Assembly: GCF_001698225.1 (NCBI RefSeq) | Contig: NZ_CP016594.1 | Coordinates: 1,674,001-1,738,000 of the forward strand | Reading direction: 5' to 3' | DNA: 64,000 bases | Origin: Gordonia terrae | GTDB taxonomy: Bacteria > Actinomycetota > Actinomycetes > Mycobacteriales > Mycobacteriaceae | Part shown: piece by piece, positions 1 to 64,000 of the stretch | How the letters are laid out: every line of letters starts with the position of its first letter | Position numbering within the stretch: the first letter of the stretch is position 1 | Made by a program: the position numbers and the translations under genes | The notes under the pieces: model-generated | What the model was told of the DNA's origin: nothing | What the model saw: only the letters and a program-made list of their open reading frames with translations | The model's database searches: none

Positions 1-106
1 GTCCTCGAGTTCCACGTCGTCGGACAGCTCGTCGAGCAGTTCGAAGTCGGACTCGTCCAGCTCGTCGTCGACGAAGAGCGAGACCAAGGCCGCGACGCCG
101 GCCTGA
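1..106 (+). CDS. C-terminal tail of a serine-rich FmdB-type zinc ribbon protein (partial)
   Basis: Only the last 34 codons (reading from base 2) lie in the window. They encode a tail made mostly of serine, with some Lys, Asp and Thr, ending TKSETKAATPA. Tails like this follow the N-terminal CxxC zinc ribbon of FmdB-family regulators. In M. tuberculosis a serine-rich protein of this kind (Rv0991c) is encoded next to the formyl-THF cyclo-ligase, which is also the next gene here. The zinc ribbon itself is outside the window, so the family call rests on tail composition and synteny. The gene runs toward the minus-strand cyclo-ligase gene and shares a bidirectional terminator with it. Confidence 0.6.
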   Translation, partial: SSSSTSSDSSSSSSKSDSSSSSSTKSETKAATPA

Positions 107-133
107 CCGGCGCCACGACGACATCATCGACGC

Positions 134-171
134 AAACCCGGGCGGCTGTCACGACGACACCGCCCGGGTTT
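134..171. terminator. Bidirectional hairpin terminator
   Basis: Perfect 12-bp arms (134-145, AAACCCGGGCGG, and 160-171) enclose a loop in which TGTC and GACA can pair further. The A-run at one edge and T-run at the other suit termination from both sides. It lies between two convergent genes. Confidence 0.75.
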
Positions 172-185
172 CGCTGTCCCGCCGA

Positions 186-764
186 TCAGGCGAGTCTGCC
201 GAACCCGTCCTCGGGTGTGAGTGTCCAGCCGACCGGGACGTCGTGGTCGCCGGACGGAAGTGAGTCGACGACCTCGTCGTCGTAGACCACGCCGACGAGG
301 TCGGCCGACAGCCCGTGCAGGGTGCGGTCGTAGTACCCCGCGCCCCGCCCCAGCCGCACCCCGCTCTTGTCGATGGCCAGCGCGGGCACCAGGATCACCG
401 ATGCCGCGCGGATCGCGGTCACCCCGACCCGGTCGGTCGTCGGCTCGAGAAGGCCCCAGCGGCCCGGCGCCAACGAGTCCGGCCCTGTGTAGGGAGCCCA
501 GTCCAACGGTGCGGGACCGCCGTCGGGGACCACCGGGACGAGCACCGAGACGCCTCGGTCGACCAGCGCGTCGAGCATCGAATTCGAGCCGGGTTCGTTG
601 CCCACCGGCACGTGGGCGGCAACCGTGACGTCGTACTCCAGACGGAACGGGCAGGCGTACATCCACTCGGCGAGGGCGGCGGCGGAACGGTCCCGTTCTG
701 CCTCGGAGCGCCGGGAGCGTCGCTCTTCGATCTCTTGTCGCAGTTGCTGTTTCAGCGTTGGCAA
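186..764 (-). CDS. 5-formyltetrahydrofolate cyclo-ligase
   Basis: Cytosolic enzyme that converts 5-formyl-THF to 5,10-methenyl-THF with ATP, returning the folate storage form to one-carbon metabolism. The protein carries the family's ATP/Mg-binding motif GRGAGYYDRTL near the C-terminus and a basic N-terminus (LKQQLRQEIEERR), as is usual. I place the start at a TTG at 764, giving 192 aa, a normal length. It has an AAGGA-like ribosome site about 10 nt upstream. A longer version beginning at ATG 839 adds 25 residues unlike the family. It is divergent from galU, as in M. tuberculosis (Rv0992c/Rv0993). Confidence 0.88.
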   Translation of the reverse strand: MPTLKQQLRQEIEERRSRRSEAERDRSAAALAEWMYACPFRLEYDVTVAAHVPVGNEPGSNSMLDALVDRGVSVLVPVVPDGGPAPLDWAPYTGPDSLAPGRWGLLEPTTDRVGVTAIRAASVILVPALAIDKSGVRLGRGAGYYDRTLHGLSADLVGVVYDDEVVDSLPSGDHDVPVGWTLTPEDGFGRLA

Positions 765-806
765 GACCCGACCGTCCTTCGCGTCGTCTCGACACCGGTG
801 GCGTGT

Positions 807-833
807 GCGTCCCGGCGGTGACAGCCGGGACGC
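807..833. promoter_or_regulatory. Perfect 10-bp inverted repeat between divergent genes
   Basis: Arms GCGTCCCGGC (807-816) and GCCGGGACGC (824-833) flank a 7-nt loop in the gap between the cyclo-ligase gene and galU. It could be a leader hairpin of the minus-strand transcript or a protein-binding site. Its function is not established. Confidence 0.35.
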
Positions 834-915
834 CCGCACTGTATCCGACCGTCGGAATGCGTGTGGTGAGGTCCCCGTGACCGCCGTCTGTCCGGCCGAC
901 CACTCACTCCTGTCC

Positions 916-927
916 TAGGGTGGATTC
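916..927 (+). promoter_or_regulatory. galU leaderless promoter -10
   Basis: TAGGGT (916-921) is followed by 6 nt and then the ATG at 928. This spacing puts the transcription start on the start codon. No Shine-Dalgarno sequence is present. Confidence 0.6.
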
Positions 928-1872
928 ATGAGTGCGACGGATAAAGCTGGTTTCAGTGAGTACGACGGTGTACCCAACACTCCGCCGATCCCGCGTACGG
1001 CGGTCGTCCCGGCAGCCGGGTTGGGCACGAGGTTCCTGCCGGCCACCAAGACGGTTCCCAAGGAATTGCTCCCCGTGGTCGACACCCCGGGCATCGAGCT
1101 GGTCGCCGAGGAGGCCAAGGCGGCCGGCGCCGATCGTCTGCTCATCGTCACCTCGCCCGGCAAGGACGGCGTGGTCGCCCACTTCGTCGAGGATCTCGTC
1201 CTGGAGAACACACTCGCCACGCGCGGCAAGGAGTCGATGCTGGCGAAGGTGCGCAAGGCGCCCAACCTGCTCGAGGTCGCCTCGGTCGTCCAGGAGAAGC
1301 CGCTCGGCCTGGGTCATGCGGTCGGGTGCGTGGAGAGCTACCTCGACGACGACGAGGACGCCGTCGCGGTCCTGCTGCCCGACGATCTGGTCCTGCCCGG
1401 CGGTGTCCTGGAGGTCATGGCCCGCACGCGGCAGCGCCGAGGTGGGTCGGTCCTGTGTGCCATCGAGGTCCCCGAAGAACGGATCAGCGCGTACGGCGTC
1501 TTCGACGTCGAGCCGCTGCCCGATGCCAACAACCCCAACGTGATGCGGCTCAAGGGCATGGTCGAGAAGCCCGAACCGCAGGACGCGCCGTCGAATCTCG
1601 CCGCCGCGGGCCGCTACATCCTGGACCGCAAGATCTTCGACGCGCTGCGGCGCATCGAGCCCGGGGCCGGCGGTGAGCTTCAACTCACCGACGCGATCGC
1701 GCTGCTCATCGAGGAGGGCGAGCCGGTTCACGTCGTCGTGCACCACGGCACCCGGCACGATCTCGGCAACCCCGGCGGTTACCTGAAGGCCGCCGTCGAC
1801 TTCGCCCTCGACCGTGACGATTACGGCCCCGATCTGCGCGAGTGGCTGGAGAAGCGACTCGCCGACAGCTGA
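928..1872 (+). CDS. galU: UTP-glucose-1-phosphate uridylyltransferase
   Basis: Makes UDP-glucose from UTP and glucose 1-phosphate in the cytosol, feeding trehalose, glycogen and envelope glycan synthesis. The 314-aa protein has the nucleotidyltransferase signature GLGTRFLPATKTVPKELLP at residues 31-49, LLPDDL in the centre, a VEKPEP segment and GELQLTDAI near the C-terminus, all typical of bacterial GalU. The ATG at 928 directly follows a TANNNT-N6 element, so the mRNA is probably leaderless. It precedes glp and rimJ on the same strand, the order seen in mycobacteria (Rv0993-Rv0995). Confidence 0.97.
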   Translation: MSATDKAGFSEYDGVPNTPPIPRTAVVPAAGLGTRFLPATKTVPKELLPVVDTPGIELVAEEAKAAGADRLLIVTSPGKDGVVAHFVEDLVLENTLATRGKESMLAKVRKAPNLLEVASVVQEKPLGLGHAVGCVESYLDDDEDAVAVLLPDDLVLPGGVLEVMARTRQRRGGSVLCAIEVPEERISAYGVFDVEPLPDANNPNVMRLKGMVEKPEPQDAPSNLAAAGRYILDRKIFDALRRIEPGAGGELQLTDAIALLIEEGEPVHVVVHHGTRHDLGNPGGYLKAAVDFALDRDDYGPDLREWLEKRLADS

Positions 1873-2029
1873 GTCGGCGCCGCGATCGACGGTTGCATCC
1901 GCGCGCCTCGCACGCCGAGGCGGGAGTGCTCGATAACGTCTCCGACGTGTTGTATCGAGTGCACGACGCGCCGCGGGCTGTCGTCTGCACGTTCCGGTGC
2001 CGACCGGTTGAGACGAGAAGAGCGGTGAG

Positions 2030-3334
2030 ATGCGGTCTGTCGAAGATCATCTGACGCTGGTGACCGCGGCGGCGGTGGCGCCGCGACCGGTGCGCGTCGC
2101 GATCTCCGAGGCGCAGGGCCTGATGTGTGCCGAAGAGGTCGTCACCGAGCACCCGATGCCCGGATTCGATCAGGCGGCGATCGACGGCTACGCGGTACGG
2201 GCGGTCGACGTGGGGCTCGCCGGGGTACTCGCGCCCGAGGACCTCGAGGAATTCGACGCCAACGGCGCGGAGCTGGTCGATCTCGAACCCGGCGAGCCGA
2301 TGATCGTGTCGCTGCCCGTGGTCGGGGAGGTCGGCCCGGGTGCTCGCACACCGACACGACTGCAACCACGTCAGGCGGTGCGCGTCGAGACCGGGGCCCC
2401 GATGCCGACGCTCGCCGACGCAGTGGTCCCGCTGCGCTGGACCGATGGGGGCGATCAGAAGGTCAAGATCGGGCACGGTGTGGAGAGCGGCAACTACGTC
2501 CGGCGGGTCGGCGACGACGTACAGCCGGGCGACGTGGCTGTCCGCGCGGGTTCGATCATCGGTCCGGCCCAGGTCGGTCTCCTCGCGGCGGTCGGCCAGG
2601 CGCGGGTGATGGTCCACCCCCGGCCGCGGTTGTCGGTCATCTCGGTGGGCAGCGAGCTCGTGGACATCGACCGCACACCCGGGCCCGGTCAGATCTACGA
2701 CGTCAACAGCTACGCGCTGGCCGCCGCCGCCCGCGACGCCGGAGCCGATGTGAACCGCGTCGGCATCGCCGAGCGCGAGGCGTCGCGGATGCGCGAAGTC
2801 GTGGAGGCGCAGCTGATCCGCTCCGAGATCGTGGTGATCTGCGGTGCCGTCGGGGGCAGTGCGTCGACCGCCGTCGCCGACGCGCTCGCCGATCTCGGCG
2901 ACCTCGAGATCGTGCGTGTGGCGATGCATCCCGGCTCGGTCCAGGGTTTCGGGCGCCTCGGTCGCGACGAGGTGCCGACGTTCCTGCTGCCCGCCAACCC
3001 GGTGAGCGCGCTGGTGACCTTCGAGGTGATGGTCCGTCCGCTCATCCGGATCGCGCTCGGGAAGCGGCAGCCGATGCGGCGGATCATCAAGGCCCGCACC
3101 ATCGGACCGATCGCGTCGGTCCGCGGCCGCAAGGGCTACCTGCGCGGGCAGTTGATGCGCGACGAACGTTCCGGTGACTACCTGGTGCAGGTACTCGGGG
3201 CGTCGCCGACCGGGTCCTCGCACCTGCTCGCCGAACTGGCCGAGGCGAACTGCCTGATCATGGTCGACCCCGATGTCGAGGAGATGGGCACGGGCGACGA
3301 GGTCGAGGTGGCCTTCCTCGCGCAACGCGGGTGA
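2030..3334 (+). CDS. glp: Molybdopterin molybdotransferase (MoeA/Glp)
   Basis: Inserts molybdate into adenylated molybdopterin, the last step in making molybdenum cofactor. In M. tuberculosis the equivalent gene, moeA1, also follows galU. The 434-aa protein shows the MoeA landmarks: FDQAAIDGYAVR at residues 47-58, a GAPMPTLADAVVP segment, the MoCF-like SVGSELV loop, LPANPVSAL and a C-terminal domain IV. The ATG at 2030 follows a purine-rich GAAGAGCGGTGAG. The 157-nt gap from galU has no other gene. Actinobacterial Glp/MoeA paralogues have also been linked to cell division, and sepX lies about 2.7 kb downstream. Whether this copy has that role cannot be told from sequence. Confidence 0.93.
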   Translation: MRSVEDHLTLVTAAAVAPRPVRVAISEAQGLMCAEEVVTEHPMPGFDQAAIDGYAVRAVDVGLAGVLAPEDLEEFDANGAELVDLEPGEPMIVSLPVVGEVGPGARTPTRLQPRQAVRVETGAPMPTLADAVVPLRWTDGGDQKVKIGHGVESGNYVRRVGDDVQPGDVAVRAGSIIGPAQVGLLAAVGQARVMVHPRPRLSVISVGSELVDIDRTPGPGQIYDVNSYALAAAARDAGADVNRVGIAEREASRMREVVEAQLIRSEIVVICGAVGGSASTAVADALADLGDLEIVRVAMHPGSVQGFGRLGRDEVPTFLLPANPVSALVTFEVMVRPLIRIALGKRQPMRRIIKARTIGPIASVRGRKGYLRGQLMRDERSGDYLVQVLGASPTGSSHLLAELAEANCLIMVDPDVEEMGTGDEVEVAFLAQRG

Positions 3335-3399
3335 CGTCGGACGTCGTGTCCGTCCGACGCGAGATCCAGGTCTCACGCCGTCGGCACTGTGACAGCGCA

Positions 3400-3412
3400 T
3401 AAACTTCTCCTC
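3400..3412 (+). promoter_or_regulatory. rimJ leaderless promoter -10
   Basis: TAAACT (3400-3405) plus 7 nt leads straight to the GTG at 3413, with no ribosome-binding site. This selects that GTG over the in-frame GTG at 3389. Confidence 0.5.
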
Positions 3413-4069
3413 GTGTTCAGGTGGTTGAGCGGCAATCAGGGAAGCCCGGGCTGGCCGGCAACTCTCGGGCCGCTGCGCACCCGGACCGGCACGGTCACCC
3501 TGCGGCCGGTGAAGATGCGCGACGCCAAGACCTGGAGTGAGTTGCGGATCCGCAACCAGAACGCCCTGTTGCCCTGGGAACCGACCGGCGTGGGGAGCTG
3601 GGCCGAACGCCATCAGCCGGGGTCGTGGCCGCCCCTGTTCGCGGTGTTGAAGTCCGAGGCGAAGCGAGGGGCGTTGCTCCCGTTCGTCATCGAACTCGAC
3701 GGCCGCTACGTCGGACAGCTGACTGTGGGAAACATCCAGCGTGGAGCCGTCCGGACCGCGTGGATCGGCTACTGGGTGGATTCGGCCGTCGCAGGCAACG
3801 GCATCGCGACCGCCGCCGTGGCGCTCGGGGTCGACCACTGCTTCGGTGCCGTCGGCCTGCACCGGCTCGACGCGACGGTGCAGCCGCTCAACGAGGCGTC
3901 GCAGAAGGTGTTGACCAACATCGGATTCCGGCAAGAGGGTCTGCTGCTGCGCTACATGGACGTCAACAAGCGCTGGCGTGACCACATGCTGTTCGCGCTC
4001 ACGGCCGAAGAGGTGGTCGGCAGCGCGGCCGAGGCACTGGTCCGGGCGGGCAGGGCGACGTTCCAGTGA
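3413..4069 (+). CDS. rimJ: GNAT N-acetyltransferase, RimJ type
   Basis: Predicted acetyl-CoA-dependent N-acetyltransferase of the RimJ/RimL group, which acetylates protein N-termini such as ribosomal S5. The substrate here is inferred. The 218-aa protein begins FRWLSGNQG and has the RimJ-like LRPVKMRDAKTWSELR strand-helix. It has the acetyl-CoA pyrophosphate loop VAGNGIATAAVALGVDH, then the usual LHRLDATVQPLNEASQKVL segment. The start is taken at GTG 3413 from the promoter spacing. Its stop overlaps the next small ORF (GTGA). The position after galU-glp matches M. tuberculosis Rv0995. Confidence 0.9.
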   Translation: MFRWLSGNQGSPGWPATLGPLRTRTGTVTLRPVKMRDAKTWSELRIRNQNALLPWEPTGVGSWAERHQPGSWPPLFAVLKSEAKRGALLPFVIELDGRYVGQLTVGNIQRGAVRTAWIGYWVDSAVAGNGIATAAVALGVDHCFGAVGLHRLDATVQPLNEASQKVLTNIGFRQEGLLLRYMDVNKRWRDHMLFALTAEEVVGSAAEALVRAGRATFQ

Positions 4070-4371
4070 GTCGGGGCGCGGCGTCCCGACCGACATGCAC
4101 TTGGGAGATCAGTGCGTTTCGGGATCCGAGTATGTACTACTGGGTTTCGGGGCCGACCCAGCCCGACGACCTCGACGACCTGACCGAGATCGGCGGCACG
4201 CAGGCCGAGATCTTCTATGAGTCAGTGGGACTGGCGCGATACATCGTGCGCCTGGACCGCCACACGTTCGACGTGGCGTATTCGGCCGACACCTCGCCGG
4301 ACACCCCGAGCGCGCCCGATGGGGCGGGGCTCGTGATCTCGGCGCTGCTCGACAAGTACGGCTACCGTTAG
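4066..4371 (+). CDS. Small protein of unknown function overlapping rimJ
   Basis: A 101-aa reading frame that can start at GTG 4066, overlapping the rimJ stop (GTGA), or at ATG 4132, giving 79 aa. I see no clear ribosome site for either; the overlap favours translational coupling at 4066. The sequence is acidic (PDDLDDLTEIGG), with a short beta-like stretch (YIVRLDRHTFDVAY) and an end LLDKYGYR. Third codon positions are mostly G/C, as in real genes nearby. No family is recognised. It ends 8 bp before the convergent ankyrin lipoprotein gene. Confidence 0.5.
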   Translation: MSRGAASRPTCTWEISAFRDPSMYYWVSGPTQPDDLDDLTEIGGTQAEIFYESVGLARYIVRLDRHTFDVAYSADTSPDTPSAPDGAGLVISALLDKYGYR

Positions 4372-4378
4372 CCGCCGG

Positions 4379-5149
4379 TCAGCGTCCGGTTTCGACGGGG
4401 AAGTCCCGCGCGCGCATCTCCGATTCGATGGCCCCTCGAGTACGCAGATAGGAACTCGTCCGGATCGAGTCGTCGGCGGTGTACAGCGAGGGCAGGAACG
4501 TCGAACCGCGCTGATCCCGGTGCGCGCCATCGGCGCCCGCACGCAGCAAGACGAGGCAGTGATCGATGTTGAGCACATCAGCCGCGGTGAACAGCGGCGT
4601 CCGGCCGGCGAGTGGTTGCACCGAGTCGAGGTCGGCGCCGCGGTCGATCAACAGACGCAAGGCGTCCCCGCGACGATGGCGGACCGCGGTGTGGACGACG
4701 TTGCCGCCGATCCGGTCGGACGCCTCGACCAGCCCCTCGTCGAACCCGATGATGGTGCGGAAGGCGTCGAAACGGTCGAGCAGCACGCTGTAGGCGACGG
4801 CGTTGTATCGGCCGGCGCCCGGCAGGTGTGGATCGGCGCCCGCGCGGAGCAGGGCACCCACAGCCGTCGGCGGCCCGAATTCCACCGCCCACTGCAGGGG
4901 TGTGATGTCCACGCGGCGGGGGTCGATGTCCGGGTCGCCGCCGAGTTCGTCGAGGTCGGCGCCGACGGCGATCAGGGATTCGATCTGCGGCTGGTCGTCT
5001 CGCCGGGCGGCGTCGAGCAGTCGAACGGTGGGTGCGGTGAAGTAGTCGGCCGCGTCCACGCGCGTCGAGACGACATCGGCGATCCATCCGCATCCCGCGA
5101 CCATGCACGCCGACATCGCTGCGGCGAACAACCCCACGAGTCTCCTCAT
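4379..5149 (-). CDS. Ankyrin-repeat lipoprotein
   Basis: A 256-aa predicted exported lipoprotein. The N-terminus MRRLVGLFAAAMSACMVAGC is a short signal peptide ending in a lipobox with acylated Cys20. From about residue 42 onward there are ankyrin repeats, recognisable by ITPLQWAVEFG, LLRAGADPHLP, VVHTAVRHRRGDALRLLIDRGADLD and GRTPLFTAADV. Ankyrin stacks bind other proteins, so a protein-binding role at the outer face of the membrane is inferred; the partner is unknown. ATG 5149 follows GGAGGAC. It is not part of the conserved M. tuberculosis block and looks like an insertion between rimJ and sepX. Confidence 0.85.
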   Translation of the reverse strand: MRRLVGLFAAAMSACMVAGCGWIADVVSTRVDAADYFTAPTVRLLDAARRDDQPQIESLIAVGADLDELGGDPDIDPRRVDITPLQWAVEFGPPTAVGALLRAGADPHLPGAGRYNAVAYSVLLDRFDAFRTIIGFDEGLVEASDRIGGNVVHTAVRHRRGDALRLLIDRGADLDSVQPLAGRTPLFTAADVLNIDHCLVLLRAGADGAHRDQRGSTFLPSLYTADDSIRTSSYLRTRGAIESEMRARDFPVETGR

Positions 5150-5242
5150 CCGCACCACGTCCTCCGCACCAGGCTGTTCCCTCCACGACCTTCGCCCCGA
5201 ATGTCCGATTTCGACGATAGTCCGGATCGGCTCGTCGACACA

Positions 5243-5254
5243 TAGGCTCTCGGA
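5243..5254 (+). promoter_or_regulatory. Leaderless promoter -10 of the SIMPL gene
   Basis: TAGGCT (5243-5248), 6 nt, then ATG 5255; no Shine-Dalgarno. Confidence 0.55.
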
Positions 5255-5923
5255 ATGACCGAGCACATCGACGAACTGGAGATCGTGGTCCGCGGCAACG
5301 CTCGCGGGCGGTACCGGCCCGAGCGCGGAATCATCCACCTCGTGGTGCGGGTGGAGGGTGCGGACAAGCCGGCGGTGTACACGCGCGCGGTCGAGGTCCA
5401 CGCCGAGCTGAGTCACGCGCTGACGGACCAGGAGTCGGCCGGGGTGGTGACCCGATGGTCGGCCGACTCGGTGCGGGTGTACTCCTATCGCCCGTACTCG
5501 GAGACCGGGGAGCGGCGAGAACTGGTGTACAACACCCGTATTCGCATTGAAGCCGAGTTCGTCGACTTCGAGCGGCTGTCGGAGTTCATCGACCAGTGGG
5601 CGTCGGTCGACGCCATCGAGATCGGGGACGTCGACTGGGATCTGCGCGAGGAGGCCCGGCGCGAACACGAACGAGAGTTGCGTCGCGCCGCGGTCGACGA
5701 CGCGATTCTCAAGGCGCAGGCCTATTCCGATGCGGTGGGTCGGGGACCGGTGACACCTGTGCTGTTGTCCGATCCGGACATGGCCGTGCGCGTGCCGGCG
5801 TCACCGCGACGGGCCATGCCGATGGCGGTCGCCGCCGGTCCACCGTCCTCGCCGTCGCTGGAACTGCGGACCGACGACATCGAGATCGCCGTGGCGGTGG
5901 ACGCGCGATTCCGGGCGCAGTGA
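5255..5923 (+). CDS. SIMPL (DUF541) domain protein
   Basis: A 222-aa protein matching the SIMPL/DUF541 family. It opens with an alternating-strand segment (ELEIVVRGNARGRY), has a central helical SHALTDQESAG region, a second strand block (RIRIEAEFVDFERLSEFI), a charged helix (LREEARREHERELRRAAVDDAILKA, in parts) and a closing strand (DIEIAVAVDARFRAQ). Many family members are exported, but this one has no signal peptide or membrane segment and is probably cytosolic. The family has no agreed biochemical role. It is expressed from its own leaderless promoter. Confidence 0.8.
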   Translation: MTEHIDELEIVVRGNARGRYRPERGIIHLVVRVEGADKPAVYTRAVEVHAELSHALTDQESAGVVTRWSADSVRVYSYRPYSETGERRELVYNTRIRIEAEFVDFERLSEFIDQWASVDAIEIGDVDWDLREEARREHERELRRAAVDDAILKAQAYSDAVGRGPVTPVLLSDPDMAVRVPASPRRAMPMAVAAGPPSSPSLELRTDDIEIAVAVDARFRAQ

Positions 5924-6021
5924 CCCTCTCGGCAAACGGTGTTGCTGAGAGGCGCGTGTGAAACCCGTGCCGATTCGCTTGTGACACGGCGCGTCTACCC
6001 GGGGCCGACGTCTCGTCGCCC

Positions 6022-6027
6022 TAGATT
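6022..6027 (+). promoter_or_regulatory. Putative sepX -10 element
   Basis: TAGATT at 6022-6027 lies 44 nt before the sepX ATG, leaving a short 5' leader with an AGGGAGAG ribosome site. No convincing -35 is seen. Confidence 0.35.
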
Positions 6028-6071
6028 GTGGAGTGGCTTCGTGTGACCAGAGTGAATGAAGGGAGAGTCGC

Positions 6072-7367
6072 ATGCCCAACTCCGTACTGTGGGTCTGTCT
6101 CGTCGCGGTCTGGCTCTTCGTGCTGGTCCCGATGGTCATCAAGGGACGTCCGCAGATCCTGAAGTCGACCGACGCGGCGCGCAAGACGCGTCTGCTGCAC
6201 CGTGGTGGGTCGCGCGCCACGACCGCTTCGGGCAACCGCCGCCGGTCGTCGGCCCGTCACCCGCACGACCCGTCCTGGAAGTCCTCGCGCCGCAGCACAA
6301 CCACGACGCTCGAGAAGGACGCCGACGTGGAGGCCGCGGACGATGCCGAAGTCGATGAGACCAAGCCCTCGACCCGGATGCGCCGTTCCGGCAACGCCAA
6401 GGTCGAGAAGCCGGTGGCCGAATCCGCGGACGACGACACCCAGGTGGCCGAGACCGTACTCGACGAGACCGAGGACGGGCTGGTGGACGGCGACGAGACC
6501 GCGGAGACCGGCGACGACATCGAGGCCGAGGCCGGCGTCGAACACGTTGACACCACCGAGGACGAGGCGGACGCCACGTCCGAGGCCGCCGAACACGACG
6601 ACGACTTCGAGGACGTCGACAGCGAGTACGAAGACGCCGAAGACGAACTCGACGACGACACCGACCACGACGACGCCGACTACGACGACGCCGACTACGA
6701 CGACGCCGACTACGACGACGCCGAATACGACGACGCCGAATACGAGGACGTCGCAGACGAACTCGACGAAGACGAGTACGACGACTACGCCCGTGGGTCG
6801 CGGCACACCGACGCGCCGTCCGCGGTCGACGAGGACGAGACCGCCGAGACGGACGACGCCGAGGTCGACGAGGTCGAGGACAGCCGCCCCGCGGCGCGCT
6901 CGTCGAGCAGTCGACGGTCCGGACGCAGCATCTACTCCTCGGACAAGGAACGCGAACTCAAGTACCGGGAGCGTCAGCGCGTCACTCTGGGGCTGTTCGT
7001 ACTCGTACTGCTGGCGATCGTGGCCGGGTTCGTCGTCGGGATGCCCGGCTGGGTCGCCACCGGCGTGCTCGGTCTGCTCCTGGTCGGTTACCTCGCGTAC
7101 CTGCGTCGTGCGGTGAAGACCGAGCAGCAGATCCGGGCGCAACGTCTCGCGCGTGCCAAGCGGTCGGCGCGCGCCGAGGAGGAGCGTCGTCGACGCGCCG
7201 CAGCGGTTCCGGAGTTCGCCGCCGCACCGCCGCCTCCGCGACTTCGGCGACCCGGCGGCGCAACGGTTCTCGAGATCGACGACGAGGATCCCGTGTTCGA
7301 TCACATCCCGCCGTTCCAGCGGCGTCGCATGGACCGCGAGGACCTGCAGTACCGCCGCGTCGGCTGA
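6072..7367 (+). CDS. sepX: Divisome protein SepX/GlpR
   Basis: A 431-aa membrane protein of the actinobacterial SepX/GlpR family, which takes part in septation. The N-terminal membrane helix (residues 5-23, VLWVCLVAVWLFVLVPMVI) and the adjacent GRPQILKSTDAARKTRLLHRGG segment are the family signature. Residues ~80-290 are a highly acidic, low-complexity insert with five exact or near-exact DDADY/DDAEY repeats. Two membrane helices follow at ~304-345, then a basic helix and a C-terminal IDDEDPVFDHIPPFQRRRM motif. ATG 6072 has AGGGAGAG upstream. M. tuberculosis Rv0996 occupies the same place after rimJ. Confidence 0.9.
   Translation: MPNSVLWVCLVAVWLFVLVPMVIKGRPQILKSTDAARKTRLLHRGGSRATTASGNRRRSSARHPHDPSWKSSRRSTTTTLEKDADVEAADDAEVDETKPSTRMRRSGNAKVEKPVAESADDDTQVAETVLDETEDGLVDGDETAETGDDIEAEAGVEHVDTTEDEADATSEAAEHDDDFEDVDSEYEDAEDELDDDTDHDDADYDDADYDDADYDDAEYDDAEYEDVADELDEDEYDDYARGSRHTDAPSAVDEDETAETDDAEVDEVEDSRPAARSSSSRRSGRSIYSSDKERELKYRERQRVTLGLFVLVLLAIVAGFVVGMPGWVATGVLGLLLVGYLAYLRRAVKTEQQIRAQRLARAKRSARAEEERRRRAAAVPEFAAAPPPPRLRRPGGATVLEIDDEDPVFDHIPPFQRRRMDREDLQYRRVG
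6669..6743 (+). repeat. Five 15-bp tandem repeats inside sepX
   Basis: Five in-frame copies of a 15-bp unit (GACGACGCCGACTAC, the last two with GAA for GAC) encode DDADY/DDAEY. Near-identity suggests recent expansion and likely length variation between strains. Confidence 0.9.
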
Positions 7368-7376
7368 CCCGGCATC

Positions 7377-7423
7377 GCAGTTCAGCAGTAGGTCTCGCTC
7401 GGCGACACCTACTGCTGAACTGC
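7377..7423. terminator. Strong bidirectional terminator hairpin
   Basis: Perfect 17-bp arms (7377-7393 and 7407-7423) with a 13-nt loop lie between the convergent sepX and the next minus-strand gene. Confidence 0.8.
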
Positions 7424-7430
7424 TTGTGGG

Positions 7431-8174
7431 TTACTTGGTCAGTGCCGGCCTGCCATGCGAATCCAGCCACGCCTGACCGGCTTTCGCGGCCTTCGACAGC
7501 GCGAACCGTTCGCCGAGGTAGGTCGCCGGGGCGCCGATGACGGGGATGTAGGCCAGCATGCGGAACAGCGCCATCGGCTGCGGACGCTTCTCGAATTCGT
7601 CGTCGACGGCGCGCAGCAGCTTCGCCGCATCCCAGATTGCGGCGAACAGCGACTTCTCGCGTTCCTTCGGTTCCGACGGCAGGGACTCGCCCGACTCGGC
7701 GGTGACATCCGGGTTCGTGAGATCGCGCTTGCACAGCACCGACGCGAGCAGCTGCACCTGCCGCTTGCGATCGGTGACCTCGTACTCGCGGGCGATCGCC
7801 ACCAGCACCATGGCCTGGTTGGCGAAACCGAGGTACGGGGTGATCGGCAACCGTTTCGCCCACACCCCGAAGACGCCAGGAAACGCCACGGCGCCGGTGT
7901 TCAGGGTGCCGATGCGGGTCACCCACCAGCTCGCCCGCTTGTGCATCGACCGCTCGGACCAGCCCTTCGTGCCGGGCCACTCCGCAACGTCGAGCAGCTT
8001 CGACGCCGCGTGCTGAGCCTGCTGCAGGCGCGAGTCGGAATGGTCGTCATCGTGGAAGGTGTGGCCCTTCAGCCCGAGCGGGTCCCGCTCGGCGAGGGCA
8101 TCGAGGACGGGGTTGATCACCCCCACGACATTGTCGAGAATTCCGGCCAACTGCTGATCAGACATCCGAGGCAC
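7431..8174 (-). CDS. Conserved hypothetical protein, mostly helical
   Basis: A 247-aa protein I cannot assign. It is soluble-looking with one moderately hydrophobic stretch near the C-terminus (MLAYIPVIGAPATYLGERFA). It contains KGWSERSMHKRASWWVTRIG and PYLGFANQAMVLVAIAREY, and ends LDSHGRPALTK. No signal peptide. The GTG at 8174 lies 6 nt after TAGGCT on the minus strand, a leaderless arrangement, and is preferred over the internal ATG 8165. It stands alone between a strong terminator and tRNA-Ala. Confidence 0.75.
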   Translation of the reverse strand: MPRMSDQQLAGILDNVVGVINPVLDALAERDPLGLKGHTFHDDDHSDSRLQQAQHAASKLLDVAEWPGTKGWSERSMHKRASWWVTRIGTLNTGAVAFPGVFGVWAKRLPITPYLGFANQAMVLVAIAREYEVTDRKRQVQLLASVLCKRDLTNPDVTAESGESLPSEPKEREKSLFAAIWDAAKLLRAVDDEFEKRPQPMALFRMLAYIPVIGAPATYLGERFALSKAAKAGQAWLDSHGRPALTK

Positions 8175-8186
8175 TCGTCCAGCCTA
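8175..8186 (-). promoter_or_regulatory. Leaderless promoter -10
   Basis: Minus-strand TAGGCT (8186-8181), 6 nt, then GTG 8174. Confidence 0.5.
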
Positions 8187-8260
8187 GTGGTGTACCAGCC
8201 GTTTGGGAGTCGACGACCCCGGGCTGATAAAGTGGCTCGCGGTTGGTCGCAAGACCTCCC

Positions 8261-8336
8261 GGGGCTATGGCGCAGTTGGTAGCGCGACTCGTTCGCATCG
8301 AGTAGGTCTGGGGTTCGATTCCCCATAGCTCCACCA
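8261..8336 (+). tRNA. tRNA-Ala (anticodon CGC)
   Basis: A 76-nt cloverleaf: acceptor GGGGCTA/TAGCTCC with one G-U pair, D-stem GCGC/GCGC, anticodon stem ACTCG/CGAGT with loop TTCGCAT (anticodon CGC, alanine), T-stem TGGGG/CCCCA with loop TTCGATT. Discriminator A and CCA are encoded. A terminator follows. The 3' end is duplicated at 9467, see the direct repeat entries. Confidence 0.97.
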
Positions 8337-8381
8337 ATAACAGCAGTTCAGACGGCCTCACCCGCGTCCCGGGTGGGGCCG
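8311..8381 (+). repeat. Direct repeat, left copy (tRNA 3' end plus terminator)
   Basis: 71 bp, from the tRNA T-arm through the terminator, recur at 9467-9537 with only two mismatches (8336 and 8338). The offset is 1,156 bp. The layout is that of an attachment-site duplication at a tRNA 3' end. Confidence 0.85.
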
Positions 8382-8386
8382 TTTTT
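8353..8386 (+). terminator. Rho-independent terminator of tRNA-Ala
   Basis: 12-bp stem (8353-8364 with 8370-8381, one G-U), 5-nt loop, then TTTTT. The duplicated copy at 9509-9537 has lost the T-run. Confidence 0.85.
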
Positions 8387-8458
8387 CTTGTCGCCACAGG
8401 TGTAGACCACTTTTCGGGTAATCGTCTGGCCGTCGGCTTTCGTCGTCCCAAGGGGGTG

Positions 8459-9238
8459 CTACCCGGCGTTGCCGTAGACCTCGACGATGTTGGCCTCCAC
8501 CTTCGGCGCTGTGACAGAACCACCCATGGTCGTGTCGTAGGTCTCCGACCCGGTGACACCCACCCACAACGTCACGAGATCGTCCTCGACCACCTCCTTG
8601 AAGGACGCCAGGCCGGTCGTCACGATCGTGTTGATGTCGAAATCGTAGAGATCGACTTGCTGTCCGTCGGTGTTCACCCTGATTTGGAACGTGCCCGTCG
8701 CCGCATCGGCCTGGACGACTCGTCCGTAGATCACATACAACTCGCCCTTGTGCGCGTCCGGGTTCTTCGCGACGAGCTGCCAGTCACGAGAGGTGACATT
8801 GCGGTACGACGCCTTGTTCGTGAGCCGCCGGAATTCCCTGTCGCGCTGTTCGCGTGCGGCCACCGCCGATCGAGATGCGGCAGCAGCAGCGGATGGATCG
8901 GGCGCGAAGACGGTCACAGACCCGGACTCATCCGCGGTCACAGTCGAGCTGCTGCGTGCGCTACTCGAGCTCGAGTCGCCGCCGGATGACCCGATGACGG
9001 CAGTGCAGGAACCCACGACGAGAAGGAACGCGAAGAGCGATCCACCGATGATCAGGAGCGGCTTGGCTGCGCCCGATTTCTTGCGCTGGGGATACGGCGG
9101 GAAGGGCCCCGACGGTGGTGGAGTCGGCTGGCGATTGGCTGTCCATTGGTACCCGTCCCACCACCGGATCATCGTGGGGTCTTCGGGATCGCGATGCCAA
9201 CCAGGAGTGGATGGCCAAGGGGGTGGCGGCTGTGACAT
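8459..9238 (-). CDS. DUF2510-domain membrane protein in the tRNA-bounded segment
   Basis: A 259-aa protein with an N-terminal DUF2510 motif (PGWHRDPEDPTMIRWWDGYQW, in parts, residues 12-32), a proline-rich link, one membrane helix (residues 60-80) and a serine-rich linker. The C-terminal part (~140-255) is beta-rich and reads like an OB-type fold (GELYVIYGRVVQADAATGT). DUF2510 is frequent in actinobacterial membrane proteins; its role is unknown. ATG 9238 follows TATGAT-N6 on the minus strand, so the gene carries its own promoter. It is the only gene between the two copies of the tRNA 3' end and may be cargo left from an integrated element. Confidence 0.82.
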   Translation of the reverse strand: MSQPPPPWPSTPGWHRDPEDPTMIRWWDGYQWTANRQPTPPPSGPFPPYPQRKKSGAAKPLLIIGGSLFAFLLVVGSCTAVIGSSGGDSSSSSARSSSTVTADESGSVTVFAPDPSAAAAASRSAVAAREQRDREFRRLTNKASYRNVTSRDWQLVAKNPDAHKGELYVIYGRVVQADAATGTFQIRVNTDGQQVDLYDFDINTIVTTGLASFKEVVEDDLVTLWVGVTGSETYDTTMGGSVTAPKVEANIVEVYGNAG

Positions 9239-9250
9239 TCGCGGATCATA
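9239..9250 (-). promoter_or_regulatory. Leaderless promoter with consensus -10
   Basis: Minus-strand TATGAT (9250-9245), 6 nt, then ATG 9238. No -35 is evident. Confidence 0.6.
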
Positions 9251-9466
9251 TCGGGCGTATCCGGCAATCCGCTGTCGTCTGTGCGAGCGTATCGAGCCGC
9301 CGCATCCGCGGCGCGTGCTGGCCCACATCAACGGCAGTCTGCAATCAAGAACGTGTTGCCTCAGGCAACTACGCGGCGTGAATCCCCATAGAATCTCATC
9401 AGCTTCCGGTGGGTTCCGATGCGGCTCTCCGACGCAGGTCAGGCGCTGCTCAGCCCGGTGCCAGCT

Positions 9467-9537
9467 GGGTTCGATTCCCCATAGCTCCACCGAAAACAGC
9501 AGTTCAGACGGCCTCACCCGCGTCCCGGGTGGGGCCG
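9467..9537 (+). repeat. Direct repeat, right copy (tRNA-Ala 3' fragment)
   Basis: Copy of 8311-8381 with two mismatches (9492 and 9494). The sequence to its left does not continue the tRNA: no acceptor 5' strand, D-arm or anticodon arm is present, so this is a fragment and not a second tRNA gene. Confidence 0.85.
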
Positions 9538-9642
9538 CTTCTCGTTGTCCAACGGGAACCTGTGCGAGGCGATCGAGCAGGCGCCGCGCGTCCCCCCTGA
9601 GTCCCCGGCTCAGAGTCGGGTCCGCAACCCCCAGCCTCGTCG

Positions 9643-10272
9643 TCAGTTGCCGGGGCTCGTGACCTCTCCCGGTTCGCGATCGCGTTCCTGACGCGCCGCT
9701 CCGACCGCATGCTTGGTGTATTTGCCGGCCAGAACGAGCAGCGCGATGGGCACCATCCAGTTCAGCAGTAGGTCGACAGGGCGGGAACCGTCCGACGGTG
9801 CGGACGCCGGCTCGACAAGTCCGGCCACCACATGGCCGACGCCCATGAACAGGACGGCCAGTCCCCAGACAGCACTGACCTTCCGGTTGGTCGCCCGGAA
9901 CAACGGGCTCGACCATCGCTCTTCGGGTACCGAGTCCTTGGCGTATTGCTCGGTGAAGGGGACGGTGGCCGCGGAGATCAACATGAGTACGGCGAGAAGC
10001 AGGGTGGAGCCGCCGCGGGCGAAGTTTGTCAGCCAGTCTCCGAGTGAGTCGCCACCGATGAAGCCGGCGACGGCGATGGCGCCGAAGGTCACCACACCTG
10101 CCACGTCGAGGAATTTGATTCCACCCCGCCCACGGCTGGTCCATGCCATGACCGCGGCGAGTGCCGCCGCACAGAGTGCGGCGATGGCGACCGAGTCGTC
10201 GCCGTGCCGGTGGCTGAGCAGCGAGAACAAGAACCAAGGTGCCAAACCGAGAACAAAGCCGATCGGATTCAT
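9643..10272 (-). CDS. Polytopic membrane protein of unknown function
   Basis: A 209-aa integral membrane protein with about six hydrophobic segments, beginning MNPIGFVLGLAPWFLFSLLS. Between the middle helices is TEQYAKDSVPEERWSSPLFRATNRKVSAVWGLAVLF; this loop-plus-helix pattern (FRATNRKVSAVWG) resembles membrane proteins annotated near VC0807/septation-A-like groups, but I would not assign it. The ATG at 10272 is the first in-frame ATG before the first helix; upstream residues are basic and unlikely to be translated. The ribosome site is weak. It lies 40 bp downstream of the secreted-protein gene and may share its transcript. Confidence 0.7.
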   Translation of the reverse strand: MNPIGFVLGLAPWFLFSLLSHRHGDDSVAIAALCAAALAAVMAWTSRGRGGIKFLDVAGVVTFGAIAVAGFIGGDSLGDWLTNFARGGSTLLLAVLMLISAATVPFTEQYAKDSVPEERWSSPLFRATNRKVSAVWGLAVLFMGVGHVVAGLVEPASAPSDGSRPVDLLLNWMVPIALLVLAGKYTKHAVGAARQERDREPGEVTSPGN

Positions 10273-10312
10273 GCGATCACCGAAAGTGTCTGGAGTCGAG
10301 TCGATGTCATGA

Positions 10313-10795
10313 TCATCCCAGCACGTACGTCGCCTGGGAGTGCGCGCCGAAGCGGTCGATGCGCGCGAAGTTGATCTCACCGTCGGAGGCGCCGGTGTTG
10401 CCGAGGGTGGTGAAACCGAGCGCCCAGCTGAGTTCGGACCGGTAGCGCCAGTGCGCCCACCGGTAGCTGTTGGAGTACGTCACCGACGCCGACATGTGCG
10501 CCGGGTTCGCTGACCAGGCACGCACGACCTCGACGCCGCCACGCGGAAGGACCGGGGCGGGAGGGTCGATCCACTGTGTGATCGACGAACTTCCTCCCCA
10601 GGTGTCGGTGGACGGCCATCCGCTCAGCGACAGGTCCCAGCCCGTCTTGTTGATCATGATCAGGGTCACGGTCGATCCGCCTGGAGGCGTCGGCCGTGCC
10701 TGAGCGTGCGGCGACGTGCCGATGCTCAGGCCGAGCGCGAACAGCAGTGCTGACACGAGTGCGATCAGACGGTTGGCGGATCGTGTTGTGTGCAT
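10313..10795 (-). CDS. Small secreted protein, possibly aegerolysin-like
   Basis: A 160-aa exported protein. Residues 1-33 are a clear signal peptide (basic MHTTRSANR, hydrophobic LIALVSALLFALGL, cleavage after AQA). The mature part opens TVTLIMINKTGWDLSLSG and continues with a beta-rich body containing LPRGGVEVVRAWSAN and MSASVTYSNSYRWAHWRY. The order 'N-K-T-G near the start, P-GG in the middle, then S-x-T-Y strands' recalls aegerolysin/ET79-type beta-sandwich proteins. That resemblance is by eye only. ATG 10795 has GAGGA 8 nt upstream. A palindrome lies 114 bp before the start. Confidence 0.75.
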   Translation of the reverse strand: MHTTRSANRLIALVSALLFALGLSIGTSPHAQARPTPPGGSTVTLIMINKTGWDLSLSGWPSTDTWGGSSSITQWIDPPAPVLPRGGVEVVRAWSANPAHMSASVTYSNSYRWAHWRYRSELSWALGFTTLGNTGASDGEINFARIDRFGAHSQATYVLG

Positions 10796-11162
10796 GACGG
10801 GGTCCTCACTGATTGTTTCCATGGGGTGATCTGCTCGACGGGCACACTTTCCGAAATGCTGCTCGGTGTGGCAGGTCGACTCGCTGAGATGCGACGATAG
10901 CACTTTGAATGTAGTCCAACTACATCAAAATAGAGACGGGATGCTTCTCCGCGTCCGGCGGGCGATGGGGTCGTCCACCGCCCGGTGAAGGTGGCGGGAT
11001 GGCCCGCGATCACCACCAGGAAACGGCGGGCCCACCGTGGGGGTGGACATGCTGGTGGTCGCAACGATCGAGATGTCGTGAATTGCAACGGCTTCCGGTC
11101 GCGGGCAGCATTGCAGATGCCGCCCTCGGTAGGGGGCGTTCGGTGCGGGCAAGGAGGTTGCG
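10796..11162. other. Divergent intergenic region
   Basis: 367 bp between two divergent exported-protein genes. It includes the 17-bp palindrome at 10909-10925 and the ribosome site AAGGAGG of the lipoprotein gene. No gene is supported. Confidence 0.6.
10909..10925. promoter_or_regulatory. Perfect palindrome ATGTAGT-CCA-ACTACAT
   Basis: 7-bp arms with a 3-nt spacer in AT-rich context, upstream of the secreted-protein gene on the minus strand. It looks like an operator for a dimeric regulator; the regulator is not known. Confidence 0.5.
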
Positions 11163-11636
11163 GTGAGTTGGTGCCGTGTAGCAGGTGGTCCCTGGTCAAC
11201 GGCGCCCGCTCTTGCGATCGTGATCGCCGGCGCTCTGGTGGGCTGCGCCGGCACCACAACCGGCAGTGGCACGCCCGTCGGGTCGTCGACCCGTGGCCTG
11301 TCGGTGCCCTCGACAGTCGGGGAGGTTCATCTGGACGTCGGCGACACGTTGGCCGTCGAGTTCGGCACCGTGAACTACAGCGTCGGCGATCAGTGGAGGG
11401 TGGCCGATGATCCTGATCCCGAGGTGCTCACACCGTTGCTCGCCGACGGGTCGGGCGGCGAACAGGAGCCGGCCCCGCCCGGGAGTGCAATCGAGCTGAC
11501 CATGCGGTTCGTCGCAGTGGCGCCCGGCTCGACATCGATCGCTTTCGAGTATTCCTATCGGGGTGGAGCGGGCACCCCACCCGATTCCGGCCCGCGGCGC
11601 CGAACCGTGACGGTGACAGTGGCAGGGCAGTCCTAG
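11163..11636 (+). CDS. Lipoprotein with a chagasin-like (inhibitor I42) domain
   Basis: A 157-aa lipoprotein: signal peptide with lipobox LVGC (Cys28), a Ser/Thr-rich linker, then about 100 residues resembling chagasin-type cysteine-protease inhibitors. Features are an opening LDVGDTLAVEFGTVNYSVGDQW, a middle ADDPDPEVL segment, and a closing MRFVAVAPGSTSIAFEYSYRGG, as in the usual G-x-T-x-I-x-F-x-Y strand. The NPTTGY loop is replaced by GTVNYSVGDQ, so inhibitor activity is uncertain. GTG 11163 sits 5 nt after AAGGAGGTTG. It is divergent from the secreted protein at 10795. Confidence 0.75.
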   Translation: MSWCRVAGGPWSTAPALAIVIAGALVGCAGTTTGSGTPVGSSTRGLSVPSTVGEVHLDVGDTLAVEFGTVNYSVGDQWRVADDPDPEVLTPLLADGSGGEQEPAPPGSAIELTMRFVAVAPGSTSIAFEYSYRGGAGTPPDSGPRRRTVTVTVAGQS

Positions 11637-11811
11637 CGCGCGGCCTCTCGGTCGGGCACGTGCCGGCGGCGACGCAGATCGTGCGCGGGGTCAGCGATCC
11701 GCGGTGACCCGTGTACCTGGGAGTCACGCGGATGCGGCGGCGCGATGAGAACCGGGCGTACACTGCGACCAACTGGATCGAACATCCGACAGACCACTGT
11801 CGGCGTCACCG

Positions 11812-12345
11812 GTGTCAGATGACCGCCCACGGGTGGTCGAGTCAGGTGGCAACGGTGAAGGTCGCTACTCGTCCCGTGGGAGTCAGCCCACGGGTCTCCC
11901 CGAACAACCGGCTCGACGGATGAAGCCGCTGCTCGGCCCGCCCCGCGTCCGGTTCGGCCTCGATCCCGCCGCCGCGATCAACGGGGCCTGGTATCCGTAC
12001 ACCTTGCGTCTCGCCGAGGAACTGCCGGGGATGCTGGCGGCCGCTCGACCGCAAATCGGCGAGGTCACCGGAATCGACGTGAACTGGAGCAGCTTTCGCC
12101 GTCTTCCCGGTCTCGACTCACCGGACTCGCCGGAGATGCCGCCGCTGATGACCCTCACGTGCGGGGGTAAGACGGTGATGCTCTTGGTCATCCCACCCAG
12201 GACTGCGTCGTCGCTGGCGGCCATCCTGCTGCGCCAGGCGAGCGACACCGCCGCCCCCGGCGGTCAGTGCCATTCCCTGGAATACCGACGCGCCGAACGG
12301 ATATTGGTGCGTGCGGGTGGCCATGGGGCTCGGGCCGCCCGCTGA
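11812..12345 (+). CDS. DUF5994 family protein
   Basis: A 177-aa cytosolic protein. The core from residue 44 (RVRFGLDPAAAINGAWYPYTLRLAEELPGML) is the DUF5994 signature, followed by EVTGIDVNWSSF and a strand with CGGKTVMLLVIPP. The family is common in Mycobacteriales and has no known function. The start is uncertain: GTG 11812 gives the length shown, while ATG 11920 gives 141 aa beginning 7 residues before the conserved core. Neither has a good ribosome site. A TACACT hexamer at 11758 could be the -10. Confidence 0.7.
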   Translation: MSDDRPRVVESGGNGEGRYSSRGSQPTGLPEQPARRMKPLLGPPRVRFGLDPAAAINGAWYPYTLRLAEELPGMLAAARPQIGEVTGIDVNWSSFRRLPGLDSPDSPEMPPLMTLTCGGKTVMLLVIPPRTASSLAAILLRQASDTAAPGGQCHSLEYRRAERILVRAGGHGARAAR

Positions 12346-12406
12346 ACTGCGTCGAGCAGCGACGCCTGGGCGCGAGGACTTCCGCACCGCTGCCCTGTGG
12401 CCGGTG

Positions 12407-12418
12407 TAGATTTCGCGC
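12407..12418 (+). promoter_or_regulatory. Leaderless promoter -10
   Basis: TAGATT (12407-12412), 6 nt, ATG 12419. Confidence 0.55.
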
Positions 12419-12862
12419 ATGACCGCCGCGATGCTGACGTTCGCCGGAACGCTGCTCGTCGCGATGATCGGCGCGGTCATCGCGCGGCTCGACGCCAATG
12501 ACCGGCACCAGAAGCTGTCGCAGAAGGTCGACATCCTCGCGAAGCTGCCGCACGACTCGGCGGCACATGCGCGCATGAGCGGAATCGTCCTCGACGCCAT
12601 CGACGAACTCGCGGAGTATGAACACCGGCGGCGGAGCGCGGTCTTCCAGCGTCGGGCACTCACCATGGCGTTGCTGGCCTGGCTCGTGGTGGTCGGCCTG
12701 CGCATCGCGGCCGAGCAATTCGACGTCGGGCACTACGAGCAGATCATGCACTACGTCGCGGTCACGCTTCTCGTGCTGGGATTCGTGCTCGTTTTCGCCT
12801 CGGTGGTGGCCACCATCCGCGACATCCGGCACCGTCACGACGAGGAACCCGCGTCAAACTGA
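12419..12862 (+). CDS. Small membrane protein with cytosolic coil
   Basis: A 147-aa protein with an N-terminal hydrophobic segment (residues 4-22), a polar helical middle (NDRHQKLSQKVDILAKL...VLDAIDELAEYEHRRR) and two membrane helices at about 80-96 and 111-133. It ends in a charged DIRHRHDEEPASN tail. No family is recognised. Its start is well fixed by a leaderless promoter. It stands alone between the DUF5994 gene and the lipase gene, all on the plus strand. Confidence 0.75.
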   Translation: MTAAMLTFAGTLLVAMIGAVIARLDANDRHQKLSQKVDILAKLPHDSAAHARMSGIVLDAIDELAEYEHRRRSAVFQRRALTMALLAWLVVVGLRIAAEQFDVGHYEQIMHYVAVTLLVLGFVLVFASVVATIRDIRHRHDEEPASN

Positions 12863-12959
12863 CGACGTTCCGCTCCCGGAAGCCGAGGTCTGTCGCGCTG
12901 GGATCCGCCATTTCACAGTGGGTCCTGTGAAACCCACATCGTGCCCTGAGACGGTTTGT

Positions 12960-12971
12960 TAGTTTCCGTCC
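12960..12971 (+). promoter_or_regulatory. Leaderless promoter -10 of the lipase gene
   Basis: TAGTTT (12960-12965), 6 nt, ATG 12972. Confidence 0.55.
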
Positions 12972-13916
12972 ATGAGATCGCCGAAGATCGTGTGGGGCCT
13001 GGTCGTCGCCGTGATCGGGGTGCTGGTGGTGACCGTGGCACCGGCGCGCGCCGACCCGCTGCCCGTCACCTACAACTTTTTGGCCGGGATACCGAACGAG
13101 CTCGCGAAACCCGGAGGCTCGCTTCCGGGGTCGAACGACTGGACCTGCAAACCGTCTGCACGTCATCCCAACCCGGTCATCCTCGTGCACGGGACGGGTG
13201 GATCGCAGCAGACCAACTGGGGCACCTACGTCCCGCTGCTGAAGAACGAGGGCTACTGCGTATTCGCGCCGACCTACGGCGCGGTGAAGGGAACCCCATG
13301 GCCGATCAGCGCGATCGGCGGCATGGGTGAGATGTCCGCCAGCGCTGCCCAGTTCGGCGCATTCGTGGACAAGGTCCGCCGGACGACCGGCGCGTCCAAG
13401 GTCGACATCGTGGGCCACTCCCAGGGGACGGTGGTGCCCGCGTACTACGCCAAGTACCTGGGCGGACGGGACGCGATCGGCAACTATGTGTCGCTGGCTC
13501 CGGCGTGGCGGGGCTCTGGGGTCGGTGGGAACGACGTCATCATGCCGATCGCCCGGTCTCTCGGATTGCAGCCCGAGCAGGTGCCGTTCTGTCAGGCCTG
13601 TGCCCAGCTCGATCCCGGAGCGGCGGTACTGCGCAAGATCGCCGCCGGGGGCTACTACCTGCCGTCGATCCGGTACACCAACATCGCCACCCGCTACGAC
13701 GAGCTCGTGGTGCCGTACACGCTGGGATTGCCGCCGGGCGGATCGAACGTACGCAACATCGTTGTGCAGGACGGGTGTTCGGTCGACTACACCGAGCATG
13801 CCGGGATCGCCGGTTCGCGTCGCGCGGCGTTCTTCGTGCTCAACGCGCTGGATCCGGCGAATCCACGACCGGTTCCGTGCGATCGCGCCGCACCCATCAC
13901 CGGGAGTCCGTTCTGA
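12972..13916 (+). CDS. Secreted triacylglycerol lipase/esterase
   Basis: A 314-aa exported alpha/beta hydrolase. Signal peptide residues 1-27 (cleavage after ARA). Core motifs are VILVHGTGG (oxyanion loop, ~69-77), GHSQG with nucleophile Ser150, Asp243 in ATRYDELV and His276 in TEHAGI, giving a plausible Ser-Asp-His triad. Cysteines at 59/96, 207/210 and 269/303 could form disulfides. It resembles class I.7-like actinobacterial lipases with DWxC(K)PS near the mature N-terminus. It probably hydrolyses extracellular acylglycerols. The GH1 gene starts 3 nt after its stop, implying co-transcription. Confidence 0.9.
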   Translation: MRSPKIVWGLVVAVIGVLVVTVAPARADPLPVTYNFLAGIPNELAKPGGSLPGSNDWTCKPSARHPNPVILVHGTGGSQQTNWGTYVPLLKNEGYCVFAPTYGAVKGTPWPISAIGGMGEMSASAAQFGAFVDKVRRTTGASKVDIVGHSQGTVVPAYYAKYLGGRDAIGNYVSLAPAWRGSGVGGNDVIMPIARSLGLQPEQVPFCQACAQLDPGAAVLRKIAAGGYYLPSIRYTNIATRYDELVVPYTLGLPPGGSNVRNIVVQDGCSVDYTEHAGIAGSRRAAFFVLNALDPANPRPVPCDRAAPITGSPF

Positions 13917-13918
13917 AC

Positions 13919-15262
13919 GTGAGCAGGCGACGTCTCGGTGGTGGCCGTCGGCGCGTGCGCGCCGGCGTCGTGGCCATGTCGTGCGCCGCGATGCTGCTCG
14001 CGATCTGCGGTCTCGGCGGTGTCGGAACCGCCTCGGCGTCCGTTCCGCCGCTCGGCCCCGCCTTCGAATTCGGCGTCGCCCAGTCCGGTTTCCAGTCCGA
14101 GGGGTACAACCGTGACTCCAACTGGGTCCGTTACGGAAACCAGGGCCGGGTCGCCCACCGTGTCGGCAACGCCGTCGACTTCTACCATCGCTACGCCGAG
14201 GACATTGCCCGCGCGAAGAGTCTGGGCGTCGGCATCTATCGGACTTCGGTCGAGTGGTCGCGAGTGCAACCGTCACGCGGCCGGGATGATCCGGCGGGGT
14301 GGGCGTTCTACGACCGGGTGATCCGCGCGGTCGTCGACGCCGGGATGCGACCCATGATCACCCTCAACCACTGGGTGCACCCGGGCTGGGCGGTCGACCT
14401 CGGCGGTTGGAACCGTCCGCAGATGTCCGCCGACCTCGTGCGTTTCGCCGAGCGGGTGGTCGACCGGTACTCCTGGGCCGACCCGCTGTGGATCACCTTC
14501 AACGAACCCACCGAATACGTTCGGCGCGAACTGATGTACGGGGGAGTGGCACCGCAGAACGTGGGGCTCATGGCCGACGGGATCGTCGCCGCGCACCGGT
14601 CGATCCACCGATACATCCACCGCGTGCAGCCGGGCGCCCAGGTGTCGTCGAACATGGCGTACTACCCGATCGCCGGCCTGCAGACATGGCTGGAATCGGT
14701 CTTCCCGCAGCGCATGCGCGACACACTGGACTTCGTCGGCATCGACCACTATTACTCCTTCTCGGTCACCGATGCCTCGGTGGCCAACGGCGCGACGGGT
14801 GAGTTCTGGAAGAGCTCGCAGGCACCGGAGAGCATCTACTACGTGCTACGTCATGTCGCGCACCAGTTCCCGGGCAAGCAGATCCGGGTGATCGAGAACG
14901 GACTGGCCACCGACCCGCAAGGCCGGCGGCCCGACGGTTACCGCCGGGCCGATCACCTTCGCGACACCGTCTACTGGTTGCAGCGCGCCCGACAGGACGG
15001 CATCGACGTGGCGTCCTACAACTACTGGAGTCTCACCGACAACTACGAATGGGGCGACTTCGATTCGCGCTTCGGCCTGTACACCGTCGATGCGGAGCGT
15101 GACCCGACTCTGACCCGTCACCCGACCGATGCAGTCGCCGCCTACCGTGAGATCACTCGCGACAACGGCGTTCGCCCGGGGTACCGCCCGACGCGGATGC
15201 CGGTGACGTGTTCGCTCGTGGCGGTGCCGGACAGTTGCGCGAATCCGGCTGTCGTGCGGTGA
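13919..15262 (+). CDS. Secreted family 1 glycoside hydrolase
   Basis: A 447-aa GH1 glycosidase. The acid/base is Glu196 in TFNEPTEY and the nucleophile is Glu326 in VIENGLA, both present. GVGIYRTSVEWSRVQP and YNYWSLTDNYEWGDF are further GH1 signatures. Unlike most bacterial GH1 enzymes, which are cytosolic, this one has a signal peptide of about 40 residues starting VSRRRLGG (possible Tat motif) and ending ASA. GTG 13919 is 2 nt past the lipase stop and lacks its own strong ribosome site, so translation is probably coupled. Substrate specificity cannot be read from the sequence. Confidence 0.88.
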   Translation: MSRRRLGGGRRRVRAGVVAMSCAAMLLAICGLGGVGTASASVPPLGPAFEFGVAQSGFQSEGYNRDSNWVRYGNQGRVAHRVGNAVDFYHRYAEDIARAKSLGVGIYRTSVEWSRVQPSRGRDDPAGWAFYDRVIRAVVDAGMRPMITLNHWVHPGWAVDLGGWNRPQMSADLVRFAERVVDRYSWADPLWITFNEPTEYVRRELMYGGVAPQNVGLMADGIVAAHRSIHRYIHRVQPGAQVSSNMAYYPIAGLQTWLESVFPQRMRDTLDFVGIDHYYSFSVTDASVANGATGEFWKSSQAPESIYYVLRHVAHQFPGKQIRVIENGLATDPQGRRPDGYRRADHLRDTVYWLQRARQDGIDVASYNYWSLTDNYEWGDFDSRFGLYTVDAERDPTLTRHPTDAVAAYREITRDNGVRPGYRPTRMPVTCSLVAVPDSCANPAVVR

Positions 15263-15277
15263 CTTTCTCGCCGTCAC

Positions 15278-15607
15278 TCACGCGAGGCCGAGGGCCCGCA
15301 GGCCGGCGGCGGTGGCCGCGGCGAGGATGACCACGACCGCGAGGGGCGCCCTCAACAGCGCCGCGATCACCCCGACCGTGACGCCGATTGGACGCGCCCA
15401 GCCGGCGAAGTCGTGGTCGATGAAGAACGCGCCGGTCAGCGCGACGGCGACGAGCAGGACCACGGTCGCTCGATCCATCAGCCTCTCGACCCCGTCCGAG
15501 ACCGAGATGCGGTTTCGCAGAACGGGTCCGGCGGCGCGCATCGCATAGGTGCCGACCGCGAGGACAGTGATGCCGATGGCGAGGGAGATGCCGGTGCTCA
15601 TCGACAT
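15278..15607 (-). CDS. azlD: AzlD-type branched-chain amino acid exporter subunit
   Basis: A 109-aa, four-helix membrane protein of the AzlD/BrnE family. It is the small partner of AzlC in exporting branched-chain and other hydrophobic amino acids (or analogues). The segment TYAMRAAGPVL near the N-terminus and RAPLAVVVILAAATA at the C-terminus fit the family. ATG 15607 overlaps the azlC stop; an alternative ATG 15601 makes a 4-base ATGA overlap. Either way the pair is translationally coupled. Confidence 0.9.
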   Translation of the reverse strand: MSMSTGISLAIGITVLAVGTYAMRAAGPVLRNRISVSDGVERLMDRATVVLLVAVALTGAFFIDHDFAGWARPIGVTVGVIAALLRAPLAVVVILAAATAAGLRALGLA

Positions 15608-16380
15608 CCCGGAACGCCGTTGTGCTGGAGCGCCTCTCGCGACGATGCGGTCTCGTTCACGGTGTCCGTCCTCGTGCCGGGTAGGGCCGGTGCGCTCGGT
15701 GGGGTCCGCCGAAGCCGGCGGAGTGACTCCACGGCGGCGAAGCCCACAAGCGCTCCCATGATGGGCAACCCGGCCGGTAGGAACGGCGTCGAGGCCACGG
15801 CCACCGCCGCGCCGACGGTCACGGCCGCCCAGGTGGCGCCGTCGCGCAGGGCCGGGATGGCCAGCGCGGCGAGCAGAGCGGGGAAGGCGGCGTCGAGCCC
15901 GAGGCTCGCGGGATCGGCGACCACACCGCCGAGCGTGGCACCCAGTGCTGCGCCGACGGGCCACGAGACCAGAACGCCGAGTCCGCACAACAGGAAAGCG
16001 GCCCGTGCCCGACGCGGGTCGGATTCCGCGGTCGCCAACGCGGCCGTCTCGTCGTTGATGAGGTGGGCGCCGACGACGAGCTCCGGGGTGCCGCGCAGGT
16101 GCTTGCCGACGGCTAGGCCGTACCCGAAATTGCGGGTGTTGACCAGCAGGCCCGCCAGTGCGGCGAGGATCGGCGCCCCGCCGGCGGCCAGGATGCCGAC
16201 GAAGACGAACTCCGACGATCCGGCGAGGACGACCGTGGCGATCAAAACGATCTGCCAGAGGGCGAGACCCGCGCCGTGCGCGGCCACCCCGTACGACGTC
16301 CCGATGACCAGGACGGACAGGGACATCACCACGACGGCGCGCAGGGTCGCCGTGTCGAGTGTTCTCCAAGCCGAACGCAT
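15598..16380 (-). CDS. azlC: AzlC-type branched-chain amino acid exporter subunit
   Basis: A 260-aa polytopic membrane protein of the AzlC/BrnF family. It has about seven helices and the family motifs IGTSYGVAAHGAG, LAGSSEFVFVGILAAGG, NTRNFGYGLAVGKHL and HLINDETAAL. It forms the export permease with the overlapping AzlD. ATG 16380 follows TATGAT on the minus strand. In-frame ATGs further upstream (to 16416) overlap the promoter and are less likely. It is divergent from an XRE/cupin regulator that probably controls it; the -10 elements of both genes overlap. Confidence 0.9.
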   Translation of the reverse strand: MRSAWRTLDTATLRAVVVMSLSVLVIGTSYGVAAHGAGLALWQIVLIATVVLAGSSEFVFVGILAAGGAPILAALAGLLVNTRNFGYGLAVGKHLRGTPELVVGAHLINDETAALATAESDPRRARAAFLLCGLGVLVSWPVGAALGATLGGVVADPASLGLDAAFPALLAALAIPALRDGATWAAVTVGAAVAVASTPFLPAGLPIMGALVGFAAVESLRRLRRTPPSAPALPGTRTDTVNETASSREALQHNGVPGCR

Positions 16381-16381
16381 G

Positions 16382-16392
16382 ACTATCATAGT
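16382..16392. promoter_or_regulatory. Overlapping divergent -10 elements in a palindrome
   Basis: ACTAT-C-ATAGT contains TATCAT on the plus strand (16384-16389) and TATGAT on the minus strand (16390-16385), offset by one base. Only one RNA polymerase could sit here at a time. The symmetry could also be read by the adjacent XRE regulator. Confidence 0.55.
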
Positions 16393-16405
16393 GAACAGGA
16401 GAAGC

Positions 16406-16438
16406 GTGTTCGTCAAGATGGACGATCGGACGGTTTGA
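16406..16438 (+). CDS. 10-codon leader ORF before the XRE regulator
   Basis: GTG 16406 with an AGGAGA ribosome site encodes MFVKMDDRTV; its stop TGA overlaps the ATG of the regulator (TGATG). The regulator has no good ribosome site of its own, so this mini-ORF probably feeds ribosomes to it. Expression is inferred. Confidence 0.4.
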   Translation: MFVKMDDRTV

Positions 16439-16998
16439 TGAACGAGACGCGGGTGAACCCCAAGGAGCTGGTCGCGGCGTCGTTGAAGAGGGAACGCACA
16501 CGAGCGGGTCTGTCGCTGACCGAGCTCGCGCGTCGTGCCGGGATCGGGAAGTCGACGTTGTCCCAGCTCGAATCGGGGGAGGGGAACCCCAGTGTCGAGA
16601 CGCTGTGGGCGCTCTCCACGGCGCTTGGTGTGCAGTTTTCGGCGTTGCTGGACTCACCCACACCGACCGTCGAGGTCATCCGGTTCGGCGAGGGGCCGGT
16701 GATCCCCGCCGCGGACGCGGACTACTCGGCAACCCTGTTGTCCACCGCGGCGCCGGGGTCGCGGCGCGACATGTATGTCATCAGAGCCGAACCCGGCAAG
16801 CCGAGAATCTCGGCGCCGCATGCGCGCGGGATCATCGAGCATGTCGTGATCAGTTGCGGCCGTGCGCGTCTCGGTCCCACTGATGCCACCGAGGTGCTGT
16901 TGGCCGGTGACTACATTTCGTATCCCGGCGATGTCGAGCACGTCTTCGACGCGCTCGAGCCGGGCACCGTCGCGGTGATGCTCAGCGAGGCGTTCTGA
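16438..16998 (+). CDS. XRE family regulator with cupin sensor domain
   Basis: A 186-aa repressor-type protein. An N-terminal helix-turn-helix (residues ~10-65: LKRERTRAGLSLTELARRAG, then GKSTLSQLESGEGNPSVETLWALSTAL) is joined to a C-terminal cupin (~100-180: HARGIIEHVVISCGRARLG and GDYISYPGDVEHVFDAL). Such proteins sense small metabolites in the cupin. Divergence from azlCD, which is common for this class, suggests control of amino acid export. The ATG overlaps the stop of a 10-codon leader ORF. The ligand is unknown. Confidence 0.88.
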   Translation: MNETRVNPKELVAASLKRERTRAGLSLTELARRAGIGKSTLSQLESGEGNPSVETLWALSTALGVQFSALLDSPTPTVEVIRFGEGPVIPAADADYSATLLSTAAPGSRRDMYVIRAEPGKPRISAPHARGIIEHVVISCGRARLGPTDATEVLLAGDYISYPGDVEHVFDALEPGTVAVMLSEAF

Positions 16999-17281
16999 GA
17001 CGGTGGCACAGGTTCTGGCGAAACGCGACGTGCATCACAGCGATTCGCGGTATCGATCACCGACGCGTACTGTTGCCAGAAGTGATGCGCCCGTACAGGC
17101 CGCGTCCAGCGTCGTAGAACGCCTCTCTCGCAGGTCCGGACATTCCGACACCGGTCGGCCACCTGCCATTGACTTCATACGGCGAACGAGCTCGCGCACC
17201 CGCGTGTTCGCCACCGGCACCGCCCTTGCACCTCAGTCGTGCTGTTCGCGTGCCAAGCACAGGAAGAAACCTGCACACCAC
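16999..17281 (+). other. Long leader region of the DEAD-box helicase gene
   Basis: 283 bp with no supported gene. It is probably the promoter and 5' UTR of the helicase gene; long leaders are frequent for DEAD-box helicases that regulate themselves. I see no defined riboswitch fold or clear promoter. Confidence 0.4.
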
Positions 17282-18895
17282 ATGACTGCTGTACTCGAAA
17301 ACCCGGCCACCACCACCGATGCTGCTGCGTCGACGCCTGGTGTGTCGTTCGAATCCCTCGGTGTCCCAATCGAACTCGTCAAGGTTCTTGCCTCTCAGGG
17401 CAAGACCGACGCATTCCCGATCCAGAAGGACACCCTCCCCGACACCCTCGACGGCAAGGACGTCCTGGGCCGCGGCAAGACCGGCTCGGGCAAGACCCTC
17501 GCCTTCTCCATTCCGCTCGTCGCCGGCCTGGCCGAGATGCAGGTCAAGCGCTACGTGGGGGCACCCACGGGGCTGATCCTGGCGCCGACCCGCGAACTCG
17601 CGACCCAGATCGCCGCGGTCGTCGAGCCGCTCGCCGCCTCCGTGGGACTCACCGTCACCACCGTGTTCGGTGGCGTCAAGCAGACCCGCCAGGAGCAGGC
17701 ATTCCGGCGCGGTGTCGACATCGTCGTCGCCTGCCCCGGTCGTCTCGAGGACCTGATGCGTCAGGGCATCGTCCGCCTCGACGAGGTCGAGATCACCGTG
17801 ATCGACGAGGCCGACCACATGGCCGACCTCGGCTTCCTGCCCGTCGTGACCAAGATCCTGGCCGCGACCCCCGCCGACGGACAGCGGATGCTGTTCTCGG
17901 CGACGTTGGACAACGGCGTCGACAAGCTCGCCAAGCGGTTCCTCGACAACCCGGTGCTGCATTCGGTGGACTCGGCGGAGTCGCCGGTCGCCGCGATGAC
18001 CCACCACGTCTTCGAGGTCTCCTCGGCGAACAAGCAGGATCTCGTCGCCGAACTCGCCTCCGGCACCGGGCGCCGCATCCTGTTCATGCGCACCAAGCAT
18101 CAGGCCAAGAAGCTCGCCAAGAAGCTGACCGAGGCCGGGATCCCCGCCGTCGACCTGCACGGCAATCTCAGCCAGGCGCAGCGCGACCGCAACCTCGCCG
18201 CCTTCGGTGAGGGAGACGTCCGCGTCCTCGTCGCCACCGATGTCGCCGCTCGCGGCGTGCACGTCGACGGCATCGAGCTCGTCGTACACGTCGACCCGCC
18301 GGCCGAGCACAAGGCCTACCTGCACCGATCGGGCCGCACGGCTCGCGCCGGGTCGGCCGGCGACGTCGTTACCGTCGTCCTGCCCGAGCAGCGTCGTGAG
18401 GTTGCGCAGCTGCTGCGCAAGGCCAAGATCAAGGTGACCCCAGTCTCCGTCGACGCCACGTCGGCTGCTGTCGACGAGCTCGTCGGTGAGCGCGCGCCCC
18501 GCGTGTTCGCGGCGGCACGCGCCGCAGCAGAGGCTGCTCGTGGTGGCGGTGCTCAGAACGGGCGGTCCCAGGGTGGTCGTTCGCAGGGGAGCCGCCGCGG
18601 CGGTCGTGGCCGAGGCCAGGGCGGTAACAGCAGTGCTCGAGGCGAGAATCGGAGCGCCGGCACCGGCGGTGGCCGGAACTCCGCCGGCGGTGACTCGCGC
18701 GGCACCCGCGGCGAGGGCCGCGGACGTCCGGCCCGGAGTGACTCACGGTCCGGCGGTTCGCGCTCGGCCGAGGGTCGCACAGGCGGTCAGGGTCGAGGCG
18801 CGGGACACTCGCGGGCCGGCGATCAGCAGCGCGCGGGCAGCCGCGGGCAGGGACGTCGGGTGAGCCGCCCCGCCGGTTCGCCGACCGGTCGCTGA
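17282..18895 (+). CDS. DEAD-box RNA helicase with RGG-like tail
   Basis: A 537-aa ATP-dependent RNA helicase. Motifs in order: Q motif FPIQKDTLP (45-53), Walker A GKTGSGKT (65-72), PTRELA, GG, DEAD in VIDEADHM, SAT in LFSATLD, then the second RecA domain with RILFMRTK, ATDVAARGVHVDG and HRSGRTARAG. From about residue 415 the tail is Gly/Arg/Ser-rich with many RG and RGG-like steps, typical of RhlE/CsdA-type tails that bind RNA and promote condensation. The ATG 17282 has AGGAAG about 15 nt upstream, rather far. It probably acts in RNA or ribosome remodelling at low temperature. Confidence 0.92.
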   Translation: MTAVLENPATTTDAAASTPGVSFESLGVPIELVKVLASQGKTDAFPIQKDTLPDTLDGKDVLGRGKTGSGKTLAFSIPLVAGLAEMQVKRYVGAPTGLILAPTRELATQIAAVVEPLAASVGLTVTTVFGGVKQTRQEQAFRRGVDIVVACPGRLEDLMRQGIVRLDEVEITVIDEADHMADLGFLPVVTKILAATPADGQRMLFSATLDNGVDKLAKRFLDNPVLHSVDSAESPVAAMTHHVFEVSSANKQDLVAELASGTGRRILFMRTKHQAKKLAKKLTEAGIPAVDLHGNLSQAQRDRNLAAFGEGDVRVLVATDVAARGVHVDGIELVVHVDPPAEHKAYLHRSGRTARAGSAGDVVTVVLPEQRREVAQLLRKAKIKVTPVSVDATSAAVDELVGERAPRVFAAARAAAEAARGGGAQNGRSQGGRSQGSRRGGRGRGQGGNSSARGENRSAGTGGGRNSAGGDSRGTRGEGRGRPARSDSRSGGSRSAEGRTGGQGRGAGHSRAGDQQRAGSRGQGRRVSRPAGSPTGR

Positions 18896-19259
18896 CCGAG
18901 ACGTCAACCGCGACAACTGAAGAACGATATTCACCCAGGTGTGAGCGAAGCGAGCTTTCTGTGTTCCCCGAGGTGTGAGCGAAGCGAGCTTTCTGTGTTC
19001 CCCGAGGTGTGAGCGAAGCGAGCCTCGAGGGGCTGGTGACATGAGTCGCCTGCCCTTCGAGGCTCGTCGCTTGCGCTCCTCGCACCTCAGGGAGCAGGGG
19101 TTATGCGGTTCTTTCGGCTTAGGGAGCAGAGCGGTGGCCGCTTGCGGTCCTCGCACCTCAGTGTCTGCGGCCTGGCGGCCGTCGTGGACTACGACAAACT
19201 CCGCTCCCTGAGGAGCTGAGCGGTGGTCGCGTGCGCTCCTCGCACTTCAGTGGGGCGGA
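18896..19259. repeat. Gene-free stretch of direct and inverted repeats
   Basis: 364 bp between two convergent genes. A 34-bp unit starting AGGTGTGAGCGAAGCGAGC is repeated at 18937-18970 and 18971-19004, with a third partial copy at 19005-19023. An imperfect inverted copy follows at 19053-19096, giving a large hairpin. The 19053-19096 element recurs in inverse orientation at 60411-60454. It probably serves as a two-way transcription stop. Confidence 0.8.
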
Positions 19260-20057
19260 TCAGGCAGGTAGGAACCGCTGGGCCAGCCGCGGTGCGAGCC
19301 ACGGGCGGGCGCCCCAGGCGATCGCCTTGACGGTGAGGCCGATCCATCCCGGCGACACCCGGCCGTAGCCGGCCAGCAGGGCGGTGGCCGGGTCGACGCT
19401 GATGTGTACGTCGGGGCGGCGGGGTTCCGGCGGATCGATCACGAGCTCGCCGTCGGTGAACTCGTAGACATGGCGTTCGCCGCACCCGCGCAACCGGATG
19501 TCGTAGGTGCCGGAATGGCCGGCGGCGTTCACCGGATCGACCCAGCTCGGCAGGATGTGCTGGCGGGCGCGGATGATCATCGACACCACCTCGGGCTCGA
19601 CCCACCAGCGGGCGCCGACGGCCCGGGCGATGTCGTGGGCGTGCACGACGAACTCACCGATCAGCAGACCCAGTGCGGCGTCCGCGCGGATGAGGCGGTC
19701 GCCGTCGAAGTGCATCTTGGGGACCTGGGCGTGGAAGTGCGACACCTCGTCGACGAGTTCGCGCAGGTCGTCGGCCAGCCGACGGCACAGCAGTCGCACG
19801 TCCCGGGTGGGCAGGTTGGCGATCTGCTTGGCGTTGAAGTCGGGGACGTCGACCGCCGAACAACACCATTCCCCCTCGCCGCGGGCGAGTCCGAGAAAGC
19901 GCGACGGTGCCGACGCGACATGACCCAGGCAGTCGGTCAGCGTCCAGCCGGGGACGTCCGGGAGCCGGGTGTCGGGGTCGTCGACCCCGAGCACGAGATC
20001 GGTGAACCGATCCCCGGTCGTGAGCGCGGCGTCGATGTAGTCAAACCTCGAGAACAT
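19260..20057 (-). CDS. Maleylpyruvate isomerase-like, mycothiol-dependent family protein
   Basis: A 265-aa protein of the TIGR03084-type DinB/MDMPI superfamily. The N-terminal four-helix part has the family PGWTLTDCLGHVASAPSRF segment (His as a metal ligand) and GEFVVHAHDIARAVG (further His ligands). The C-terminal part (~185-265) is SCP2-like (YEFTDGELVID, PDVHISVDPATALLAGYG). Relatives use mycothiol as cofactor, consistent with an actinobacterium; the substrate is unknown. ATG 20057 best matches family N-termini. The in-frame ATG 20087 and a longer start are possible. Confidence 0.82.
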   Translation of the reverse strand: MFSRFDYIDAALTTGDRFTDLVLGVDDPDTRLPDVPGWTLTDCLGHVASAPSRFLGLARGEGEWCCSAVDVPDFNAKQIANLPTRDVRLLCRRLADDLRELVDEVSHFHAQVPKMHFDGDRLIRADAALGLLIGEFVVHAHDIARAVGARWWVEPEVVSMIIRARQHILPSWVDPVNAAGHSGTYDIRLRGCGERHVYEFTDGELVIDPPEPRRPDVHISVDPATALLAGYGRVSPGWIGLTVKAIAWGARPWLAPRLAQRFLPA

Positions 20058-20112
20058 CCCCGTCGCGCGTGGTTCCTCCCCCCACATGGGGCACGACAGT
20101 ACCCCGGCGCGT

Positions 20113-20180
20113 TGCGACGTGCGACACATTCAGTCCCAACACGCCGAACCTGGGGACAGATGTGCAACGTGCGCAACATT
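20113..20180. promoter_or_regulatory. Two operator-like direct repeats 50 bp apart
   Basis: TGCGACGTGCGACACATT (20113-20130) and TGCAACGTGCGCAACATT (20163-20180) match at 15 of 18 positions. They lie upstream of the minus-strand MDMPI-like gene and may bind a regulator cooperatively. Confidence 0.35.
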
Positions 20181-20204
20181 ATTCACAAACGCGCACGGTG
20201 ATTT

Positions 20205-21167
20205 TCAATCGTGTGACGCTGCCGGGGCGGCTTCGCCGAGACGGACGCACACGACGCCGAGCACGATGAGCAGGCCGCCGGCGAGCTGGATCGGTGCCGG
20301 CAGCTCGTCGAGAACCAGCCAGGCGAAGACCACCGCGAACAGGACCTCGGACAGCGCGACGAAAGACATCACGCGCGCGCCGAGGAGCCGCCCGCCCGCG
20401 ATGCCGAAGCCGTAGGCCATGGCGGCCGAGACCACACCGAGCAGGACCAGCGGCACCCACCAGGCCACCTCGAGTGCACCGACCCGGACCGGAACGGTGG
20501 TCATCGTCATCGGCAGGAGTCCGGTCAGTCCGGCGCCGACGAGGGCCAGCGCACCGATGAGCAGGCCGCCGGCGGCGAGGCTCAACGGCGGCCAGCCCGT
20601 GCGATCGTCGGCCGAGATCACGAAGTAGGCGGCGGCCCCGACCATCGCGGCCAGCGCCCACAGCACCCCGACCGCACTGATCGGTACGTCGCCCGTCAGG
20701 TCGAGCACGAGTGCCAGTCCGGCGATCGCGAGGGCCGCGCCGAGGACCGTGACCCGTCCCGGCCGCTGACCGTGGCGGAGCCACATCCACACCAGCACCG
20801 CGACCGGCGCGGTGTACTCGATGAGCAGCGCGACCCCGACCTGCAGGTAGGTCACCGCGTAGAAGTAGGCCAGCTGACAGCCTGCCACGGCGAGCAGGCC
20901 ATAGCTGACGAGCACGGGCCAGGACCGGCGGCCGGGCCGGTCCGGGACGGGCCGTCGGCGATCACGGAAGGCGAGCAGGCCGGGCACGGCCAGCACCAGT
21001 CCGCCGAGCGCGATGCGCACCGTGACCGTCGCGCCGGCCGACCACCCCGCCTCGATCATGGCCCGGGCGAGTACGCCGGAGATGCCGAAGCAGGCCGAGG
21101 AGATGAGGGCCAGCGTGATGCCGAGGGCAGGTCGAGGGAGGGCGGGAGTGCGGTCTGCGGAGCTCAC
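20205..21167 (-). CDS. DMT superfamily (EamA) exporter
   Basis: A 320-aa, ten-helix transporter with two EamA repeats (LALISSACFGISGVLARAMIEAG in the first; LVLLGVVSAAMAYGFGIAGGRLLGA in the second). This group exports amino acids and other metabolites (RhtA/YedA-like); substrate unknown. GTG 21167 overlaps the stop of the upstream gene (GTGA), so the two are translationally coupled. It is the last gene of the minus-strand diiron oxygenase/FprB operon. Confidence 0.88.
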   Translation of the reverse strand: MSSADRTPALPRPALGITLALISSACFGISGVLARAMIEAGWSAGATVTVRIALGGLVLAVPGLLAFRDRRRPVPDRPGRRSWPVLVSYGLLAVAGCQLAYFYAVTYLQVGVALLIEYTAPVAVLVWMWLRHGQRPGRVTVLGAALAIAGLALVLDLTGDVPISAVGVLWALAAMVGAAAYFVISADDRTGWPPLSLAAGGLLIGALALVGAGLTGLLPMTMTTVPVRVGALEVAWWVPLVLLGVVSAAMAYGFGIAGGRLLGARVMSFVALSEVLFAVVFAWLVLDELPAPIQLAGGLLIVLGVVCVRLGEAAPAASHD

Positions 21168-21646
21168 GGATTCTTCGCGGCGACGATCGCCGTGCGAACG
21201 GCTTCGCGGCACTCCGGCCCGGCCGGCTCGCCGGTCCCGAGGTAGAAGCTGCCCGGGCGACCCTCGTCACCGGCGAACCCGGTCACCGAGAATCCGTCCG
21301 ACTCGGGAACATACGGGGTCGACGACATCGACGCGACGCCCAGCGGACACGACAACGCCGCGACCCCGCGCTTGGCCCCGGACACGACGACGATCAGGTG
21401 GGTCGGGTGCAGCACGATCAGCGTCTGGTGCTCGGAGTCGGGGTCGACCGGGTTGCTGCGTCGTCCGAAGACCTTGCCGAGGAACGTCGTCGACGGCGGG
21501 TTGATGCTCCGGGTGATCCACGCCGGCAGATCATCGGTGACGGTGAGCTGCTTCGACTCGGCGTGGTCGCGCAGCGTCGCGGCGACGTCGGCGGGAAGGT
21601 CGGACAGATCGGCACGCACGGTGGTGCGCTGGTACGCGGGCCCCAT
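21164..21646 (-). CDS. Conserved hypothetical protein in the oxygenase operon
   Basis: A 160-aa protein of unknown family with no signal peptide or membrane helix. It has a helical first half (LPADVAATLRDHAESKQL), a central strand pair (HQTLIVLHPTHLIVVVSGAKRG) and a C-terminal part with FSVTGFAGDEGRPGSFYLG. The pattern 'TLIVLHPTHLIVV' reads like a PH- or Bsr-type beta domain. Start ATG 21646 is 6 nt after the fprB stop, and its stop overlaps the DMT exporter start. Confidence 0.78.
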   Translation of the reverse strand: MGPAYQRTTVRADLSDLPADVAATLRDHAESKQLTVTDDLPAWITRSINPPSTTFLGKVFGRRSNPVDPDSEHQTLIVLHPTHLIVVVSGAKRGVAALSCPLGVASMSSTPYVPESDGFSVTGFAGDEGRPGSFYLGTGEPAGPECREAVRTAIVAAKNP

Positions 21647-21652
21647 GGCTGC

Positions 21653-23254
21653 TCAATCTAGTGCAGTGGCCCCGCCGTCGAGGCCGGCGACGGACTGCGC
21701 GACACCCAGACGTCGGCCGAGTAGCCGACGCCGACGCGGCACCGAGACCTCCGGCGCCTTCGCCTCGAGGTCGTCGAGCAACGACGCGACGGTCTGCGCG
21801 GAGTCGGTCTTGTTGGTGCCGATGAAACCCGACGGCCCTCGCTTGATCCACCCCGTCACGTACATGCCCGACACGGGTTCGGTCCCGTCGAGAACGCGGC
21901 CGTCGAGGTGGGGGATGACCCCCGCGGCGTCGTCGAACGGCAGGCCGGGTACCGGCACGCCGCGGTATCCGACCGAGGTGAGGACCAACCCGGTCTCGAG
22001 AGTGGTGGTGTCGCCGGTGGGTTCGATGCCCACCGCGGACCCGGCGTCGTCGACGACCGGCCGGTTGCGGCCGACGACCAACGCGCTCGCCCGACCGTGG
22101 GGGCCTGCGGTCACCTCGGACGGAGAACTGAAGAAGGCCAGCCGGATTCGACGGCCCGTCGGCTCGGGGCGCGCGGCGCATTCGGCCAGGATCTCGAGTT
22201 TGCCGCGGACGGTGGCGTCGAGATCGGCCGGCGCGGGGAGCGCATCGAGATCGGCGGCATCGACGGTGACCGGGACACCCGAATCGACCAGTCCGATGAG
22301 TTCGGGGAGGGTGAACGCCGCGTGCGCGGGTCCGCGACGTCCCATCACGACGACTTCGCGCACCGACGAGGCCCGCAGGGTCGCCAGCGCACTGCGAGAG
22401 ATGTCGGTGGCCGCGAGCGTGTCCGGGTCGGCGACGAGAATGCGCGCGACGTCGAGGGCGACGTTGCCGTTGCCCACGACCACGACACGCTCGGTGTCCA
22501 GGTCGACGTCGAGGTCGGTGAAGTCGGGGTGGCCGTTGTACCAGCCCACGAAGGAGGTCGCACTGGACACACCCGGGAGGTCGAATCCGGGCAGTGCGAG
22601 TCGCCGGTCGGTGGGGGCGCCGCCCGCCCAGATCACGCCCTGGTGTCGGGCGCGCAGGTCGGCCAAGGTGAGATCCCGCCCGACCTCGGTGTTCAGCAGG
22701 ATCTCCAGACGCGGGTTGCGCGCGATGTCGTCGAACAGCTCCATCACCTTGCGCGTGTGCAGGTGATCGGGCGCAACGCCGAAGCGTGCCAGCCCGAACG
22801 GTCGGTCGAGGCGCTCGTACATGGTGACCGACACCTGCGGCTGCCGCAGCAGCTCGTCGGCGGCATACATCGCCGAGGGGCCCGATCCCACGATGCCGAT
22901 CGAGATCGAGCGCTCGACGGCCAGCTGCCGCGGCCGGTCGATGGGTGCGAGTGGCAGCCGACGGGCCGGGTCGACAGGGAAGCGAGCGGCCCCGTCGGCC
23001 GGATCGTGGTACTGCGTCGCGTTGACCTCGACGAACCGCTCCTGGCCCGCGGGCAGACGGTGACCCGGGACGATGGCGCCGACCGGGCACGCACTCACAC
23101 ACGCGCCGCAGTCGACACAGGTCGCGGGATCGATGTACAGCATCTCGGCGATGCCGAAATCGGGTTCTTCGGGCGTGGGGTGGATGCAGTTGACGGGGCA
23201 TGCATAGACGCACGACGCGTCGCCGCAGCACGCCTGGGTGACGACGTGGGGCAT
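21653..23254 (-). CDS. fprB: Ferredoxin/ferredoxin-NADP+ reductase fusion (FprB type)
   Basis: A 533-aa fusion. Residues 1-100 are a bacterial 7Fe/8Fe-type ferredoxin with CCGDASCVYACPVNCIHP and CVDCGACVSACPVGAI. The rest is an adrenodoxin-reductase-like FAD/NADPH enzyme with GIVGSGPSAMYAADELL (FAD Rossmann), VVGNGNVALDVARIL (NADPH Rossmann) and GWIKRGPSGFIGTNK near the C-terminus. M. tuberculosis FprB (Rv0886) has this architecture. Here it follows the diiron N-oxygenase gene by 31 nt, so it probably supplies electrons to that enzyme. ATG 23254 directly precedes PHVVTQACCGD, the usual ferredoxin start. Confidence 0.92.
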   Translation of the reverse strand: MPHVVTQACCGDASCVYACPVNCIHPTPEEPDFGIAEMLYIDPATCVDCGACVSACPVGAIVPGHRLPAGQERFVEVNATQYHDPADGAARFPVDPARRLPLAPIDRPRQLAVERSISIGIVGSGPSAMYAADELLRQPQVSVTMYERLDRPFGLARFGVAPDHLHTRKVMELFDDIARNPRLEILLNTEVGRDLTLADLRARHQGVIWAGGAPTDRRLALPGFDLPGVSSATSFVGWYNGHPDFTDLDVDLDTERVVVVGNGNVALDVARILVADPDTLAATDISRSALATLRASSVREVVVMGRRGPAHAAFTLPELIGLVDSGVPVTVDAADLDALPAPADLDATVRGKLEILAECAARPEPTGRRIRLAFFSSPSEVTAGPHGRASALVVGRNRPVVDDAGSAVGIEPTGDTTTLETGLVLTSVGYRGVPVPGLPFDDAAGVIPHLDGRVLDGTEPVSGMYVTGWIKRGPSGFIGTNKTDSAQTVASLLDDLEAKAPEVSVPRRRRLLGRRLGVAQSVAGLDGGATALD

Positions 23255-23285
23255 GGTCTCGGGATCTACCTGCGTTCGGTGCGGC

Positions 23286-24320
23286 TCAGGCCGCGGTGTA
23301 GGTGGGCTCGCTGCGAAAACGCGAGGGCCGACCGCTGATGCCGAGTGCACGCCACAGCAGTCGCGACACCGGGTTCATCAGCCCGCTCTGCTCGCCGAGC
23401 ATCCTGACGTCGCCGAAGACGTTGCGCAGGAAACGCTTCGACTCCGCCGACCGCCAGAAGATGTCCTTCATGACCTCGTCGGGGACGTCGAAACGCTTGG
23501 CGAATCCACGCGGGGGCACCACGATCGCGCCGCACAGGATGCGCATGGTCAGCGGGAGCATGAGGGACAGGATGAACCGCTGGAAACGGCCACGCTGCGG
23601 CACCTGCTCACGGATGAGGTGATGGGCGAACGAGATGTGGCGCGCCTCTTCGGCGACATGGAGCTGCATGACCGCCGCCATCGTGGGATGCAGGCTGGCG
23701 CGGGTGCGCAGGAAGTCCTTCTGGATGTGGTCGATCGGCTCCTCGCCGCCGAGGACCCCGAAGAAGAACAGGGTGGGGAAGACGGTCGAGACGAGCGGGA
23801 CGAACGGAGAGATCAGCCGGTAGCCGATCTTGGCACCCGGCACGTCCACCCCGGTGCGGTTGATGAACTCCTGGAACATCAGGGTGTGGTTGCACTCCTC
23901 CTTGGATTCGTGCGTGGTGTACCGGAATTCGCGCGCGCCGTTGGGGAGCTTGAAGCTGTACTGCATCAGGCCGCGGATGAGGATCGACTCGAACTGCAGT
24001 CCGACCTTGGCGACGTTGGCCTGGCGCCACATGCCGATCTCGATCTGCTTCTCCTGGGGAAGCTGCTGGTACCACGGGTGACGGCCGATGGGATCGACCT
24101 CGTAGGACAGGATCCACCGGGGGTCGTTCTCGGTGATCGCCATGTGCGGCGCGTCCCAGTCGATGTCCACGTAGGGATCGAAGTTGCGGTGGACCGAGGC
24201 CGCGGACAGGTCGTCGAGCACCTGGCTGTAATCGTGGTCGCCGCCGGATTTGTCGTGCTGCGGCACGTAGCGGGCGGGGGCCTCGTGCTCCCGATCGGTC
24301 GGGGTGAGTGCTTTCGTCAT
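23286..24320 (-). CDS. AurF-like diiron oxygenase
   Basis: A 344-aa ferritin-like diiron enzyme. Metal-ligand motifs are HESKEECNHTLMFQEF and VAEEARHISFAHH (ExxH type), with a further E in GLQFESILIRG. This matches the AurF/CmlI group of N-oxygenases, which oxidise aryl amines to nitro compounds; many actinobacterial members have unknown substrates. ATG 24320 has AAGGGA upstream. It heads an operon with fprB, a small protein and a DMT exporter, which could be electron donor and product exporter. A consensus promoter precedes it. Confidence 0.88.
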   Translation of the reverse strand: MTKALTPTDREHEAPARYVPQHDKSGGDHDYSQVLDDLSAASVHRNFDPYVDIDWDAPHMAITENDPRWILSYEVDPIGRHPWYQQLPQEKQIEIGMWRQANVAKVGLQFESILIRGLMQYSFKLPNGAREFRYTTHESKEECNHTLMFQEFINRTGVDVPGAKIGYRLISPFVPLVSTVFPTLFFFGVLGGEEPIDHIQKDFLRTRASLHPTMAAVMQLHVAEEARHISFAHHLIREQVPQRGRFQRFILSLMLPLTMRILCGAIVVPPRGFAKRFDVPDEVMKDIFWRSAESKRFLRNVFGDVRMLGEQSGLMNPVSRLLWRALGISGRPSRFRSEPTYTAA

Positions 24321-24379
24321 CGTCGCATCCCTTCGGGTGGGCGGCTCGGTCGGTGAAACAGACCACAGCGGATGACTCG

Positions 24380-24409
24380 AACGTATTTCGACGCCGCCTT
24401 ATTTGTCAA
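24380..24409 (-). promoter_or_regulatory. SigA-type promoter of the diiron oxygenase operon
   Basis: Minus strand TTGACA (24409-24404), 18-bp spacer, TACGTT (24385-24380). It leaves a ~55-nt leader to ATG 24320. TCGAACGT (24377-24384) and its complement ACGTTCGA (24421-24428) flank the promoter as an inverted pair. Confidence 0.65.
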
Positions 24410-24508
24410 CACTCGATGTCACGTTCGATACCGGCACAATGGGCTGGTGCGCGTGTCGGTCGATGTCCGGCTTCGGGGGCTGACCTGGTGAGACGGGTGT
24501 AATTCGAT

Positions 24509-24524
24509 CGGGTTATATAACCCG
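24509..24524. promoter_or_regulatory. 16-bp perfect palindrome upstream of the FHA/antiporter operon
   Basis: CGGGTTATATAACCCG is exactly symmetric, with GA/TC flanks also matching after one mismatch. It is centred about 41 bp before the start predicted from TAGAGT (24546-24551), a typical regulator position. Confidence 0.6.
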
Positions 24525-24545
24525 GTCGAGGCGATGATCGCGGGT

Positions 24546-24551
24546 TAGAGT
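24546..24551 (+). promoter_or_regulatory. Putative -10 of the FHA/antiporter operon
   Basis: TAGAGT, 40 nt before the leader ORF ATG at 24592, downstream of the palindrome. Confidence 0.4.
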
Positions 24552-24591
24552 TACCACCGTCCGTGCCCGTGTCTGCTCACCTGGAGGAGCG

Positions 24592-24702
24592 ATGTCCCGT
24601 CGTGTTCACGCGTCCCAGCGCTTCCGGGCCCCGACGCACTCCACCTGCGCCCGCCGGCACGAAGCGCCCGCGGTCGTGACCCGGGTCCGGGGCCGGTCGT
24701 GA
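24592..24702 (+). CDS. 36-codon arginine-rich leader ORF
   Basis: ATG 24592 has a strong GGAGGAG ribosome site 3 nt upstream. The ORF encodes 36 residues, nine of them Arg (starts MSRRVHASQRFRAP, ends VVTRVRGRS), with one Cys. Its TGA overlaps the GTG of the next gene (GTGA). That gene has no ribosome site of its own, so the ORF probably drives its translation. It could also act as an attenuating leader. No homologue is recognised. Confidence 0.5.
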   Translation: MSRRVHASQRFRAPTHSTCARRHEAPAVVTRVRGRS

Positions 24703-26444
24703 ATCAGCCGCCGCAGGGTCCGACGCGTGTCGTCCCCTCGCCGGGCGGGCCTCCTCCGGGTATGCCCCATCCGGGCGGTCCCCGCCCGGGTGCGCCGGGT
24801 CCCCATCGGCCCGGTCCGCCGCCCCCGCCTGCTCCCGGTCCGATGCCGCGGCAGGCCCCGCGGTCGCCGAACCGGGGTGCGCCCGGTCCCGGCGGTGCCC
24901 TCGGTGATCTGACCCCGCAACTCATCGACACCGACATCTGGACCGACGCGATGGTCGAGGGAGCGGGCATTCCCGTCGTCGACGTCCCGTTCGTGACGGT
25001 CGGGTCGGGCATCGGCTCGTTCGTGACCGTCGACTACTTGCGGATCAGCGGGGTGCCGCTCGATCGGATCGCGGTGCTCGGCCCGCAGGACGTGCCGTGG
25101 CACAGCTATGAGTACCTGACGCGGGTGTCGCAGATCCCCCGTGGGGAGCGCCTGCGTTCCGACTCGGCGTCGACCCCGGACAACATCTGGGGTTTCCCGT
25201 CGTACGCGGTCCGGGAGGCGTGGGCGGACAAGAAGTTCAAGCCTCTGTGGAATGTGTTGGTGGAACCCGTCTTCGCGAACTTCTACACGCCGAAGGCCGG
25301 ACAGGCATTCGCCTCGATGGAGAAGGAGTGCGAGCGCATCGGCTACCTGAAGTGCCTGCACCGCGGCCAGGTCCGGATGATCCGGCGTCGCGCCGGTGGC
25401 GGGTACTTCACGATTCTCACACCGCCACAAGGATCTTCGCCCACCAAGCGGGTGGCGTTCCGCAGCCAGTGGGTCCACGTCGCGATCGGTTACCCCGGGA
25501 TCAAACTGCTGCCCGATCTGCAGGCGTTCCGGGAGACCTACCGCGACGCCAGCAAGGTCGTGAACGCCTACGAATCCCATGAACACATCTATCAGTCGTT
25601 GCAGCGCAAGCCCGGCACCGTGGTGATCCGCGGCGCCGGGATCGTCGCCTCCCGGGTTCTCCAGCGACTCATCGACGATCGCGACGCGTACGGGCTCCAG
25701 ACGCAGATCGTGCACCTGTTCCGCACCTACTACGACAAACCGCACGGGCCGCACATCTTCATGCGGCGCAAGGGCAAGGACGGCTGGGCCTATCAGGGGT
25801 TCAACTACCCGAAGTCGGTCTGGGGCGGACAGCTCAAGGCCCGGATGCGCAAGCTCGAGGGGCATGAGCGGGCCGAGGCGTACAAGCAGATGGGCGGCAC
25901 CAACACGCCCGTCCGCGACGACTGGCAGGAGCAGCTGGCGCGTGGGCGGCGCGAGGGCTGGTACCGCGTCGCCGTCGGGAAGGCAGAGAGTCTGGTGCCC
26001 GCGGCGGGTGGTCAGGGTGTGGTGACCACGGTGCGGGTCGACCCGCACGCACCGATCCGACAGGACCACCGGCCCGACGGGACCTTCGAGATCTACGCCG
26101 ACTACGTGATCGACTGCACCGGACTCGAAGCCGACGTTCGCGAGCACCGCCTGCTGCGCGACCTGCTCGACCACACCGGTGCCGGCATCAACCCCGTCGG
26201 CCGCATGGATGTCGAACGTGACTTCGAGCTGAAGGGCACGCGGAGCGGGAACGGCAAGCTCTACGCCTCCGGCAGCGCCACACTCGGGGGCTATTTTCCC
26301 GGCGTCGACACGTTCCTCGGCCTGCAGATCGCCGCCCTGGAGATCGTCGACGACCTGGCGCGCCAGGGTTTCTGCAAGCGCCTGACGCCGTGGCGGTCGA
26401 CCGCTCAGTGGTGGCGCTGGATGAACAACAAGGGAGTCGACTGA
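24699..26444 (+). CDS. Proline-rich FAD/NAD(P)-binding oxidoreductase-like protein
   Basis: A 581-aa protein. Residues 1-66 are a Pro/Gly-rich low-complexity arm. A first Rossmann nucleotide-binding site follows (VTVGSGIGSFVTVDYL, ~100-114), and a second at ~310 (TVVIRGAGIVASRVLQRL). The C-terminal part has YVIDCTGLEAD and a KLYASGSATLGGYFPGVDTFLGLQIAALEI stretch, the typical FAD-domain ending of flavin monooxygenase/reductase proteins. No membrane helix. Substrate and partner are unknown. GTG 24699 overlaps the leader ORF stop. It is the first large gene of an operon with a membrane protein, an FHA protein, an antiporter and a pseudokinase. Confidence 0.75.
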   Translation: MNQPPQGPTRVVPSPGGPPPGMPHPGGPRPGAPGPHRPGPPPPPAPGPMPRQAPRSPNRGAPGPGGALGDLTPQLIDTDIWTDAMVEGAGIPVVDVPFVTVGSGIGSFVTVDYLRISGVPLDRIAVLGPQDVPWHSYEYLTRVSQIPRGERLRSDSASTPDNIWGFPSYAVREAWADKKFKPLWNVLVEPVFANFYTPKAGQAFASMEKECERIGYLKCLHRGQVRMIRRRAGGGYFTILTPPQGSSPTKRVAFRSQWVHVAIGYPGIKLLPDLQAFRETYRDASKVVNAYESHEHIYQSLQRKPGTVVIRGAGIVASRVLQRLIDDRDAYGLQTQIVHLFRTYYDKPHGPHIFMRRKGKDGWAYQGFNYPKSVWGGQLKARMRKLEGHERAEAYKQMGGTNTPVRDDWQEQLARGRREGWYRVAVGKAESLVPAAGGQGVVTTVRVDPHAPIRQDHRPDGTFEIYADYVIDCTGLEADVREHRLLRDLLDHTGAGINPVGRMDVERDFELKGTRSGNGKLYASGSATLGGYFPGVDTFLGLQIAALEIVDDLARQGFCKRLTPWRSTAQWWRWMNNKGVD

Positions 26445-26445
26445 C

Positions 26446-26895
26446 ATGTTGCCCACCCTGTGGGGGCGAATCCAGACCCGCGTGCTCGTGCTCGGCATCC
26501 TCGGTGGTCTGTGGACCATCGTGCTGGTCCCGTTCCTCTGGCTGATCTCCTCGGGTGATCCGACGATCCTCGACGTCTACCGGGTCGCCTTCACCGTGCT
26601 CGTCACCGTCATCGTCCTCGGGGTGTTCTGGGAATTCCTGTACCACTTCCTGCAGCAGTTCCGGTGGGAGAAGGACTGGCCGACGCTGTTCGGGCTCCTC
26701 ACCGCCATCAACGAGGGAATTCTCGTGTGGGTGGTGATCGACAACACGGGACTCATCCCGGAGTCCCTTCGGCCATCTCCCTTCGTGTTCTCGGTCCAGT
26801 TCGTCACCACGTGGCTGCTCGTGTGGGTGGCGGTCAACGGGCCACTGCGAGCGGTCTTCCCCCACTGGCGATTCCAGGGAGGTCGTTTCCTGTGA
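26446..26895 (+). CDS. Four-helix membrane protein
   Basis: A 149-aa integral membrane protein. Hydrophobic segments lie at about 13-35, 46-66, 80-98 and 108-128. Conserved-looking polar residues sit in and between helices (FWEFLYHFLQQFRWEKDWPT, then LLTAINEGILVWVVIDN). No family is recognised. ATG 26446 comes 1 nt after the stop of the flavoprotein gene, and its own stop overlaps the FHA gene start (GTGA). It therefore sits in a tightly coupled operon and may anchor the FAD or FHA protein. Confidence 0.78.
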   Translation: MLPTLWGRIQTRVLVLGILGGLWTIVLVPFLWLISSGDPTILDVYRVAFTVLVTVIVLGVFWEFLYHFLQQFRWEKDWPTLFGLLTAINEGILVWVVIDNTGLIPESLRPSPFVFSVQFVTTWLLVWVAVNGPLRAVFPHWRFQGGRFL

Positions 26896-28373
26896 CCAGC
26901 CCGGGCGACATCCCCAGCGTCACACCGACCGTGACGCTGATCCGCGGGGAGGGGGTCGTGATCCGCACGCCGGCGTTCCTGTGCCTGGTGAACGACGCGG
27001 TGCCCGCGTCCTTCCTCACCGACCTCCTCGACATCGAATCGGCGGTCTCCGTACCGGATTCGGCACCCCGACGCGGACGGCACCTGGTGCGGGCGCTGGC
27101 ACAACTGGTGGCCACCGCAGCCGACCCGGTCGACATCGCCTTCGCCGCACCCGACAGTGCCGGCATCGCGATCTTCCTCTCGGGCCGGGTGTACGGCGAG
27201 ACCGACGGCAAGCGTGTCGAAGCGGCCGCCGGCGACACCTACGACCGCGCCGTGCCGTGGCCGTACGAGGGTCTCGGGCTGTATCTCGCCGGCACCGAGC
27301 CGGCCGAGGTCGGCGAGGAGCGATTCGACCTGGTCGAGGGCACGGTGCCCGCCGCGGGTGCGTTGCTGCACACTCCACTCGGCCTGCGCGGCACCGAGTT
27401 CCACGCGGTGTCCGACAGAGCGGCGCAGCCTCGGCCCGACGGAGCGGCGCAGCCGCGGCCGGACCGGGTTGTCGAACCGTCCCGACCCGACCCGGATGCG
27501 GGGCCGCCGACCGAGGCGCTGGGAGGGCTCGACGAGCCGGATCATCCCGAGATGCCCAGAACTCCGGCGCCCGAAGCGGAACCGGAGCCCGACCCGATGG
27601 GCACCACCGAACGGATGGCCCCCGGCGCCGGGAGCCCCGGATCGCCCGCACCGGACCCGCTGCCGTTCACCTCGACTCCGCTGGGCGGCCCGTTCGAGGC
27701 GGAACCGTTGTCGCCGAACGCGCCGCTCCCGTCCGAGCCCGCGCCGCGGGACGTCATGCCGCCGGGCGGACGCGCGCCCGTCGAACCCGGAGCCGCGTCG
27801 AATCCGTTCGCCGAGCCTCTCGAACCGCGCGCGCCCCTGCCCAAGGCAGAGCATCAGAAGCCCGCGACCGAGGTCGTCAAGATCGAGGCCTCCCGGGCCA
27901 TGGTCCACGGGATACGTTGCTCGCGAGGCCATCTGAACCACCCGCAGTCGTGGCTGTGCGGAGTCTGCGGAATCCGGATGGATCAGTTGACGACCTTCCT
28001 CGTCGAGGGGGAGCGGCCGCCGCTGGGCTGGTTGCTGCTCGACAACGGATTCACCTTCCTGCTCGACGAGGACCTGGTCATCGGTCGAGAGCCGGGATCA
28101 GCCGGAGGCGGACCGGCGGCTTCGCCCAAACCGATTCGCGTACAGGACGAAACCGGTCAGCTGTCGCGGCGGCACGTCGAGATCCGGCTGGTGGAGTGGA
28201 CGGTGCAACTGGTCGACCTCGGGTCCGCCAACGGCACCTTCGTCGCCGATCCCAGCAACGGCAACCGCGAGACCCGCCTGCTGCCGCATCGTGCCCATGT
28301 GCTGGTGCCCGGATCGCATGTGCGAATCGGCGGTCGGCACTTCATCTTCGAGTCGCACCACGCCCGCATCTGA
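26892..28373 (+). CDS. FHA-domain protein with zinc ribbon
   Basis: A 493-aa protein in three parts. Residues 1-180 are a globular domain of unknown family (TLIRGEGVVIRTPAFLCLV; IAIFLSGRVYG). Residues ~180-330 are a Pro/Glu/Ala-rich linker. The C-terminal third has a zinc ribbon (CSRGHLNHPQSWLCGVCG, Cys343 onward) and an FHA domain (VIGREP, LSRRHVEIRLVEWTVQLVDL, SANGTFV), which binds phosphothreonine peptides. The FHA signature residues G-R, S-x-x-H and N-G are intact. GTG 26892 overlaps the preceding stop. In the same operon is a kinase-fold protein without a catalytic Asp, so the phosphorylated partner must come from elsewhere. Confidence 0.85.
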   Translation: MTSPGDIPSVTPTVTLIRGEGVVIRTPAFLCLVNDAVPASFLTDLLDIESAVSVPDSAPRRGRHLVRALAQLVATAADPVDIAFAAPDSAGIAIFLSGRVYGETDGKRVEAAAGDTYDRAVPWPYEGLGLYLAGTEPAEVGEERFDLVEGTVPAAGALLHTPLGLRGTEFHAVSDRAAQPRPDGAAQPRPDRVVEPSRPDPDAGPPTEALGGLDEPDHPEMPRTPAPEAEPEPDPMGTTERMAPGAGSPGSPAPDPLPFTSTPLGGPFEAEPLSPNAPLPSEPAPRDVMPPGGRAPVEPGAASNPFAEPLEPRAPLPKAEHQKPATEVVKIEASRAMVHGIRCSRGHLNHPQSWLCGVCGIRMDQLTTFLVEGERPPLGWLLLDNGFTFLLDEDLVIGREPGSAGGGPAASPKPIRVQDETGQLSRRHVEIRLVEWTVQLVDLGSANGTFVADPSNGNRETRLLPHRAHVLVPGSHVRIGGRHFIFESHHARI

Positions 28374-28386
28374 GGGATCCGAGGTC

Positions 28387-30510
28387 ATGGAGAAACACAC
28401 GATCGCCTTCCTGCTGCTCGACGTCGCGGTCGTCATCGCCGCCGCCCGGGTGGGCGGGATGATCGCGCGGGCGTGCCGTCAGCCGGCCGTGGTCGGCGAG
28501 ATCGCCGCCGGGATCGCGCTGGGCCCCAGCCTGCTCGGACTCCTGCCCGGCAATCCCGACCAGTGGCTGTTCCCCGACGACGTCCGGCCGCTGCTGGGCG
28601 CGCTGGCGCAGATCGGTCTCGTGCTGTTCATGTTCATCGTCGGCCTCGAACTGGACATGAGGCTGACCAAGGGGCGTGAACGCGCGGCGGCGAGCATCTC
28701 GGCCTTCTCGATCGCCCTGCCGTTCGCTCTCGGTGCCGGGCTCGGAGTGCTGCTCTACCCCTCGCACAACATGGTCGGGGGCATGGAGATCGAACGGCTC
28801 GGGATGGTGCTGTTCATGGGCGTCGCGATGTCGATCACCGCCTTCCCGGTACTGGCGCGAATTCTCACCGACCGCGGGATGATGCGGACCGTCCCCGGCG
28901 TGTTCAGCCTGGCCGCGGCCGCGATCGACGACATCCTGGCGTGGACGCTGCTGGCCTTCATCATCGCGATCATCCAGGGCGGCAGTCCGCTCGAGGTCGC
29001 CAAGATCGTCGGGCTCACGCTCGTGTACGCGGCCGTGATGTTCGGCGTGGTTCGTCCCCTGCTGGCCAAGCTGATCGCGTGGCGCGACACGGCCGGCCGG
29101 CTCACCCCGGACATCCTGGCGGTCATCCTGATCGGGCTGTTCCTCTCGGCGGCGGCGACCGACGTCATCGGCATCCACCAGATCTTCGGCGCCTTCGTGT
29201 TCGGCGCGGTGATGCCGAAGGTGGGGGCCGAGCAACTGCACCGGGAGATCCTCGAGCGGCTCGAGCAGGCGAGCGTGCTGCTTCTGCTGCCGATGTTCTT
29301 CGTCGTGACCGGACTCAACGTCGACCTCACCGAGATCGGGTTCGCGGGGATGGGGCAGTTGCTCCTGGTCCTGCTCGTCGCGATCGCGGGCAAGTTCGTC
29401 GGTGCCTATGCCGGCGCGCGGGTGAGTGCGATACCCACCAGGCAGAGTGCGGCCATCGCGGTGTTGATGAACACGCGCGGACTGACCGAGCTGGTGATCC
29501 TCGCCGCCGGCCGGGAGCTCGGCGTGCTGAGCGACGAGCTGTTCGCCATGCTCGTCGTGATGGCGCTGGTGACCACGATCCTGACCGAGCCGTTGTTGCG
29601 CGTGGTGTACCCGGACCGGGTGGTGGCCAACGACATCGCGGCAGCCGAGCGGCGTGCGCTGGCCACCGCCACCGCACCCCGGGTCCTGGTGCTGATCCGC
29701 GATCCCGTCGGAACGGTCGCGGACCTGCGGGCGAGGCACCGGCGAATGCTGGATTGCGCCACCGGATTCGACGTCGTGCTGGCCGGTCTGCTCACTGCTC
29801 CGGATCGGTCCGCCCGTCCACTCGAGGTCGGTATCCCGGTGGTGCCGGACTTCGCGGCGATCGCCTCGGCCGTCGAGAAGCTCTCCGAGCTGGGCTCGTC
29901 GCTGACCGGCGCGGGTTCGGTCTCTGTGCTGTGCCGGTTCAGCGCCGATCCGGCCGCCGACCTCGACGCGATGTCGGAGAACGCGCATGCCGACATCATC
30001 GTCGTGGACAGTGTGGACCGATCCCTGGGGGAGTCGCTGCGATCGGCCCCGGTCGCCGTGATCGACGAGGCCGCCGATGCGGCGGTGGCCCCGGGTCGCA
30101 GCACCGTCACCTGCTTCGCTGCCGACAGTCGCAGCGGCCGGACCGCTGCGCTGGTGGCCGCGGGTCTGGCGCTCTTCGGATCGCGCTCGCTGACCGTCGT
30201 CGCATCGGGGTCCCGGCGCCGGTGGCTCGCAGATCTCAACGCTGTTGCGGAACAGGGAGTCTCGGTGTCGGTGCAGGATCCGCGGCGGCATCGCGACGAT
30301 GCGGTGTCGTTCGCCGTCGCCGCACCGGACGAGGGTGGCCCGGGCGCACCGGTTCCGGTCACCGTCGTCGACAACACCGGGACAAGCGAGGAATCGCTGG
30401 GCGACCGCGTGGCGGCCCTCTATCCGCCGCCGGTGGCGCAACCCACGCCGTCGCGAGCGGCCCCCGACACATCCAGCCCCGACATCGGTTCATCATCGGA
30501 GAGGCACTGA
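28387..30510 (+). CDS. CPA2 monovalent cation/proton antiporter
   Basis: A 707-aa transporter. Residues 1-400 form the Na+/H+ exchanger (CPA2) core of about 12 helices, with AAGIALGPSLLGLLP, LVLFMFIVGLELDM, FSLAAAAIDDILAWTLLA (the Asp pair of the ion site) and MNTRGLTELVILAAGRELGVL. From ~420 a soluble C-terminal region shows two UspA-like alpha/beta repeats (RVLVLIRDPVGTVADL; VTCFAADSRSGRTAALVAAGLALFGS) and a disordered tail. This architecture is that of KefB-like antiporters without a TrkA-N domain. ATG 28387 lies 13 nt after the FHA gene. Confidence 0.9.
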   Translation: MEKHTIAFLLLDVAVVIAAARVGGMIARACRQPAVVGEIAAGIALGPSLLGLLPGNPDQWLFPDDVRPLLGALAQIGLVLFMFIVGLELDMRLTKGRERAAASISAFSIALPFALGAGLGVLLYPSHNMVGGMEIERLGMVLFMGVAMSITAFPVLARILTDRGMMRTVPGVFSLAAAAIDDILAWTLLAFIIAIIQGGSPLEVAKIVGLTLVYAAVMFGVVRPLLAKLIAWRDTAGRLTPDILAVILIGLFLSAAATDVIGIHQIFGAFVFGAVMPKVGAEQLHREILERLEQASVLLLLPMFFVVTGLNVDLTEIGFAGMGQLLLVLLVAIAGKFVGAYAGARVSAIPTRQSAAIAVLMNTRGLTELVILAAGRELGVLSDELFAMLVVMALVTTILTEPLLRVVYPDRVVANDIAAAERRALATATAPRVLVLIRDPVGTVADLRARHRRMLDCATGFDVVLAGLLTAPDRSARPLEVGIPVVPDFAAIASAVEKLSELGSSLTGAGSVSVLCRFSADPAADLDAMSENAHADIIVVDSVDRSLGESLRSAPVAVIDEAADAAVAPGRSTVTCFAADSRSGRTAALVAAGLALFGSRSLTVVASGSRRRWLADLNAVAEQGVSVSVQDPRRHRDDAVSFAVAAPDEGGPGAPVPVTVVDNTGTSEESLGDRVAALYPPPVAQPTPSRAAPDTSSPDIGSSSERH

Positions 30511-30511
30511 C

Positions 30512-31324
30512 ATGGCGACAGTCGAGATCCCGCAGCAACTGGCGGATTTCACGGTGCTCGAGAAGCTCGGCATGGGCGGCAACGGGACGTTCTACCTCGC
30601 CGTGCCGCCGGCCCGATTGGGTCTGCGCACCGACCGCGTGGTGGTGAAGGTCTTCGGGGGAGTCTGCAGCGACGACGCCTACCGCCGAGGCGTGCGCGAA
30701 CTGCGGGCATTCGCGGCCGTCGTGTCGCCCTACCTCGCGGGCCTCTACGACGCGGTGCTGCAGGGCCAGTTCATGTACGCGATGGAGTACTTCCCGCTCG
30801 GCTCGCTGGGCAGTCCGGCCCGCGAGTTCAGCCGAGACGAGAAGCTGGCCGCCATCGCCGACGCGGCGCGCGGGGTCGACGCACTGCACGAAGCCGGGAT
30901 CGCGCACGCCAACATCACGCCGTCGAGCATCATGGTCACCGACACCGGCGGCAAGATCTCCGATCTCGGCCTGGCCCGGGTCCTCGCCGCCGACGAACCC
31001 ATCACGAGCTTCGCCCAGCCCGGCGCGGTGCAGTACATGGATCCGGCACTGCTGGCGGGTGACGTGCCCTCGCGTGCGACCGACATCTGGTCGCTCGGAG
31101 CCTGTCTGCACCGTGCCCTCACCGGCGACGGGGTGTACGGGGAGGTCCCGGACGCCCAACCCCTGCTGGCGATCCGGGCGGCGCTGTCGACCCCGCCGGC
31201 GCTCTCGGAGAATCTGGACCGCGACGAACGCACCCTGATCGCCAACTGCCTGGCGCTTGCCGGTTCGCGTCCGTCGACCGCCTCGGAGGTCGCCGGCCGG
31301 ATCGACGCGCTCCGCGGGCGCTGA
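30512..31324 (+). CDS. Soluble serine/threonine kinase-fold protein, probable pseudokinase
   Basis: A 270-aa kinase-fold protein with no membrane helix. The Gly loop GMGGNG (20-25), Lys46 in VVVKVF, Glu63 of helix C and the DFG-equivalent D151-L-G are present. The catalytic loop reads HANITPSSIM (132-141) where active kinases have HRDxKPxNI. The catalytic Asp is Asn134, the Lys is Thr and the metal-binding Asn is Ser139. ATP may still bind, but phosphotransfer is unlikely. ATG 30512 is 1 nt after the antiporter stop. It is the last gene of the operon and could act as a scaffold for the FHA protein. Confidence 0.85.
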   Translation: MATVEIPQQLADFTVLEKLGMGGNGTFYLAVPPARLGLRTDRVVVKVFGGVCSDDAYRRGVRELRAFAAVVSPYLAGLYDAVLQGQFMYAMEYFPLGSLGSPAREFSRDEKLAAIADAARGVDALHEAGIAHANITPSSIMVTDTGGKISDLGLARVLAADEPITSFAQPGAVQYMDPALLAGDVPSRATDIWSLGACLHRALTGDGVYGEVPDAQPLLAIRAALSTPPALSENLDRDERTLIANCLALAGSRPSTASEVAGRIDALRGR

Positions 31325-31369
31325 CCCACGACCTCGCACCGGCCGCCGGGCGGGCGACAGTCCGGGCGG

Positions 31370-32851
31370 TCAGCCCAGCGGCGCGGTTCGCCACCAGTCG
31401 TCCAGGATCTCGCGGCCGGTGTGCCCGGGCCACGTCGTCACCAGGGTGTACTCCGCGTATGGTGAACCGCTGAAATTCGTGACGACCCAGCCGTCCGCCA
31501 CACTGTCCCGGCTCGTCGAAGCCGGCCCGTCCCGCCAGCTGATCTCGTCTCCCGGAAAACCTTTCAGGTCGGCCGTGACAGCGGCACGTGCGGCCGGCGT
31601 CGGCGTGCGCCACACCACGAATCCGACGCTCGCGTCGTCAGTACACGAGATGCCGTCGACGCCGTCGCGGAAGACCGCCGCGCAGGCGGCATCGCGCCAG
31701 CCGGTCCCCTCGGGTGTGTCGGGGAGGAGTTGCGGGAAGGCCGCGGCGATCGGGGCGACGGTCGACGGCCACGGGGGCCGGGTGGTGCGCGCACCGAGGA
31801 GCATCAGCGATCCGACGACGACGGCGACGACCAGCGTCGCGACGAGAAACGGTGCGATCCATCGACGGCGTCGTGGCGACGCCGGCACCGGTGTCGTGGA
31901 CGGCTGCCCCGTCGCCGCGACCGTCCGGTTCCGGTCGGTGCTGATCTCGGTCGGCCGGTCCGGATGACCTGCGGGCTGGAACACGCGTGGGACGTGGTCC
32001 GGGCGGGGCGCGTTCGCGACGATGACCTCGGTCGGAAGTTCGCCGCCGGTGTGCGTGAGATGTAGGGCGAGTTCGGCGGCGCGGACGAATTCCGCGCAGG
32101 TGCGGTATCGGTGATCGGAACCGGCGTCGAGTGCGCGCGCCAGCACGGCGTAGAAGGCCGGCGACACGGCTCCCGACACCCGATGCCGTGCGACCGAGTC
32201 TGTGCCGGTGAGCAATTCGACGAGTGTTCGACCCAGGGAAGCGACATCGTCTGCCGGATGCGGCATCTGGTCACCGTTCGCCGGTGCGGTGAGGCCGAAC
32301 CCGGTGAGCGTGACGACCCCGGGGGTCGCCGCGGCGGAGGCGGCCAGGTCTGCGGACTCGGCGAGCAGGATGTCGGCGGGGGAGACGTTTCCGTGCACCA
32401 GTCCTCGGCGGTGTGCGGCGTCGAGCGCCTCGCCCACGATCGAGACGATGCGCACCGCGAGTTCGTTGTCGATGCCGTCGGGCCGGCGGCGGACGACCAG
32501 TGCGGCGTCGGAAGCAGGCACGGGTGTGACCGCCACCCATGACCGCCCGCCGGCAGAACCATGACCGGCGACGCGTGCGATCGCGGGATGCCGCATCGTG
32601 GAAGCCTTTTCGAGCGCAACGGGGAACCAGCCGCCGAACCCGGGGTCGGCCGAGGTCCCCCGGTCGACAACGGTGAGCAGAACCCGCCCGGCAGGCGAAC
32701 CCGGTGTCGGGGGCTCCCCGGCGCCGCCGTGGCGGACGGTCGCGAGGTAGTCCGTACCGTGCGGGCGCCTGCGGAGCAGGCGGTCGACGCGATGAGGCCC
32801 GACGAGAGTGCCGGGCAGGAGTGGCTCGTCGTGAGCCGGACCGACGGACAC
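31370..32851 (-). CDS. Membrane-anchored kinase-fold protein, probable pseudokinase
   Basis: A 493-aa protein: kinase-like domain (~15-265), linker, one membrane helix (331-352) and an extracellular domain of ~140 residues with three cysteines. The kinase fold is recognisable from DAAHRRGLVHGNVSPADILL and DDVASLGRTLVELLTG. It lacks a Gly loop and the ATP-binding Lys. It has HGN (153-155) for HRD and TGF (183-185) for DFG, so it should be catalytically dead. The layout copies PknB-like receptor kinases. GTG 32851 has GAGGTGAGGG upstream. It is convergent with the soluble kinase-fold gene, 45 bp away. Confidence 0.82.
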   Translation of the reverse strand: MSVGPAHDEPLLPGTLVGPHRVDRLLRRRPHGTDYLATVRHGGAGEPPTPGSPAGRVLLTVVDRGTSADPGFGGWFPVALEKASTMRHPAIARVAGHGSAGGRSWVAVTPVPASDAALVVRRRPDGIDNELAVRIVSIVGEALDAAHRRGLVHGNVSPADILLAESADLAASAAATPGVVTLTGFGLTAPANGDQMPHPADDVASLGRTLVELLTGTDSVARHRVSGAVSPAFYAVLARALDAGSDHRYRTCAEFVRAAELALHLTHTGGELPTEVIVANAPRPDHVPRVFQPAGHPDRPTEISTDRNRTVAATGQPSTTPVPASPRRRRWIAPFLVATLVVAVVVGSLMLLGARTTRPPWPSTVAPIAAAFPQLLPDTPEGTGWRDAACAAVFRDGVDGISCTDDASVGFVVWRTPTPAARAAVTADLKGFPGDEISWRDGPASTSRDSVADGWVVTNFSGSPYAEYTLVTTWPGHTGREILDDWWRTAPLG

Positions 32852-32859
32852 GGCGCCCC

Positions 32860-32874
32860 CTCACCTCAGGTGAG
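32860..32874. promoter_or_regulatory. Palindrome CTCACCT-C-AGGTGAG before the membrane pseudokinase
   Basis: Perfect 7-bp arms lie between a minus-strand TAAAGT -10 (near 32880) and the GTG at 32851, overlapping the ribosome site. It is either an operator or a hairpin that masks the ribosome site. Confidence 0.5.
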
Positions 32875-32939
32875 TCCTGACTTTACCGGTCGGACCATGT
32901 CCGCCCGGGGTGATCAGTCGTCGGTCGTCGCCGCGGAGA

Positions 32940-33245
32940 TCATTCGAAGAGGAGCGGGGCGGAGTTGAACAGCATCACGATGAAGAAGAACAGCAGGAAC
33001 CACGCACCGCCCTGCCACACCTGCCAGCGGCCGTTGCGCTTCCAGACCAGGTACGTGCGGTACAGCATCGCGCTCGCGCCCACGAGAACCACGACGGGGG
33101 AGGCCACGACGAGTACGGTCTGCAGCGAATCCGACGACGCGTGGGCGAGGAACAGCAGGCCGAGTCCGAGGGCGACGGTGATCCCGACGTGGATCAGGAT
33201 CGCGCGAAAGTCGTTGGTGCCGTTCTGCGGAAGCGGTGACGTCAT
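32940..33245 (-). CDS. Small membrane protein
   Basis: A 101-aa protein with three hydrophobic segments (about 15-33, 40-59 and 78-95) and a short polar N-terminus MTSPLPQNGTND. It has a basic loop YRTYLVWKRNGRWQVWQGG, and the last helix is rich in Phe (WFLLFFFIVMLF). No family is recognised. ATG 33245 follows TAACCT by 10 nt on the minus strand, so the leader is only a few bases. It lies upstream of the membrane pseudokinase gene on the same strand but 88 bp away. Confidence 0.7.
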   Translation of the reverse strand: MTSPLPQNGTNDFRAILIHVGITVALGLGLLFLAHASSDSLQTVLVVASPVVVLVGASAMLYRTYLVWKRNGRWQVWQGGAWFLLFFFIVMLFNSAPLLFE

Positions 33246-33446
33246 GGTGTCCACCAGGTTACACGCCGGGCGAATCGTGCAGAAAGCCACCGCGATCAGG
33301 ACTTCGTACTCATTGCCGCGGCCACGACGCCGGGGCAGGATGGAGGGCGGGGCCGAACCGGGCCGCGCGGGGCGACCCGAACGGCCCGCGGCCGAACCCG
33401 AGGACCCCACCCGGGTCTGTCGAGATCAGAGGAGATGAGCCACAAC

Positions 33447-34310
33447 ATGAATGCGATACTCGTCGGCGTGGACGGGTCGGACGCGGCCACGGGAGCAGTG
33501 CGATGGGCCGCCCGGGCCGCCGCGGCCGAAGGTCTCGATCTCAAAGTGGTCGGTGTGTACGACGCCAGCACGAGTGACTACGCCCCCGGCCTCATCATCC
33601 CGCAGGACGTCGTCGACGCCATCCGCCAGGACGCGTCCGACGCCGTCCACGCGGCCGCCGACGCCGCGAAGGAAGTGGCGCCCGGGGTGACGGTCGCCAC
33701 CTCGATCGTCGACGGCGACGCGACCCGGGTCCTGCTCGAGCTGGGCAAGGACGCGGCGATGATCGTGGTCGGCACCCGCCGTCTCGGCAGCGTGAAGGGA
33801 CTGTTCCTGGGTTCGGTGAGCACCAGTGTCGCCGCCCACGCGCACGGCCGGGTCGCGGTGGTGGCCGCCGAGGGCAGTGACGCCGGCCCCGTCGTCGTCG
33901 GTGTCGACGGTTCGCCGGTCAGTGACGCCGCGGTCGCCGAGGCCTTCCGACAGGCGTCGCTGCGGAACGTTCCACTTCGGGCGGTGCACACATGGACCCC
34001 CCTCGACGCGGACGCGCTGCACGGTTACGGCATCGGGGCCGACGAGGTGGCGCGGATGACGCAGGACGCGGTGGAGGTGCTGGCCGAGCGGCTGGCCGGA
34101 TACGCGCAGGACTACCCGGACGTGACGATCGAACGCTCCGTGCTGCCCGAGGACCCGGCGAAGGCCCTGCTCGACGCGGCGGGCGCCGACGCGTCGCTCC
34201 TCGTGGTCGGGAGTCGTGGGCGGGGTGGCTTCCGCGGGCTGCTGCTCGGTTCGACGAGCCAGAAGGTGATGCACCACGCCGAGTGTCCGGTGATGGTGGT
34301 CCGCGCCTGA
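33447..34310 (+). CDS. Tandem universal stress protein (UspA family)
   Basis: A 287-aa cytosolic protein with two Usp domains. Each carries the ATP-binding pattern G-x2-G-x9-G-S/T: GTRRLGSVKGLFLGSVS in the first and GSRGRGGFRGLLLGSTS in the second. Each opens with a VGVDGS strand. Such tandem Usps accumulate in mycobacteria under hypoxia and stress. I favour ATG 33447 (MNAILVGVDGS), which has AGAGGAG 12 nt upstream. ATG 33435 touches that site directly and would leave no spacing. Confidence 0.88.
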   Translation: MNAILVGVDGSDAATGAVRWAARAAAAEGLDLKVVGVYDASTSDYAPGLIIPQDVVDAIRQDASDAVHAAADAAKEVAPGVTVATSIVDGDATRVLLELGKDAAMIVVGTRRLGSVKGLFLGSVSTSVAAHAHGRVAVVAAEGSDAGPVVVGVDGSPVSDAAVAEAFRQASLRNVPLRAVHTWTPLDADALHGYGIGADEVARMTQDAVEVLAERLAGYAQDYPDVTIERSVLPEDPAKALLDAAGADASLLVVGSRGRGGFRGLLLGSTSQKVMHHAECPVMVVRA

Positions 34311-34370
34311 CCGGACGAACGCGGCGCGTCGTTCCCGATCGCGGACCGGGGCCGACGAACCGGCGGCGCT

Positions 34371-34382
34371 TACCATCGACGC
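34371..34382 (+). promoter_or_regulatory. soxR leaderless promoter -10
   Basis: TACCAT (34371-34376), 6 nt, ATG 34383. Confidence 0.55.
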
Positions 34383-34832
34383 ATGACGCTGAAGAAGCTG
34401 GAGCTCTCGGTCGGGGAGCTCGCCCAGCGGGCCGGTATCGCCCCGTCGGCGGTCCGCTTCTACGAGGACCAGGGCCTCATCTTCAGTCGGCGCACCTCGG
34501 GTAACCAGCGCCGTTATCACCGGGCGATGCTGCGGCGCGTGGCCTTCATCCGCGCGTCGCAGGTCGCCGGTATCCCGCTGTCGGTGATCGGTGAGGTGCT
34601 CGCCGAACTCGGCGACCATGAATCCCCGCCCAAGTCGATGTGGGAAGCGGCGTCGAAACGCTGGATGGACGACATCAATCACCGCATCGCGCTGCTCGAG
34701 AACATGCGGGACATGATCGGCTCGTGCGTGGGTTGCGGCTGCCTCTCGCTCGGGGAGTGTCACCTCCTCAACCCCGGCGACGAACTCAACAAACTCGGTC
34801 CGGGGCCGCGCCGACTCCTCACCGATCAGTAG
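34383..34832 (+). CDS. soxR: Redox-sensing MerR-type activator SoxR
   Basis: A 149-aa MerR-family regulator. The N-terminal winged helix begins LSVGELAQRAGIAPSAVRFYEDQGLI. A dimerisation helix follows. The C-terminal cluster C115-x2-C118-x-C120-x5-C126 is the SoxR [2Fe-2S] ligand set. SoxR is switched on when redox-active compounds oxidise the cluster; in actinobacteria it controls a small set of oxidoreductase and exporter genes. No soxS is seen, as usual in this group. The gene has a leaderless promoter. Confidence 0.93.
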   Translation: MTLKKLELSVGELAQRAGIAPSAVRFYEDQGLIFSRRTSGNQRRYHRAMLRRVAFIRASQVAGIPLSVIGEVLAELGDHESPPKSMWEAASKRWMDDINHRIALLENMRDMIGSCVGCGCLSLGECHLLNPGDELNKLGPGPRRLLTDQ

Positions 34833-34890
34833 CGAGCTCGACCACAGCGGGTTCGGCCACTTGCGATTCGGGGCGCACAACTGCCGGCGG

Positions 34891-34902
34891 TACTGTTGCC
34901 CC
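34891..34902 (+). promoter_or_regulatory. Patatin gene leaderless promoter -10
   Basis: TACTGT (34891-34896), 6 nt, ATG 34903. Confidence 0.55.
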
Positions 34903-35961
34903 ATGGCTCGACCGTCGCGCGTGGCGCTGGCTCTGGGAAGTGGAGGCGCTCGCGGTTACGCGCACATCGGGGTGATCGCCGAACTCGAGGCACGCGGATT
35001 CGAGATCGTCACCGTCGCCGGCTCGTCGATGGGTGCGCTCGTCGGCGGCCTCTACTGCGCGGGCAAACTCGACGACTACGTCGACTGGATCTCCGGCCTG
35101 TCGCAGCTCGACGTCGTCCGGTTGCTCGACGTCTCGCTGACCAAGCCGGGTGTCATCGGCGCCGAGCGCATCCTTCTCCGCGTACGAGAGATCCTCGGCG
35201 ACACCGTGATCGAAGATCTCCCCGTCCCGTTCACCGCCGTCGCCACCGACCTGAACGCCGGTCGTGCGGTCTGGTTCCAGCGCGGTGTCCTCGCCGACGC
35301 CCTGCGCGCGTCGATCGCGATCCCGGGGGTCATCAGCCCGCACGAGCACGGTGGCCGGCTGCTCGCCGACGGCGGCATCCTCGATCCACTGCCGGTGGCG
35401 CCCACCTCGACGGTGTCGAGTGACGTGACCATCGGCGTCATCATCGGCTCCGACGGCGGTCCGGAAGCGGGCGCCATCCGCGAGCCGAAAGCCAAGGGAC
35501 TGCTGCGCCGCAACGTGGCGCCGATCCTCGACAACGAGTTCATCCGCGCGGTCCGGGACCGGCTCGGCCACGAGGTGCCCCCGACCGAGCGCGGCGAGCC
35601 GTCGGCGACAGGCGGGGCGGCGACAGACGGGGCGACGACGGGTGGGGCAGCGACCGCCAGCGGCGGTGCCGACATGGTCGACGCGGCGGCCGGGCCGGAC
35701 TCCGTCCCCACCACCGAGCAGGCCGGGTTCGGCGTCGACGAGCCGGCTCGGATGGGACGCGTGGAAGTGCTCAGCCGGTCCCTCGACATCATGCAGGAGG
35801 CCCTGACCCGCTATCAGGTCGCCGGTTATCCGCCCGACGTCCTGATCAGGGTGCCTCGGCGGACGGTTCGCACGCTCGACTTCCACAAGGCCTCCGAGAT
35901 GATCGAACTCGGCCGGACCCTGACGGCGCGAGCCCTCGACGACCTGCCCGAGCTGCCATGA
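34903..35961 (+). CDS. Patatin-like phospholipase
   Basis: A 352-aa patatin-fold serine hydrolase of the RssA/NTE type. The oxyanion loop is GSGGARG (12-18), the nucleophile Ser42 is in GSSMG, and the dyad Asp156 is in ADGG. A Gly/Ala/Thr-rich, probably disordered insert follows the catalytic domain (~230-255), before a C-terminal segment (DIMQEALTRYQVAGYPPDVLIRVP) found in other RssA-like proteins. It probably hydrolyses phospholipid or lysophospholipid. The stop overlaps the MFS gene start (ATGA). ATG 34903 is chosen from the promoter spacing. Confidence 0.9.
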   Translation: MARPSRVALALGSGGARGYAHIGVIAELEARGFEIVTVAGSSMGALVGGLYCAGKLDDYVDWISGLSQLDVVRLLDVSLTKPGVIGAERILLRVREILGDTVIEDLPVPFTAVATDLNAGRAVWFQRGVLADALRASIAIPGVISPHEHGGRLLADGGILDPLPVAPTSTVSSDVTIGVIIGSDGGPEAGAIREPKAKGLLRRNVAPILDNEFIRAVRDRLGHEVPPTERGEPSATGGAATDGATTGGAATASGGADMVDAAAGPDSVPTTEQAGFGVDEPARMGRVEVLSRSLDIMQEALTRYQVAGYPPDVLIRVPRRTVRTLDFHKASEMIELGRTLTARALDDLPELP

Positions 35962-37187
35962 GGCAGATCCCCCGCGGCATCTGGGTCCTGCTGTCGGCGA
36001 ACGTCGTCATCGCACTCGGATACGGCTTCATCGCGCCCGCGTTGCCGACCTTCGCCCGTACCTTCAACGTCTCGTTCACGGCCGCGACCGCGGTCGTGTC
36101 GGCGTTCGCCGTCATGCGGCTCATGTTCGCGCCCGCGACCGGCCGCCTGGTCACGGTCTTCGGCGAGCGGCGCATCTACCTGACCGGCCTGCTGATCGTC
36201 GCGGCGAGCACGCTGGCGTGCGCGTTCGCCCAGACCTACTGGCAGCTGCTCGTCTTCCGCGGCCTCGGCGGAATCGGCTCGACGATGTTCAGCATCTCCG
36301 CGATGGCGCTGCTGATCCGGATGGCGCCGAGCGACATTCGCGGCCGGGTGTCGGGCTTCTTCTCGGCCGGGTTCCTCATCGGCAGCATCACCGGGCCGCT
36401 CATCGGGGCGGCGCTCGTCGGCTTCGGCCTCCGTGTCCCGTTCGTGGTGTACGCGGTTGCGCTGCTGGTCGCGTCGACGGTGGTGGCCACCCAGCTGCGG
36501 GAGGTCATCGCCCCCGATCAGGCCGACGGCCCGGCCGGCGCGCTGATCGGTTTCCGGACCGCCCTGCGCGACAGCGCCTATCGGGCGATCCTCGCCTCGA
36601 ACTTCACCCAGGGCTGGGCGTCCATGGGCGTCCGGGTCGCGGTGGTGCCGTTGTTCATCACCGAGAGTCTCGGTGCCGGAGCGGGAATGGCCGGGATCGT
36701 GCTGGCGATCTACGCCGCGGGCAACGTGCTGGCGATCCTGGTCGCGGGCCGGTTGTCGGACCGGTTCGGGCGGCGGCCCATCATGCTGCCCGGTCTCGTC
36801 ATCACCGTCGTCGCGACCATCGCGCTCGGCTTCTCGCCGAACGTCGGCGTCGCCCTGGCGTTGTCGGTGGTCGCCGGAGTGGGCTCGGGTCTCTTCGCAC
36901 CCACCCATCAGGCGGCCCTCGCCGACGTCCTCGGCAACCGTCAGCAAGGCGGTTCGGCGTTGGCCGCCTACGGCATGTCGTCGGACCTCGGCGCCGTCAC
37001 CGGACCCGTGATTGTGGGGTTCGTGGCCGATCGGGTCGGCTTCGGCCCGGCGTTCGTGCTGACCGGGGTGGTGGCGGCGGTTGCGCTGGTCCTGTGGATC
37101 TTCGCGCGGGAGACCGCGCCGGCGATCGTGGGCGACGGCCCCACGATGACACCGACCGACACGAACCCCCGCGGTGCCGATGAGTGA
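35958..37187 (+). CDS. MFS transporter (drug/metabolite exporter type)
   Basis: A 409-aa, 12-helix major facilitator protein. The motif-A-like loop GRLVTVFGERRIYLTG lies between helices 2 and 3, and GRLSDRFGRRPIM lies in the second half. GFLIGSITGPLIGAALVG resembles the antiporter motif C. These point to a proton-coupled exporter; substrate unknown. ATG 35958 overlaps the patatin stop by 4 bases, so the two are co-translated. It ends 34 nt before the arcA leader ORF. Confidence 0.9.
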   Translation: MRQIPRGIWVLLSANVVIALGYGFIAPALPTFARTFNVSFTAATAVVSAFAVMRLMFAPATGRLVTVFGERRIYLTGLLIVAASTLACAFAQTYWQLLVFRGLGGIGSTMFSISAMALLIRMAPSDIRGRVSGFFSAGFLIGSITGPLIGAALVGFGLRVPFVVYAVALLVASTVVATQLREVIAPDQADGPAGALIGFRTALRDSAYRAILASNFTQGWASMGVRVAVVPLFITESLGAGAGMAGIVLAIYAAGNVLAILVAGRLSDRFGRRPIMLPGLVITVVATIALGFSPNVGVALALSVVAGVGSGLFAPTHQAALADVLGNRQQGGSALAAYGMSSDLGAVTGPVIVGFVADRVGFGPAFVLTGVVAAVALVLWIFARETAPAIVGDGPTMTPTDTNPRGADE

Positions 37188-37209
37188 TGTGCGCGGGCGG
37201 ACGACGAAT

Positions 37210-37221
37210 TACGGTTGAGCG
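37210..37221 (+). promoter_or_regulatory. Leaderless promoter -10 of the arcA leader
   Basis: TACGGT (37210-37215), 6 nt, ATG 37222. Confidence 0.5.
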
Positions 37222-37284
37222 ATGACCGGTGCAGGGCAGTCGGATCACCCGCCTCGGCGGACCGTCGGACGCGTGGGCCGATGA
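37222..37284 (+). CDS. 20-codon leader ORF upstream of arcA
   Basis: ATG 37222 immediately follows a TANNNT-N6 element. The peptide is [20 protein letters not shown], with four Arg codons in the last nine. Its TGA overlaps the arcA ATG (ATGA). arcA degrades arginine, so an Arg-rich leader coupled to it suggests control by arginine supply or charged tRNA-Arg. arcA itself lacks a ribosome site. Expression is inferred. Confidence 0.45.
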
Positions 37285-38546
37285 CGTCCGGCAACGGTGG
37301 CCGCGCGCCGGGATACGACTACGCGCTCGGGGCCGACTCGGAGGTCGGCGTCCTGCGGGCGGTCATGTTGCACCGTCCCGGCGACGAACTTCGCCGACTC
37401 ACCCCGCGGAACAGCGACCAGCTCCTCTTCGACGGGCTCCCGTGGGTCGGGCGCGCGCAGGAGGAGCACGATGCGTTCGCTGAGGTGCTGCGCGGCCGCG
37501 GAGTCGACGTGTACCTCCTCGGCGACCTGCTCGCCGAGACGATCGCGCACAGCGGTGCGGCCCGAATCCAGGGCATCGCGGCGGCTGTCAGCGCACGCCG
37601 GCTGGGAACGCACCTCGCGGAGGATCTCGCCGCCCACTTGCGGGGTCTGTCGCCGGCCGACCTCGCCTACGTGCTGATGGCCGGGATGACGTTCGACGAG
37701 CTGCCGATCACCCCGTCGGCAGAGCGGTCGTCACTGGTGCGGCGGATGCATCACGGGCCGGAGTTCGCGATCGAGCCCCTGCCCAATCTGCTGTTCACCC
37801 GCGACAGTTCGTTCTGGATCGGTGGACGGTTCGCGATCACCTCGCTCGCGCTGCCCGCACGGGCCCGGGAGACGTCGCTGACCGATCTCATCTACGCCCA
37901 TCACCCGCGGTTCACCGGCGCCCGACGTGCCTACGAGTCGCAGGTGGCGCCGGTCGAGGGTGGCGACGTGCTGCTGCTCGCCGCCGGTGTGGTGGCCGTC
38001 GGGGTCGGCGAACGCACCACGCCTGCCGGGGCAGAAGCGCTGGCGCGCAGCCTGTTCGACGACCATTTGGCGCACACGGTGCTCGCGGTGCCGATCGAAC
38101 AGTCGCGGGCCTTCATGCACCTCGACACCGTCTGCACGATGGTCGACACCGACGCCGTGGTGATGTATCCCAACATCCGCGACACGATGTCCGCGTTCAC
38201 CCTCGTCCACGACGCCGCGACCGATGCGGTCCGGATCACCGGTGAACGGCCCTTCCTCGACGCGGCCGCCGAGGCGATGGGGATCTCCAAGTTGCGTGTC
38301 ATCGACACCGGCCTCGACCCGGTGACCGCCGAACGGGAGCAGTGGGACGACGGCAACAACACCCTCGCCCTCGCCCCCGGGGTGGTGGTGTCCTACAACC
38401 GGAACTCCGAGACCAATCGGCGACTCCGCGATTCCGGCATCGAGGTCATCGAGATCGAGGGTCGCGAGCTGGGCTCGGGCCGCGGCGGGCCGCGGTGCAT
38501 GTCGTGTCCACTCGCACGTGATTCTCGGGAAGGGGGCGCGTCGTGA
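37281..38546 (+). CDS. arcA: Arginine deiminase
   Basis: Cytosolic enzyme converting L-arginine to citrulline and ammonia. The 421-aa protein keeps the arginine deiminase landmarks: [52 protein letters not shown] and the C-terminal GGPRCMSCP with catalytic Cys406. The ATG at 37281 gives the family N-terminus ([21 protein letters not shown]). It overlaps a short leader ORF, and its stop overlaps the GntR gene. M. tuberculosis Rv1001 (arcA) holds the same position before pmt and rsmI. No arcB or arcC is present here. Confidence 0.96.
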
Positions 38547-38959
38547 CCTCGGATTCATCGACCCCCGACGCGGCGAGCGACGCCGCCCCGTCGGCGCTCG
38601 CCGCACTGCGGATCGACGCAGACTCCGATCGGCCGCCCTTCGAGCAGGTGCGGGTCGGCGTCATCGACCTCATCGAATCCGGGCAGTTGCTCACGGGCGA
38701 ACGCCTCCCGACGGTGCGGGCGCTGGCGTCGCGGCTCGGCGTGGCCGCCAACACGGTCGCGCGCAGCTACCGGGAGCTCGAGGCGGCCGGGGTCATCGAG
38801 ACCCGTGGGCGGCAGGGATCGTTCATCAAGGCCGGTCGCCACGATGCGCTCGACGCCGGCTTTGCAGCCGCCACCGAGTACGTCGAAACCGCCCGTGAGC
38901 TGGGCTTCGACGATTCCCTGATCGTTGAGATGCTCAACCGTGTGCTCGGGCGAACTTGA
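38543..38959 (+). CDS. GntR family regulator, YtrA type
   Basis: A 138-aa regulator. The winged helix (residues ~30-95) has the GntR pattern [56 protein letters not shown] short C-terminal helical tail of about 40 residues is typical of the YtrA subgroup, which lacks a full effector domain. GTG 38543 overlaps the arcA stop, so it is co-expressed with arcA. It lies just before a BCCT transporter gene and may control one or both. Confidence 0.88.
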
Positions 38960-38960
38960 A

Positions 38961-38966
38961 TAGATT
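38961..38966 (+). promoter_or_regulatory. Putative -10 of the BCCT transporter gene
   Basis: TAGATT begins 1 nt after the GntR stop and lies 24 nt before ATG 38991. Confidence 0.4.
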
Positions 38967-38990
38967 CATCGAGATTGATTGGCTTGAACG

Positions 38991-40802
38991 ATGACAAGTG
39001 AACAGGATGTGATCACCAGGCGTCCGAAGCAGACATTGGACCCGGTGGTCTTCACCGTGACCGCGGTTCTGGTCATCGCCTTCGTGATCTGGGGGATCGG
39101 CGACAAGGAGAGCCTCAACACCACTACGACCGAGGTGCTGAGTTGGATCACCAACAACCTCGGGTGGTTGTTCATCCTCTCTGCCACGGGCTTCGTGATC
39201 TTCGCGATCTTCCTGGCCGTGTCCAAATACGGCCGGATTCCGCTGGGCCGGACCGGGGAGAAGCCGCAGTTCCGCACCATCAGCTGGATCGCGATGATGT
39301 TCAGCGCCGGCATGGGCATCGGACTGATGTTCTTCGGCGCCTACGAGCCGCTCTACCACTTTGCTAGTCCGCCACCGGAAATCGGTCCCGACGACATCCG
39401 CGCGGCCATGGCGACGACGATGTTCCACTGGGGTTTCCACCCGTGGGCGATGTACGCGGTCGTCGGTCTGGCGCTGGCTTACAGCACGTACCGGCTGGGT
39501 CGGACGCAGCTGATGAGTGCGGTGTTCGAACGGCTCCTCGGTCCGCGGGTATCCAACGGGCCGGGCGGCAAGGTCATCGACATCCTCGCCATCTTCGCCA
39601 CCCTGTTCGGCACCGTGGCCTCCCTGGGCCTCGGCGCGCTGCAGATCGGATCGGGTCTCGACACCCTCGGCTGGGTCAACGAGCCCACCAAGATGCTGCT
39701 CGTCGCGATCATCGCGCTCCTGACCGCGGCCTTCGTCGCGTCGGCGGTGTCGGGAATCGCGCGCGGTATCCAGTGGTTGTCGAACATCAACATGGTGCTC
39801 GCCGTGGTGCTGGCGCTGTTCGTCTTCGTCGCCGGTCCGACCATCTTCATCCTGAATCTGCTGCCGACCACTCTCGGGGCCTACGCCACCGACCTGACCA
39901 CCTTCGCGGCCCGCTCCGACGCCACGGTCACGACCGAGGCGGGTCATCAGTGGCTGGCGGACTGGACGATCTTCTACTGGGCGTGGTGGGTGTCCTGGAC
40001 CCCGTTCGTCGGTCTGTTCCTCGCGAAGATCAGCCGCGGTCGCACCATCCGCGAGTTCGTGATCGGCGTCATGGTCGTCCCCACAACTGTGTCGCTGGTC
40101 TGGTTCTGCATCTTCGGCGGCACCGCGATCCATCAGGACATCGAGGGCACGCTGGCCTTCGATCCGGCGACCGCGGCCAGCGAGAGCACGCTGTTCGACG
40201 TTCTGGCCCACATGCCGTGGACCGGGGTGGCCTCGGCCCTGGTGATGATCCTGGTCGGCATCTTCTTCGTGTCCGGCGCCGACTCGGCCTCGCTCGTCAT
40301 GGGCACCCTCTCGCAGCGGGGCGTCGAACACCCGTCGCGCTCGCTGACCGTGTTCTGGGGTGTGCTGACCGGCGTGGTCGCCGCGCTTCTCCTGGCGATC
40401 AGCGGCGACGACGCCCTCGACGGCATCAAGACGATGGCCATCATCGCCGCGCTGCCGTTCGTCGTGGTGATGATCGGCATGTGCCTGTCGCTCTATCTCG
40501 ACCTCCGGCGCGACCCGCTGATCGTGTCCCGGCACGTCCTGACGGCCCAGGTCGACGAGCACGTCCGGGAGCAGGCGGTCGCCATCGCGACGGGCGAACT
40601 CCAGTCGATCGACGCCGACGCGGTACGGCACCTGGAGAAGATCGACCCGGACTTCGTCGAGCAGGCGAACGGTTCGGAGGCCGCCGGATCGACCAACGGG
40701 TCGTCGCCCGCCGCGCCGTCTGTCGGCGACGACGGCCGCACCGACGGGAACCGGGACGAGGGCCAGCACGACACCGATCGCCTGCCCGGACCTGCGGTCT
40801 AG
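38991..40802 (+). CDS. BCCT family transporter (betaine/choline/carnitine)
   Basis: A 603-aa, 12-helix secondary transporter. The aromatic box WAWWVSWTPFVGLFLAKISRGRTIREF in helix 8 and the GMGIGLMFFGAYEPLYHF glycine stretch in helix 3 identify the BCCT family, which imports osmoprotectants such as glycine betaine with Na+ or H+. The long hydrophilic C-terminus (~520-603) resembles the osmosensing tails of BetP-like proteins, but the end is Gly/Asp-rich and not basic. ATG 38991 has no strong ribosome site. A hairpin terminator follows. Confidence 0.93.
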   Translation: MTSEQDVITRRPKQTLDPVVFTVTAVLVIAFVIWGIGDKESLNTTTTEVLSWITNNLGWLFILSATGFVIFAIFLAVSKYGRIPLGRTGEKPQFRTISWIAMMFSAGMGIGLMFFGAYEPLYHFASPPPEIGPDDIRAAMATTMFHWGFHPWAMYAVVGLALAYSTYRLGRTQLMSAVFERLLGPRVSNGPGGKVIDILAIFATLFGTVASLGLGALQIGSGLDTLGWVNEPTKMLLVAIIALLTAAFVASAVSGIARGIQWLSNINMVLAVVLALFVFVAGPTIFILNLLPTTLGAYATDLTTFAARSDATVTTEAGHQWLADWTIFYWAWWVSWTPFVGLFLAKISRGRTIREFVIGVMVVPTTVSLVWFCIFGGTAIHQDIEGTLAFDPATAASESTLFDVLAHMPWTGVASALVMILVGIFFVSGADSASLVMGTLSQRGVEHPSRSLTVFWGVLTGVVAALLLAISGDDALDGIKTMAIIAALPFVVVMIGMCLSLYLDLRRDPLIVSRHVLTAQVDEHVREQAVAIATGELQSIDADAVRHLEKIDPDFVEQANGSEAAGSTNGSSPAAPSVGDDGRTDGNRDEGQHDTDRLPGPAV

Positions 40803-40834
40803 CAACCGATTTGCCCCCGATGGGGCGATGACAC

Positions 40835-40868
40835 CCGGTGGGCCGCGCGATGGTGCGCGGCCCACCGG
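40835..40868. terminator. GC-rich hairpin between convergent genes
   Basis: Perfect 14-bp arms (CCGGTGGGCCGCGC and complement) with a 6-nt loop lie between the BCCT gene and the MocR gene. No T-run. Confidence 0.65.
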
Positions 40869-40903
40869 CGTCGGCGGGGTCGTGCCGTGGGAGGGAAGGG
40901 CGC

Positions 40904-42217
40904 CTACGGAGCGTCGATCTCCGCGATCGACGCGGCGAGAGCAGCGGTGAACGTCTCGGCAGCCGCCCGGTCGAGCCGGGACGTCGTGACCCGCAGGCCG
41001 TTTCGGGGGGTGGCGCTGTCGACGGCGAAGATCGTCCCGGGTTGTACCGCCCAGCCACGACGGGCGAGCTCGGTGCTCACCTTCTCCGCGGGGACCTCGC
41101 GGGGCAGGTCGACCCAGGTGTTGATCCCGTCAGGTGGTCCGAGCGTCGACGCGACGCCCTCGGAGGTGAGTGCATCGATGAGAAACTCTGTGCGACGGGC
41201 ATATTCGTCGCGAGCCGTGGTGATGAGCTCGGTCGTCGCCGGATCGGTGAGAAGGTGCGCCGCGGTGGTCTGCAGCAGGTGGCTGACCCAGGGGCGGCCG
41301 GACCGGAGTCGCGCGTCGAGTGCGGCCGCCGTCGTCGGGTCGGCATCGACGAGGGCGACCCGCAGGTCCGGACCCAGGAACTTCGCGACGGACCTGACGA
41401 CGGCCCAGTGCCGGCTGTTGTCCGGGATCACGCGCCGGTAGTCGTAGACCGACAGCAGCGAGAAGTGGTCGTCTTCGATGACCAGCACCTCGGGGTACCG
41501 CTCGAGGAGCGTACGAAGTTCTCCCGCACGGGTCTCGGAGAGGGCGATCCCGCCGGGGTTGTGGCCGCGGCAGGTGACGATGACGGCCCGAGCGCCCTCG
41601 TCCAGCGCCCGTGCCAGGTGATCGGGTCGCATGCCGGACCCGTCCAGTTCCACCGGTAGCGCGCGATATCCGTTGACGCGAATCGTGCCGACGCTGGCGA
41701 GGAAACACGGATTCTCCACGGCGACACCGTCACCCCGGACGAGGTGGGTGTTCAACAGCCGTTCCATCGCGTCGACGGCGCCGTGGGTCGCGACCAGTTC
41801 GCCTTCCTGCGGATGATCGCCGAACAGCACCGGCGCCGCGGCCCGGAGCGCCGGAGCCACCGCGGAGGTGCCGTACATCGTGGGCCGGTACGGTGACGCG
41901 GCGATCGCGGCGCGCAGGTCGGGGAGGAGATCGGGGTCCGGGTTGCCGCCGGCGAGGTCGACGGCATCTGCCGGAGCGGCGAGTTCGCTGCCGGGGTGGA
42001 GTCGGTCGGCGACCACCGTTCCGCCGCGGCCTCGGGTGTCCGCCGCGCCCAGTACGACGAGCTGCCGGTATGCCGTGGCCACGGTGTTGCGGTTGACGCC
42101 CAGCTCGGTTGCGAGTTCACGGATCGGCGGCAACGTGTCACCCGGTCGGAGTCGGCCGGAGACGATCGCGTCCCGAGCGCTCTGAACGATCGCGTTCACT
42201 GTCTGCCCGGTGATCAC
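40904..42217 (-). CDS. MocR-type regulator (GntR HTH + aminotransferase fold)
   Basis: A 437-aa fusion. The N-terminal GntR winged helix (GDTLPPIRELATELGVNRNTVATAYRQLV) is joined to a class I aminotransferase-like domain. That domain has IEDDHFSLLSVYDYRR and the PLP-lysine region VRSVAKFLGPDLRVAL. MocR proteins use PLP as effector and often control vitamin B6 or amine metabolism; the target here is probably the divergent gene or itself. I place the start at GTG 42217, 7 nt after TACAGT. A GTG at 42226 is in frame but overlaps that element. A perfect 16-bp palindrome lies upstream. Confidence 0.88.
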   Translation of the reverse strand: MITGQTVNAIVQSARDAIVSGRLRPGDTLPPIRELATELGVNRNTVATAYRQLVVLGAADTRGRGGTVVADRLHPGSELAAPADAVDLAGGNPDPDLLPDLRAAIAASPYRPTMYGTSAVAPALRAAAPVLFGDHPQEGELVATHGAVDAMERLLNTHLVRGDGVAVENPCFLASVGTIRVNGYRALPVELDGSGMRPDHLARALDEGARAVIVTCRGHNPGGIALSETRAGELRTLLERYPEVLVIEDDHFSLLSVYDYRRVIPDNSRHWAVVRSVAKFLGPDLRVALVDADPTTAAALDARLRSGRPWVSHLLQTTAAHLLTDPATTELITTARDEYARRTEFLIDALTSEGVASTLGPPDGINTWVDLPREVPAEKVSTELARRGWAVQPGTIFAVDSATPRNGLRVTTSRLDRAAAETFTAALAASIAEIDAP

Positions 42218-42230
42218 AACGGACACTGTA
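42218..42230 (-). promoter_or_regulatory. mocR leaderless promoter -10
   Basis: Minus-strand TACAGT (42230-42225), 7 nt, GTG 42217. Confidence 0.5.
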
Positions 42231-42246
42231 ACCCCAGCTCCCCATT

Positions 42247-42262
42247 TTTGTCCTAGGACAAA
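42247..42262. promoter_or_regulatory. Palindrome TTTGTCCTAGGACAAA
   Basis: Exactly symmetric over 16 bp, in the divergent gap between the MocR regulator and the DUF5313 gene, about 37 bp upstream of the predicted mocR start. Most likely the MocR operator. Confidence 0.7.
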
Positions 42263-42305
42263 TGCTACCCTGGTCGTACAACGCCGAGATCAGGAGTGTT
42301 CGCCC

Positions 42306-42719
42306 ATGAGTCACGAGTCCCCGCGCCCGGCCTGGTGGCGCTACGTCGCGTACTGGTACGGCGGCAGACTGCCTGTCTCGGTGCAGGATTGGGTGATCAA
42401 CGACCTCGTCGGTCCCGGCGCGTCGGCGCGGATGGTCGCTCGGTGGTCGATACCGTGCATCATCCTCGTGCTGCCGATGCTGTTCGTCCCGGGGCCGTGG
42501 GGGGTGCGGATCACCATGACCATGCCGATCCTGCTGTCGTACCTGTTCTTCTCCATCGCGCTGAACCGTGTCTATCGCCGCTACCGGCTGGTCCAGCACG
42601 GACTCGATCCGGCACTGATCAACGCGCTCGACCGGGAGAAGAACGCCGACCTCTACGCCGAGTACCACCGGAAGTACCGCAACGAGGCCGCACCGCCGCC
42701 GTTCCCCGTCTCACGGTGA
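42306..42719 (+). CDS. DUF5313 family membrane protein
   Basis: A 137-aa protein with two membrane helices (about 47-66 and 70-88). It matches DUF5313: RPAWWRYVAYWYGGRLPVSVQDWVINDLVG, then after the helices LNRVYRRYRLVQHGLDP. The family is found in Mycobacteriales and its role is unknown. ATG 42306 has AGGAG 9 nt upstream, one of the few clear Shine-Dalgarno starts here. It is divergent from the MocR regulator across a palindromic operator, so it is probably under MocR control. Confidence 0.85.
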   Translation: MSHESPRPAWWRYVAYWYGGRLPVSVQDWVINDLVGPGASARMVARWSIPCIILVLPMLFVPGPWGVRITMTMPILLSYLFFSIALNRVYRRYRLVQHGLDPALINALDREKNADLYAEYHRKYRNEAAPPPFPVSR

Positions 42720-42762
42720 GGCCGCGTGGGCCTCACGGGGTTCGGTTGCGCGCCGGGAGTGC

Positions 42763-44343
42763 TCAGCCCCAGCTGGGCAGCCAGATCTGCTGGCGCCAGA
42801 GGCCCGGTGATATCGGGGAACCCGTCAGGATGGGCCACAACCAGACGAAGTTCGCGACGACCAGGCCCACGTAGATCGCGACGACCAGGATAGCGAGCGC
42901 ACGGCGCTCGGGCCGGGCGCGCGCCGTCGCCGCAGCCGAACGCAACAGATCACCGCAACACAGGGCGAGACCCATCACCAGGAACGGCGCGAGGACGGTC
43001 GCGTAGAAGAAGTACATCTGCCGGTCGAGGGCGAGGAACCACGGCAGGATGCCGGCGAGGTATCCGACGAGGACCGCCGCGTACCGCCAGTCGCGACGCA
43101 CGATCCACGACCACAGTCCCCACAGGAGCATCGGCAACGACAGCCACCAGAGCGCGGGCGAGCCGATGAGCATCTGGGCGCGGACGCACTCACCCCCGCC
43201 GCACTGGTCGGGCCCGTTCTCGAGCGCGTACAGCATGGGACGCAGGCTCATCGGCCACGTCCACGGCTTGGACTCCCACGGGTGATGGTTGCCCGCGGAA
43301 TTGGTCAGCCCCGAATGGAACTCGAGGATGCCGGACTCGTAGTACCACAACGATCGCCAGGCACCCGGCACCCACGCGAACGGGCCGTCGGTTCCGATCG
43401 TGTTGCCCACCTGGTAGCGGTAGACGGCGGTCTCGCTGGTGAACCAGGGGATGTAGGTCAAGAAGTAGATGACGACCGGCATCACCGCGAGACTCGCGCC
43501 GCTCGGGACGACGTCGCGCACCAGGGTGCCGACCCAGGGGCGCGGCACGTGATAGGCGCGGCGGGCGGCCACGTCGAAGCCGATCGCGAGTGCGGTGAAG
43601 AAGATGACGTAGTAGATGCCCGACCACTTGGTGCCGCAGTTCAACCCCAGCATCACACCGGCGGTGAACCGGTACCAGCGGAAGCCGAGTCGCGGTCCGA
43701 ACGGGCTGTCGGCGATGCGGCCCTCGAGGTACACGCGGTACATGCGTTCCCGGACCTGGTCGCGATCGGCGACGAGCGCGGCGAACGTGGCCACGATGAA
43801 GAGGGTCTGGAAGATGTCGAGCATGCCCATCCGGGATTGCACGAACAGCACGCCGTCGCAGATCGCGAAGATCCCCGCAATGGCGCCCACCAGCGTCGAC
43901 CGGGTGAGCCGGCGCACCGCGCAGTAGATCAGCACGACGACCAGCACGCCCGAGACGGCCGGTGCGACACGCCAGCCGAGTGGACCGTAGCCGAAGATCG
44001 CCTCGGACGCCGCGAGCATCCATTTGCCGACCGGTGGGTGCACGACCAGGCCGTACGCCGGGTTGTCCTCGATCCAGTTGCCGCCGGACAGCACCTGCCA
44101 GCCCTGGGGGACGTAGTGCTTCTCGTCGAAGACCGGTGTGCCCTTGTCGGTGGGGTGGGTCAGGGCCCAGAACCGGGTGATGGTGGCCAGCAGTGCGATG
44201 ACGACTCCGACGAGGAGTCCACGCCCGCGGTCGGGGGCACCGAACAGCGGCGACGGAACCTCCGGACCCAGGCGGGGTCGCGGAATCGGAGACCGTGGGT
44301 CGCCGCCGGACACCGGGGTGTCGTGCACGGCGGTGATGGTCAC
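42763..44343 (-). CDS. pmt: Protein O-mannosyltransferase
   Basis: Membrane glycosyltransferase that moves mannose from polyprenyl-phosphomannose to Ser/Thr of secreted proteins on the outer face of the membrane. The 526-aa GT39/GT-C protein has about 11 helices. The first extracellular loop carries the Asp-Glu pair FDEKHYVPQGW, and the family stretches VQSRMGMLDIFQ and NCGTKWSG follow. Its place beside rsmI, divergent, matches M. tuberculosis Rv1002c/Rv1003. GTG 44343 follows TAGGAT by 7 nt, a leaderless start. Confidence 0.95.
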   Translation of the reverse strand: MTITAVHDTPVSGGDPRSPIPRPRLGPEVPSPLFGAPDRGRGLLVGVVIALLATITRFWALTHPTDKGTPVFDEKHYVPQGWQVLSGGNWIEDNPAYGLVVHPPVGKWMLAASEAIFGYGPLGWRVAPAVSGVLVVVLIYCAVRRLTRSTLVGAIAGIFAICDGVLFVQSRMGMLDIFQTLFIVATFAALVADRDQVRERMYRVYLEGRIADSPFGPRLGFRWYRFTAGVMLGLNCGTKWSGIYYVIFFTALAIGFDVAARRAYHVPRPWVGTLVRDVVPSGASLAVMPVVIYFLTYIPWFTSETAVYRYQVGNTIGTDGPFAWVPGAWRSLWYYESGILEFHSGLTNSAGNHHPWESKPWTWPMSLRPMLYALENGPDQCGGGECVRAQMLIGSPALWWLSLPMLLWGLWSWIVRRDWRYAAVLVGYLAGILPWFLALDRQMYFFYATVLAPFLVMGLALCCGDLLRSAAATARARPERRALAILVVAIYVGLVVANFVWLWPILTGSPISPGLWRQQIWLPSWG

Positions 44344-44356
44344 CCGATCGATCCTA
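44344..44356 (-). promoter_or_regulatory. pmt leaderless promoter -10
   Basis: Minus-strand TAGGAT (44356-44351), 7 nt, GTG 44343. Confidence 0.55.
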
Positions 44357-44367
44357 GTGGTCCCTCG

Positions 44368-44373
44368 TAAGCT
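44368..44373 (+). promoter_or_regulatory. rsmI -10 element
   Basis: TAAGCT, 8 nt before ATG 44382, implying a leader of only one or two bases. Confidence 0.45.
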
Positions 44374-44381
44374 GGCTGTCG

Positions 44382-45320
44382 ATGAACACCGCCCACCCCG
44401 GCATGTCCCACGCCGACGACGACGCCTCCGGGCCTCCGGACACCAGTGCTGTCGCCGACCCCGGTCGCGTGTCCCACGGTCTCGGCCGGCTGGTGCTGGC
44501 CGCCACGCCGATGGGACAGATCGACGACGCCTCGCCGCGTCTGCGTGCGGCCCTGCAGACCGCGGACATCGTCGCCGCCGAGGACACCCGGCGCGCCCGT
44601 TCGCTGGCCGCGGCGCTCGACGTCGAGATCGGCGGGCGGCTGGTCAGTTACTACGACCAGGTGGAGGCCGCGCGTACCCCGGGTCTCGTCAGCGCGATCG
44701 CCGAGGGGCAGACGGTACTGCTGATCACCGACGCCGGGATGCCGTCGGTCAGCGATCCCGGGTATCGCGTGGTGGTGGCATGCGCCGACGCGGGACTCCC
44801 GGTCACGGCACTGCCCGGGCCGTCGGCGGTGACGACGGCCCTCGCGGTGTCGGCGCTGCCCTCCGAGCGGTTCTGCTTCGAGGGTTTCGCTCCCCGCAAG
44901 CCCGGCGCGCGAGCCGCATGGCTGCGCGAACTGGTTGCCCAGCCACGGACCGCGGTGTTCTTCGAGTCGCCCCACCGACTCGCCGACACGCTGGTCGCCG
45001 CGGCCGAGATCCTCGGTCCGGACCGCCGCGCGGCGGTGTGCCGCGAGATGACCAAGACCTACGAAGAGGTCCGGCGCGGCCCGCTCGCCGAACTCGCCGA
45101 GTGGGCGGCTGACGGCGTCCGCGGCGAGATCACCGTGGTGATCGCCGGTGCCGTAGCCGCCGAACCCGACATCGACGACCTCGCCGATCGGGCCGAAGAA
45201 CTCGTGGCAGGCGGCATGCGACTCAAGGACGCGTGCGCCGAGGTCACGCAGGGTTCCGGTGCCTCTCGGCGCGACGTCTACCAACAGGTACTCGAAAGAC
45301 GTCGAGCTGATCCGGGCTGA
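44382..45320 (+). CDS. rsmI: 16S rRNA (cytidine1402-2'-O)-methyltransferase
   Basis: Methylates the 2'-OH of C1402 in the 16S rRNA decoding centre using SAM. The 312-aa protein shows RsmI motifs LVLAATPMGQIDDASPRL, AAEDTRRARSL, LLITDAGMPSVSDPGYRVV, ALPGPSAVTTALAVSALP and FFESPHRL. The first ~35 residues are a low-complexity extension. It is divergent from pmt as in M. tuberculosis (Rv1003). Its 3' end overlaps the convergent GAF-regulator gene by 77 bp. Confidence 0.95.
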   Translation: MNTAHPGMSHADDDASGPPDTSAVADPGRVSHGLGRLVLAATPMGQIDDASPRLRAALQTADIVAAEDTRRARSLAAALDVEIGGRLVSYYDQVEAARTPGLVSAIAEGQTVLLITDAGMPSVSDPGYRVVVACADAGLPVTALPGPSAVTTALAVSALPSERFCFEGFAPRKPGARAAWLRELVAQPRTAVFFESPHRLADTLVAAAEILGPDRRAAVCREMTKTYEEVRRGPLAELAEWAADGVRGEITVVIAGAVAAEPDIDDLADRAEELVAGGMRLKDACAEVTQGSGASRRDVYQQVLERRRADPG

Positions 45321-46491
45321 CCCGCAGTTCCACTCGCGGCGCCAGTCGATACGGCCGGCTCGAGACGAGCGCCCCGACCACCCGGCGCAGTCGGGACAGC
45401 TCGGCGCGCACGCTGACGGTGTGGCCGTCGTCGCCGAAGAGCAGCTGGCTCAATCGCTGTGAGGTGAGGCCCTGGTCACCGGCGTCGGCGAGGAGCAACA
45501 GGATCTGGGCATGCCGGCGGGTCAGCACCGTGCGCCACGGCTCGCCGTCGCCGGTGACCGTGACGGTCGGCTCGCCGTCGAGGGAGAGCTCGGCCAGGAC
45601 CGGGCCGGACGGGCCCGCCGGACGCACCAGCCACCCCTGCCCGAGGCGTTCGACCACACAGATCCCGAGCCCCGGCACGAACTGCCGCATGTCGTCCGTC
45701 GGGGCGGCGACGCGGACGGGCGGCGTGCAGCCGCGCCCTTCGGCGACCCATCCGTCGTCGTCGATGAGCAGCCCCGGCCCGTGCAGCCCGGCCAGCTGCG
45801 ATTGGCCGGTGAATCGCAGGTCGGCGAGCTCGCGCTGGTGGGCGAGGGTGATCTCGTGTTCGCCGAGGGCGGCCAGCGCGGAGGTGAACGCCGATGCCGC
45901 CGGCTGCATCTCCATGGCCGGGCCCGCCAGGCCCGCAATGGCGATCATGTCGCCGGTGCGGTGGTCGTGCACCGGTACCGCGGTGCAGAACAGCCCATGC
46001 AGCGAGCTGTAGTAGTGCTCGGCACCGAACAGCCGGGTCGGGCGCTGGAGGTGCACGGCGAGGCCGACCGCCGTGGTCGCCGTGGAGTTCTCGTCCCATC
46101 GGCTGCCCTCGACGAGCTCGAGCCGGTCGGCCTCCGGGAGAACGGACGCCGAGCCGCCGCGCCACAACAGCACGCCGTCCGCGTCGAACACGCCCAGCGT
46201 CATCGAGGCGTCGTCCGCGGACTGGGCGAACAGTCGCTGAAGTGGTTGTACCGCGTCTCTTAGGGGGTGCGTGGCGCGCCGGGTCTCGAGCTCATCGTCC
46301 GAGATGTGGCCCGGATTGTGCGTGTCGACGGTGGACCGGTGTCGGCCCGACCGGACACGACCCCAGGATTCGACGACATCCCCCGGGACCCCGGCACGTG
46401 GGGTGCCGCCGGACATGTAGGCATGGTGGTCACGGCGCAGATCGCGATCGAGCACCGCGAGATCGGTGGACGACCGGATGGGCACAGTCAT
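45244..46491 (-). CDS. GAF-domain transcriptional regulator (AcoR-like N-terminus)
   Basis: A 415-aa regulator. It opens with a helical segment typical of AcoR-type activators (VVESWGRVRSGRHRSTVDTHNP), followed by a GAF sensor (~75-200: LGVFDADGVLLWRGG, GTAVPVHDHRTGDMIAIAGL). It has no sigma-54 AAA+ domain. A C-terminal winged-helix-like region (VLTRRHAQILLLLADAGDQGLTSQRLSQLLFG) probably binds DNA. Related proteins regulate aldehyde or alcohol dehydrogenases in actinobacteria; no such target is nearby. ATG 46491 lies 6 nt after TACGAT. Its 3' end overlaps rsmI by 77 bp in antisense. Confidence 0.82.
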   Translation of the reverse strand: MTVPIRSSTDLAVLDRDLRRDHHAYMSGGTPRAGVPGDVVESWGRVRSGRHRSTVDTHNPGHISDDELETRRATHPLRDAVQPLQRLFAQSADDASMTLGVFDADGVLLWRGGSASVLPEADRLELVEGSRWDENSTATTAVGLAVHLQRPTRLFGAEHYYSSLHGLFCTAVPVHDHRTGDMIAIAGLAGPAMEMQPAASAFTSALAALGEHEITLAHQRELADLRFTGQSQLAGLHGPGLLIDDDGWVAEGRGCTPPVRVAAPTDDMRQFVPGLGICVVERLGQGWLVRPAGPSGPVLAELSLDGEPTVTVTGDGEPWRTVLTRRHAQILLLLADAGDQGLTSQRLSQLLFGDDGHTVSVRAELSRLRRVVGALVSSRPYRLAPRVELRVSPDQLDVFRVPVGRRRAERHRNPA

Positions 46492-46503
46492 GGCGGAATC
46501 GTA
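46492..46503 (-). promoter_or_regulatory. GAF regulator leaderless promoter -10
   Basis: Minus-strand TACGAT (46503-46498), 6 nt, ATG 46491, just past the pabB stop. Confidence 0.55.
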
Positions 46504-46520
46504 CCCAACGAGGGGGTCGA

Positions 46521-47747
46521 TCATGTCCAACCGCGCGACCCCACGATACTCGCGGCCTTGTCGAGGCACTCCTGCCATTCCCGATCCGGGTCGGAGTCGA
46601 TGGTGATCCCGCCGCCGACACCCAGGGCGAGTGCCCCGTCGGGCGTGATCTCCACGGTCCGGATGGCGACGTTGAGGTCGAGTGCCCGCCCGGGGCCGGC
46701 CATGCCGATGGCCCCGCAGTACACGCCGCGCGCGTCGGACTCCCAGCCCTCGAGCAGTTCCATCGCCCGCAGCTTCGGGGTGCCGGTGACCGACGCCGGC
46801 GGAAACGTCGCCGCCAGGATGGCGTCGTTGCCCGTTCCCGGCGCCAGGATCGCCTCCACCCGCGACACCAGGTGCCAGACGCCGGGGGCGGGTACGACGG
46901 TCAGGAGTTCGGGGACCCGCACGCTGCCGGTCACCGCGATCCGGCCCAGATCGTTGCGGACCAGGTCGACGATCATGATGTTCTCGGCGATGTCCTTGGC
47001 AGAGGCGGCCAGCGCATCGGGGTCGGCGGAGGCGGGCAGGGTGCCCTTGATCGGCGACGACGAGATGATGTTGCCGGCCCGGCGCAGGTACGTCTCCGGC
47101 GACAGGCTCGCCACCGCCCCCCAGTCACCTTGCAGGAAAGCGGCTTTCGCCGGCGCGGTGGCGCCGGCGAGTCCGGTGAAGAACTCGACGGGCCGGCCGC
47201 TCAGCGTGCCGGTGAAGCGGGTGCACACGCACGCCTGATAGACCTCACCGGCGCGGATGGCGTCGAGGCACTGTGCGATGGCATCCAGATGTGAACTGCG
47301 TTCGGGCGCATGCCATTCCACCGTCGGTGCAGCGGTGGATCCGCGCCGCGTGACGGGGTCCGCCCGGTCTCCGGCGGCGCGCACGGCCGCCTTCGCCCAG
47401 TCGGGTACACCGGTGCCGGTGCAACTCCAGCGTCCATCGCGGAGTACGAGCACGCCGTCGGTGTGTCCGCCGACGTTCGGCGGCAGCGACGCGTCGTGCG
47501 GCCGCACCGGAAACCCGAGGTACCCGAACCAGAACCGGTCGGGGTCATCCGGGGGCAGGCAGCCGGGTGTCAGTTCGATCGACGGTGCGATGACGGCGTC
47601 GGCGTCGTACCAGTCACCGATCAGCGCGGCCGGCGGCGGCAGGCGACGGGCGGCGGTCTCGGCGTGCAGTGCACGCAGTACGTCGAGTGCCGGCGCCACC
47701 GCGTCCGGGCCGAGCGAGTCCGACCCCACCCCGTCCCACGCGACCAT
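46521..47747 (-). CDS. pabB: Aminodeoxychorismate synthase component I
   Basis: Converts chorismate, with ammonia from its glutaminase partner, to 4-amino-4-deoxychorismate for folate synthesis. The 408-aa protein has the chorismate-binding core: AGEVYQACVCTRF, ASLSPETYL, the PIKGTLP loop, DIAENIMIVDLVRNDLGRI, ATFPPASVTGTPKLRAMELL and GGGITIDSDPDREWQECL. The PIKGT Lys marks PabB-type over anthranilate synthase. It matches M. tuberculosis Rv1005c, downstream of metG on the same strand. No pabA or pabC is adjacent. Confidence 0.92.
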   Translation of the reverse strand: MVAWDGVGSDSLGPDAVAPALDVLRALHAETAARRLPPPAALIGDWYDADAVIAPSIELTPGCLPPDDPDRFWFGYLGFPVRPHDASLPPNVGGHTDGVLVLRDGRWSCTGTGVPDWAKAAVRAAGDRADPVTRRGSTAAPTVEWHAPERSSHLDAIAQCLDAIRAGEVYQACVCTRFTGTLSGRPVEFFTGLAGATAPAKAAFLQGDWGAVASLSPETYLRRAGNIISSSPIKGTLPASADPDALAASAKDIAENIMIVDLVRNDLGRIAVTGSVRVPELLTVVPAPGVWHLVSRVEAILAPGTGNDAILAATFPPASVTGTPKLRAMELLEGWESDARGVYCGAIGMAGPGRALDLNVAIRTVEITPDGALALGVGGGITIDSDPDREWQECLDKAASIVGSRGWT

Positions 47748-47762
47748 TCTCGATGTGCGGGT

Positions 47763-49337
47763 TCAGTTCTCGTACCGGGGGAACACCGGAGTCGGCTTCG
47801 GCAGCGCGGTACCGGGTTCCAACCGGGTGGCGGCTGCGGTGAACTGCCGATCGTCGCCGACGACGAGGAGGTCCAGGATCTTGTTGGACGACTCCGGCAT
47901 GACCGGTTGGCTCAGCAGCGCGACGATGCGCACCACCTCGGCGCAGACGTAGAGAACCGTGCCGGTGCGGTCGAGGTCGGTCTTGGCGAGCTTCCACGGT
48001 TCCTGTGCCGAGATGTACCGGTTGGTCTCGGCCAGCGTCGACCAGAGCGCCTCGAGCGCCAGGTGGATGGCCTGGTTGTCGATGTGGGCGCGCACGATGT
48101 CGAGCAGGGAATCCGCACGTGTCAGCAGCGCGGTGTCGGTGTCGGTGAACTCGCCCGGTGCCGGCAGGGTGCCGTCGAAGTACTTGCCGATCATCGACAG
48201 GGTGCGCTGCGCCAAGTTGCCGAATTCGTTGGCGAGGTCGGCGTTGATGCGGGACACGATCGCCTCGGCCGAGTACGAACCGTCCTGACCATAGGACACC
48301 TCGCGGAGGAAGAAGTAGCGCACCGGGTCGAGACCGAACTCGACGATCAGGTTCTCCGGGTCGACGACGTTGCCGACCGACTTGCTCATCTTCTCGCCCT
48401 TGTTGAACAGGAATCCGTGCGCGAACACGCGCTTGGGCAACTCGATCCCGGCGCTCATCAGGAACGCGGGCCAGTAGACGCAGTGGAATCGGATGATGTC
48501 CTTGCCGATGATGTGCAGGTCGGCAGGCCAGAACCGCGCGAAGGTCTCCGGGTCGTCGGCGAACCCGACGCCGGTGAGGTAGTTGGTCAGGGCGTCGACC
48601 CACACGTACATGACGTGTTCGGGATGTCCGGGTACCGGGACGCCCCAGTCGAAGGTGGTGCGCGAGACCGACAGGTCGGTGAGGCCGCCCTTGACGAAAC
48701 TGATGACCTCGTTGCGCCGGACGTCGGGACCGACGAACTCCGGCCGGGACTCGTAGAGCTCCAGCAGTTTGTCCTGATACGCCGAGAGGCGGAAGAAATA
48801 GGTCTCTTCCTCGGTCCAGGTGAGGACATGCCCGGTGTCGGTGGCGACGCGGTCGCCGGACTCGTCGACCCGGGTGTCGGCCTCGGCGTAGAACGTCTCG
48901 TCCCGGACGTCGTACCAGCCCGAGTACTTGTCCAGGTAGATGTCGCCGCGGTCGCTCATCCGCTTCCACAGTTCTTCCGAGGCGCGCTTGTGGTCCTCGT
49001 CGGAGGTGCGGATGAAGCGCTCGAAGCTGGACCCGAGGCGTTCCTGCAGCGACTGGAAACGGTCGGAGTTCCGCTTCGCGAGTTCGGCGGTGGGGATGCC
49101 CTCCGCGGCGGCGGTCTGCTGCATCTTCTGCCCGTGGACGTCGGTGCCGGTGAGGAACCGGACGTCGAACCCGTCGAGCCGCTTGAACCGCGCGAGCGCA
49201 TCGGCGGAGATGTACTCGTAGGCGTGCCCGATGTGCGGAGCGCCGTTGGGGTAGGCGATCGCGGTGGTGATGTAGTACGGGCGTCCGTCGCCGTGGGATG
49301 CGCCGGACGGATCGGGGCTGGTCAGATCGGGTGCCAT
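47763..49337 (-). CDS. metG: Methionyl-tRNA synthetase
   Basis: Charges tRNA-Met with methionine. The 524-aa class I synthetase has the HIGH motif in [12 protein letters not shown] near the N-terminus and KMSKS in [14 protein letters not shown]. It has [11 protein letters not shown] and [13 protein letters not shown] in the catalytic domain and an alpha-helical anticodon-binding domain ([15 protein letters not shown]). It has no C-terminal dimerisation domain and is of the short type. ATG 49337 lies 10 nt after TAGTCT on the minus strand, implying a leader of three or four bases. pabB follows after 15 nt. It matches M. tuberculosis Rv1007c. Confidence 0.96.
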
Positions 49338-49893
49338 AGTGCCCAACAGACTACCGACCGGCCGGGACGGCACCCAATTGCGGTCCAGACGATTTCTGGT
49401 CGGCACTGTGTCGATCCTGCGCGCGGCGCTGGGTCTCCGGAAGGCTGCGGAGGCCGTGGGAGCTGCGGAACGGTCAGCACCAGCTCGCTGACCATCGTGC
49501 TGGTCCATGAACGGGCTCATGCGCCGACCCAGGTGCAGAACCATGCATTGTCCGAGGTGGCGAGGGCCAGACCCGCGTGGTGGCGGCACACACGACCGAG
49601 ACGGTGACGGCTGAGGCGACCGGGACGGCGGCGACTGACGCGACCAAGACCGCGACGACTGATGCGTCAAGTAACGCGTCGAGTAACGCGGATTCGTTGC
49701 GGTCCATCTCCCGAAGATCCAGGAGACGGACCGCAACGACGCCCACGCCGTGCTCGGCTTTCACACTGTGGAGTTGTCAAGGAACGCCGCGACGGCCATG
49801 CCGTCAGGATCTGTGGTCGTGAGGTGTTGTCGTGTCGGGTGCTCGGTCCCGTCTGAGATGGCTTGTCCCGCAGTGCGTGCGGTGGCGCAGGAC
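49338..49893. other. 556-bp gene-free region between metG and the DUF222 gene
   Basis: Short open frames exist on both strands but have biased, low-complexity translations (Ala/Thr-rich on plus, Ala/Val-rich on minus) and no start signals, so I do not call them genes. The only clear structure is the hairpin at 49695-49738. Sequence around 49580-49690 is repetitive (GAC/ACC/ACG-rich). Confidence 0.6.
49695..49738. terminator. 17-bp stem hairpin, probable terminator
   Basis: Arms 49695-49711 (CGTTGCGGTCCATCTCC) and 49722-49738 pair with one A-C mismatch around a 10-nt loop. It lies ~155 bp past the stop of the minus-strand DUF222-HNH gene. Confidence 0.5.
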
Positions 49894-51135
49894 CTACACG
49901 AAGACGTCGTCGAGTCGCATCGTGCGTCGGTTGTAGGCGGGCCGCGGGCGGCGTTGTGGGTCGATGTCAGCAGGCGGGATCAGCCAGGGGTGGCGGTCAT
50001 ATCCCATCGTCACTTCCCAGCCGTGATGATGTACCTGCGTGTGGCAGCGTTGGCAGAGCAGGCACCCGTTGTCGAGGTCGGTGGGGCCGCCATCTACCCA
50101 CGGCACTATGTGATGCACCTGCGTATGTGCCGCGGGCGCACCACATTTGATACAGCACAGGTCGCGGACGATGATGGCCTTGCGTAAGTGGGACGGGAAG
50201 AGTCGCCTACTTGTCCCCATCTGTAAGGGCACGCCTTCCCCGTCCAGGACGATTTCGCTCACAAGGGCGTCGCACGCGAGTCGCTTGGCGGTGGTCTGCG
50301 ACACCGGACCGACCCATGGCAGTCGCGCCGGATCTTTCGCATCGGCCGGGATCGTCACCAACAGCTGGGTTCGAGGCGAACCGCTGGTGTCGAGGGTCGC
50401 TCCGATCGCCGCCTGATCCATCAACAACTCGAAGCCGTCGGCCCACCGCTGGTCCCGCGTCCGTCGATCCTCGCTGCCGTCGGGTTCGGGTCGCGGGCAG
50501 GATCGTTCGTCGATCATGGACAGGAACTTCTCACCGACCACAGCGGTGAGGTCGGCCTTGATCTCCACACGGCCATCGTCGGTGATGCGCGAGTTCACCA
50601 CGTTCAGCGAGGCGTCCTCGGCAACCGGGATGGCGTCGTCGGCGGTGTCGGCGTTGCGGTGGGCGATGGTGCGTGCGTGGTCGGCGATCTCGGTGGGGGT
50701 GGCACCCGAGAATGCTTGAGCCAGCAGCTCGGACTCATACGCCGCCCGGTCCTCGTCGGAAAGTACTGTGGGTGTTTGCTTCTCGATGACGGTCAGGCCG
50801 CGGACAACCGCGTCGACGCATTCGGTCGCCAGATGCCCGTCGGAGGCGCAGTCGCCGAGCTTCGGCAACGAGTCGATCCGCTCTCCGATCCGTATGCTGC
50901 GGTGGGCGACAGCCGGCGCGAAACCCATCTCGATCAGCACCCCGCGTGTGGTCGACCCCACCCTGTCTGCCGCGCCGGTCGCTTCGAACGATGCTGCGTG
51001 CACGGCGATCTGATGACCGACGACGTTGTACAGCAACCGAAGTTCGTCCAGGCGGTCGAAAATCTCCCGGCCGGTCGGGTCGGTGGGTGGTTCGAGGGTG
51101 ATCACGAAGTCTCGCATCTCGGCGATCGGGGTCAT
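49894..51135 (-). CDS. DUF222 / HNH endonuclease-signature protein (13E12 type)
   Basis: A 413-aa protein. The N-terminal two thirds are DUF222 (FDRLDELRLLYNVVGHQIAVHAASFEATGAAD, LIEMGFAPAVAHRSIRIGERI). The C-terminus is an HNH nuclease with zinc cysteines (CCIKCGAPAAHTQVHHIVPWVDGG, LDNGCLLCQRCHTQVHHHGWEV). This is the 13E12 repeat family of mycobacteria and relatives, present in several copies per genome and often linked to mobile DNA. HNH residues look intact, so nuclease activity is possible. ATG 51135 follows TACCTT-N6. A block of 10-bp repeats lies upstream. Confidence 0.9.
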   Translation of the reverse strand: MTPIAEMRDFVITLEPPTDPTGREIFDRLDELRLLYNVVGHQIAVHAASFEATGAADRVGSTTRGVLIEMGFAPAVAHRSIRIGERIDSLPKLGDCASDGHLATECVDAVVRGLTVIEKQTPTVLSDEDRAAYESELLAQAFSGATPTEIADHARTIAHRNADTADDAIPVAEDASLNVVNSRITDDGRVEIKADLTAVVGEKFLSMIDERSCPRPEPDGSEDRRTRDQRWADGFELLMDQAAIGATLDTSGSPRTQLLVTIPADAKDPARLPWVGPVSQTTAKRLACDALVSEIVLDGEGVPLQMGTSRRLFPSHLRKAIIVRDLCCIKCGAPAAHTQVHHIVPWVDGGPTDLDNGCLLCQRCHTQVHHHGWEVTMGYDRHPWLIPPADIDPQRRPRPAYNRRTMRLDDVFV

Positions 51136-51147
51136 GCCACCAAGGTA
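51136..51147 (-). promoter_or_regulatory. DUF222-HNH gene leaderless promoter -10
   Basis: Minus-strand TACCTT (51147-51142), 6 nt, ATG 51135. Confidence 0.55.
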
Positions 51148-51254
51148 CTCGACAATCCGTTCGAAGACGAGCGGTTTCCACAACTACATCCAGTCAAAGA
51201 TGTTCTACGACAGCGATTTTCACATCAGAACCATCAGTGAACAGGAGCACCTTC

Positions 51255-51304
51255 AGTGAACCGCAGTGAACCGCAGTGAACCGCAGTGAACCGCGGTGAA
51301 CAGA
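51255..51304. repeat. 10-bp tandem repeats (AGTGAACCGC)
   Basis: Four exact copies at 51255-51294 plus a degenerate fifth (GGTGAACAGA, 51295-51304). An AGTGAAC also occurs just before, at 51237. The period is one helical turn. The block sits 120-170 bp upstream of the DUF222-HNH start. Confidence 0.9.
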
Positions 51305-51345
51305 AGTCCCACGAGTCACACAGTTTTCGTCGACTTGTTGAGCTA

Positions 51346-52335
51346 TCAGCCCTGCGGCCGCCGATCGAGCAATACGGTCGCGGTGCGCGCGACCATTTCG
51401 TCGGCGTCACCGGTGCACGCCCGCAGCGCCGAAGCTGCTGCGGTACCGGGGATCTCGGCGAGAGCCTGCACCAGGCGCGATCGAACGGACGCGTCGGGGT
51501 CGGCACCCAGGCGGTCGACGAGAAGGTCGACGATCCGCTCGCGGTGGGCTTCGTGGCCGGCGAGGACCTCGGCGGCCTCGACATCGCGGTCGCCGGCACC
51601 GATGAGCTCGACCAGGGCATCGACCGCGACCGCGGCACCGCGGCGTCCGAGGGTCAGGGCAGCGGTGCGTCGGACGGCGGGATCGGGATCGGCGAGCAGT
51701 CCCTCGAGAACCGACGTGACGTGTGTGGTCTCCTCGATCGCGGCGAGCGCGGTGACCGCCCGGCGTCGAACAACCGGATCGGGGTCGGCCGCACCGTCGA
51801 CGAGGCGGTCGACACCGCCCGGTCTCTGCGCGAGCGCCCACCGAAGGGCACCGGCGACGTTGGGATCCGGCTCCTTCAGGAGTGCGTCCGCCAGCGAGTC
51901 CCCGGACACCCTGACCTCGCCGGCCAGCATCGCGGCAGTCTGACGATCGGCCGCGTTGTCGGACTGGACGGCACGGAGCAGTCTGACCACTCCCAGCACC
52001 GCGGACCACTCGGTGGGCCCGGCACCCCGCACGTCCTGCAGACGCGCGAGGAGCTGGGCATCGGCAGCCATCCTCGCCTCGGTGTCGTCGATGAGGCGGT
52101 CCATGAGCGTGTCCGGTGCGAACCCCGGCTCGTCGAGCGCGCGGCCGACGTCGCGCAGCGAGAGTCCGAGCGATCGGAGGCTCTCGACGTGCAGGAGCCG
52201 CTCGAGGTCGGCCTCGGAGTACTCCCGGTAGCCGCCCGACGTCCGGCCGGTCGGTCGCACGAGTCCGAGTGAGTCGTAGTGGCGCAGCATCCGGCTGCTT
52301 AAGCCGGTGTGCCGCGCCACCTCGCCGATCAGCAC
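51346..52335 (-). CDS. MerR regulator fused to HEAT repeats
   Basis: A 329-aa protein. Residues 1-70 are a MerR winged helix (LIGEVARHTGLSSRMLRHYDSLGLVRPTGRTSGGYREYSEADL), followed by the dimerisation helix. Residues ~120-325 are HEAT/PBS-lyase-like repeats (PDPVVRRRAVTALAAIEE; ADPDPAVRRTAALTLGRRG; ADPDASVRSRLVQALAEI), which bind proteins or large ligands. GTG 52335 begins 2 nt after the stop of the upstream HEAT gene, so they form one operon. A MerR-type operator with a 19-bp spacer precedes the operon, implying autoregulation. Confidence 0.9.
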   Translation of the reverse strand: MLIGEVARHTGLSSRMLRHYDSLGLVRPTGRTSGGYREYSEADLERLLHVESLRSLGLSLRDVGRALDEPGFAPDTLMDRLIDDTEARMAADAQLLARLQDVRGAGPTEWSAVLGVVRLLRAVQSDNAADRQTAAMLAGEVRVSGDSLADALLKEPDPNVAGALRWALAQRPGGVDRLVDGAADPDPVVRRRAVTALAAIEETTHVTSVLEGLLADPDPAVRRTAALTLGRRGAAVAVDALVELIGAGDRDVEAAEVLAGHEAHRERIVDLLVDRLGADPDASVRSRLVQALAEIPGTAAASALRACTGDADEMVARTATVLLDRRPQG

Positions 52336-52337
52336 CG

Positions 52338-53027
52338 CTACGTTCCGTCCGTTGTTTCGACAGCCGAATCGTCGTCGGGGACAGTGTTGGTCGTCGGCGC
52401 GACGAAGTCCGACGCAGCGGCGAAGTCACTGTCCGGGTCGTCGATCAGCCGTTCGGTGGCCACGACGTGTGCGCGCACCGCGCTGTTGCCCCGCTGTTTC
52501 GCGACGGCAAGCGGTCCGACCGTGGCGTCGCCGAGTCCGGCCAGGGCACGGCTGAGACTCCGTCGGACGTCGGTGCTCCCGCGGCCGAGTTCGCCGGCCA
52601 GTTCGTTCGCGAGCCAGGCCTCCCGGCCCGCCGGGACCAGGACGACCGCGGTCCGCCAGGCGGCGCGAGCCACCTCGTCGTCCGCATCGTGCAGGAGCGC
52701 GGGTGTGATCGACGTCCACACCGACCGGTCACCGATCTTCGACAGGGTGTGTAGTGCCTGTGCCCGCGCCTGCGGAGACGCGGACGCCAGCTCGGGAATG
52801 AGGCCGGGCACCGTCAGTTCGGCGGGCAACCGCGTCAGGGCCCAGGTCAACATGTCCCGCACGAAGAAGTCCGGTTCCACGCCGCAGCGTCGGATCAGCT
52901 CCTCGGCATACCCGGGATGCGGGTTGCTGCCCGCCGCCATCGCGGCCCGCAGCCGCATCGACGCGTCATCGGCCGACAATGCTGCCATCAGGGCCGGATC
53001 GAGTGGGCGGGTTGTCTGGTCGGTCAT
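52338..53027 (-). CDS. HEAT-repeat protein
   Basis: A 229-aa cytosolic protein built of HEAT repeats: LSADDASMRLRAAMAAG, EPDFFVRDMLTWALTRLP, SPQARAQALHTLSKIGD, DADDEVARAAWRTAVVLVP and STDVRRSLSRALAGLGD. The C-terminus is a short acidic tail. These repeats form a solenoid similar to alkylpurine-DNA glycosylase-related and other adapter proteins. Catalytic function is not evident. ATG 53027 has a textbook AAGGAGGT site. It leads an operon with a MerR-HEAT regulator whose sensor domain is also HEAT, suggesting a shared ligand or a direct interaction. Confidence 0.88.
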   Translation of the reverse strand: MTDQTTRPLDPALMAALSADDASMRLRAAMAAGSNPHPGYAEELIRRCGVEPDFFVRDMLTWALTRLPAELTVPGLIPELASASPQARAQALHTLSKIGDRSVWTSITPALLHDADDEVARAAWRTAVVLVPAGREAWLANELAGELGRGSTDVRRSLSRALAGLGDATVGPLAVAKQRGNSAVRAHVVATERLIDDPDSDFAAASDFVAPTTNTVPDDDSAVETTDGT

Positions 53028-53051
53028 GATCGACCACCTCCTTCACCACCC

Positions 53052-53082
53052 ACCTGACCGCTTGACACCGTGTCAAGGTCAA
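53052..53082 (-). promoter_or_regulatory. MerR-type promoter with 19-bp spacer and palindrome
   Basis: Minus-strand TTGACC (53082-53077) and TCAGGT (53057-53052) are separated by 19 bp. Within the spacer lies the perfect palindrome CTTGACAC-N-GTGTCAAG (53061-53077). An over-long spacer with central dyad is how MerR activators work. Confidence 0.7.
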
Positions 53083-53094
53083 GCGTCGGGGGCC

Positions 53095-55452
53095 TTAGAT
53101 CTCCCGACGATACGGATCACACCCGGGCGGGGCCTTGGGCGGCTCGCGATATTCCAGTTCCGGGATGTGCATGGTCATCGGGGCGGACTCGAGAGTGAAC
53201 TTCTCGCCGTGATGCGCGAGGTCGATCGGCGGGCCCGACAGCAACCGATAGGTCGCGTTGTCCTTGTCGACGGCCACGACGATCTTCGAGTCACGGATGA
53301 TCATGCGGAACGACATGTAGGTCAGCCGCTTCGGGAGCCGGGGCGCGAACGTGATGTTCCCGCCGAAGTCGCGCATGCCGCCGAAGCCGGCCACGCAGTC
53401 GGTCCAGGCACCCGCGAGCGCCGCGATGTGCAGTCCGCTGCTGACGTTGTTGTGCAGGTCGTGCAGGTCGGTGAACACCGACTCGGCGAGCAGATCGTAG
53501 GCGAGATCGGGGTAGCCGACCTCGGCCGCGGTGACCGCCTCACAGCACGCCGACAGGGACGAGTCGCGGACGGTGAGCGGGTAGTAGTAGTCGAAGTTGC
53601 GCAGTTTCTGCTCGGGGGTGAAGGCATCGCCGAACAGATAGGTCGCGAAGACCAGGTCGGCCTGCTTGACCACCTGCTTGCGGTAGAGGTCGTAGTACGG
53701 ATAGTTCAGCAGCAGCGGATACCGCCCGACCGAGGACTCGAAATCCCAGGCGCCCAGCAGGGTGAACGACTCGCACTGCTGGTGGACGCCGAGGGCGTCG
53801 TCGTAGGGGATCGTCATGTCGTCGGCGCACGCCTCCCAGTGCGCCGCCTCGGCGGTCGTGACCCCGAGATGCTCGGCGAGATCGGGCCGGCGGTGCACGG
53901 CGGCCACCGCGTCCCGCAGGTTCTGTTGCGCTGCGAGATTGGTGAAGGTGTTGTTGTTCACGACCGCGGTGTACTCGTCGGGACCCGTCACCCCGTCGAT
54001 GCGGAACTTCCCGTTCACATCGTGGTGACCCAGCCCGGCGAACAGTCGCGCGGTCTCCACGAGCAGTTCGACGCCGCACTCGGTTTCGAACTGCTCGTCG
54101 TTGGTCGCTCGCAGGTAGCGAGCGGTGGCGTTGGCGATGTCGGCGGACACGTGCACGCCTGCGGTGCCGGCGGGCCAGTAGCCCGAACACTCGTCGCCGT
54201 TGATCGACCGCCACGGGAACATCGCCCCACGCTGGCCGAGCTCGGCGGCGCGGGACTTCGCCTTGTCCATGGTGGAGTGGCGCCACCGCAGTTCCTCGCC
54301 GGCGGCGGCGGGGACCGTGTAGGTGAGCATCGGCAGGATGAAACTCTCGGTGTCCCAGAAGGTGTGACCGTCGTAGCCGGGGCCGGTGAGGCCCTTGGCC
54401 GGGATGGCGCGGGACTGACCGCGTGCGCCGGCCTGCAACACGTGGAAGAGCGCGAACCGGACGGCCTGCTGCAGCTCCGGATCGCCGTCGAGTTCGACAT
54501 CGGCGTCGCGCCAGAAGTCCTCGAGGTAGCGGACCTGGTCGGCCTTGAGTGAGTCCCAGCCGGTCTCCATCGCCATCGCGAGGGCCGCGTCGACCTGGGC
54601 GCGCAGTGCCGGCACCGAACGCCGCGCCGACCAGCCGTACCCCATGTACTTGGTCAGCGTGAGGCTCTTGCCCTTCGGCACGTTCGCCGCGATGGTGAGC
54701 CGGGCGAGGTCGCCGTCGGCGCGGATGAACGTGTCCGCCTTGTCCGGGAAGTAGATCTCGTGATCCATCCCGGCCGCGATGTGCAGGCCGGACTTCTTGG
54801 TGTGGTGGACCAGCATGCCCCAGTAGTTGCGGCATGTCGCGAGATCGGAGACGAGGGGTGCGTCGAGCGCGGCCGCCAGACGCGGGTCGTTCCCGGGGGC
54901 GGGCACCGGCTCGTTGGCGAGGAGGTCCGACTGCAGGACGAGCTTCATGTCCTCGTCGACCGGCTCGACCTCATACCGGATCGCGGCGATGGTGCGCTTG
55001 GTGAACGACACGAGCCGCTCGGATTTGATGCGCACCTTGCGGCCCGTGGGTGAGGTCCAGACGGTGTGGCGACGCAGTGTGCCGGTACGGAAGTCGAGGG
55101 TCCGCTCGTGTTCTTCGGTACGCCCGTACCGGAGGTCCATCGGCTCGTCCTCGACGAGCAGCCGGATGATCTTGCCGTCGGTCACGTTGACGACGGTCTG
55201 TCCCGACTCGGGGTAACCGTAACCGCTCTCCGCGTAGGGCAGGCCGCGCAGTTCGTAGAAGCCGTTGAGATAGGTGCCGGGATGATCGACGGGCTCGCCC
55301 TCTTCGAACGACCCGCGTAAACCGATGTGTCCGTTGGACAGTGCGAAGAGTGTCTCGGTCCGGCCGAGCATGTCGAGGTCGACTCCGCCGCGCCACTTGA
55401 GCTGCCACGGGTGGATCTCGAAGCCGAAGTCGTGGCCGTGCTCGGCGGTCAT
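53095..55452 (-). CDS. Family 65 glycoside hydrolase / disaccharide phosphorylase
   Basis: A 785-aa GH65 enzyme. These use phosphate to split alpha-glucosyl disaccharides (maltose, trehalose, kojibiose, nigerose) into beta-glucose 1-phosphate and glucose. Seen are the N-terminal beta-sandwich (TETLFALSNGHIGLRGSFEEG), the (alpha/alpha)6 barrel with GYDGHTFWDTESFILPML, and the catalytic acid Glu493 in TGPDEYTAVVNNN. KQADLVF follows, as does a phosphate-binding HNNVSSGLHIAALAG segment that marks phosphorylases. The downstream product would feed the adjacent beta-phosphoglucomutase, with which it overlaps (ATGA). The exact disaccharide is not readable; trehalose or maltose is likely. Confidence 0.92.
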   Translation of the reverse strand: MTAEHGHDFGFEIHPWQLKWRGGVDLDMLGRTETLFALSNGHIGLRGSFEEGEPVDHPGTYLNGFYELRGLPYAESGYGYPESGQTVVNVTDGKIIRLLVEDEPMDLRYGRTEEHERTLDFRTGTLRRHTVWTSPTGRKVRIKSERLVSFTKRTIAAIRYEVEPVDEDMKLVLQSDLLANEPVPAPGNDPRLAAALDAPLVSDLATCRNYWGMLVHHTKKSGLHIAAGMDHEIYFPDKADTFIRADGDLARLTIAANVPKGKSLTLTKYMGYGWSARRSVPALRAQVDAALAMAMETGWDSLKADQVRYLEDFWRDADVELDGDPELQQAVRFALFHVLQAGARGQSRAIPAKGLTGPGYDGHTFWDTESFILPMLTYTVPAAAGEELRWRHSTMDKAKSRAAELGQRGAMFPWRSINGDECSGYWPAGTAGVHVSADIANATARYLRATNDEQFETECGVELLVETARLFAGLGHHDVNGKFRIDGVTGPDEYTAVVNNNTFTNLAAQQNLRDAVAAVHRRPDLAEHLGVTTAEAAHWEACADDMTIPYDDALGVHQQCESFTLLGAWDFESSVGRYPLLLNYPYYDLYRKQVVKQADLVFATYLFGDAFTPEQKLRNFDYYYPLTVRDSSLSACCEAVTAAEVGYPDLAYDLLAESVFTDLHDLHNNVSSGLHIAALAGAWTDCVAGFGGMRDFGGNITFAPRLPKRLTYMSFRMIIRDSKIVVAVDKDNATYRLLSGPPIDLAHHGEKFTLESAPMTMHIPELEYREPPKAPPGCDPYRREI

Positions 55453-56171
55453 GCGGGGAGCAATTCGTCGAGGTCCGTCACGACGACGTCGGCGCCGGCC
55501 GCGCGCATCGCCTCGGCCTGCCCACCGCCGACACGGTCGACGCCGACGACGTAGCCGAATTCGCCCGCGCTGCCGGCCCGGATGCCGGAGATGGCGTCTT
55601 CGAAGACCGCTGCCGCAGCGGGTTCGACGCCCATCTGCTCGGCGCCCAGGAGGAACGAGTCGGGAGCGGGTTTGCCGTTCAGGCCCTTCGACACGATGTC
55701 GAGCCCGTCCACCCGGACCTCGACGAATCTCGACAGATCCGCTGCATCCAGCACTGCTGCTCCGTTCTTCGAGGAGGTCACGACCGCGATCCGGAGACCC
55801 GCGTCACGAGCCGCCTCGAGGTACCGCACCGAACCCGGATATGCCTGCCCGCCGTCCTCGGCCAGGGACACCAGGAACATGTCGTTCTTCCCGTTCCCGA
55901 TGGCGGTCACGGTCTGCGGGTCGACGTCGTCGATGCCGCGGGAGGCGAGGAAGGCTCGCACGCCGTCTTCCCGGGGACGTCCGTCGACGTAGTCGAGGTA
56001 GTCCTGGTCGGTGAACTCGACGAAATCGGCATGGTCCGCGCCGCCCGCACGCGCGGCGAGGAAGGCGTCGAACGCCTTCTTCCATGCCTTGCGGTGCAAC
56101 ACCGCGGTCTCGGTGAGAACCCCGTCGAGGTCGAACAGTGCGACGGTGATCGAATCTGGCAATCCCAACAC
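55449..56171 (-). CDS. Beta-phosphoglucomutase family HAD hydrolase
   Basis: A 240-aa HAD protein. Nucleophile Asp14 and acid/base Asp16 are in ALFDLDGVLTET. The cap contains DYVDGRPREDGVRAFLASRGI, a beta-PGM family signature. VVTSSKNG (motif II), KGLNGKPAPDSFLLGAEQMGV (Lys, motif III) and VFEDAISGIRAGSAG (acidic motif IV) follow. It probably interconverts beta-glucose 1-phosphate and glucose 6-phosphate. The downstream GH65 gene overlaps its stop, completing a phosphorolytic disaccharide pathway. I use GTG 56171, just past TAGCGT, because it gives the family length. Confidence 0.9.
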   Translation of the reverse strand: MLGLPDSITVALFDLDGVLTETAVLHRKAWKKAFDAFLAARAGGADHADFVEFTDQDYLDYVDGRPREDGVRAFLASRGIDDVDPQTVTAIGNGKNDMFLVSLAEDGGQAYPGSVRYLEAARDAGLRIAVVTSSKNGAAVLDAADLSRFVEVRVDGLDIVSKGLNGKPAPDSFLLGAEQMGVEPAAAAVFEDAISGIRAGSAGEFGYVVGVDRVGGGQAEAMRAAGADVVVTDLDELLPA

Positions 56172-56341
56172 GCTTCGCCACGCTACCCGTCCCGGACGAC
56201 TCCGGCGCGATTTGCGCGGCCGGGCGAACCGTTTTCCCGCGGTGGTGGTGCTCGCGGCGGCGGGCGACCGCTCGCCGTCCCGGGGTGACGGGCCCGAAAA
56301 ACCTTTGACCGGGCTGCAACTGAGGGTGAGACGATGAACCG

Positions 56342-57172
56342 ATGACCCGACGTTTCGCCCAGATCGATGTGTTCTCCGCCACCGGAACCGGTGGTAACCC
56401 GGTGGCCGTGGTGCTCGATGCCGCCGACATCCCCGACGACCGGATGGCGGCATTCGCCCGCTGGACCAATCTGTCGGAGACGACGTTCGTGCTGCCGCCG
56501 ACCGACGCCGCAGCCGACTACCGCCTGCGGATCTTCACCCCGGACGGGGAGTTGCCCTTCGCCGGTCACCCCACGCTCGGTTCCGCGCATGCGTGGCTGA
56601 CGACGGGCGGCCGCCCTGCGGGGGAGGACATCGTGCAGGAGTGCGGCGTCGGCCTGGTTCGACTCCGCCGTTCGGGTGCACGGCTGGCCTTCGCGGCACC
56701 GCCGTTGCGACGATCCGGCCCCGTCGAGTCCGCGGTCGTCGCCGAGGTCGCCGCCGCACTGGGGATCGCGGCCGGCGAGGTCCTCGCGGCCGAGTGGGTC
56801 GACAACGGGCCGGAATGGATGGTGCTGCAACTCGCGTCCGGGGAGCGGGTGCTCGAGGTGACGCCGGACATCCCGGCGCTCGGCGATCACAAGGTCGGAT
56901 TGTTCGGGATGTACGACTCGGACGGTGAGGTCTTCGGAGAGGTCCGGGCCTTCGTGCCGGGCATCGGCGTCCCCGAGGACCCGGTGACGGGCAGTCTCAA
57001 CGCGGGTATCGCGATGTGGCTGCGTGCGAACGGTCACGCCCCGGCGTCGTATGTCGCGGCCCAGGGCGCCGCACTTGGCCGTGCCGGACGCGTTCACGTC
57101 CACGACGACGGCGAGAACATCTGGATCGGTGGCGACACGACGACGGTGATCGAGGGCACGGTGACGCTCTGA
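56342..57172 (+). CDS. PhzF family isomerase-like protein
   Basis: A 276-aa protein of the PhzF/diaminopimelate-epimerase fold. The family motif QIDVFSATGTGGNPVAVVLDA opens the protein. The catalytic Glu46 in NLSETTFVLPP is conserved, as are RIFTPDGELPFAGHPTLGSAH and GVPEDPVTGSLNAGIAMWL. Apart from phenazine PhzF, most members have unknown substrates, and no phenazine genes are here. ATG 56342 has no clear ribosome site. It stands alone between the divergent beta-PGM gene and tatD. Confidence 0.9.
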   Translation: MTRRFAQIDVFSATGTGGNPVAVVLDAADIPDDRMAAFARWTNLSETTFVLPPTDAAADYRLRIFTPDGELPFAGHPTLGSAHAWLTTGGRPAGEDIVQECGVGLVRLRRSGARLAFAAPPLRRSGPVESAVVAEVAAALGIAAGEVLAAEWVDNGPEWMVLQLASGERVLEVTPDIPALGDHKVGLFGMYDSDGEVFGEVRAFVPGIGVPEDPVTGSLNAGIAMWLRANGHAPASYVAAQGAALGRAGRVHVHDDGENIWIGGDTTTVIEGTVTL

Positions 57173-57236
57173 CCCGGATGCCCGGGTGTGAGGGCCGCAA
57201 CCGGAGGGTGTCGGCGCGCTGTGCCAAGGTGGTGCC

Positions 57237-60317
<3,081 letters not shown>

Positions 60318-60531
60318 ACCAGCCAGGAGCGACGACTCATTCCGCTCGATGCACCAGCGCGAGCGACGTCTCACTCTGCTCGATTTGCCAGCGCGAGCGA
60401 CGTCTGACTCTGCTCCCTGAGGTGCGAGGAGCGATAGCGACGAGCCTCGAAGGGTCTGGCGACTCACGCTGCGAAAAACCCTTCGTGACGCTCGCAAGCT
60501 CGCTCCTCAGGGAGCATGGAAATCGCGGGAC
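60318..60531. repeat. Repeat-rich hairpin region between convergent genes
   Basis: 214 bp without a gene. Two copies of CCAGCGCGAGCGACGTCT (60353 and 60388) are followed by a long hairpin. Its left arm (60411-60454) is the inverse of 19053-19096 (42 of 44 positions identical), and its right arm lies near 60479-60516. Probably a two-way terminator of a dispersed repeat family. Confidence 0.75.
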
Positions 60532-61524
60532 TCAGTTCGACGCGGCGCGCAGTTTCTCCAGCAGCTCGGGAGCGGCGTCGCGCAGGAACTCCTCCTGGGT
60601 GTCGCCGCCGATCTGGACGAGCGCGATGTCGGTGAAACCGGCCTCCCAGAAGGGTTTCACCGCCTCGACGATCTGATCGAGGTCGGGGCCACACGGGATG
60701 TTGCCCGCCACGTCGTCCGGCGTCACGAACTGGGTCGCGGCGGCGAATCCCGCGGTGGTGCGCAGGTCGGCGTTGACATCCCAGCCGCCGGCGAACCAGC
60801 GGAACTGATCGTGAGCGCGCTCGATCGCCTTGTCGCGATTGCGATCCCAGCTGATCGGGATCTGTCCGATCGCGCGCGAGCCCTGCCCGTCGACGGTCGG
60901 GGTCGACGAATGGGCGTTCCAGGCGTTGATGAAATCGGCGTCGGGTTCGACGGCGATCAGGTGGTCGGCGAGGGGACCGAACGTCTCGATACCCGCGTTG
61001 CCCGCGACCGCGACACCGATCGGGACCGGCTGATCGGGGAGGTCCCAGATCCGGGCCGCGTCGACCTGGAAGAACTCGCCGCGGAAGTCGACGAGCTCGC
61101 CGGTGTGCAGCTTGCGGATGATCTCGATCGCCTCGGCGAGCATGTCCTGACGGTCGGCGACCGACGGCCAGCCCTCGCCGACGACGTGTTCATTGAGGTT
61201 CTCCCCGGAGCCCAGGCCGAGGGTGAAGCGACCGTCGGCGAGGATCTGCAGTGTCGCGGCCTTCTGGGCGATGATCGCCGGGTGATAGCGGATCGTCGGG
61301 CATGTCACGTAGGTCATCAGGTCGACCCGCTCGGTCGCGTGGGCCACGGCGCCGAGGACCGTCCACGCGTACGGGGCGTGTCCCTGGGCCGAGAGCCATG
61401 GGAAGTAGTGGTCGCTCGACACCTCGAAGTCGAAGCCGGCGTCTTCGGCGCCGACTGCGTACCGCACCAGCTCTTTCGGGCCGGCCTGCTCGGTCATCAA
61501 GGTGTAGCCGAATCGGGTTGCCAT
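60532..61524 (-). CDS. LLM-class F420-dependent oxidoreductase
   Basis: A 330-aa luciferase-like TIM barrel of the TIGR03557 group, which uses the deazaflavin F420. Features are FGYTLMTEQAGPKELVRYAVGAEDAGFDF, SDHYFPWLSAQGHAPYAW, GRFTLGLGSGENLNEHVVG and the C-terminal IALVQIGGDTQEEF. Actinobacteria of this order make F420, so the cofactor fits; the substrate is unknown (relatives include F420-dependent glucose-6-phosphate and hydroxymycolate dehydrogenases). ATG 61524 has GAGGAG 6 nt upstream. It and the next gene separate ispE from rpfB-rsmA. Confidence 0.9.
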   Translation of the reverse strand: MATRFGYTLMTEQAGPKELVRYAVGAEDAGFDFEVSSDHYFPWLSAQGHAPYAWTVLGAVAHATERVDLMTYVTCPTIRYHPAIIAQKAATLQILADGRFTLGLGSGENLNEHVVGEGWPSVADRQDMLAEAIEIIRKLHTGELVDFRGEFFQVDAARIWDLPDQPVPIGVAVAGNAGIETFGPLADHLIAVEPDADFINAWNAHSSTPTVDGQGSRAIGQIPISWDRNRDKAIERAHDQFRWFAGGWDVNADLRTTAGFAAATQFVTPDDVAGNIPCGPDLDQIVEAVKPFWEAGFTDIALVQIGGDTQEEFLRDAAPELLEKLRAASN

Positions 61525-61666
61525 GGGGTTCTCCTCTGCGAGATCGGTCGCGTCGGTGTAGGCGTTGAGTCGTAGGTCCGAAACCTGGGCGCTCGAGACG
61601 GTGGTGCCCGGGCAGGCGGACATTCGACGACGGGGCGCGGTTCTCGACCCCGGAAACGAGGTGCAG

Positions 61667-62335
61667 ATGCCTGACCACAGAGCGGATGGGTCGATCGACA
61701 CCGTGCTTCTCGATGTCGACGGTACGCTCGTCGACTCCACCTACCTCCACGCGTTGGCGTGGATGCGGGCCTTCGCCGGCCACGACCTGACCCCGCAGTG
61801 GTGGCAGGTGCACCGGGCGATCGGCATGGGTGGTGATCGTCTGGTCGGCGAGATCCTCGGCGACGACGTGGAGGAATCGCTGGGGGACACCCTCCGGGAC
61901 GAGTGGGAGAGCGCGTACCGTGACCTGCTGCCCGACGTGCGGCCGCTGCCGGGCGCTGCCCACCTGGTCCGCGGGTTGCTCGACGCCGGGTATCGGGTCG
62001 CTCTGGCGTCGTCGGGCAAGTCGGAGTTCACCGACGCGGCGCTCGAGTCGATGGGTTTGTCCCGGAACGACTTCGCCGCCGTGACCACGTCAGACGACGC
62101 CGATTCGTCCAAGCCGGCACCCGACATCCTGTCGGTCGCCCTCGACGAGGCCGGCGGCGGCAAGGCCGTCGTCGTCGGCGACACGGTGTGGGACGTGGCG
62201 TCGGCGCACCGACTGCCTGCGGACTGCGTGGCGGTGCGGTCCGGTGGGTTCGCGGAGGGGGAGTTGCGCGATGCGGGCGCGGTGCTCGTCGTCGAGCATG
62301 TCGGCGAACTCGTGGACCGCGGATGGCGCCCCTGA
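61667..62335 (+). CDS. HAD family phosphatase
   Basis: A 222-aa HAD hydrolase: motif I VLLDVDGTLVDS (nucleophile Asp), cap domain LPDVRPLPGAAHLV, motif II VALASSGKSEF, motif III Lys in SSKPAPDILSVAL and motif IV VVVGDTVWDVASAHRL. It resembles beta-phosphoglucomutase/phosphoglycolate phosphatase-type enzymes. The substrate is unknown. ATG 61667 has GAGG 5 nt upstream. It is divergent from the F420 oxidoreductase and lies 75 bp before ispE. Confidence 0.9.
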   Translation: MPDHRADGSIDTVLLDVDGTLVDSTYLHALAWMRAFAGHDLTPQWWQVHRAIGMGGDRLVGEILGDDVEESLGDTLRDEWESAYRDLLPDVRPLPGAAHLVRGLLDAGYRVALASSGKSEFTDAALESMGLSRNDFAAVTTSDDADSSKPAPDILSVALDEAGGGKAVVVGDTVWDVASAHRLPADCVAVRSGGFAEGELRDAGAVLVVEHVGELVDRGWRP

Positions 62336-62396
62336 CCGACCCCGGCTGGGCCCCCGACCGGTTGCGGCGGTGGGCACGGGGCCGACCCCGGGGCGC

Positions 62397-62402
62397 TAGG
62401 CT
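62397..62402 (+). promoter_or_regulatory. ispE -10 element
   Basis: TAGGCT, 8 nt before GTG 62411; the leader would be one or two bases. Confidence 0.45.
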
Positions 62403-62410
62403 GGATCATT

Positions 62411-63373
62411 GTGTCGCGAACGTCGCTGTCGGTGGTGTCGGACTCCGTCACCGCGCGGGCTCCGTCGAAGGTCAATCTGCACCTCGGGGTGGGTCCGCGC
62501 CGCGATGACGGCTACCACGACCTGGTCACCGTCTTCCAGGCGCTGTCCCTGCACGACGACGTCAGGGTGGCCCGTGCCAACGAGATGACCGTCACCGTCC
62601 GCGGCGAGGGCGCCGCGTCGGTCCCGGCCGACGAGTCCAACCTCGCGGTTCGGGCGGCACTGGCACTGGCCGACTGGGCGGACCGTTCCGGCAAGGTCGC
62701 CATCGACATCGACAAGACGATCCCGGTTGCCGGCGGCATGGCCGGCGGCAGCGCCGACGCCGCGGGGGCGCTCGTCGCACTGGCCGCGCTGTGGAAACTC
62801 GACATCGGCCGGGACGACCTCGCCGCGATCGCCGCGGGTCTGGGCAGTGACGTGCCGTTCGCGCTGCACGGCAACACCGCACTCGGCACCGGACGCGGCG
62901 AGCGGCTGATGCAGGTCCTCTCCCGCGGAGAATTCCACTGGGTCCTGGCCCTCGCGCGGGAGGGGCTGTCCACGCCGGCGGTGTATGGCGAGCTGGATCG
63001 GTTGCGCGACAGCCGATCTGGCGAGTGCGCCGACGACGCCGGGCGCGATCTGCTGCGTCGTCCCGACGAACTGATGCAGGCGCTGGCGTCGGGTGACCCG
63101 CACGCGGTGGCGCCGCTCCTGCACAACGACCTGCAACCCGCCGCGCTCTCACTGCAGCCGACCCTCCGCCGGACCCTGCGCGCCGGGGTCGATGCCGGGG
63201 CGCTGGGCGGCATCGTCTCGGGCTCGGGTCCGACGTGTGCCTTCCTCTGCGCCGACGAGACCAGCGCGGTGAACGTTGCCGCGGAACTGTCCGGCGCCGG
63301 CGTCGCGCGCTCGGTCCGCACCGCCAGCGGTCCGGCAGCCGGGGCGCGAGTGCTCGGGGCCGACCGAACCTGA
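62411..63373 (+). CDS. ispE: 4-diphosphocytidyl-2-C-methyl-D-erythritol kinase
   Basis: GHMP kinase of the MEP isoprenoid pathway; phosphorylates CDP-methylerythritol. The 320-aa protein shows [24 protein letters not shown], the ATP loop [29 protein letters not shown] and the C-terminal [13 protein letters not shown] 62411 directly follows a TAGGCT element. In M. tuberculosis ispE follows rpfB-ksgA in one operon; here two extra genes intervene and it has its own promoter. Confidence 0.95.
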
Positions 63374-63450
63374 CCGTTCGTGCCGGCGCCCGCACGTGAC
63401 CCTTCGACGAGGCGCGGGCAACAGCCAGCCGTCGAGTTCGACGAGGACGG

Positions 63451-64000
63451 TTATCGTCTGTCGGTCTGCGTCGTGCTGTCCAGTTCGTGGGGCGCAGGTC
63501 GGGATTCGCGACCGATCAGTGACCGCAGATGTGCGAGTTCGTCGGCGAGTTCACGCACAGCGGGGTCGGGGGAGTGCGCTTCGCGTGCGGGTGGTGTCGG
63601 GGTACGGCGTGCGCGGTGCTCGGCGGTGACCTGATGGTCGAGGTCGGCGAGCTCGCCGGCGAGGACCGAGAGTTCGTCGGCGTCGGGGGTCGTCGCCGGT
63701 GGTGTCCGCGCTGCGGATGCGCTTGTGACCCGGTCGGCGACGCGCTCCGTCGCGCTGACCACCGGAATCCAGGCCCAGGCTTCAGCTCCCGCCGGGGGAG
63801 GCTCGGAGAGGGTGCGCTGCAACGAGGTTCGCGCATCCGATAGCCGTCGATACACGATCCGGCGATCGGCGGTCACGACGTCTGGTGACGCATTGCCCGC
63901 CACGTCTTGGGCGTACCGTGCGAGAACGGTCAGCGTGGCGCCGAATGACTCGACCATGTGCACGCGGCGAGCCCCCGGCCAGACGAGGTAGCCGACGACG
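63451..64000 (-). CDS. C-terminal part of an FUSC-like membrane protein (partial)
   Basis: The reading frame continues past the window end. The visible 182 codons begin with VVGYLVWPGARR, the end of a membrane helix and a basic border. A helical cytosolic domain follows (VESFGATLTVLARYAQDVAG, RRIVYRRLSDARTSLQRTLSEPP, ATERVADRVTSA). This matches the region after the transmembrane block of FUSC/YccS-like (fusaric acid resistance/aromatic acid exporter) proteins. The end is Pro/Asp-rich with a final coil (VRELADELAHLRSLIGRES). An internal GTG at 63963 is in frame but is not the start. It is convergent with ispE. Confidence 0.7.
   Translation of the reverse strand, partial: VVGYLVWPGARRVHMVESFGATLTVLARYAQDVAGNASPDVVTADRRIVYRRLSDARTSLQRTLSEPPPAGAEAWAWIPVVSATERVADRVTSASAARTPPATTPDADELSVLAGELADLDHQVTAEHRARRTPTPPAREAHSPDPAVRELADELAHLRSLIGRESRPAPHELDSTTQTDRR

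What the first reader, a model, noticed from the sequence alone, without database searches (positions are those of the whole stretch)
24506..32874. Candidate undescribed system: leader ORF - flavoprotein - membrane protein - FHA/zinc ribbon - CPA2 antiporter - two pseudokinases
Five plus-strand genes with overlapping or near-touching ends (GTGA, 1 nt, GTGA, 13 nt, 1 nt) tie together a Pro-rich FAD/NAD protein, a four-helix membrane protein, a phosphothreonine-reader (FHA), a cation/proton antiporter and a soluble kinase-fold protein. A convergent neighbour is a receptor-like kinase-fold protein. I know of no described pathway with this set. A redox- or signal-controlled ion transport module is an inference.
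Basis: partly seen in the sequence, partly recalled or inferred. Interest (0 to 1): 0.72.

Follow-up and report, generated by a model that had tools for sequence, protein, structure and literature searches.

The report
Conserved flavoprotein-antiporter signalling gene module
A set of five neighbouring genes, including two protein families that the databases searched do not name, recurs as a unit across very different actinobacteria and probably couples a membrane flavoprotein to kinase-type signalling and, in many cases, to an ion antiporter.

Summary
With flavoprotein A as anchor, the 4TM protein B is adjacent in 80 of 80 loci; FHA/zinc-ribbon protein C is found in 79, CPA2 antiporter D in 51, kinase-fold E in 54. 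In Gordonia, A, D and E are all-or-none: the same 22 of 59 genomes, with an empty site in five of six readable non-carriers. A distant branch repeats A-B, with FHA genes beside it in 4 of 5. A and B match no Pfam or NCBIfam family and no PDB sequence; A models as a two-dinucleotide-binding flavoprotein.

Corrections: the core is A-B-C (16 Nocardia loci lack D and E). E has intact kinase motifs in other families; its catalytic Asp was lost at least twice, yet E stays constrained in Gordonia (dN/dS 0.02-0.08). F is not core. The 'leader' is fused in frame to A in two relatives.

Most likely: a membrane flavoprotein complex under phospho-signalling control whose common output is cation/proton antiport; analogous to KefF-KefC, not a member. 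Mechanism is inferred.

The parts
24592..24702 (+). short 'leader' ORF with strong Shine-Dalgarno, ending in a GTGA overlap with A; same element as the 5' end of A in some relatives
   Evidence: The SD-ATG (MSRR...) starts A in frame in L022 and L024 (L171 is the same contig as L024) and ends after 11-37 aa in L021 (=L164), L023 (=L172), L166, L167, L168, L169. Which state is older is not resolved.
24699..26444 (+). A: two-dinucleotide-binding (FAD/NAD(P)) flavoprotein with a Pro-rich disordered N-terminus; family not in Pfam or NCBIfam
   Evidence: no curated family, no PDB sequence relative; fold of PvdA/SidA-type N-hydroxylating monooxygenases and YpdA; invariant GxGxGS and GxGxxAS motifs; no Cys among the invariant columns (C473 is nearly invariant).
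26446..26895 (+). B: four-helix membrane protein with invariant GRxQxR, WE..YH...Q.RWEKDWP, GP.R and WR..GGR motifs; family not in Pfam or NCBIfam
   Evidence: no PDB fold hit better than E 0.9; adjacent to A in 80 of 80 loci.
26892..28373 (+). C: N-terminal domain of unknown fold, long Pro-rich linker, zinc ribbon, C-terminal FHA domain
   Evidence: FHA in 24 of 24 members scanned; invariant C343/H347/C356/C359 and FHA G398-R399, S425-R426-x-H428, N447-G448; closest solved FHA domains GarA/OdhI and FhaA (TB39.8; the name FhaA for it is recalled).
28387..30510 (+). D: CPA2 cation/proton antiporter (NapA-like membrane domain) with a Usp-like C-terminal tail, no KTN/RCK match
   Evidence: PF00999 in 19 of 19 members; Usp in 8 of 19 (best 5.7e-7); D181-D182 and K336 align with an Asp-Asp and a Lys of the solved Na+/H+ antiporter 4bwz (NapA, name recalled); D182 and K336 invariant in 19.
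30512..31324 (+). E: soluble kinase-fold protein, catalytic Asp replaced (HRD to HAN), ATP-site Lys and DLG Asp kept; kinase motifs intact in other families
31370..32851 (-). F: convergent receptor-like degenerate kinase; optional neighbour, not core
32940..33245 (-). first gene of the right flank (outside the module); abuts the empty site in non-carriers
   Evidence: Found in 11 of 12 named Gordonia loci (cluster 25) and in the non-carrier sites.

Best explanation
A conserved actinobacterial module built round a membrane flavoprotein complex. A (FAD/NAD(P)-type flavoprotein) sits on the cytosolic side of the small membrane protein B; C, an FHA adaptor, ties A-B to phosphothreonine marks; E, a motif-intact kinase in several families and a kinase fold without the catalytic Asp but with its ATP-site residues in Gordonia, writes or scaffolds those marks; D, a NapA-type cation/proton antiporter with a Usp-like tail, is the commonest output. 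I think the complex reads an electron-carrier, quinone or redox state and sets ion/proton exchange through the phospho-adaptor, as KefF does for KefC, but with unrelated parts. Shown here: the gene set, its co-inheritance, the domain content, the retained and lost motifs, selection on E. Inferred: A binds B, C binds a phosphothreonine of a partner, D is controlled, the signal is redox.
For: A-B-C together in 79 of 80 loci; A and B on the same strand in 80 of 80 with a median of 14.5 nt between their aligned ends; D in 51, E in 54; no other gene family in these neighbourhoods exceeds 16 of 80 loci. A, D and E are in the same 22 of 59 Gordonia genomes (G021 has only a 37%-identical exchanger), and the block is missing from one site in five of six readable non-carriers. 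Divergent genomes re-order the same genes in one direction: D-A-B-E-C (L120, L121), A-B-E-C (L125, L126). A distant A-B branch (hhalign 99.3%, E 1.5e-20 for A; 86.8%, E 4.2e-6 for B) has FHA genes beside it in 4 of 5, a kinase nearby in 2 of 5 and a CPA2-Usp protein in 1 of 5. E stays under strong purifying selection in Gordonia after loss of the catalytic Asp. D keeps an Asp pair and a Lys that align with the solved Na+/H+ antiporter 4bwz. Precedents: KefF-KefC (PMC2920069, passages), MviN-FhaA (PMC12599244 and PMC11898655, passages).
Against: A-B-C occurs without D and E in 25 of 80 loci: 16 Nocardia, 2 Parafrankia, two (L045, L100) whose genome has a D-E pair elsewhere, four cut close to the module by contig ends (L048, L051, L068, L074) and L086. 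In the 6 Nocardia and 2 Parafrankia genomes tested the best exchanger was 36-47% identical over the membrane domain only. So the antiporter cannot be the only output. In two divergent genomes a TauE/SafE transporter sits in the operon instead. In a Pseudonocardia (L069, L118) D is away from both A-B-C and E. No contact between any two proteins was tested. A's substrate and cofactor are not known, and part of its most conserved stretch (365-377, 400-405) is poorly modelled. A phosphothreonine motif before the zinc ribbon of C is not consistent across lineages.
Confidence: 0.42

Rival explanations
1. A-B is a metabolic membrane enzyme (an N-hydroxylase- or reductase-like flavoenzyme acting on a membrane or envelope substrate); C and E regulate its activity, and D or TauE merely handles the protons, cations or anions that its reaction disturbs.
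For: A's fold is closest to ornithine N-hydroxylases and YpdA. A-B-C stands alone in 16 Nocardia loci. The transporter differs in two divergent genomes, TauE/SafE for CPA2. A has the lowest or near-lowest dN/dS of the set (0.021-0.055).
Against: No further gene family recurs beside the module in more than 16 of 80 loci, so no pathway partner is seen. A partner set of kinase, FHA and antiporter is unusual for a plain enzyme.
Confidence: 0.3
2. Two independent sub-modules, A-B-C and D-E, share a site but act separately.
For: A D-E pair lies apart from A-B-C in L116 and L119; D flips strand (antisense to C in 33 of 51).
Against: L120, L121, L125 and L126 place E between B and C in one run; in Gordonia A, D and E occur together or not at all. 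In L069/L118 E stays with A-B-C while D is elsewhere, so D-E is not a fixed pair either.
Confidence: 0.17
3. A stress- or phage-defence system with a kinase sensor and an ion-transporting effector.
For: E and F hit PADLOC kinase models such as PD-T4-6 and Mad6; presence is patchy, 15 of 296 phylum genomes.
Against: Those hits are to kinase domains; A, B, C and D hit nothing in PADLOC. The right flank is shared by 11 of 12 named Gordonia loci, so the block is not roaming between islands there. Neighbouring genes were not screened for defence families.
Confidence: 0.05
4. Chance neighbours in this genome.
For: None found.
Against: and the all-or-none pattern.
Confidence: 0.01

Closest known systems
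KefF-KefC (glutathione-gated K+ efflux with flavoprotein subunit)
   Same: A flavoprotein encoded with a CPA2 antiporter; KefF is needed for full KefC activation (PMC2920069, passages).
   Different: KefF is an FMN quinone-reductase-like protein, A has a two-dinucleotide-binding fold; KefC carries a KTN domain, D has no KTN match and a Usp-like tail; kinase, FHA and B have no counterpart there that I know of; A-B-C exists without D.
MviN pseudokinase - FhaA (phosphorylated pseudokinase recruiting an FHA protein)
   Same: Kinase-dead fold paired with an FHA protein at a membrane transporter (PMC12599244 and PMC11898655, passages).
   Different: MviN's pseudokinase is fused to a lipid II flippase and its motifs are degraded; E is a separate protein that in Gordonia keeps Lys and DLG and lacks the catalytic Asp; no flavoprotein or B is described there.
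PvdA/SidA N-hydroxylating monooxygenases and YpdA-type reductases
   Same: Overall fold of A.
   Different: 10-18% identity in the structural alignments listed, no Pfam family match, a highly conserved stretch near 362-405 that is partly unmodelled, Pro-rich N-terminus, constant neighbour B.
NapA / CPA2 antiporters
   Same: Membrane domain of D with an Asp pair and Lys aligned to 4bwz.
   Different: Usp-like C-terminal tail in D (8 of 19 members by Pfam).
GarA/OdhI and FhaA FHA domains
   Same: Best solved relatives of C's FHA domain.
   Different: C adds a zinc ribbon, a long linker and an N-terminal domain without Pfam match.

Membership tests
Kef K+ efflux systems (KefC-KefF) | CPA2 membrane domain | tested here: met
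   PF00999 in 19 of 19 D proteins; TIGR00932 match below its cut-off.
Kef K+ efflux systems (KefC-KefF) | KTN/RCK domain on the antiporter | tested here: not met
   No KTN family among the nine Pfam families matched by 19 members at E up to 1; Usp in 8.
Kef K+ efflux systems (KefC-KefF) | KefF-type FMN quinone-reductase subunit | tested here: not met
   A's model matches PvdA, SidA and YpdA; no flavodoxin-type Pfam match in 33 members.
Kef K+ efflux systems (KefC-KefF) | Flavoprotein binds and activates the antiporter | not testable with these tools
   Needs flux and binding assays.
MviN-FhaA type phospho-pseudokinase complexes | Kinase fold without catalytic residues | tested here: met
   E: HAN in 12 and HGN in 1 of 13 Gordonia rows; HRD or HGD in other families, HRE/HRN/HRH in four rows.
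MviN-FhaA type phospho-pseudokinase complexes | FHA partner with phosphothreonine-binding residues | tested here: met
   Invariant GR, SRxH and NG in 24 C proteins; that these bind phosphothreonine is recalled for FHA domains, binding itself not tested.
MviN-FhaA type phospho-pseudokinase complexes | Pseudokinase fused to a lipid II flippase | tested here: not met
   E is a 270-aa protein covered by the kinase domain, residues 13-258.
Class B-type N-hydroxylating flavin monooxygenases (PvdA/SidA) | Two dinucleotide-binding folds | tested here: met
Class B-type N-hydroxylating flavin monooxygenases (PvdA/SidA) | Sequence-family membership | tested here: not met
   No such Pfam match in 33 members at E up to 1.
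Class B-type N-hydroxylating flavin monooxygenases (PvdA/SidA) | Amine N-hydroxylation | not testable with these tools
   Needs enzyme assay.
CPA2 antiporters | Na_H_Exchanger domain with ion-binding Asp pair | tested here: met
   D182 and K336 invariant in 19 members, D181 not fully.
Known phage-defence systems (PADLOC) | Full component set of a listed system | tested here: not met
   Only kinase-model hits for E and F; nothing for A, B, C, D.

The most novel reading that the evidence does not exclude
A new class of bacterial redox-to-ion signalling complex: a flavoprotein on its dedicated four-helix membrane partner reads the NAD(P)H/electron-acceptor state, an FHA adaptor and kinase relay it, and a NapA-type antiporter resets ion and proton balance; in Gordonia and in one other lineage the kinase has lost its catalytic Asp and, in Gordonia, has become an ATP-site-bearing, non-catalytic switch that stays under strong selection.
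Probability: 0.3. Interest if true: 0.86.

Novelty: categorically new. Interest (0 to 1): 0.72.

Why it matters
Two large protein families (A: 2001 relatives at E up to 0.001 in a candidate-capped search; and its constant membrane neighbour B) have no name, domain or solved sequence relative in the libraries searched, yet keep one gene neighbourhood across deep actinobacterial branches. That makes a testable unit: one operon, natural empty-site strains, one flavoprotein to purify. E gives a natural series from motif-intact kinase to kinase-dead within one conserved gene set, so the question of what a bacterial pseudokinase does after losing catalysis can be asked directly. If the antiporter is under control of the complex, it would be a second, independently evolved flavoprotein-linked antiporter system beside Kef, in bacteria that use mycothiol rather than glutathione (recalled).

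Tried and rejected
Genome accident: rejected. Antiporter as universal output: rejected, because A-B-C occurs without it. Leader as a separate component: not supported; in frame with A in two genomes (L022, L024), separate in seven (window, L021, L023, L166-L169), L165 no match, L170 cut; the more distant Gordonia L025-L027, L029, L030, L062 show no clear counterpart in the alignment. The single-sequence search found it only in L021. F as core: rejected; no hit in 4 of 12 Gordonia loci (L028-L031), motif-intact in L026 and L062. Its dN/dS is 0.20-0.32, but the motif-intact pair L026/L062 also has 0.197, so the higher ratio is not tied to decay. Phosphothreonine motif in C: a loose pattern, written after seeing some sequences, matched 23 of 70 stretches against a shuffled mean of 8.5 (maximum 16), but the matches look lineage-specific, so I do not claim it. 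B fold search: best E 0.9, uninformative. B by sequence in the PDB: only two hits at E about 0.7; C: only the FHA domain. Defence: PADLOC kinase hits only. PMC7159879, passages: FHA three times, no antiporter, exchanger, flavin or pseudokinase. Paper searches on the gene set gave no description of it; the library is open-access only. One search listed 120 of 2001 hits, 120 of 1073, so wider taxonomy is not fully seen. A CPA2 tail beside distant A in L158 was suspected from a 96-aa fragment but gave no Pfam hit, so it is not counted.

Rows dropped: the locus scan found 120 places and kept 80. The kinase table covers clustered E-like genes only; the tree leaves out F-type kinases over 350 aa except one in L123, one truncated E (L083) and one degenerate short kinase (L064); it flags long branches. 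Profiles were built from the same loci, and the bit thresholds were mine, so its counts lean upward; the single-sequence search gave A 80, B 80, C 75, D 51, E 55, gene clustering 80, 75, 73, 51, 50. In one search A was compared without its Pro-rich N-terminus (502-531 codons), and some dS are near 1. For the empty site I fetched 7 of the 14 non-carriers whose flank gene is at least 69% identical; L179 was too short to judge and L178 carries other DNA in the gap. Carriers G020 and G035 have only a 46%-identical flank gene and L030 has other flanks, so the module may sit elsewhere there.
Full report
What is in the sequence. Pfam finds FHA in C, Na_H_Exchanger in D and Pkinase in E; A, B and F have none, and A and B also have none in NCBIfam. 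The window lies in a 5.70-Mb genome of one contig whose nearest named relative in the scan is Gordonia lacunae (98% in A).

Is the set conserved? I anchored on A. A scan of genome contigs found 120 places, of which the best 80 were fetched with up to 10 kb on each side. Single-sequence searches found B in 80, C in 75, D in 51, E in 55 of 80; profile searches built from the same loci gave 80, 79, 51 and 54. A and B are on the same strand in 80 of 80, with a median 14.5 nt between their profile-aligned ends. The one locus without C (L052) is cut by a contig edge. The orders are: A-B-C with D antisense, then E, 26; A-B-C only, 25; all five in line, 15; E antisense upstream and D antisense, 7; A-B-C-E-D, 3; A-B-C-E, 2; A-B, 1; E antisense upstream with A-B-C, 1. 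No other gene family exceeds 16 of the 80 loci. Loci span Gordonia, Nocardia, Antrihabitans, Geodermatophilaceae, Pseudonocardia, Nocardioides, Micromonosporaceae, Streptosporangiaceae, Thermomonospora, Parafrankia and others.

Co-inheritance. Of 59 Gordonia genomes, A is in 22, E in 22, D in 22 at 62-100% identity plus one 37% exchanger in G021. Comparing the printed lists by eye, the 22 genomes are the same, and in each A, D and E lie on one contig in that order on one strand. B, C and F were not searched genome by genome. A right-flank gene (34383-34832) is found in 51 of 59, at 69% identity or more in 34, of which 14 are non-carriers. I fetched the site from seven of these. In five (L173-L177) left-flank genes known from carrier L026 run straight into the right flank with 36 to 256 nt between aligned ends and no hit to A-F; L178 has about 2.3 kb of other DNA there and L179 is too short. 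So at this site A-E (with F where present) come and go as one block. In the phylum, A is found in 15 of 296 sampled genomes, 12 of them strong, two of the 12 Gordonia: widespread but patchy.

Deeper relatives. Of the divergent genomes fetched, L120 and L121 have D-A-B-E-C in one direction, L125 and L126 A-B-E-C, L122 A-B-TauE-E-C and L123 A-TauE-E-C (the TauE/SafE identity is; B of the L123 genome is seen in L110); L124 gave little. A profile of three weak hits (A5) relates to A over 400 columns (hhalign 99.3%, E 1.5e-20), and the protein next to them relates to B (86.8%, E 4.2e-6; an N-terminal GRxxTR motif is shared). Five such distant pairs could be read (L127, L128, L129, L158, L159; L129 and L159 are one genus): A and B are adjacent in 5 of 5, an FHA gene is beside them in 4 of 5 (L128's contig ends just after B), a kinase is near in 2 of 5, and a CPA2-Usp antiporter in 1 of 5. 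The other loci of weak hits (L160-L163) showed no such pair. The same functions are thus assembled in two deeply split branches.

The kinase story. In the tree of 54 kinase rows HRD is intact in Nocardioides, Micromonosporaceae, Thermomonosporaceae and Streptosporangiaceae, HGD in Geodermatophilaceae, Pseudonocardia, Occultella and Antrihabitans, and HAN (12) or HGN (1) in the 13 Gordonia rows, which form one clade (100/100); a separate clade (98/98) of L120, L121, L125 and L126 has HRE, HRN or HRH. On this tree the catalytic Asp was lost at least twice while the gene stayed in the module; L126 also has a second, HRD-type copy. In Gordonia the beta3 lysine and the DLG aspartate stay; in L125 the lysine is gone as well. 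Over six close Gordonia pairs dN/dS of E is 0.023-0.075, like A (0.021-0.055) and below B, C and D in every pair; F is 0.197-0.321 in the four pairs that have it, and the lowest of these is the motif-intact pair (NG86). So E is a constrained kinase-dead protein; F evolves faster whether or not it is degenerate. F has no hit in L028-L031 and is motif-intact in L026 and L062.

The leader. The SD-ATG at 24592 is shared by near relatives. In L022 and L024 it opens A itself in frame; in L021, L023, L166, L167, L168 and L169 it ends after 11-37 codons, as in the window. It is thus the same element as A's 5' end, separate or fused according to frame changes in a non-conserved Pro-rich stretch; which state is older I cannot say.

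Chance. The genome has 4 exchanger, 6 FHA and 20 kinase-domain matches. By my arithmetic, random placement would put all three kinds within 10 kb of A in about 2 of 100,000 genomes; the arrangement recurs over many families.

How it most likely works. The constant part is a flavoprotein with a membrane partner and an FHA adaptor; kinase and antiporter join in many lineages, a TauE/SafE transporter in two genomes, neither in the Nocardia loci. I infer a membrane redox or electron-carrier sensor (A-B) whose state is passed through phosphothreonine recognition (C, E) to transport (D). KefF-KefC shows that a flavoprotein can be an integral gating subunit of a CPA2 antiporter (PMC2920069, passages), and MviN-FhaA shows that an FHA protein can be recruited by a phosphorylated pseudokinase at a membrane transporter (PMC12599244, passages, outline and sections 7 and 13; PMC11898655, passages). 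Neither is homologous as a system: D has no KTN match, A is not KefF-like, E is not fused to a flippase. In one distant genus (L129, L159) the A-B pair directly follows an anti-sigma-type zinc-finger gene and a sigma-70 family gene and is near a SCO1/SenC gene, which fits a stress or redox role but is one genus only.

Verdict. Observation confirmed; the 'system' claim survives its own refutation test; its composition needed correction. No description was found in Pfam, NCBIfam, PADLOC or in paper searches of an open-access library. I rate it categorically new as a gene system, made partly of known domain types, with the mechanism at moderate confidence.

Noticed in passing
L122:7611-8894 and L123:7652-8962: A TauE/SafE-type transporter sits in the A/B...E-C operon in two divergent genomes; no D-profile hit among the genes called in the fetched stretches.
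   Followed up: partly
L129:7517-8745 and L159:8318-9549: The distant A-B pair directly follows a zf-HC2 gene and a sigma-70 family gene, with SCO1/SenC nearby (same genus).
   Followed up: partly
L116 (Antrihabitans stalagmiti): A D-E pair lies outside the fetched surroundings of A-B-C, and the D match carries two in-frame TAG in the search row.
   Followed up: no
L054, L064, L067, L071, L077: These Geodermatophilaceae loci carry an extra degenerate kinase beside E and a motif-intact longer kinase, and several a motif-intact kinase divergent from A: repeated kinase decay at this locus.
   Followed up: no
window 23286-24320 (-): AurF-type N-oxygenase gene divergent from A in the G. lacunae group; about 5-6 kb away in carriers L026, L027, L029, L062 and present in six of seven non-carrier sites, so a flank gene.
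   Followed up: partly
P0008 and P0009: A of G. soli and G. jinhuaensis is named 'FHA domain-containing protein' or similar in public records, although no FHA match was found in the A proteins scanned; probably a transferred name.
   Followed up: no
L075, L076, L078-L080, L082, L084: Nocardioides-group loci have what look like ABC-transporter genes near D (judged from the sequences printed; not searched).
   Followed up: no
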